From: a virus
Length of the DNA stretch: 23,525 nucleotides
IMG/VR virus record: IMGVR_UViG_3300006119_000067
Span: 1-23,525 of that record
Direction: 5' to 3' (one strand)
Below the pieces are notes generated by a model. It searched no databases, was not told the DNA's origin, and saw nothing but the letters and a program-made list of their open reading frames with translations. Below, piece by piece: positions 1 to 23,525 of this stretch; within the stretch, counting starts at the first letter, position 1, and each line of letters begins with the position of its first letter. A program made the translations under genes and the position numbers.

Positions 1-3000
1 ATACTTTTTATAGTATTATTAAACATAGTCGCAGCTGAAATTAGAGAATCTAATTTATTATCAATTTTATTTTTTTTATCATCTAGTGTTTTATCTGTAG
101 CAGTAGTTTTTGTAGGTATATATCTATCTTTATATGCAGTATTATAAAATCCAAAACTTCCTGCATTTTTACCCATAGAAGCTTGATCTTCACTTTTAGA
201 ATTAGCTGATATAGCGATCATACTCCCTAATTTACTACTAACTTCTGTCTGAATGCTAATAGATCTTGCTATGGACGTAAGTCCATATAATGGTAATTCA
301 TCTGAATACGTTGTATTATCCGTTTTACCACTTTTATCTATGGGTACTTGACCTTTTGGTAAAGGTTGAACATGGTCATCAACTATACACAGTGTATTAG
401 ACGAATCATAATAGGCGACTCTGAATACATTTATTGCGCCCAAATAATTATTCATGTCTTTACAAATCCTTTCTAAAAATGGCTTTAAATAAACACTATT
501 AGTTCCATCGTTTTTTGTATACTCTTTTATAACGTTTAAAATATATTCTATACTCACTAAAATCCTCATGTGCTTTCCGCTGTAATTATTATTATCTCTA
601 AAATTTGGCATTTTATTAGAATAATAATCATCTTTGGAAACATTAAATAAATTTGTATCAGTAGAACCAGTTTCGCTAGATTTTATTATAACATTCTTAT
701 TTTTATCTATGATGGAAGATGGAAAAAGCTCTGCATATTTTTCTACCGGGCATTGATTTTTTATCATGAAATCAAATGGATTAGTACTAAATTGAGCTGG
801 TTGACTCAAACATCTATTAGTTTCAGGATTATAGTCTACATAAACAATTGGCTTAGGATGTTTAGATATACCGTCTTCTCCTGCTTCATAAATAGTACAA
901 AGATCATTTATTATCATAAGTAAAAATCCTAATTGTATATACGTAGGATACACAATTCTAATATCTCCAGCCGAAGAATCATTTAAAGTGTAAGGAATAA
1001 CGTAGGAAACTAATAATTTTTGATAATCAACTTTAGGCACTCCCTCAGTACCAGCAGCAACGCCTTGTTCATTTCCTCCTAATATAGCGCTAGCAAATCC
1101 GTATTTTGCAAGAACTTGCATTTTTTCATTATCAGGACTTTTTTTATAATTTTGTATATATGTTTCTCCACCTCCCCAAGCATTATCTATTGTAATACCA
1201 TTAGAAGAAATTAAATCATAAAAAAATTCTCTATAAATTCCATTAGAAAATATTTTCTTTAAAAAAGGTAGATTACCTTCATTAGTCAATTCAAATACAG
1301 ACATTTGAGGATTATCTATAGATTGATTGTTTTCATATATATTTTTACTAAGAGAATACATTTCGATTGCTCTTAAAACTAATTCTAAATTAGATTGATT
1401 TTTTAAAGCTGACTCAACTTGTTGTGTTTTAGTTGCTTCATCTGGTATATGTGGCTCAATTACAGTATGATCAATAGTATCTTGATTAGCCGCTTGTATT
1501 TGCGCTTTTTCAAAATCTATAGTTTGAACAGGTTTAACTGATCCAAATGATAAACCTGATATTAATCCAACATCATCAATTCTAATATACACTTTTAATT
1601 TAGCTTCTACATTATCAAGCATTAAAATGTTTGAATATCCTTTTCCGCTTGTGATTTTATTTAAATTAAATACAGGAAATGAAAATTTTATTTCTGTTGA
1701 CAATTCAAAAATAGGTAATATTCCCGCAGAATTAATAGGCACAATATTAGTAAGATTCCACTCTCTACTTAAATCGTTAATAGCATTAGAAATCAAATCT
1801 ACTATGGAATTTCCACCATTATAATCTATCCCAAATGATTTATATATAATAGGTTCTATTCCAGGATCATTCCACAAATTTTTAACTGTCTCGTTTTCAA
1901 AATCTACAAAATCATCAGGTCCTCCTATTTTTAAATAACTTAATTCGTTATAACCTTTTTTATTAAGTTTAGTATCAAACGGATTTTGAGTTGCATTTCC
2001 ATAAGATATATTATCTCTTATATCAAAATGAAGATTAAATTTTGGACTTTTTGAAAAATTAGATTTTTTTAGTTGTTCAGATGTAATATTATTATTAATA
2101 TAGTATATATCTGATGTATGGGCTGAAATTGTTCCTGAATTTAATCCTTCACTATTTAATCTTACGTTCCCTGTTGAAAATACAGTAAAATTATTACCTT
2201 TGTAATTATTTTTACTATTAGTAAAATCTTTTATTGGCGGATCATTAAAAAATGCATCTGTAATAGTAGATCCAATACCATTTAAACCTAAACTTCGGTA
2301 TATTGAATTAGCTCTATTTATATCAATTTTAATTTTAGTGCCTTTTAAATAATCTTGACCTGAAGCTATTACAGCTTTTAATTTCATTACAGTATAAACT
2401 GTTTCTTCATTCGAATACGGAGAATCTGAATTATACACAAATGTATCATTTACATATCCATAAGAATCTATATAATATTGAGAAATTGTAGTATTATCTT
2501 GTAATAAAGTAATTAAATCTCTTGGAGCGTTTATACCTGAAGTAGCTGCGGCTATTTTTTGCGCAATTTCTATTTCTTTTACTTTGTTTTCTAAAGTTTG
2601 TTTGGCTAAAGCCTCTTGATAAGCTTTTTCTGCGTCTAATTTATCTATTAAATTTACATATCCTTTAATTTGTTCCTTTGCGACTTCTTCTAAAGCAGAA
2701 GCATTATTTATTTTTATAGAATCTGCTAAACTTCCCAATCCTATAACTTTAATAGAACAATCGTATCCTCCTTCTTGATTAAATGTAAAATTAAAATTAG
2801 TCACCATTCCCAACATACCATCGTAATTCCCTTCAGATTTTCTCATATTGATACCGATCTGAGCGTTTATAGATTCTTTAGTGGCTCCAGCGAAAAATGG
2901 ATCTATCGAAAGAAATTCTGACCAATTATATTGTACGTTTTCACTATTTTCATCTTTTGTAGGATAGACAGTATTTGCCCATTCTATCAACATCGTATAA

Positions 3001-3569
3001 CCTAGCTTAAAATACAAAGTGTCTATAATATCTAGTTGAACTTTATCCCAAACTTTAAAATTTATTGTTGCCATTCTAACAGATCCCAATCTACCTTGAG
3101 TTTCTATTTGAGCACCCGTTATTCCTGGCATTGGGCGATAACCGTATTGTTTAACTTCATTTTCTCCTAACATGGCGTACGCACCATCACTATCTATTCC
3201 TGATCTTAATTGGTAATTACCAGATTCATTATTAGCTCCTAGATATTTAGAAGTTCCACCAAATAAAACGTATTGTTTTGCTAGATCTTGTGGTTCTCTT
3301 ATATTAGTTAGTCCTAAAGTATCACTAAAATATTGAATATCTCCAAGTAAAGATAGATTTGGATTTTGCGTAGCTGCTGTTACACTTCCATTTATATTAA
3401 CAGAAGATACTACTCTTATCCAAGCAGTCTTATTAGCCAAATATATTAAATTATCATCCGATCTATTTTGTAATGAATTTTCTGTATAACGTGTCCATAA
3501 TTGTTTCTTTAACCATGAAGGTAAAGCGGCACCAATTATGTTAGATATTTTATTGTCTAATCCTGGCAT
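1..3569 (-). CDS. Giant baseplate hub-like protein, partial (C-terminus beyond left edge)
   Basis: A single frame stays open from an ATG at 3569 to the window edge, giving at least 1189 residues; the end is outside. The start lies one base after the stop of the LysM gene. Residues ~150-285 look like the tube-like domain of gp27-type hub proteins: the stretch around 165-197 contains QLDIIDTLYFKLGYTMLIEW, and 254-285 contains GGYDCSIKVIGLGSL. Residues ~294-345 are rich in Ala, Glu and Lys and probably form a helix or coiled coil. The remainder (~350-1189) is Asn/Ser/Ile-rich, probably beta-rich, and I recognise no enzymatic motif in it. Position directly after the tape measure and LysM baseplate genes supports a baseplate role. 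It is far longer than T4 gp27 (391 residues), so it may combine hub with spike or wedge functions. That it is a real gene is certain; the hub assignment is a moderate inference. Confidence 0.8.
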   Translation of the reverse strand, partial: MPGLDNKISNIIGAALPSWLKKQLWTRYTENSLQNRSDDNLIYLANKTAWIRVVSSVNINGSVTAATQNPNLSLLGDIQYFSDTLGLTNIREPQDLAKQYVLFGGTSKYLGANNESGNYQLRSGIDSDGAYAMLGENEVKQYGYRPMPGITGAQIETQGRLGSVRMATINFKVWDKVQLDIIDTLYFKLGYTMLIEWANTVYPTKDENSENVQYNWSEFLSIDPFFAGATKESINAQIGINMRKSEGNYDGMLGMVTNFNFTFNQEGGYDCSIKVIGLGSLADSIKINNASALEEVAKEQIKGYVNLIDKLDAEKAYQEALAKQTLENKVKEIEIAQKIAAATSGINAPRDLITLLQDNTTISQYYIDSYGYVNDTFVYNSDSPYSNEETVYTVMKLKAVIASGQDYLKGTKIKIDINRANSIYRSLGLNGIGSTITDAFFNDPPIKDFTNSKNNYKGNNFTVFSTGNVRLNSEGLNSGTISAHTSDIYYINNNITSEQLKKSNFSKSPKFNLHFDIRDNISYGNATQNPFDTKLNKKGYNELSYLKIGGPDDFVDFENETVKNLWNDPGIEPIIYKSFGIDYNGGNSIVDLISNAINDLSREWNLTNIVPINSAGILPIFELSTEIKFSFPVFNLNKITSGKGYSNILMLDNVEAKLKVYIRIDDVGLISGLSFGSVKPVQTIDFEKAQIQAANQDTIDHTVIEPHIPDEATKTQQVESALKNQSNLELVLRAIEMYSLSKNIYENNQSIDNPQMSVFELTNEGNLPFLKKIFSNGIYREFFYDLISSNGITIDNAWGGGETYIQNYKKSPDNEKMQVLAKYGFASAILGGNEQGVAAGTEGVPKVDYQKLLVSYVIPYTLNDSSAGDIRIVYPTYIQLGFLLMIINDLCTIYEAGEDGISKHPKPIVYVDYNPETNRCLSQPAQFSTNPFDFMIKNQCPVEKYAELFPSSIIDKNKNVIIKSSETGSTDTNLFNVSKDDYYSNKMPNFRDNNNYSGKHMRILVSIEYILNVIKEYTKNDGTNSVYLKPFLERICKDMNNYLGAINVFRVAYYDSSNTLCIVDDHVQPLPKGQVPIDKSGKTDNTTYSDELPLYGLTSIARSISIQTEVSSKLGSMIAISANSKSEDQASMGKNAGSFGFYNTAYKDRYIPTKTTATDKTLDDKKNKIDNKLDSLISAATMFNNTIKS

Positions 3570-3570
3570 T

Positions 3571-3879
3571 TTATCTTACTGAATTTATTTGATTATAACT
3601 GTTTACTATTGATAGTAGATCTGATGGTAATCTTAATTGCGTTCCTATTGGAGGATATAAAGAATCTCCAATTAAGGAATTTGCTGACGCTAATACCCAC
3701 CAAAAGTCTGAGTCATGATAATATGTTTGAGCAAGTATATCTAATCTATCACCCATTACTGTTATAACATAATTATCGTTATCTGAAACTGGGATATCGG
3801 GATATATTGTGTTTACAAAATATAAACTCCCCGTAGATTGAGCTTTTGTAGCGTAAGTATTTTGATATCTATTAAACAT
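3571..3879 (-). CDS. LysM-domain baseplate protein (gp53-like)
   Basis: A 102-residue protein. Residues ~36-85 form a LysM-like unit: YVITVMGDRLDILAQTYY, then DFWWVLASAN, then PPIGTQLRLP. This order (start strand, helix with a WWVL core, Asn, Pro-Gly-loop, LRLP) is what small LysM proteins of contractile-tail baseplates show. T4 gp53, a baseplate wedge protein, carries a similar 'yWVLlm.N' segment, though it is larger. The protein probably ties hub or wedge to the tail tube inside the baseplate rather than binding peptidoglycan in the cell. It starts two bases after the stop of the 617-residue baseplate gene and stops one base before the giant hub-like gene, so the three are surely co-transcribed. 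There is no Shine-Dalgarno sequence; the leader is A/T-rich. Confidence 0.85.
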   Translation of the reverse strand: MFNRYQNTYATKAQSTGSLYFVNTIYPDIPVSDNDNYVITVMGDRLDILAQTYYHDSDFWWVLASANSLIGDSLYPPIGTQLRLPSDLLSIVNSYNQINSVR

Positions 3880-3881
3880 AA

Positions 3882-5735
3882 TTATTTATTAGGAATTATC
3901 GATCCAATAAAAGGAACATTTACATTTTGCTGATTTTGCGGAACTATATTATTAATAAGTTGAGACACAAATTGTGTGTTATCTATTGCAGGAGGTTTTC
4001 CGGGTATGTCTATATTGCTTGTTTGATTATTACTTTGAGTTTCAGTAGAATCAACAGCGAAAGCAACATTCTGACCGACATTTATAAAAGAAGAATCTCC
4101 AATTATACTAGATCCTCGTATAAGACCTCTTTCATTTGTAATAGATCTTCTAGGGAGTTCATTAAATATTGGTTTAAATTCTATGTCAACATCTATAATT
4201 TTAGGTAATTGCGCAGTATCACTGTCTTCATTTAAATCCCATGGAGCATTTACATCAATACTTAAATTCACAGATCCTAAAAATCCTGGCATTCTATATA
4301 TGTAATCACCAATGGTTAATTTAACTAATGGAGCTCTCATTACTCCATTAGCGGAATAGTCCGGATATACTTGCGAAACTAAGTAATTTAATTTATTATA
4401 TAAAGGAAATAATTCGGCTTTTGAAAATGCTACTATCTTAAATCCAAAAGATATTGATCTCTCAAATCCTTGATAAGTATAAAAAGTTTCTCCTCTACCC
4501 ATATATTTAAAAGAATTTAATTGACTCATATTAGAATCACTAATTCCTTTATTTAAAAAGGCTCTAAATATTAATGGGGTTGAAAATCCGAATTTATCAT
4601 TACTCATGCATTCAAAAGCAAATTTAATAATATCATTATCCCTATTAAATTGATTCGCATCGCTTAATTCGTTTACTCCAATATATTTATTTACGTTATC
4701 TATTCCATTTGTATAAAATTTATAATCAACTCCGCCTTCTTTTTTCCAAATATGACTTCCTGTAGGAGCACCTGTAACTTTTCTAAAATCATTTAATATA
4801 GTAGAATTTCTATCTTTTGAAGAAAGATTTAACGGTGTATTATTTTGAGCAGATAAAATCTGTTCGTATTTCATTGTAAACACGTTTGGAAATAAATCGT
4901 CTCGTGTTTGTACAAGATCGTATCCATCAGAACTATTTGTAGATCTTCTAATTATAGTTGAACCATCCCCATAAGTAGATCCAGGTCCTCCTAAATAATC
5001 AAATAATATTCCTGCTCGTGTTGATATTCCAAAATTAGCTACTGTAGCTAGCATGTTTGTGTCTGTTAATCTAACAGCTTGATTTGCATTAATTTCAGAT
5101 CTAAGTTTTAAACTTTTTAAAATGAGGAGTCTGTTAACTTTTGTTATATCATCTGTTGTATATATTTGGCTTCCTACTATGTCTGTATAATACTTGACTG
5201 ATAAATTTATAGGAGTTGCGCCCGCTCTTGGAATATGAACTCCGGTACCTGATGATAATACTTGAGCTAGCGTATTTCTTCCATCGTTGTAAACTAAATT
5301 ATTTCCTCCTGCGCCATAAGTAGATCCTAATCCTGCAGGAAACCCAAATGTTGCACCCAAACTACCCAATAAGGTTTGTATGTTAGAAAGAGTCACATTA
5401 GCAGTTCCAGTTTCCATTTTAGGATTGGATTTTTGCAATCCAATTTGTTTTTGTATAAAAACAGTGCCCCTAGGAGAATCTTTAAAAAATTTACTAATTC
5501 TGTCCTTGTCTATTTGTCCGCTTAAAGTGTAAGACTGACCACTATATAATCCACCGCCTCTAATCGGATAATCTACATTGGTGTCATTATTTTGCCAAAA
5601 ATCAGTTATTAGAGGAGTAACATGATCATCCGGGATTGAAAATCTTTCGTACGGTTGAGCAGAACTTCCACCACCACGAGTGTCTTTCCCAAACTTTAAA
5701 CTTTTTAGAGATGTTTTTAAATCTACTAATGGCAT
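3882..5735 (-). CDS. Baseplate structural protein (617 aa), possible tube-initiator or wedge
   Basis: A 617-residue protein with no enzymatic motif. It opens with a basic segment and a Gly/Ser-rich stretch (residues 1-28), followed by a long region rich in Asn, Gly, Ser and Tyr. Around residues 420-540 there is a beta-rich part (FERSISFGFKIVAFSKAELF, then MPGFLGSVNLSID, then PKIIDVDIEFKPI) that resembles tube-like or tube-cap domains of tail proteins. The C-terminal ~80 residues are low-complexity Asn/Gln/Pro. In T4 the genes following the tape measure (48 and 54) encode tube-initiation baseplate proteins, and this gene has the same position between the tape measure and a LysM protein. That makes such a role plausible, but it rests on context and overall character, not on a recognised domain. 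It begins 10 bases after the tape-measure stop. Confidence 0.75.
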   Translation of the reverse strand: MPLVDLKTSLKSLKFGKDTRGGGSSAQPYERFSIPDDHVTPLITDFWQNNDTNVDYPIRGGGLYSGQSYTLSGQIDKDRISKFFKDSPRGTVFIQKQIGLQKSNPKMETGTANVTLSNIQTLLGSLGATFGFPAGLGSTYGAGGNNLVYNDGRNTLAQVLSSGTGVHIPRAGATPINLSVKYYTDIVGSQIYTTDDITKVNRLLILKSLKLRSEINANQAVRLTDTNMLATVANFGISTRAGILFDYLGGPGSTYGDGSTIIRRSTNSSDGYDLVQTRDDLFPNVFTMKYEQILSAQNNTPLNLSSKDRNSTILNDFRKVTGAPTGSHIWKKEGGVDYKFYTNGIDNVNKYIGVNELSDANQFNRDNDIIKFAFECMSNDKFGFSTPLIFRAFLNKGISDSNMSQLNSFKYMGRGETFYTYQGFERSISFGFKIVAFSKAELFPLYNKLNYLVSQVYPDYSANGVMRAPLVKLTIGDYIYRMPGFLGSVNLSIDVNAPWDLNEDSDTAQLPKIIDVDIEFKPIFNELPRRSITNERGLIRGSSIIGDSSFINVGQNVAFAVDSTETQSNNQTSNIDIPGKPPAIDNTQFVSQLINNIVPQNQQNVNVPFIGSIIPNK

Positions 5736-5745
5736 TTTTAATTAT

Positions 5746-8223
5746 TTAATTTGTTGAACCGAATGCACCTGTTTGCCAATCGTATAACACTTGATTTCCG
5801 TCTTCATTTAATATTTGATATATTAATGTTCCTTGTTTAGTTTGTTTTTGTACTATTTTAAAATTTATATTTTGAGCTGCAACGGCATTTGCTTCTTTTG
5901 TAATATTTCCCGGTAAATACGAGATTCCAGATTTTGCCATTGCTCTTGCGGTTCTATCTGTTATAGATGAACCACCTTCCATTGAAGTATTTCCTCCAAC
6001 TCCTCTAACTGATTCTGCTGCTATATTTGTGCCTTGATCTATTTTATCTGCTATATTTTGCCATTTTTGAGTATCAGTAAATGGCATATGACTTATTAAA
6101 GAAGCAACATTAGAAGCTACTCCACCAAAGAACTCTATTGCACTAGCAATAACTCCTTTGATTGTATTTAAAACTCCTTGCATATTTTGAGGATTCGATA
6201 AATAATTTATAAAGTTTTCTATTTTATCAATTAAGTGAGATCTTTCAACAAAATCAACGATGGAAGTTTTTAATTTATCCATGTACGCAGCAATCTTTTC
6301 TTGTGTAGAAGCGTTTTGCATATTTTGGAAAGCTTCATCTCCTAAAGCGGCATTAAATTCTTTTTGAGTTGCGTATTTCTTTTTTGCAAGTTCGAACTGT
6401 GTCGCAGAACTATCAGTTTCTTTTGCACCAATTTTGGCTAATATTTCTTGTTTTTTAAGCATGTCGCCTAATTGATCCCTTGACATACCCATGGCTTTTG
6501 CCAATGATTCTGCTTGGATTCTATTCATCTTCATGAAATCGGCAGAAGAACCAACTTGAGAACTTATTTCTCCTGCAGCTGTGGCCAAATCATTATTTAA
6601 AAATGCTTCCCTAGCTTTGGTTAAATTAATGTCCTTTCCTGTCAATAATTGTGCTTCAAACTCGTTTGAAATACTTGATTCAAAATCTAAGAACGAATCG
6701 GCTATTGAATCCAATTGTTTTAATTCTAAACCAAACGATTTTGCAGTTACTAAAGCTTTTGATAATTGACCTGGGTATTTAGCAAAAGAAAGTCCTAAAT
6801 AACCGCCCAACGAAGAGGCTTCTTTTAAAATTTGTTTTTGATTTAAACTTATCCCGGTTGCTTTTTGTAATCCAACTACTTGTGCTAAAACTGCTTGAGT
6901 TGTTTCTTTTGCAGTTTTACCCGTAATAGTAGAGCTCTCCGCTATGCTTAATTGAGTTTGTTCGTCTATTCCTGCTATGTCCTTTAATTTGGTTAAAGTT
7001 GATAGTTGTTCGTCTGTTAATTGATTGTTAATTCCCAATTGAGCGCCCAAAGAAACTTGAGTGTCCATTAATTTCTTAGAAGTAACGTATATATCGTTAT
7101 TTCTAAACGATACGTCTTGGAAGTGATTGGCCATTTTTTCTGCCTCACCCCTACTTAGACCTAAATTTCTTCCTGCTTTAATTATTTGATCATTAACACC
7201 CAATAATAAATCAGCGACTCCCGAAAGTCCGTCTACAATCCCTCCTACTAATCCACCTACTAAAGGAAGAGATTTTAACATTCCAGAAAATCCACTTGTC
7301 AAATTAGATACTACACCTGTAGAATTTTCGTTTAATCCACCCATAGCTTTTCCTGCATTTCCTATAGTTGAACCTACAAGATTCCCAGCTTTTCCAATTC
7401 CTTTAAAAGCAAGACCCAATCCTGCACCAACTATAGCTGCTCTTCCTAAAGGATCTTCCCAAGTTTTTTTAATAGCATCTTTTCCTACATCTTTAAGAAC
7501 TTTAAATTTATCAGCTAATGATATTTTTTTACCTTCTTTATTTAGATCTCTGGCTTTTTTGACCATAGCTTCTGCAGCCTGTTCTCCAATACCAAAATTC
7601 TTAGCTAATTTCATAACAGCTCCACCAGAAAGACCAATTTGATTCGCTATGTCTTTTTCTATGACTTTTTGAGTCAATAATCTTTTTTGAGTCTCATCAT
7701 ATGTCTCTTGAGTTTTTTTAGCTTGCGCATATTCTAATTGGTCGATGGACATCATGTCCTCTTTTTTTGCAATAACTTTATCATATCTATTTATAGCTTT
7801 ATTTAAAGATTCCATTAAAGAAAAATCATCTTTAATTCTAGCTTGATTAAAAGCTGCTTCAGCAATTGCTCTATCAGATATGTTTTTTAAATAAGATTCA
7901 GCTTGTTTTTTTTCTGAGGTTTTTAAATTATCGCTTAATGATAATAATTTTTTATCATTTTCCCATCTTTTCTCAGTAGTAGATTTGATCTCTTTTTCTA
8001 AATCTTTTATATTGATAGCTGACTCATTAATAGCAGATAATTTTGCTCCTATTTTAGAATAGTTTTTTAGTACTTTATCTAACTCTTTTACAGATTCTTT
8101 TAAACTATCTTTATAATATCCCCCATCTTTAGCTATGTCTTTAAGAAGAGTCTTAAGAACTTTAGCTTCTGAAATATTAAATTCAGGTTGTCCTGATTGT
8201 TCATTTGGAGTAGTGTCTGCCAT
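5746..8223 (-). CDS. Tail tape measure protein
   Basis: An 825-residue protein, the expected format of a tape measure: it sets tail length and sits inside the tail tube. Residues ~15-190 are charged, Lys/Glu-rich and helical with coiled-coil character. Residues ~259-343 are glycine-rich and hydrophobic (for example AAIVGAGLGLAFKGIGKAG and LVGGLVGGIVDGLSG), typical of the membrane-active part of tape measures. Residues ~350-660 are again alpha-helical with many Gln/Lys/Glu. A second hydrophobic stretch lies at ~687-711. Its position after a T4_baseplate-family gene and a short chaperone-like gene, and before baseplate proteins, fits. An ATATTTAT promoter-like element lies 20 nt upstream of the ATG. 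At the usual ~0.15 nm per residue it would correspond to a tail of very roughly 120 nm. Confidence 0.88.
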   Translation of the reverse strand: MADTTPNEQSGQPEFNISEAKVLKTLLKDIAKDGGYYKDSLKESVKELDKVLKNYSKIGAKLSAINESAINIKDLEKEIKSTTEKRWENDKKLLSLSDNLKTSEKKQAESYLKNISDRAIAEAAFNQARIKDDFSLMESLNKAINRYDKVIAKKEDMMSIDQLEYAQAKKTQETYDETQKRLLTQKVIEKDIANQIGLSGGAVMKLAKNFGIGEQAAEAMVKKARDLNKEGKKISLADKFKVLKDVGKDAIKKTWEDPLGRAAIVGAGLGLAFKGIGKAGNLVGSTIGNAGKAMGGLNENSTGVVSNLTSGFSGMLKSLPLVGGLVGGIVDGLSGVADLLLGVNDQIIKAGRNLGLSRGEAEKMANHFQDVSFRNNDIYVTSKKLMDTQVSLGAQLGINNQLTDEQLSTLTKLKDIAGIDEQTQLSIAESSTITGKTAKETTQAVLAQVVGLQKATGISLNQKQILKEASSLGGYLGLSFAKYPGQLSKALVTAKSFGLELKQLDSIADSFLDFESSISNEFEAQLLTGKDINLTKAREAFLNNDLATAAGEISSQVGSSADFMKMNRIQAESLAKAMGMSRDQLGDMLKKQEILAKIGAKETDSSATQFELAKKKYATQKEFNAALGDEAFQNMQNASTQEKIAAYMDKLKTSIVDFVERSHLIDKIENFINYLSNPQNMQGVLNTIKGVIASAIEFFGGVASNVASLISHMPFTDTQKWQNIADKIDQGTNIAAESVRGVGGNTSMEGGSSITDRTARAMAKSGISYLPGNITKEANAVAAQNINFKIVQKQTKQGTLIYQILNEDGNQVLYDWQTGAFGSTN

Positions 8224-8243
8224 CTAAAGTTATTTTCTTAGAT

Positions 8244-8251
8244 ATAAATAT
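8244..8251 (-). promoter_or_regulatory. ATATTTAT late-promoter-like element (tape measure)
   Basis: The coding strand reads TTGATATTTATATCTAA, 20 nt before the ATG at 8223. It occupies the 34-base gap before the tape measure and would drive the last four genes. Confidence 0.62.
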
Positions 8252-8257
8252 CAACCA

Positions 8258-8566
8258 TTATTTTTTGATCTTAGATACGTACGTGGGCTCTTTCTGTGAA
8301 GCTTTATTCACGTGTTCAGGTATTTTAACTTCCGTTAGATCAGATTTATTCGTCAACTTTTTATCGCGTTCTCTCATTTCCTCGACTTTGTCAAGGTATT
8401 CGTTAATCTTTTTTAGATTATAACGACGGTGTGAAACCGGCATATTCCACACCTCTGAGTAACTGAAGCCTCCTCCCCCATGATAAGTAAGTTCGAAGAC
8501 TTCATTCATAAAAACTCGTCTATATTCTGGGCCTGGGAATAACGGACAATGTTTAATTTTTTCCAT
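8258..8566 (-). CDS. Small tail-assembly protein, possible tape-measure chaperone
   Basis: A 102-residue protein in the slot just before the tape measure. Its core (residues ~28-60) reads YHGGGGFSYSEVWNMPVSHR followed by YNLKKINEYLDKVEE, and the tail is Lys/Glu-rich. A conserved Trp-Asn-Met-Pro motif followed by an amphipathic helix recalls the short second chaperone that precedes tape measures in many long-tailed phages, although I cannot name a family with certainty. The gene begins 14 bases after the stop of the T4_baseplate-family gene. Its upstream AAGGA lies only about two bases from the ATG, too close for a good ribosome binding site. No slippery-sequence fusion with the upstream gene is apparent. 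The gene is real by position and length; the function is inferred from context. Confidence 0.72.
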   Translation of the reverse strand: MEKIKHCPLFPGPEYRRVFMNEVFELTYHGGGGFSYSEVWNMPVSHRRYNLKKINEYLDKVEEMRERDKKLTNKSDLTEVKIPEHVNKASQKEPTYVSKIKK

Positions 8567-8580
8567 ATTCCTTAGATTAA

Positions 8581-9342
8581 TTAAGAACCAAATCCGGGAA
8601 AAAAGAACTCTGCTGTCATAGGTACATCGACTTCTAATTGAGTACCATCCTTTAATGTAACCGTAGTTGTCATATCTACGTCTGGAGTAACTGATGCTAT
8701 GTATCTTCTTAAGGGATTAGCGTCTCTTGCTAATAAAGCACCTGAATCGATAAAATCAACAATTGTTTTGTGAGCTCTATCCCCATTTATTGAAGTGATT
8801 TGATATTTTAATCTTTCACTTGCTCCTGGTTCATAGCCCAATACTTTTTTAATGGATTTGAAATCTTCATCAATTCTTTTATCATCAGCTATAGTTAACA
8901 TTTTAAAAGTTACCGTATTTTTAGTGTAAGGTAATTCGTAAGTAACTTCGCCATTATTAAATACAGAAAAATCAATTTCCTTATATTTTAATGTTTGTAG
9001 ATCGGCGTTTACTTTTTCTAGTTCTCCTGTGTTTGGATTTGTTACTTCTAAAAGATAATCTTTACCGTAACCGATGATTCTTGTAGCTATTAGGATAGCG
9101 TTTCTGTCTCCCATAATGAGATCCTCGTAAGTGATTGGAGATTTAATAACAGACTTAAGCATCTTCTCAATAGCTAAGCCCTGACGTAACAGGTTCGCAT
9201 TGGTCAATATATCTTCTTCCTTAGCTGTCATGTATTTAATTTCTACACTTCCTGATGCTAACGGATTGGTTGAAGGATATAATAATCCTTTTGTTGGCAA
9301 GTCTACCATTTCAGTAGGCACCATAAATTTTGATTCGGACAT
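8581..9342 (-). CDS. T4_baseplate-family (gp26-like) baseplate/assembly protein
   Basis: A 253-residue protein that matches the T4 baseplate protein family (PF12322, typified by T4 gp26). Near the N-terminus it has the hallmark LPTKGLLYP (residues ~15-23) and EIKYMTAKEEDILTNANLLR (~34-53). The segment IMGDRNAILIATRIIGYGKD follows at ~76-95. The rest is a beta-rich domain ending in VPMTAEFFFPGFGS. In T4, gp26 belongs to the baseplate hub assembly pathway. In other myophages this family sits just before the tape measure, as here, and may act as a tail-assembly chaperone. It has its own ATATTTAT element 17 nt upstream of the ATG, directly downstream of the endonuclease gene, so its expression does not depend on read-through past the insertion. 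Confidence 0.85.
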   Translation of the reverse strand: MSESKFMVPTEMVDLPTKGLLYPSTNPLASGSVEIKYMTAKEEDILTNANLLRQGLAIEKMLKSVIKSPITYEDLIMGDRNAILIATRIIGYGKDYLLEVTNPNTGELEKVNADLQTLKYKEIDFSVFNNGEVTYELPYTKNTVTFKMLTIADDKRIDEDFKSIKKVLGYEPGASERLKYQITSINGDRAHKTIVDFIDSGALLARDANPLRRYIASVTPDVDMTTTVTLKDGTQLEVDVPMTAEFFFPGFGS

Positions 9343-9359
9343 AAATTGTTTTGTTTATT

Positions 9360-9367
9360 ATAAATAT
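9360..9367 (-). promoter_or_regulatory. ATATTTAT late-promoter-like element (T4_baseplate-family gene)
   Basis: The coding strand reads TTGTATATTTATAATAA, 17 nt before the ATG at 9342, in the 40-base gap after the endonuclease gene. Confidence 0.62.
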
Positions 9368-9382
9368 ACAAATACAATTTTT

Positions 9383-10144
9383 TTATTTATAGTATATTTT
9401 ATGGGTCTGAAGGAAATTATAGTATTTGCTGCGTTTAGATCTAGGTTTATAATTAGCGTAGTTAGATCCATTTAAAGCTTCGTGTATAACTGAATAATGG
9501 ATATTGCCTAATTTTTTAGACATTTGAAGAGCAGATCCCGCTTCTATTTTGTCTCCTGTTTCTATATTCTCACATATAACTATTCCTTTACTCGCTCTTG
9601 ATTCTTCTCCTATTTTTCCTATCTTACATTGTATAGCTTTCTCAGATATAAGTTTTTTAGAGGCGTCTGATCTTTTTGTCCCTACACTTCTATTACTATT
9701 AATCCAACCTAAACTTAAATAGTCTTCTAGCTCTAGAAGATCTACTAACTTAAATTCTCCATTAATTGGATTAATAATTTGTTTTCTACCTTTGTGAGAA
9801 ATACCAATATTTTTTCTGTGCGACTCTGATTTAGTCCTTTTCCACAAGGGCATAAGAATTTCTCTAGCTTCTTTGTACTCTTGTTCTGTTAAAGTCTTTG
9901 AACCATCATATGACATTCTATGGAAAGCCCAATATACTTTATAAGCGTATAATGAGTGATCTTTAAAGCACTCCACTAGTATTTTGTGAACTCTGTAATG
10001 TTCATCCGCTGTGAGCAATACTGTTGAACTCTTTTTGCCGAATGACTTGGGTACTATATGATGAGCTTCGTAATATGTGTCATCATCTTTTGATCTATCT
10101 TCTTTGATAGCTTGTCTAATAATTTTGAAATAACTTGTAAGCAT
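9383..10144 (-). CDS. HNH homing endonuclease, free-standing
   Basis: A 253-residue selfish endonuclease that cuts a specific site and promotes spread of its own gene. The HNH core is at residues 26-56: EAHHIVPKSFGKK, then TADEHYRVHKIL, with His28, His29, His49 and His53 as likely catalytic or metal-binding residues. A NUMOD3-like DNA-binding motif lies at ~103-121 (SESHRKNIGISHKGRK). A NUMOD1-like or IENR1-like region is at ~186-240 (IETGDKIEAGSALQMSKKLG, then SVIHEALNGSN), giving a standard nuclease plus DNA-recognition layout. It lies between intact tail tube and baseplate genes and interrupts neither, so it is an intergenic homing gene, not an intron. It is the one gene here with a strong Shine-Dalgarno sequence (GGAGG, 7 nt before the ATG), and that sequence is buried in a hairpin. 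Both features suggest foreign origin and tight translational control. Confidence 0.93.
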   Translation of the reverse strand: MLTSYFKIIRQAIKEDRSKDDDTYYEAHHIVPKSFGKKSSTVLLTADEHYRVHKILVECFKDHSLYAYKVYWAFHRMSYDGSKTLTEQEYKEAREILMPLWKRTKSESHRKNIGISHKGRKQIINPINGEFKLVDLLELEDYLSLGWINSNRSVGTKRSDASKKLISEKAIQCKIGKIGEESRASKGIVICENIETGDKIEAGSALQMSKKLGNIHYSVIHEALNGSNYANYKPRSKRSKYYNFLQTHKIYYK

Positions 10145-10147
10145 AAA

Positions 10148-10180
10148 AAAACCTCCTTTATAATAAATATAGGAGGTTTT
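10148..10180 (-). terminator. Hairpin with T-tract: terminator and RBS-sequestering switch before the endonuclease gene
   Basis: A perfect 10-bp inverted repeat (10148-10157 with 10171-10180, aaaacctcct/aggaggtttt) has a 13-nt loop. Read on the minus strand it ends in an uninterrupted run of T (10151-10145), the form of a rho-independent terminator for the tail tube transcript. The 3' arm is also the AGGAGG ribosome binding site of the endonuclease, 7 nt from its ATG. Read-through mRNA would therefore hide that site. The loop holds an ATATTTAT element, so a transcript started there would lack the 5' arm. Confidence 0.8.
10163..10170 (-). promoter_or_regulatory. ATATTTAT element in hairpin loop (homing endonuclease)
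   Basis: The octamer fills most of the 13-nt loop of the hairpin at 10148-10180, 18 nt before the endonuclease ATG. A transcript starting some six bases downstream would begin at or next to AGGAGG and lack the 5' arm, leaving the ribosome binding site free. Confidence 0.62.
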
Positions 10181-10224
10181 ATGAAATTAAAAATTAAGTT
10201 CAGTGAATATTCTAGTAATTTAGC

Positions 10225-10710
10225 TCAATAATTCAACTCGCAAAAATCCATTCCGAGTGATAAAGTTATCATAGTAGGATCTGCGGTAGCCCAATCAAAT
10301 GTACCAAAGCCAGTTTCTTTAATGAAAGCCCCTTTAATAATCCACTCAGAAACTATATCTCCAACTGGACCTAAAATTGATAAGCTACAATCTTTTTTAT
10401 AGAAGTCAGAATAACCATCGCGTCCTGTTACAGATTCGTGATGTAATCTAACCCATTCCATTACAGCTTGTTGGCCTGATGGAGAAATTGGACTATATAA
10501 CTCCAAAGCAATGTCTTTCCATTCTGCTTTGCCTTTTAACTTACGGTAGACGTTAATGTGTTCAATTTTGATTTCACCCAATGTTACACCGGGAGCATCA
10601 GCTTTTTTGATCAAATATGAAGGTACACCGTCTAAATAGAATACGAAGCGATTTTGAACAATTGGTTCAAAGCTCGTAAACATGATTTCTGATGGATCTA
10701 AAATTGGCAT
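10225..10710 (-). CDS. gp19: Tail tube protein (T4 gp19-like)
   Basis: A 161-residue protein of the T4 gp19/tail tube family (PF06841). It polymerises into the inner tube through which DNA passes, surrounded by the sheath. Characteristic features are the N-terminal NRFVFYLDGVPSYLIKKAD (residues ~20-38), followed by GEIKIEHINVYRKLKGKAEW and the ending TMITLSLGMDFCELNY, a beta-sandwich architecture. The length is close to T4 gp19 (163 residues). It follows the sheath, separated by one gene of unknown function, the order expected in T4-like phages. An ATATTTAT element lies 15 nt upstream of the ATG. The leader has no Shine-Dalgarno sequence. Downstream lies the hairpin that probably ends the transcript before the homing endonuclease. 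Confidence 0.95.
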   Translation of the reverse strand: MPILDPSEIMFTSFEPIVQNRFVFYLDGVPSYLIKKADAPGVTLGEIKIEHINVYRKLKGKAEWKDIALELYSPISPSGQQAVMEWVRLHHESVTGRDGYSDFYKKDCSLSILGPVGDIVSEWIIKGAFIKETGFGTFDWATADPTMITLSLGMDFCELNY

Positions 10711-10725
10711 TTGTCGTTATTTTGT

Positions 10726-10733
10726 ATAAATAT
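10726..10733 (-). promoter_or_regulatory. ATATTTAT late-promoter-like element (tail tube)
   Basis: The coding strand reads CAAGATATTTATACAAA, 15 nt before the tail tube ATG at 10710. It lies just downstream of the relict repeat. Confidence 0.62.
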
Positions 10734-10740
10734 CTTGTTA

Positions 10741-10791
10741 TTAGTATTTCTTCTTCTCTTCAACCTTTTTTTTCTTACTTTCGTTTTGAAT
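10741..10791 (-). pseudogene. Relict 3' end of the lysine-rich gene (duplicated tail)
   Basis: Directly after the stop of the 312-residue gene, and in the same frame, the sequence encodes IQNESKKKKVEEKKKY and then TAA. This copies residues 215-230 of that gene (YQNEGKKKKVEEKKKY). Of 46 aligned bases only the substitution at 10779 and the end base differ. The remnant looks like the original C-terminus of a shorter protein, left behind when an 82-residue extension with its own stop was inserted. It has no start of its own and is unlikely to be translated. Confidence 0.85.
10745..10789. repeat. 45-bp direct repeat, copy 2 (outside the gene)
   Basis: This copy matches 11042-11086 with one mismatch (10779). 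The offset is exactly 297 bp, or 99 codons, so the two copies are in the same reading frame. Recombination between them would delete the extension and restore a 230-residue protein ending in KKKY. Confidence 0.9.
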
Positions 10792-11730
10792 TTATTTTTC
10801 AACTATATAATACTTTTCTAAATCTTTCCTTTTAACTTTTTCTTTTTCGCCATCCATATCGTATTGAAGTAGATAAGTAGTCTCAGGATTAAATGGATCT
10901 CCCATTATTTTAAGAACATTTAAAAATAAATTTCCGTCTTTTCTAATTACAGAATTACCTACAGGAACTTTTGTGCCTTTTTTCACCTCTATATACTCTC
11001 CACTTTCTAAAGCATCATGAGCTGCTAATTCTTTTAAATTATATTTCTTCTTCTCTTCAACCTTTTTTTTCTTACCTTCGTTTTGATATCCTTTAGATTG
11101 ATTAACTTGTCCAGTAACACTTTTGCCTACAGCATTGTATGCTTCGATGAAACCTTTCATGCCCTTAAGATTATTATCTTTCATGTATTTAAACATGTTT
11201 TTTACAATCATAGTAGAAAGTCCTAAAAAAGTGGCCAATGCACCAGCCGCAATTCCCCAATCTCCAGCAGCTAAACTTTCTTTAATTTTTTTCTTTTCAG
11301 CTAATCTATTTGTATCTTTTTCAGGTTTTCTATTTGGATATAAAGTTGCTGATCTAGAACCTCCTGTATTAGAACTATTTGGTTGAGGAAATGAGCTACC
11401 AAATTCATCAGATTCTTTAATTTTCCTTTTCTTTGATTCAGCTAAAGGACTATTAGAGGTCATTTTCATTTCGCTCTTTTTAACTGGTGCTTTTTCTGTA
11501 TAAGTATCTCCATGAACTTTGCTATTTTTCTTTTTAGCAGCTGGTTCAGTTTTTTTATGACCAGCTTTAGGATTTACTTTTTTAGCGGGTTTGTCATAAT
11601 CATCTTCTTTGGAATATTTTTTTCCTTTATGACCTCCGATTGGTTCTTTTGCTTCCATCAAAGCTTTTTTAAGAGCTGATTCGTATAAAGCTTTTGGTAC
11701 TTTGATTCTAACTAATGTACTATTTTTCAT
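10792..11730 (-). CDS. Lysine-rich structural-region protein of unknown function, with C-terminal extension
   Basis: A 312-residue protein I do not recognise. After a short N-terminal helix (LVRIKVPKALYESALKKALM, residues 6-25), residues ~30-155 are low-complexity, Lys/Ser/Pro-rich and probably disordered. They include two similar segments, LAESKKRKIKES (96-107) and LAEKKKIKES (143-152). Residues 158-177 are hydrophobic (WGIAAGALATFLGLSTMIVK) and could span a membrane. A helical part follows, then a basic run (219-229). Residues 231-312 form a distinct mixed domain with strands around YIEVKKGTKVPVGNSVIRK and TYLLQYDMDG. This last domain lies between two copies of a 45-bp repeat and looks like a later addition. 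The gene starts 12 bases after the sheath stop and precedes the tail tube, so it is expressed with the tail genes. It may be a minor virion or assembly protein; no function is assigned. Confidence 0.8.
   Translation of the reverse strand: MKNSTLVRIKVPKALYESALKKALMEAKEPIGGHKGKKYSKEDDYDKPAKKVNPKAGHKKTEPAAKKKNSKVHGDTYTEKAPVKKSEMKMTSNSPLAESKKRKIKESDEFGSSFPQPNSSNTGGSRSATLYPNRKPEKDTNRLAEKKKIKESLAAGDWGIAAGALATFLGLSTMIVKNMFKYMKDNNLKGMKGFIEAYNAVGKSVTGQVNQSKGYQNEGKKKKVEEKKKYNLKELAAHDALESGEYIEVKKGTKVPVGNSVIRKDGNLFLNVLKIMGDPFNPETTYLLQYDMDGEKEKVKRKDLEKYYIVEK
11042..11086. repeat. 45-bp direct repeat, copy 1 (inside the lysine-rich gene)
   Basis: The in-gene partner of 10745-10789. It encodes QNEGKKKKVEEKKKY, residues 216-230 of the 312-residue protein. 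Confidence 0.9.
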
Positions 11731-11742
11731 TTATTATTTTTA

Positions 11743-13500
11743 TTATTGTGCGAAAGTTGCACCGGTTGGTAATATGTTAAAGTCTAATTGAATAAATTCA
11801 GCCACTCTTGTAGGTTGTAAATAAATACTACCAACTAAAATGTTTCTATCTATTTGATCAGGTGTATTATTAGTACTATCCATAATTACTTGGAATGCAT
11901 AAAGACCTTGTCTTTGTTGTACAGATTCTAAATAAGGATTAACTTGATTTAAGAATTTATTCCAAGTAACTTGAGTATTTGGTTCGAACACTAAATTCTG
12001 ACCAATTTGTCTAATATATCTCTTAAGAGAAATCAATAGTCTTCTAACATTTACTCTATCTAAAGCAGAGGCTTTAGCTGCTAATGTTTTTTGACCATAG
12101 ATAACTGTACCTACTCCAGTAAAAGTAGCAATTGGATTAACTTTCGCAGCGTATAAGTTATTTCTATCTGTGATAGATAATCTTCTTTCAGGTTGTAATG
12201 CAGTAGATAATCCACCTCTATTTAAACCTGCTGGTGCCCACCATTCTGCAGCAATCTTATCATTGTATTCATATACTGCTGGAACTAATACTGATGGTGG
12301 AACAAAATTCATTCTTCCAGTTTCAGAAGATTTAATTTGAATCCATGGCCAATAAGTAGCTCCGTATGAATTATCAAAACTAGTAGCTGCGCTTGTTACA
12401 GTTCCTATATTCTGATTATATCCAACTAAATCTACTACAGAAATACTATCACCTCTTGTACTTGATAAGTTAAGTAAGTTAGTAATTTCAATAGGTGCAT
12501 TTTGATTAGTTAAACCTGGTGCATATATAATATTAAAGTCATATTGATCTTGGTTACCTAATAAACTAATTGCTGTATCATAATCAGGTCCATAAATTCC
12601 TTGGATATTTGTTACTGGATTAGAGTAAACAGCTGTTATAGTTGGATTATTTTCAAACATGTTTAACGGTGCTAATCCATAAGATCCCCAAAAAGGTCCA
12701 GTTGCACTACCAAATCCACCATTTAAAGAACCAGATCCTGAGTTAGGCAATGACGCTGTATATTGTGTTTGAGGTTGACCTAACTGGTTAAGGTAGTTAG
12801 GAGTAGTATTAACTGATGATACATATACGTATTTGGACTTATTAGCATAGCTACCAGTAGTTTGTAAATAATAAGCTCCAGTGCTTGCATCCTGAGTTAA
12901 TGTTTGATATTGATCTCCAATTACATATGATATATAATTAGTTTGGTTTGGATCTAAAGATAAGTTTGACCAGCTTTCTAATATATTTTTATTAGTTTCA
13001 TAATCATCTCCTCTTCTAATATTTAAAGTAAAATTACCTGATCCAGTATTATATCCAACAATTTCCCATCTAACATTAGCAGTTGAACCAGAAGGTAATG
13101 CACCATTAATAGTTGAACCAGTAGCATTATTCATTATTGTTCCAACTGAAAGTGTATTCAATTGAATAGCTGTTGTTCCATTTAATGCTGCAATGCTTGC
13201 TGTAGCTACCGTATAAGAACCTGAAGCTACTCTTGTTACTAATAAAGAAGTACCGCCTTGGTTAAAGTAGTTTAATGCTGCAACGCTAGTTAAATATTCT
13301 AAAGTAATACCTCCAGAAACGAAGGTAGAACCATACAATTGCTTGTATTGAGAATAAGTAGTTACTACAGTTGGAATATTCACCGGTCCCAATACGGTTG
13401 GTCCAATTAAAGCAGCGCCGGCCGCTATTGGACCTGCTGTTATTTGGGTTTGGTTGTTTTCATTTAAGAAAACTCCTGGGCTAATGAGTGTTTCGGCCAT
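11743..13500 (-). CDS. gp18: Tail sheath protein (T4 gp18-like)
   Basis: A 585-residue contractile sheath protein; it polymerises around the tail tube and contracts to drive the tube into the host. The N-terminus has the family's opening LISPGVFLNENNQTQI (residues 5-20), with GAALIGPTVLGPVNIPTVVT just after. The central part is variable and Ser/Thr/Asn-rich, probably the surface-exposed domain. The C-terminal third carries the conserved sheath core: residues RRLLISLKRYIRQIG, then FEPNTQVTWNKFLNQVNPYL, and finally RNILVGSIYLQPTRVAEFIQ. T4 gp18 is a little longer (659 residues). An ATATTTAT element lies 23 nt before the ATG, and no Shine-Dalgarno sequence is present. The next genes are a lysine-rich protein and the tail tube, matching T4-like order 18-19. 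Confidence 0.97.
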   Translation of the reverse strand: MAETLISPGVFLNENNQTQITAGPIAAGAALIGPTVLGPVNIPTVVTTYSQYKQLYGSTFVSGGITLEYLTSVAALNYFNQGGTSLLVTRVASGSYTVATASIAALNGTTAIQLNTLSVGTIMNNATGSTINGALPSGSTANVRWEIVGYNTGSGNFTLNIRRGDDYETNKNILESWSNLSLDPNQTNYISYVIGDQYQTLTQDASTGAYYLQTTGSYANKSKYVYVSSVNTTPNYLNQLGQPQTQYTASLPNSGSGSLNGGFGSATGPFWGSYGLAPLNMFENNPTITAVYSNPVTNIQGIYGPDYDTAISLLGNQDQYDFNIIYAPGLTNQNAPIEITNLLNLSSTRGDSISVVDLVGYNQNIGTVTSAATSFDNSYGATYWPWIQIKSSETGRMNFVPPSVLVPAVYEYNDKIAAEWWAPAGLNRGGLSTALQPERRLSITDRNNLYAAKVNPIATFTGVGTVIYGQKTLAAKASALDRVNVRRLLISLKRYIRQIGQNLVFEPNTQVTWNKFLNQVNPYLESVQQRQGLYAFQVIMDSTNNTPDQIDRNILVGSIYLQPTRVAEFIQLDFNILPTGATFAQ

Positions 13501-13523
13501 TTATGATATTTTTTTAGCTACTA

Positions 13524-13531
13524 ATAAATAT
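13524..13531 (-). promoter_or_regulatory. ATATTTAT late-promoter-like element (tail sheath)
   Basis: The coding strand reads GTCTATATTTATTAGTA, 23 nt before the sheath ATG at 13500, in an otherwise non-coding 55-base gap. Confidence 0.62.
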
Positions 13532-13555
13532 AGACCTATTGATCAAAACACCTTA

Positions 13556-13798
13556 TTAAAATTCTCCATTATTAATATTTATGGAAACGTTTCCATATTT
13601 GGATTGTAATTCCTGAAATAGATTCGATTCTCTAGAACGAATTTCTTTAATTTTATTTGTTAAATCCTCAATTTGAAATTCTAAAATTATTTTTTGATAG
13701 TTTAATTCTCCCAACGCTGATGCTATTTCTATAGCGTCCTGTTTTAAAAGATTTAATTTTGCAAATTCTTCGTCTGTAATTTTTTTTACTTCTGACAT
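13556..13798 (-). CDS. Small coiled-coil protein of unknown function
   Basis: An 80-residue, mostly helical protein. Residues ~8-70 carry heptad-like spacing of Leu and Ile (EEFAKLNLLKQDAIEIASAL, then IILEFQIEDLTNKIKEI), a likely coiled coil. It ends in a short Asn-rich tail, GNVSININNGEF. Its own ATATTTAT element lies 30 nt upstream of the ATG, in the gap after the glycosylation genes, and the sheath gene follows 55 bases on. Small coiled-coil proteins of this size are common near structural genes in environmental T4-like phages but have no established role. It is real by length, promoter and position; function unknown. Confidence 0.75.
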   Translation of the reverse strand: MSEVKKITDEEFAKLNLLKQDAIEIASALGELNYQKIILEFQIEDLTNKIKEIRSRESNLFQELQSKYGNVSININNGEF

Positions 13799-13828
13799 AG
13801 ACTAATTTTTATTTTTGTTTGTATGTAT

Positions 13829-13836
13829 ATAAATAT
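13829..13836 (-). promoter_or_regulatory. ATATTTAT late-promoter-like element (small coiled-coil gene)
   Basis: The coding strand reads ACAATATTTATATACA, 30 nt before the ATG at 13798. It separates the structural genes from the glycan block. Confidence 0.6.
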
Positions 13837-13855
13837 TGTAAAAAATTTAAAAATA

Positions 13856-16246
13856 CTAATTCTCTCTTCTATCTTCTGGGGAATAGTGGGCGATTCTATT
13901 GTGATTTATTGGACTTGCTAATAATACTGCGGGTTTAATGTTACCCTTTCTTGTTTCTTGAAATATATAACTCATCCAGGTTTGTTCATAAGGATGAGCC
14001 CACTCAACGTCTAAAAACATTTTTTGATTTCCTTTTTTACCAGTAATAGTTGGCCAATTTGCGTAATATATTTCCCCTGTTATATAACTAAGACCGTCTA
14101 TTACTTCTATTTTATTAAATTGAGTTCTTGGAGAATTTGGATCTAATCCAGTAACAGGTAATTTATCGTAATTTGGCCAACATTCTGATCTGACGCTTTG
14201 AGGAACATTATACCAAGACACTTGAATATTATTATCCATGTATACTTCAGTATAGGACAGTTTTAAAAAATCAATGTCCGATCCATGAAGAATTTTTAAA
14301 ACTTTATCATATAAATTTGGAATGTAAGTTTTAAATCCGTTTCTACAAAATCCATCGATAGGTTCATGAATTCCCATATCGTCTTCTAAGAATAAATAGT
14401 AGTCGCTATCCGATTCTTGAAAATGTTTTGCAGCTCTTAATCTTCCTCCGTTTATACCAGTATTTTCATTCGTAATAATATGTTTAAAATTATACTTATC
14501 ACAGAGTTCTTTATTTTTTATTCTAGCTTCTTCGTTAGTTGAATTATCTATTAAAATATTTCTAGTATTAGTTAACCAATTATTGTGTTTTAACCAAGTT
14601 TGAATTGTGTGCTCTACTTGATGAGGAAAATTAAAAGTTAACATATAAACAGATAATTTTAATTTATTTACATTTATATGTTTTTTAGGAGCATAGTGAT
14701 TTTCTTCTATAGGTTTTGATAATTGTATTTGATTATCATTTAAAGCTTGAACAAATTTTATTATTAATCCGTTTCCATCCAATTCATATCTTCTATATAA
14801 ATTTGGATTTAAATGAGCCATAATAGCAAATATACTTTCTTCAGTTCCCATTAATCCTTGAGATAGTGTAGTATCAAGTAATGTATAATATTCAGCATTA
14901 GCTTGATGTATAGCCTCTTTTGTTCCTCCAAATAATCCGCCTCTACAAACGTATTCAACTTTTTTATTAGCGTACTTATTTATTGCTTCGAATTTAAACC
15001 CATGAATTTCATCTACAGCTTCATAAGGATAAGATAAAAATAAAAACGGATCAATATGATCTGTTATTTTATTTAACACGTCGTGCTCCGTAAAATATTT
15101 TTCGTACACTGTATTAGTAATACCCGCGTCTAACCACATAAAGTAATTAGTATCAAATGGATTCCATATACTCACATCGTGTAACATAAACATTTTAGAC
15201 ATCACTATTGGATTATACCATTCTAAAGACGCTTGAGGACTATTTTTTAACCATCCAGATTCTCCAGTTGAATTGTACCATTCTGGATCATTTCTAATTT
15301 CTTGAGTTTTATTCCAAAATGGAGAATATAAATTTTTAACATCGTCTAATTCGTATACTTTTACAAACGTATTTATTGGAGATCTTTTTTTCCAAATAAG
15401 ATGTTCGTATTGTTTTTCTATAAAAATAAATAAATTTTGAGAGACATCTAAAATTTTATTTAGATGATCTATATAATGATCAAAAGATCTTCCTGTTCTA
15501 TTTATATTCCATAAGCCTGTAACAACCGTTAAATCAGATTTTGGTTTTTTTGTAACTATGGGTTCAATAGATTTATTATTTAAATAATTTTTTACTCTCT
15601 GTAGATCCCATAAAGCTAATACTTTTCTATTTCCATTTTCAAAATTATCTACTCGTACATCTTCTTCTAAGTAAATGTCTGCTTCTGGAAAATTAAACGG
15701 TTCATCCATTAAATTTACTGGATAAAATCTTCCGTACTCTACTCCCTCATTTTGCCTATCTACTTCTATTTTATTACATTTACCCCAACCATTTTCTGTT
15801 TTTTTAGCCCATGTAGTACTAAATAGATATTTACAATTTGATTTAAGTATATTATCAACTATTTTTTTACCATCTTCTATTGGAAAATGTCCTATAACAT
15901 CTCTAACGATTAAAAGATCTCCATCAGGAATAGCGTCATTTAACAAATCAAATTCTATAAATTTTATTCTTTTATTGGAATATTGTTCATTATTTGTATC
16001 TACGCATTCTTTTACTATATCTCCACCAATATAAGAATCAAAATTAAATACAATCTCTTTCATCCAATTAAAATCTCCGCATGGTATATCTACAACAGAT
16101 CTAATTTCTTTTTCTTTTATTACTTCTTTTAACTTTTCTCTAAGAAATTTAGTATCTTCTAAATTACTACCTTGACCTGATCTACTTTCTTTACTACCAA
16201 ACAAATGATTTTCATATATGGTTGTAAAAATTTGTTTATACGACAT
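13856..16246 (-). CDS. Three-domain fusion: methyltransferase + HtrL/YibB + GT2-like glycosyltransferase
   Basis: A 796-residue protein that joins three units. Residues ~1-215 are a class I SAM-dependent methyltransferase: VVDIPCGDFNWM (51-62) is the SAM-binding motif, with YIGGDI (72-77) and LLIVRDVIGHFP (111-122). Residues ~237-505 match the HtrL/YibB family (PF09612), starting DLTVVTGLWNINRTGR and including NYFMWLDAGI (367-376), a likely nucleotide-sugar site. Residues ~528-796 resemble a GT2-type glycosyltransferase: LSVYMLTFNFPHQVEHTIQ, then ILIDNS, and the metal-binding LEDD at 620-623. The fusion could add a sugar, extend it and methylate it on one polypeptide. It is the last gene of the nine-gene block and begins three bases after the preceding stop. 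No stop or frameshift interrupts it, so the fusion is not an assembly join visible here. Sugar and acceptor are unknown. Confidence 0.85.
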   Translation of the reverse strand: MSYKQIFTTIYENHLFGSKESRSGQGSNLEDTKFLREKLKEVIKEKEIRSVVDIPCGDFNWMKEIVFNFDSYIGGDIVKECVDTNNEQYSNKRIKFIEFDLLNDAIPDGDLLIVRDVIGHFPIEDGKKIVDNILKSNCKYLFSTTWAKKTENGWGKCNKIEVDRQNEGVEYGRFYPVNLMDEPFNFPEADIYLEEDVRVDNFENGNRKVLALWDLQRVKNYLNNKSIEPIVTKKPKSDLTVVTGLWNINRTGRSFDHYIDHLNKILDVSQNLFIFIEKQYEHLIWKKRSPINTFVKVYELDDVKNLYSPFWNKTQEIRNDPEWYNSTGESGWLKNSPQASLEWYNPIVMSKMFMLHDVSIWNPFDTNYFMWLDAGITNTVYEKYFTEHDVLNKITDHIDPFLFLSYPYEAVDEIHGFKFEAINKYANKKVEYVCRGGLFGGTKEAIHQANAEYYTLLDTTLSQGLMGTEESIFAIMAHLNPNLYRRYELDGNGLIIKFVQALNDNQIQLSKPIEENHYAPKKHINVNKLKLSVYMLTFNFPHQVEHTIQTWLKHNNWLTNTRNILIDNSTNEEARIKNKELCDKYNFKHIITNENTGINGGRLRAAKHFQESDSDYYLFLEDDMGIHEPIDGFCRNGFKTYIPNLYDKVLKILHGSDIDFLKLSYTEVYMDNNIQVSWYNVPQSVRSECWPNYDKLPVTGLDPNSPRTQFNKIEVIDGLSYITGEIYYANWPTITGKKGNQKMFLDVEWAHPYEQTWMSYIFQETRKGNIKPAVLLASPINHNRIAHYSPEDRREN

Positions 16247-16249
16247 ACT

Positions 16250-16864
16250 TTATTTTTTTATTTTACAAGTCCAAACTACTTGTTGAAAATCTTCTTGCAT
16301 AAAAGGTTCTAAATTATATTGATCTACTGTGTCTTTAATATCTGAATCTTGTATCTCATGCCAATTCCATACTTCATTTCTTATATACTGTTCAAAATAT
16401 TCAGGATTTGGAGAATAATCGTGTGCCATTATTATATCTCCTGATCTTAAGTATTTACTCAATATATTAAATTCATTCTTTTTACTTCCACCGTCGCATA
16501 AAATAATTGTACATCCATCTCTATGTATAAAATCTGTAAGTTCTACTTCCTCAACTACTTGATCGTACATATGATTAAAAATATTTTTTACTCTAAAATC
16601 TATCTTAGCTCCATTCTCTATAGCATTTTTTAACCAGTATCTGTCTGTTTCTAATACATCATAACTTCTAAGATCAGAATTAACTAACCCTACTTCATCT
16701 AATAAGTCTCGAAGTAATAATGTTAAACCTCCATAAGAAGTTCCAATTTCTAATACTTGACAGGGATTTACTGTTTCAAATAATTTTTTAAGTGGAATAG
16801 CTATATTTTCATGTTGTAATGTGGTAGTTCCTCTATAAGCGTACCATCCTGATATGTCTTTCAT
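16250..16864 (-). CDS. CmcI-like SAM-dependent methyltransferase
   Basis: A 204-residue class I methyltransferase. The SAM-binding loop is VLEIGTSYGGLT (37-48). A second signature is IILCDGGSKKNEFNILSKYL (120-139), followed by SGDIIMAHDY (141-150). The CDGG...HDY pattern is that of the CmcI/cephalosporin-hydroxylase-like family (PF04989) and related rhamnosyl O-methyltransferases, which methylate hydroxyls of sugars or small molecules. It overlaps the upstream PLOD-like gene by four bases (ATGA), so the two are probably translationally coupled. It most likely caps a sugar added by a neighbouring glycosyltransferase; the substrate is inferred from context only. Confidence 0.82.
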   Translation of the reverse strand: MKDISGWYAYRGTTTLQHENIAIPLKKLFETVNPCQVLEIGTSYGGLTLLLRDLLDEVGLVNSDLRSYDVLETDRYWLKNAIENGAKIDFRVKNIFNHMYDQVVEEVELTDFIHRDGCTIILCDGGSKKNEFNILSKYLRSGDIIMAHDYSPNPEYFEQYIRNEVWNWHEIQDSDIKDTVDQYNLEPFMQEDFQQVVWTCKIKK

Positions 16865-17592
16865 ATTTTATTGATTAAGTTTAAACTAAAGCTTGAATTA
16901 TCGTGTATTAAATAAGGATATGTATTAAATTTTGTTTTAATTAAGTTATTTTCTATGGAATAATAAGATTCATCTAATAGAGCTGTAGAAAAAAAATATT
17001 TGCAATTTTTATCAGCATTTAATTCTTTTATGGCTAAATTATAATATTGCCAAACTCCTTGATCATCCCAAAAATCTATATTAGAATTTAAACATAAATC
17101 TATTAAGTTTACTAAATAATTATAAAACACTTCTGTCTTAGAAATTATTGCTCCTGAATTAATGTAATTAAATTCTTTTTCTTCTAATGAAGTTTGTACC
17201 CAATTTCTTACAACTTCTAAATAAGGCCAACAGTTTTTTTCTGTAGAAATAATAAACTCTTCATTAGTAGATACAAAATCTTTCATCATCTCTATAAAGC
17301 TTCTACAAAATTTTGTATCATTATAATCTATATGACAAATATATTCATATTTAGTAAGTATATTTTTTTCTATAAAATCTTTAATTAAAAATATTTTTCC
17401 ATATACTAAATCTTTTCTTCCTGATAATCCTATGTTAAGATTATCTCTGTGCCAAGGATCAAATTCGTTTGAAAAATTAATATATATGTCTTCTAAATTT
17501 GCATCGCAGTTAAATCTAGATTTCAATTCTTCTTTAGAAGGAATATTGCAATTTAAACAATAGTATGTAGTAATTAAAGCGTAGTTTTTCAT
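16861..17592 (-). CDS. PLOD-like (collagen glucosyltransferase-type) glycosyltransferase, second copy
   Basis: A 243-residue GT-A-fold protein with the same motif order as the gene at 19047-19754. YICHIDYNDTKF (84-95) carries the acidic metal site, INSGAII (144-150) is the donor-binding loop, and DDQGVWQYY (176-184) and YLIHDN (227-232) close the active site. These are the landmarks of the glycosyltransferase domain of lysyl hydroxylase/PLOD proteins. That domain adds glucose to galactosyl-hydroxylysine in collagen. A phage enzyme need not use the same substrate. The sequence has diverged strongly from its paralogue, so different specificity is likely. It overlaps the FkbM gene by four bases upstream and the CmcI-like gene by four bases downstream. 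The exact sugar is unknown. Confidence 0.78.
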   Translation of the reverse strand: MKNYALITTYYCLNCNIPSKEELKSRFNCDANLEDIYINFSNEFDPWHRDNLNIGLSGRKDLVYGKIFLIKDFIEKNILTKYEYICHIDYNDTKFCRSFIEMMKDFVSTNEEFIISTEKNCWPYLEVVRNWVQTSLEEKEFNYINSGAIISKTEVFYNYLVNLIDLCLNSNIDFWDDQGVWQYYNLAIKELNADKNCKYFFSTALLDESYYSIENNLIKTKFNTYPYLIHDNSSFSLNLINKI

Positions 17593-18260
17593 TTTATGTT
17601 TCTTTTAAAATGATAATCACCATCTACATGATTATCACTAAATAAAGGAGTTACTAATTCAAAACCCATAGATTCTATAATTGGAATAGATTGATCTATT
17701 AAAATAGCTCCTTTATTATATTCTACTTTTTGCAACTCTACAATTAAATGCTCACAATATTTTAAAGTATCTTGCATACCCATTAAAATATCTATTTCAC
17801 AACCTTGAACATCTATTTTAACCAAATCAGGATACTGAAAATTTTTTTCTTTTACGCATTTATCTATGGTTTTGGTATTTACCAACCTTTCACTATCTTT
17901 ATTAAAATATATGTCTGTAAATGCTGACATTTCTTTATAGTAAGAATTTCCTCCAGGCTGTTCATTATTTTGATAAAAAATTAATTCTTTATCTTCAATA
18001 TCACTAAAAACACCAATACAATATTCTATATTATTTTCTTTATATAAAAATTCTACTGTATCCATTGCTTCAAAAGCATATATTTTAGAATTAGGCCAAA
18101 CTTTTTTTGCGGGTTTGTACCAATGTAAAACACAAGATCCTATATCATATATAACATTAGGATTAACATTAAATTCGTTTTTTAATTTGTATAAATAAGC
18201 TAAATGAGAATCAGGCAGCATATTTGACTTACTTAAATCTCGTAAAGATTCTTCTATCAT
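17589..18260 (-). CDS. FkbM family methyltransferase
   Basis: A 223-residue protein of the FkbM/Methyltransf_21 family. The SAM-binding motif is VIYDIGSC (36-43), the acidic second strand is IYAFEAMD (60-67), and the family's signature VKIDVQGCEIDILMGM lies at 147-162, followed by LIVELQ (172-177). FkbM enzymes O-methylate hydroxyl groups; in phage and bacterial glycan clusters they typically methylate sugars. It overlaps both neighbours by four bases (ATGA junctions), placing it firmly within the coupled block. Methylation could block further sugar addition or protect the glycan from host enzymes; this is inference. Confidence 0.9.
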   Translation of the reverse strand: MIEESLRDLSKSNMLPDSHLAYLYKLKNEFNVNPNVIYDIGSCVLHWYKPAKKVWPNSKIYAFEAMDTVEFLYKENNIEYCIGVFSDIEDKELIFYQNNEQPGGNSYYKEMSAFTDIYFNKDSERLVNTKTIDKCVKEKNFQYPDLVKIDVQGCEIDILMGMQDTLKYCEHLIVELQKVEYNKGAILIDQSIPIIESMGFELVTPLFSDNHVDGDYHFKRNIK

Positions 18261-19045
18261 TCATTATAAATTTTAAGAGATTTTTGCATATTACTTTTCC
18301 ATAAAAATACTTCAGTTAAATAATTAGGTTTAAAAAAATGACAAATAGAAAAATCTATAATAATTTTAATATTACAAAAATTTTCAAAAATAGATAATCC
18401 AACAGAAGTACTTATGGCTTTATGACGTCTATTTATTTTTTCATCTTCTTCTTTAAGAATATTTCCAAATTCTATAAGTTCATTTAAATAGTGCATCATT
18501 TTTTCTGATTTTTTAAATAAAAGGATGCTTTCTAAATAAACTTGTTTTTTTATTTCATTATTATAATTTGGTAATTTATTTTTTAAATACGAAATAATTC
18601 TTTCGTGTCCAAAAGTATAATTTCTTACATCTTTATTTTCATCGATCTCTGGTGTTCTTAGATGCCATTCGATATTAATCGTGTATCCAAGTCCCCAAGG
18701 AACTATCAAATCAAAATCTTTTGATCTTATTAAATCTTCAAACTTTTTAGAATCATATTTTTCTTCTCTAAAATCAAAAAGTCTAGCATCAGAATCCATA
18801 AAATATACTAGAGTTTCTTCTGTGTTTTCAAAAATATATTTTATGAGTTCAAATCGACTATAATCGGTCCATTCTTTGTCGGTTTTAACTAAAAAAACGT
18901 TATCAAAACAATAATAATCTAAATCTATATCCATGTTAGTTAACACATAAACTTTTTCATTTATGTTTCTAAAATCATTTAATAAATGCATTAAATTAGA
19001 TTTAATTCTATCATCAGTACTAATTGCAAGAGTTGCGAATACCAT
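18257..19045 (-). CDS. Putative GT-A-type glycosyltransferase (262 aa)
   Basis: I chose the ATG at 19045, giving 262 residues. The frame also has an ATG at 19099, but that would overlap the upstream gene by more than 50 bases. The start at 19045 lies one base after that gene's stop and leads straight into the beta-strand typical of a glycosyltransferase N-terminus (MVFATLAISTDDR). LVYFMDSDARLFDF (79-92) is a DxD-type metal and donor site. Later landmarks are DLIVPWGLGY (112-121), a basic EEDEKINRRHKAISTSV stretch (199-215), and ICHFFKPNY (234-242), whose His could complete the metal site. I cannot place it in a named family with confidence. Context supports glycan synthesis. It overlaps the FkbM gene by four bases. 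Confidence 0.7.
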   Translation of the reverse strand: MVFATLAISTDDRIKSNLMHLLNDFRNINEKVYVLTNMDIDLDYYCFDNVFLVKTDKEWTDYSRFELIKYIFENTEETLVYFMDSDARLFDFREEKYDSKKFEDLIRSKDFDLIVPWGLGYTINIEWHLRTPEIDENKDVRNYTFGHERIISYLKNKLPNYNNEIKKQVYLESILLFKKSEKMMHYLNELIEFGNILKEEDEKINRRHKAISTSVGLSIFENFCNIKIIIDFSICHFFKPNYLTEVFLWKSNMQKSLKIYNE

Positions 19046-19046
19046 T

Positions 19047-19754
19047 TTAAACCAAATTAAATTTTTGTATAAATCTAGGACTTCCCCAATTCCATCCATT
19101 ATCGTGTAAAAATATAGGAAATTTATATCCTATATAATCATTATGATCTCTAGAATATGTATTAAAAAATAATCTATATTCTTTATCTAAAACTATCTGT
19201 GGTAAATTTTTACTTAAATAATGAAAAATAAAAATTCCCTGATCTCCACCAAAAGATTTTAAATTTTTAGAAAGAACATTATTAATTAAACTATCTAAAA
19301 AATCTATATAATTTTTTTTACTAGTTATAAAAAGTCCTGAATTTAAAAAATGAAGATTTTTTATTTCTTCTGAAGAATACTCTAGTCCTCCCCAATCTCC
19401 CATACTCGATGGATATCTATTAATTTCTGAAGATACTAATACGCTATCTGGAATTTCTAATGATTGTACATTTCCTAAGCAAACGACATCATTCGCATCT
19501 GCAACTATAAAACAATCTGTATCAAAAAATTTAATTTTTTCTTTTGTTAAAAAAAGTTTATACAGAATATATTCGTATTGATAATCAAATCTTAATTTAA
19601 ATTCTTGTTCTAACTCTAAATATTCATTTCTATTATAATGTATATGTAAAAAATGCTCTTTATCATTTTGTTTTATAAAAGATCTATATAAAAAAGTATT
19701 TTCTATATTATAAGAATTTTCATAAGACCACGTTATTGTCAATAATTTTACCAT
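19047..19754 (-). CDS. PLOD-like (collagen glucosyltransferase-type) glycosyltransferase, first copy
   Basis: A 235-residue GT-A-fold enzyme. Its motifs follow the PLOD glycosyltransferase domain in order: CFIVADANDVVCLG (81-94) with an acidic metal-binding DAND, LHFLNSGLFI (134-143), FGGDQGIFIF (168-177) and PIFLHDNGWNW (213-223). In animals and in mimivirus L230 this domain acts on galactosyl-hydroxylysine in collagen-like proteins. Bacterial and phage relatives exist, but most are uncharacterised. It overlaps the GT25-like gene by seven bases (19748-19754), so the pair is probably coupled. The pairing is suggestive because GT25 and PLOD enzymes act in sequence on collagen. The donor sugar cannot be read from sequence. 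Confidence 0.8.
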   Translation of the reverse strand: MVKLLTITWSYENSYNIENTFLYRSFIKQNDKEHFLHIHYNRNEYLELEQEFKLRFDYQYEYILYKLFLTKEKIKFFDTDCFIVADANDVVCLGNVQSLEIPDSVLVSSEINRYPSSMGDWGGLEYSSEEIKNLHFLNSGLFITSKKNYIDFLDSLINNVLSKNLKSFGGDQGIFIFHYLSKNLPQIVLDKEYRLFFNTYSRDHNDYIGYKFPIFLHDNGWNWGSPRFIQKFNLV

Positions 19755-20455
19755 ACTTTAGATTTTGGATGATGCATAGGTATCCAATCTTCTAAATTAG
19801 TTTCATGAAGCCAAAGATCAGAATAAGAATTATATTGAGTTGTAAAACACGTATTGTAACATAAACATTTATATTCAGTTTTAAAAAAATCTAACGGCTG
19901 ATCTTTTTCGTAAAATTCATTTCCAAAAGGATCTTTTGCTATATCATATCCGTAAGCAAAAAGACATAAAAGTTCATCAGGATTTAAACTATTCCAATCA
20001 TGTTTAAAATTATCTAATATATCTTTTGCCATTTTTCTTTTTATAATATAAGATTGTGCATAACTAGGAGAAGATACTTGATAACAATTATTTTTATAAA
20101 ATACGGGTGGTTTTCTATTAACACACCCTAACCAAAATAAATCCCAATCTACGGAATATATATCATCAAATATTTTAGCAGTATTATCTTTTAATTCAGG
20201 TAAAAACATGCAATCATCTTCAAGTATTAAAAGAGTTTCGTTATCTGTGCTTAAAAAATTTTCATATATATCAAAAGTAGTGTTGATTAAATTAAGTTGA
20301 GGAGTATCTGTATCAGATCTTGCAGAAAATCTTTCTACATTTTTTATGTCGTATTCTTTTAAATTAGCTAATAATTTTTCTTTTCTATCTTCTCTTCTAT
20401 CTAAATTGATAAAAAATCCTATATCTGATATTTTAACGTCTCCTATTGTTACCAT
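19748..20455 (-). CDS. GT25-like glycosyltransferase
   Basis: A 235-residue protein of the GT25 type (PF01755, LPS and collagen galactosyltransferase family). The N-terminal signature FFINLDRREDRKEKLLANL is at residues 14-32, and ETLLILEDDCMF (73-84) contains the acidic ILEDD site. SSPSYAQSYIIKRKMAKDIL (128-147) matches the usual segment after it, where Ser/Tyr-rich residues precede a helix. The C-terminal third carries several His and Trp residues (LWLHETNLEDWIPMHH). GT25 members add galactose to LPS in bacteria and to hydroxylysine in collagen. It starts three bases after the stop of the second GlcNAc-transferase-like gene and overlaps the PLOD-like gene. The acceptor is unknown; a phage tail or fibre protein is my inference. 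Confidence 0.85.
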   Translation of the reverse strand: MVTIGDVKISDIGFFINLDRREDRKEKLLANLKEYDIKNVERFSARSDTDTPQLNLINTTFDIYENFLSTDNETLLILEDDCMFLPELKDNTAKIFDDIYSVDWDLFWLGCVNRKPPVFYKNNCYQVSSPSYAQSYIIKRKMAKDILDNFKHDWNSLNPDELLCLFAYGYDIAKDPFGNEFYEKDQPLDFFKTEYKCLCYNTCFTTQYNSYSDLWLHETNLEDWIPMHHPKSKVW

Positions 20456-20458
20456 AAA

Positions 20459-21724
20459 TTATAAAATTTTTTCTATTCTTTCACACCAACCTATTTCTTC
20501 ATTATAAGCCCAATAAACAACTCTAGATGGAATTTTATGAGTCAAGAAAAATTCTTCGTAATGAATGTTATTTCCTTGATTAAAATAATTTAATCTTCCA
20601 TCGTCTATAAATCTTGTGCTTAAAGAATTTCCATTTTCGTCATCAAAAGCGACTAAAACAAATTTATAGTCATTTCTTGCGAATGAACTTTTATCTATAT
20701 TAACTAAATGATAAAAAGATTCCATGAAAGACGCTTCCCATAATTCATCATTTTGTATTAGTGGATTGGGTGGGTACTTATTATCTACAGTGTATTTTTG
20801 AACCGCTTTAGTTTTAAAATTAACTCCTGCGTATTTTTCGTAATCCCGTAAAGTTCTTACAGTTCCAAGATCATAACCAGTCAAATCAATTTCTGGGTCT
20901 TCTTCGACTCTAAATAAACATCTAATTTTTTTTCTTGCATAGTCCTGCTTTCTATTAAAATCTATATTATTTTTTGAGTCATCATCCCATTTTAAAATAC
21001 CTGATCTTTCTTCCCTCATTGTTGAATGCCAAATTATCATTTTATGTGGATGAAAAAAGTCGTATCCATGAGTATAAGATCTAACAGTTAAATTAATCTC
21101 TTCTCCACTAAAATAAATGTCAGGGTCGTGTCTTATTTCCCTTGCCCATTCTGATCTTGCAAAACAGAAGTGTCCAGATAAAAATCTGCTCATCGGTGGC
21201 TTTGTCATAGTTTCCCAACCTTCCAATAAAGCTGGTCTAATGAATATTGTACCATGCGGGTAGAAGCATGCGAATTGTTGCTGCCAGGGTACTGTGGCGC
21301 GTCCATCTGGATCGTCAAATGGAGTGTACAGAGGTAAATAAGCCGCTAGAATTGGTTTGTATCCATCAGCTTCTAATGAATTATGCATATCGATTAAGGT
21401 TTCATCCCAATCTTCTGCAAATCTGTGATGAGAATCTAACTGTAAAATATAATCTTGGTCTGTTAATAAATTTTCATTTATTTGAGCCCTTGCCCATGGT
21501 AAACCTTTGGCTTCTGTATACAAAACTTCCATAATGTGAAATCTTTCGTCGTCTTCGAATCTTGATGTGTCATCAAATCCATCTTCAGGATGATATTGTC
21601 TACATATTCCAAAATGTATTCTTTCTGGATATTTTGCTTTTATTAATGCATCTTCTATAGTTGGAATTAACTCTGGATCGCGATACGATGGAAGATGAAC
21701 TAGTATTGTTTCTAATTTATTCAT
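20459..21724 (-). CDS. GlcNAc-transferase family protein (PF11397), second tandem copy
   Basis: A 421-residue protein clearly paralogous to its upstream neighbour. VHLPSYRDPELIPTIEDALI (9-28) opens the nucleotide-sugar fold. ILQLDSHHRF (93-102) is the metal site, FLSGHFCFAR (181-190) and YFSGEE (204-209) follow, and IIWHSTMREER is at 230-240. This order defines the 'Glycosyltransferase (GlcNAc)' family, which includes the Skp1 hydroxyproline GlcNAc-transferase of Dictyostelium (GT60). Residues ~340-421 form a second domain shared with the neighbour, perhaps for substrate binding. Its first bases overlap the upstream stop (ATGAATAA, eight bases). Divergence between the two copies suggests different acceptors or donors. 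Confidence 0.88.
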   Translation of the reverse strand: MNKLETILVHLPSYRDPELIPTIEDALIKAKYPERIHFGICRQYHPEDGFDDTSRFEDDERFHIMEVLYTEAKGLPWARAQINENLLTDQDYILQLDSHHRFAEDWDETLIDMHNSLEADGYKPILAAYLPLYTPFDDPDGRATVPWQQQFACFYPHGTIFIRPALLEGWETMTKPPMSRFLSGHFCFARSEWAREIRHDPDIYFSGEEINLTVRSYTHGYDFFHPHKMIIWHSTMREERSGILKWDDDSKNNIDFNRKQDYARKKIRCLFRVEEDPEIDLTGYDLGTVRTLRDYEKYAGVNFKTKAVQKYTVDNKYPPNPLIQNDELWEASFMESFYHLVNIDKSSFARNDYKFVLVAFDDENGNSLSTRFIDDGRLNYFNQGNNIHYEEFFLTHKIPSRVVYWAYNEEIGWCERIEKIL

Positions 21725-22973
21725 AGGTTATAACTTGTTGTATTACGTCCATCCATCCTTTTGATTCACTGTGCGGCCAAACTCTCCAACTGTGTGGAGC
21801 TTTTGTATCTTCATAATCCCTCCAAATGTGTATAAATTGATCCTCAGGAATTTCTTCCATCAATCTTTTAATTTCATCTTTATCACAATCTTGCCTGTAT
21901 AGATCGTTTCCATTTTCGTCCAATGTTGCGACTGCAAATGTATTATAATCAGTTTCTGTTAAACTTCCTTTATAAACGTCTATACAAATTTTTTGTTTAC
22001 TGCACAAACCTTCTTCATAATCTCCAATAGTTGGAGGTGGTTTGTGAGTTAGTGTGTGCTTGTGGATCTGTCTTGTTTTAAATTTTAGACCTGCGTATTT
22101 TTCGTAATCCTCTAAAGTTCTATTAGGACCAAATACGTAAGGTTGTAAAGTCTTTCTAGTACATGGACCACATCCAGGATCCATTTCAAATAATTTTCTA
22201 AAACGACTATAAGATTTATTGTCTTTTTCTGCCCATTCTGAATTGTCATCCCAATGTTTTTTCTTTCCTTCGCGTGTGTATTCATGCCAAGCGTAAACTT
22301 TATGCGGATTGAATAAATCGTATCCATAAGTGTATGCTCTAGCAGCTAAAGAAGTTTCTTCTCCGTGAAAATAAAAGTTAGGGTCGTAAGGAACTTCTTC
22401 TACAAATTTTCCAATCGTGAATATAAAATGCGCAGACAAAAATCTAGATAAAACAGGCTCTTTTAAATCTCTCCAACCATCCAAACCTTGAGGTCTTAAA
22501 AAAACAGCGCCCTGTGGCATAAATCTATCTATGTTAAGCATCCACACATCTTGAATTCTATCTTCAGGATCTTTATCTGGAAAATATGATGGTAAATAGG
22601 TTGATAGAATTGGTTTGTAATGACCTTTACACTGAAGATAGTGGATCATATCAATTAATTCCGTATCCCAGTGTTTAATAAATCTGTGATGGGAATCTAA
22701 TTGAAAATAATAATCCTCTCCTTTATAGTCTTGCTGTATTAAATTTCTTGCCCAACAAACTCCTTCGGAATCTTCGTAATTAATGTCTGTAATTCTAAAT
22801 CTAGGATCATCTTTAAATTCTTTTAAAGTATCCCATTCGTCTTCAGATGAATGTTGCCAACCAATGGCGAATATTAAATTTTCAGGATATTTAGCGTTTG
22901 CTATGCAGTCCTTTATTGTAGGTAATAATTCAGGATCTCTGTAGCTCGCTATAGAAATAAATATTTTACTCAT
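21717..22973 (-). CDS. GlcNAc-transferase family protein (PF11397), first tandem copy
   Basis: A 418-residue enzyme of the 'Glycosyltransferase (GlcNAc)' family. IFISIASYRDPELLPTIKDC (4-23) is almost diagnostic. YYFQLDSHHRF (88-98) holds the DxH metal site, with FLSAHFIF (178-185), YFHGEE (201-206) and YAWHEYTREG (227-236) following. Family members transfer GlcNAc from UDP-GlcNAc to hydroxyls, including hydroxyproline of the protein Skp1. A C-terminal domain (~320-418) is shared with the next gene. This is the first gene of the nine-gene glycan block, and two ATATTTAT elements lie 17 and 35 nt upstream of its ATG, the likely promoters of the block. No Shine-Dalgarno sequence is present. Confidence 0.9.
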   Translation of the reverse strand: MSKIFISIASYRDPELLPTIKDCIANAKYPENLIFAIGWQHSSEDEWDTLKEFKDDPRFRITDINYEDSEGVCWARNLIQQDYKGEDYYFQLDSHHRFIKHWDTELIDMIHYLQCKGHYKPILSTYLPSYFPDKDPEDRIQDVWMLNIDRFMPQGAVFLRPQGLDGWRDLKEPVLSRFLSAHFIFTIGKFVEEVPYDPNFYFHGEETSLAARAYTYGYDLFNPHKVYAWHEYTREGKKKHWDDNSEWAEKDNKSYSRFRKLFEMDPGCGPCTRKTLQPYVFGPNRTLEDYEKYAGLKFKTRQIHKHTLTHKPPPTIGDYEEGLCSKQKICIDVYKGSLTETDYNTFAVATLDENGNDLYRQDCDKDEIKRLMEEIPEDQFIHIWRDYEDTKAPHSWRVWPHSESKGWMDVIQQVITYE

Positions 22974-22990
22974 AACAGTTTAATATATCT

Positions 22991-22998
22991 ATAAATAT
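22991..22998 (-). promoter_or_regulatory. ATATTTAT late-promoter-like element 2 (upstream of glycan block)
   Basis: The coding strand reads TAGATATTTATAGATA, ending 17 nt before the ATG at 22973. It is the nearer of two tandem copies and the likely start point for the nine-gene block. Confidence 0.6.
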
Positions 22999-23008
22999 CT
23001 ATACTTTA

Positions 23009-23016
23009 ATAAATAT
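23009..23016 (-). promoter_or_regulatory. ATATTTAT late-promoter-like element 1 (upstream of glycan block)
   Basis: The coding strand reads AAGATATTTATTAAAG around this octamer, 35 nt before the ATG at 22973. The 10-bp word ataaatatct is repeated at 22991, so two elements stand in tandem. Confidence 0.5.
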
Positions 23017-23027
23017 CTTATAGGTAT

Positions 23028-23525
23028 TTAAATTAATCCAAATCTCGATTTTTGTGCATTATAATTTTGTACTACTTCTGTTTGAGATAGTGCTCTGTTA
23101 TATATTTGAACAGGTCCCATTAGACCAGGAAAAAATAAAGTATTTGCTGATGTAGTGTCTGTTTTAGCTCCTAATAATAGTCCTGTATCTCCTGAGTTTG
23201 ATGGAGTAAGGTGGCCAGGTTGTTGACCATGCGCTATAGGCACTCCATTATAATAGCATTGAAAAGTTACTAATGTATCATAAGTCCATCCTATATAAAC
23301 CCATTGATTACATGGAACTCCATTGGTAAGATAGGTTCCAGCTGTACTAGCGTATAAAGGACCTCCAGTAAATCCCCAGTTTGTGTTAGCATTACAAGTT
23401 CCTCCAAATTGAAAAAAACTTGTAGAAGCAGCATAATCTCCAGTATAAAGAAGGTTACACCAATCCACTCCATCAGGATCGTTGTAATTAACCAATCTAG
23501 TATCATATAAAGACTGACTATATGA
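23028..23525 (-). CDS. LamG/jelly-roll domain virion protein, partial (N-terminus beyond right edge)
   Basis: The frame is open to the window edge, so only the last 165 residues are visible. They form most of a LamG/concanavalin-like jelly-roll: CNQWVYIGWTYD, FQCYYNGVPIAHG, GLLLGAKTD and the closing signature GLMGPVQIYNRALSQTEVVQ. The ending YNRALSxxEVxQNYNA is typical of Laminin_G_3-type domains in phage structural proteins. Such domains bind glycans or decorate fibres, necks or capsids. An in-frame TTG at 23495 is not the start, because coding sequence continues upstream of it. Its stop lies just before the promoters of the glycan-synthesis block, so the protein is a natural candidate partner or target. 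Which virion part it belongs to cannot be decided here. Confidence 0.8.
   Translation of the reverse strand, partial: SYSQSLYDTRLVNYNDPDGVDWCNLLYTGDYAASTSFFQFGGTCNANTNWGFTGGPLYASTAGTYLTNGVPCNQWVYIGWTYDTLVTFQCYYNGVPIAHGQQPGHLTPSNSGDTGLLLGAKTDTTSANTLFFPGLMGPVQIYNRALSQTEVVQNYNAQKSRFGLI

What the first reader, a model, noticed from the sequence alone, without database searches (positions are those of the whole stretch)
13856..22973. Nine-gene glycan-building block embedded in a phage tail operon
Six glycosyltransferase-type genes (counting two tandem paralogues), two stand-alone methyltransferases and one methyltransferase-HtrL-GT2 fusion form an almost gapless run between a LamG virion protein and the tail sheath. 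Overlaps of 4, 4, 4, 7 and 8 bases and gaps of 1-3 bases mean they are probably made together. No sugar-nucleotide synthesis, polymerase, flippase or anchoring gene is present, which argues against a cell-surface polysaccharide pathway. It argues for direct decoration of a protein or DNA acceptor using host sugar nucleotides. The location among late tail genes suggests virion glycosylation, with methyl capping. Phage virion glycosylation is known in a few systems, but I do not recognise this exact combination.
Basis: partly seen in the sequence, partly recalled or inferred. Interest (0 to 1): 0.78.

Follow-up and report, generated by a model that had tools for sequence, protein, structure and literature searches.

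The report
Swappable phage virion-glycosylation gene block
A tail-operon block of nine sugar-transfer and methylation genes in an uncultured bacterial virus belongs to a common, mix-and-match kind of locus that probably coats virus tail proteins with sugars, and near-identical viruses carry quite different versions of it, much as bacteria swap capsule types.

Summary
The nine genes are real and placed as described. The six suspected glycosyltransferases hold up: two GT60 (the polypeptide alpha-GlcNAc-transferase family), one GT25, two related to the human collagen glucosyltransferase LH3, one with a GT-A-like predicted fold. Relatives show a recurrent locus: GT60 first, HtrL_YibB-type protein last, variable middle. 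Of 85 non-redundant viral GT60 loci, 59 have both ends, with 48 different orders drawn from 71 middle families. A phage 95-99% identical in the adjoining backbone carries another gene set between the same flanks, like a capsule or O-antigen locus. The structural gene touching the block often encodes mucin-like Thr/Pro repeats (37 of 84 loci; 48 flank positions versus 15.9 expected), which suits GT60. XacN1, a cultured phage with both end genes, has at least two glycoproteins (PMC5852040, passages). Best reading: phage-encoded mucin-type O-glycosylation of tail or fibre proteins, with methyl or carbamoyl capping and type switching. Against: this phage shows no Thr/Pro repeats in the part held, so its acceptor is unknown; the flank excess is lost under coarse clustering.

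The parts
23028..23525 (-). LamG-domain protein, 5' end off the window; in the same phage (contig G001) a 277-aa protein; candidate acceptor or neighbour
   Evidence: PF13385 E 5.3e-12; identical in L005; the sibling's version is about 60% identical
21717..22973 (-). g1: GT60 polypeptide GlcNAc-transferase-like enzyme, first gene, predicted initiator
   Evidence: PF11397 E 2.7e-69; phrog_24687 E 1.3e-147; DxH motif D93-S94-H95 invariant in 57 of 57 unique viral GT60s
20459..21724 (-). g2: second GT60 paralogue; the cassette exchange boundary lies at its stop codon
   Evidence: PF11397 E 3.3e-51; identity to the sibling phage stops at 20459
19748..20455 (-). g3: GT25-like glycosyltransferase
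   Evidence: PF01755 E 1.9e-5; phrog_2835 E 8.5e-11
19047..19754 (-). g4: LH3/PLOD-type glycosyltransferase
   Evidence: profile vs LH3 6wfv E 7e-7; low-confidence model (pLDDT 62.8) matches LH3 6fxk and mimivirus R699; conserved DxxD, GGDQG and HDNG
18257..19045 (-). g5: predicted GT-A-like glycosyltransferase; true start probably 19045, not 19099
   Evidence: alignment with L068 and L072; model pLDDT 75.9, best match GT6 BoGT6a 4ayj E 1.4e-5, TM 0.43
17589..18260 (-). g6: FkbM-family methyltransferase, predicted sugar O-methylation
   Evidence: PF05050 E 7.1e-12; TIGR01444 E 2.3e-17; fused to a g4-like GT in L022
16861..17592 (-). g7: LH3/PLOD-type glycosyltransferase, paralogue of g4
   Evidence: profile vs LH3 E 4.6e-9; hhalign with the g4 family 98.7%
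16250..16864 (-). g8: class I methyltransferase (Methyltransf_24-like)
   Evidence: PF13578 E 2.3e-4, under its cut-off
13856..16246 (-). g9: last gene; exchangeable N-terminal methyltransferase, then HtrL_YibB and GT2 domains
   Evidence: phrog_3382 at 8-196; PF09612 at 242-484, PF00535 at 532-623; L006 has TylF in place of this N-terminus; L009 lacks one
13556..13798 (-). 80-aa ORF (cc80), conserved right flank of the exchanged region
   Evidence: 100% identical protein in L006, 29% in immuto
11743..13500 (-). tail sheath, conserved right flank
   Evidence: PF17482 and PF04984; phrog_23 E 3.4e-67

Best explanation
The block is a phage-encoded O-glycosylation locus for virion proteins, built like a capsule or O-antigen locus with fixed ends and an exchangeable middle. 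GT60 (g1, probably also g2) puts the first sugar, by family precedent alpha-GlcNAc, on Ser/Thr of a tail or fibre protein made from the same late operon. In many relatives this is probably the adjoining mucin-like Thr/Pro-repeat protein. The middle enzymes (here GT25, two LH3-type, one GT-A-like) extend the chain with host sugar nucleotides, methyltransferases (or carbamoyltransferases in other versions) cap it, and the HtrL_YibB-GT2 protein acts at an unknown, possibly late, step. Recombination between the conserved flanks swaps the middle, giving phages that are alike but wear different glycans. Shown by sequence: gene content, recurrence, exchange, flanking mucin-like proteins. Inferred: sugar identity, acceptor, order of action, biological purpose (masking of, or binding to, host or environmental surfaces).
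For: GT60 identity and invariant DxH in 57 of 57, a feature of GT27/GT60 (PMC7185993, passages); GT60 members initiate protein O-GlcNAc on protist mucins and Skp1 (PMC8724618 passages; PMC3769586 abstract). g4 and g7 match LH3, which glycosylates collagen. XacN1 encodes homologues of g1 (38.8%) and the g9 C-part (38.0%) in one cluster and its paper reports at least two glycoproteins. Mucin-like ORF next to the block in 37 of 84 loci; 48 flank positions versus 15.9 +/- 3.2 in 2000 permutations, maximum 27; at least 20 unmasked-sequence families among 44 such flank proteins; in G004 the only 2 such ORFs of 222 lie 23 and 44 bp from the two ends of the block. GT60 in 11 of 58 Thr/Pro-repeat records versus 0 of 42 control records of at least 16 kb, one-sided Fisher p 0.0016. 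48 orders in 59 blocks. Cassette exchange in a near-identical phage and lower G+C in the exchanged stretch, 25.6% against 32-33% in the flanks.
Against: This phage: 0 of 34 and 0 of 40 ORFs are mucin-like in the 38 and 50 kb held of it and its sibling; its acceptor is unidentified, and its Ser/Thr-rich fibres have counterparts in immuto, which lacks the block. Flank excess is not significant with coarse single-linkage clusters (65%: 3 vs 1.2 in 17; 55%: 2 vs 0.7 in 8), and the trait is phylogenetically clumped (10 changes vs 27 shuffled). 26 of 85 loci have no downstream g9 within 12 genes, only 3 of them for want of 6 kb. Which XacN1 proteins are glycosylated, and by which genes, was not seen; its supplement was not read. 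XacN1's block does not touch a mucin-like gene (nearest 12 kb). No enzyme activity or virion mass is known here.
Confidence: 0.7

Rival explanations
1. Host-surface remodelling: the enzymes alter the infected cell's polysaccharide or glycoprotein, for instance to stop re-adsorption.
For: GT25, GT2 and HtrL_YibB have members in bacterial surface-sugar loci (recalled). GT60 genes also lie on bacterial contigs: 57 loci with a GT60 ORF by my profile among the 80 kept.
Against: No membrane segment, flippase or anchor in the nine; place in the late tail operon; flanking mucin-like structural genes; XacN1 glycoproteins. Bacterial GT60 loci lack the partner: g9 in 2 of 49 clusters, mucin-like flank in 3 of 46.
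Confidence: 0.14
2. DNA hypermodification: the enzymes glycosylate modified bases of phage DNA.
For: Phage DNA glycosyltransferases exist; carbamoyltransferases and glycosyltransferases can act on hydroxymethyl bases (recalled). In L017 the block lies near genes that I read as QueC and QueE (recognised by eye).
Against: The 6 inspected of 7 thymidylate-synthase-family genes keep the Asn of thymidylate synthase rather than the Asp of dCMP hydroxymethylase (residue rule recalled); a 194-kb record with the block has none; GT60 is known for polypeptide acceptors (PMC7185993, PMC8724618). Other base-modification routes were not tested.
Confidence: 0.05
3. Linked but not coupled: the region between fibre genes and sheath is merely an insertion hotspot for cargo, and Thr/Pro repeats and glycosylation genes both thrive there without acting on each other.
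For: Sheath relatives carry other genes at this place; the mucin-like trait is clumped on the tree; coarse clustering removes the flank excess; this phage has none of the repeats in the part held.
Against: In other phages the block sits at unlike places yet again next to such proteins, with 20 families of flank protein and a near-fixed gene order (76 of 88 recurrent pair sightings).
Confidence: 0.11

Closest known systems
Mycobacteriophage virion glycosylation (Freeman et al. 2023; seen only as cited in PMC12619734, passages)
   Same: Phage-encoded glycosyltransferases acting on virion proteins (capsid and tail tube C-termini, as cited there)
   Different: Here GT60-led, many more genes, exchangeable middle, contractile-tail operon, Thr/Pro-repeat neighbours; three Mycobacterium phages are among the 53 records with a g9 match, but which part matches was not seen
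Xanthomonas phage XacN1 and Stenotrophomonas phages RAS14 and CM1
   Same: Homologues of g1 and of the g9 C-part; in XacN1 and RAS14 the two lie in one cluster with a carbamoyltransferase. XacN1 has at least two glycoproteins (PMC5852040, passages)
   Different: Middle genes differ; the passages seen name only ORF328 and ORF334 as glycosyltransferases and do not describe a block
Protist mucin-type O-glycosylation by GT60 (T. cruzi mucins, Dictyostelium Skp1)
   Same: GT60 initiator; Thr-rich or Pro-containing acceptors
   Different: Phage genes, no Golgi; acceptor not proven; no prolyl hydroxylase of PF13640 in 22 records
Bacterial capsule/O-antigen loci (recalled)
   Same: Conserved ends, exchangeable middle, sugar-modifying enzymes, low G+C
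   Different: No flippase, polymerase or membrane protein among the nine genes; flanks are virion genes
Human LH3 and mimivirus R699 glycosyltransferases
   Same: Sequence profile and fold match of g4 and g7
   Different: No lysyl hydroxylase domain in g4 or g7; acceptor unknown

Membership tests
GT60 (PF11397) | Family profile over curated cut-off | tested here: met
   175.2 and 234.7 bits against cut-off 21
GT60 (PF11397) | DxH in place of DxD (PMC7185993) | tested here: met
   D-S-H in 57 of 57 unique full-length viral GT60s, both window copies included
GT60 (PF11397) | Transfer of alpha-GlcNAc to Thr or hydroxyproline of a polypeptide | not testable with these tools
   needs enzyme assay
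Phage virion glycosylation | Glycosyltransferase genes among virion genes | tested here: met
   between LamG and tail sheath
Phage virion glycosylation | Glycan on virion proteins | not testable with these tools
   known only for the relative XacN1, at least two glycoproteins (PMC5852040, passages)
Mucin-type O-glycosylation | Thr/Ser/Pro-rich acceptor encoded by the same element | tested here: inconclusive
   not met in the window's phage (0 of 34 ORFs of G001; genome incomplete); met in 49 of 85 non-redundant viral loci
Capsule/O-antigen locus | Flippase/polymerase or other membrane proteins | tested here: not met
   no such Pfam hit and no 19-residue hydropathy mean over 1.30 in the nine proteins
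hmC-type DNA glucosylation | dCMP hydroxymethylase in the genome | tested here: inconclusive
   relatives only: 6 of 7 family members inspected look like thymidylate synthase, 15 of 22 records have none; the window's own genome is incomplete
PLOD/LH3 glycosyltransferase (g4, g7) | Profile and fold similarity | tested here: met
   E 7e-7 and 4.6e-9; fold match from a low-confidence g4 model
HtrL_YibB (g9) | NCBIfam equivalog TIGR02192 over cut-off | tested here: not met
   45.7 bits against 264.9; the Pfam domain PF09612 is over its cut-off, so a related domain and not YibB itself

The most novel reading that the evidence does not exclude
Phage mucins with switchable glycotypes: a widespread class of environmental phages makes its own mucin-like tail proteins and a matching GT60-initiated O-glycosylation locus whose middle is exchanged between phages as capsule loci are between bacteria, so that phage 'serotype' is set by an exchangeable sugar cassette that travels with variable fibres.
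Probability: 0.45. Interest if true: 0.9.

Novelty: new variant of a known kind. Interest (0 to 1): 0.8.

Why it matters
Virion glycosylation has been shown in few phages. Phage surface identity would then be set by exchangeable sugar cassettes as well as by fibre sequence, which bears on host recognition, on how phages stick to surfaces or escape binding proteins, and on the origin of mucin-type O-glycosylation. It also offers a supply of protein-directed glycosyltransferases with their likely acceptors next door. A direct test is simple: co-express one GT60 with the neighbouring repeat protein.

Tried and rejected
Hydroxyproline acceptor: no PF13640 prolyl-hydroxylase-type oxygenase in 22 records; dropped, though other oxygenase families were not searched.

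DNA acceptor by hydroxymethyl-dCMP: searches gave no dCMP hydroxymethylase among the six genes inspected of seven; kept as a weak rival.

LamG as the constant partner: 16 of 40 records have LamG, one of them without the block; rejected as a general rule.

g5 relatives by its own peptide patterns: none confirmed, although homologues were seen in L068-L072 at 38-40%.

Solved structures for g1: none by sequence. The g9 search gave only weak methyltransferase matches, the g5 profile only matches at E 0.47 or worse.

Ser/Thr-rich fibre repeats as this phage's acceptor: immuto, without the block, has similar proteins; undecided.

Coarser clustering as a guard against relatedness removed significance. 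Families of flank proteins (20 among 44) and label changes on a FastTree tree (10 observed, shuffles 27 on average and 21 at least) show several changes, but the trait is clumped.

Paper searches for 'phage' with 'GT60' and for 'phage', 'mucin-like', 'tail fiber' and 'glycosyltransferase' together found 0 papers each in the open PMC library; other wording and subscription journals were not covered.
Full report
What is there. The nine minus-strand genes stand at 13856-22973 with junctions of -8, +3, -7, +1, -4, -4, -4 and +3 bases. The +1 depends on the inner start of g5 at 19045, which homologues in L068 and L072 support. g1 and g2 are PF11397/GT60; g3 is GT25-like; g6 is FkbM; g8 is Methyltransf_24-like (under its cut-off); g9 joins a methyltransferase (phrog_3382), HtrL_YibB and a weak GT2 domain. 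g4, g5 and g7 have no Pfam hit over a cut-off. Profiles of the g4 and g7 families are related to each other (hhalign 98.7%) and both match human LH3; a low-confidence g4 model finds LH3 and mimivirus R699. The g5 model (pLDDT 75.9) finds GT-A-like folds, best BoGT6a at TM 0.43. None of the nine has a membrane-like segment.

Where it sits. Upstream is a LamG protein, downstream an 80-aa ORF, sheath, tube and baseplate genes. Flavobacterium phage immuto has the same order of tail genes (sheath 47%) with LamG genes upstream and no block. A Bacteroidota host is likely (inference from that kinship).

Cassette exchange. Contig G001 (L005) is the same phage: 100% identical over 4,341 bases. A sibling, G002 (L006; G003 is identical to it over 22,345 bases), is 98.7-99.3% identical to G001 over 13 kb upstream, 96.4% over the GT60 pair, and 94.8% to the window over 9.7 kb downstream, falling to 82-87% near the far end of the window. 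Between the stop codon of g2 (20459) and about 13834 it carries other genes: 306, 314 and 292 aa, a carbamoyltransferase (560 aa), 340 aa, and a g9 whose N-terminus is TylF instead of phrog_3382 and whose remaining part is 76.6% identical in DNA. The exchanged stretch has 25.6% G+C here and 26.3% in the sibling, against 32-33% in the flanks. The fibre (2255 versus 1455 aa) and the upper part of the LamG gene differ too. Among 27 loci with related sheaths, 5 show GT60 in the sequence held, of several kinds, and 22 do not; many of these are short.

The same cassette elsewhere. The order g1-g3-g4-(g5)-g7-g8-g9 recurs in 10 of 13 loci found with g7, several near-identical to each other. In L080 a g6 homologue lies between g8 and g9 on the other strand; L072 lacks g8; in L073 g9 precedes g1; L079 is cut. 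In most of them g7 (61-73%) is more alike than g1 (49-54%) or g9 (42-45%); L080 is the exception (g7 50%, g1 55%). L022 fuses a g4-like enzyme to an FkbM domain.

How general it is. Over all fetched viral loci, 137 with GT60 fall into 85 clusters at 90%. In 59 of 85 an HtrL-type gene follows within 12 genes (54 of these ORFs are 500 aa or longer); of the other 26 only 3 lack 6 kb of downstream sequence. The 59 blocks hold 201 middle genes (ORFs under 100 aa, mucin-like ORFs and ORFs on the other strand left out) in 71 families and 48 distinct orders; 76 of 88 recurrent pair sightings share one order. The window's own cassette is not among these 59, because its phage is represented by the sibling L084. 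Pfam hits of the 71 family representatives (25 of 44 families shown) are methyltransferases, glycosyltransferases (GT2, 10, 17, 25, 34, PLOD), a carbamoyltransferase, and some sugar-nucleotide enzymes (epimerase, GDP-mannose dehydratase, NeuB, cytidylyltransferase). On bacterial contigs GT60 mostly lacks the partner: g9 in 2 of 49 clusters.

The likely acceptor. The structural gene next to the block often encodes long Thr/Pro/Ser repeats. With a fixed rule (30-residue windows, S+T at least 35%, P at least 15%, 15 or more windows), 49 of 85 loci have such an ORF, 37 of 84 have one touching the block, and 48 flank positions compare with 15.9 +/- 3.2 in 2000 permutations (maximum 27). Two other thresholds gave 41 vs 13.9 and 48 vs 16.2 at the same clustering. 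In G004 (167 kb, g1 72% identical to the window's) the only 2 of 222 ORFs of this kind lie 23 and 44 bp from the ends of the block. Whole-record counts: XacN1 14 of 559, RAS14 12 of 508, G034 7 of 61, G037 5 of 85, G010 5 of 204, G016 5 of 202, G012 2 of 133, immuto 0 of 217, G001 0 of 34, G002 0 of 40. At 16 kb or more it is 11 of 58, against 0 of 42 for a base-shuffled repeat pattern; two control records shared with the first set were left out. Of the 3 of 39, L219 has a mucin-like frame missed by the ORF caller, L273 has only a short Thr-Pro run, L277 is a 40-aa fragment. Control-pattern loci show a mucin-like ORF in 5 of 78, but are shorter on average.

Limits. With single-linkage clusters at 65% or 55% the flank excess is not significant (3 vs 1.2 and 2 vs 0.7). 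The trait is clumped on a FastTree tree, though with at least 10 changes. The window's phage has no such ORF in the sequence held, so its acceptor is open; the Ser/Thr-rich fibre and the LamG proteins are candidates only.

Mechanism and precedent. GT60 enzymes start protein O-GlcNAc on protist mucins and Skp1 (PMC8724618 passages; PMC3769586 abstract), share polypeptide Ser/Thr glycosylation and the DxH motif with GT27, and are limited to prokaryotes and protists in that survey (PMC7185993 passages). The motif is invariant in 57 of 57. XacN1 has homologues of g1 and the g9 C-part around a carbamoyltransferase, and its authors report at least two glycoproteins 'by proteomic analysis' and suggest the phage glycosyltransferases (PMC5852040, passages and one section; supplement not seen). 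Only 3 of 50,697 phage records have a full-length g1 relative by tblastn. I conclude that direct glycosylation of virion proteins is most likely (0.70), host-surface remodelling (0.14), uncoupled cargo (0.11) and DNA (0.05) less so.

Novelty. Virion glycosylation as such is known (mycobacteriophages, as cited in PMC12619734, passages). The GT60-led, exchangeable locus with mucin-like neighbours was not found in the searches made, which cover open PMC papers only.

Noticed in passing
L005 end and L105 start (window about 16096-19185): Two contigs of one sample number (3300025429) that match the window at 100% break inside the cassette, one in g4 and one in g9, as expected if several cassettes coexist there; low G+C is another possible cause.
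   Followed up: partly
window 9383-10144 (-): HNH/homing-endonuclease-like gene between tail tube and baseplate hub genes (phrog_655 E 6.8e-19).
   Followed up: no
L017 4129-6389: Genes that look like QueC and QueE (recognised by eye) lie a few kb upstream of the block, hinting at 7-deazaguanine modification in that phage.
   Followed up: no
L085 693-3281, L098 1680-4799: ORFs of 862 and 1039 aa that match GT60: fusions or tandem domains next to a related sheath operon.
   Followed up: no
L011-L015, between the two GT60 genes: A mucin-like structural ORF (557-582 aa; in L011 and L012 also one of 925 aa) is inserted inside the block between g1 and g2 homologues.
   Followed up: partly
G010 about 199500-203171 (L064): Thymidylate synthase split over two ORFs with an HNH-like ORF between them, as for a mobile intron.
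   Followed up: no
XacN1 record: 14 of 559 ORFs have long Thr/Pro/Ser repeats, although the paper found no tail-fibre homologues; these may be its adhesins.
   Followed up: no
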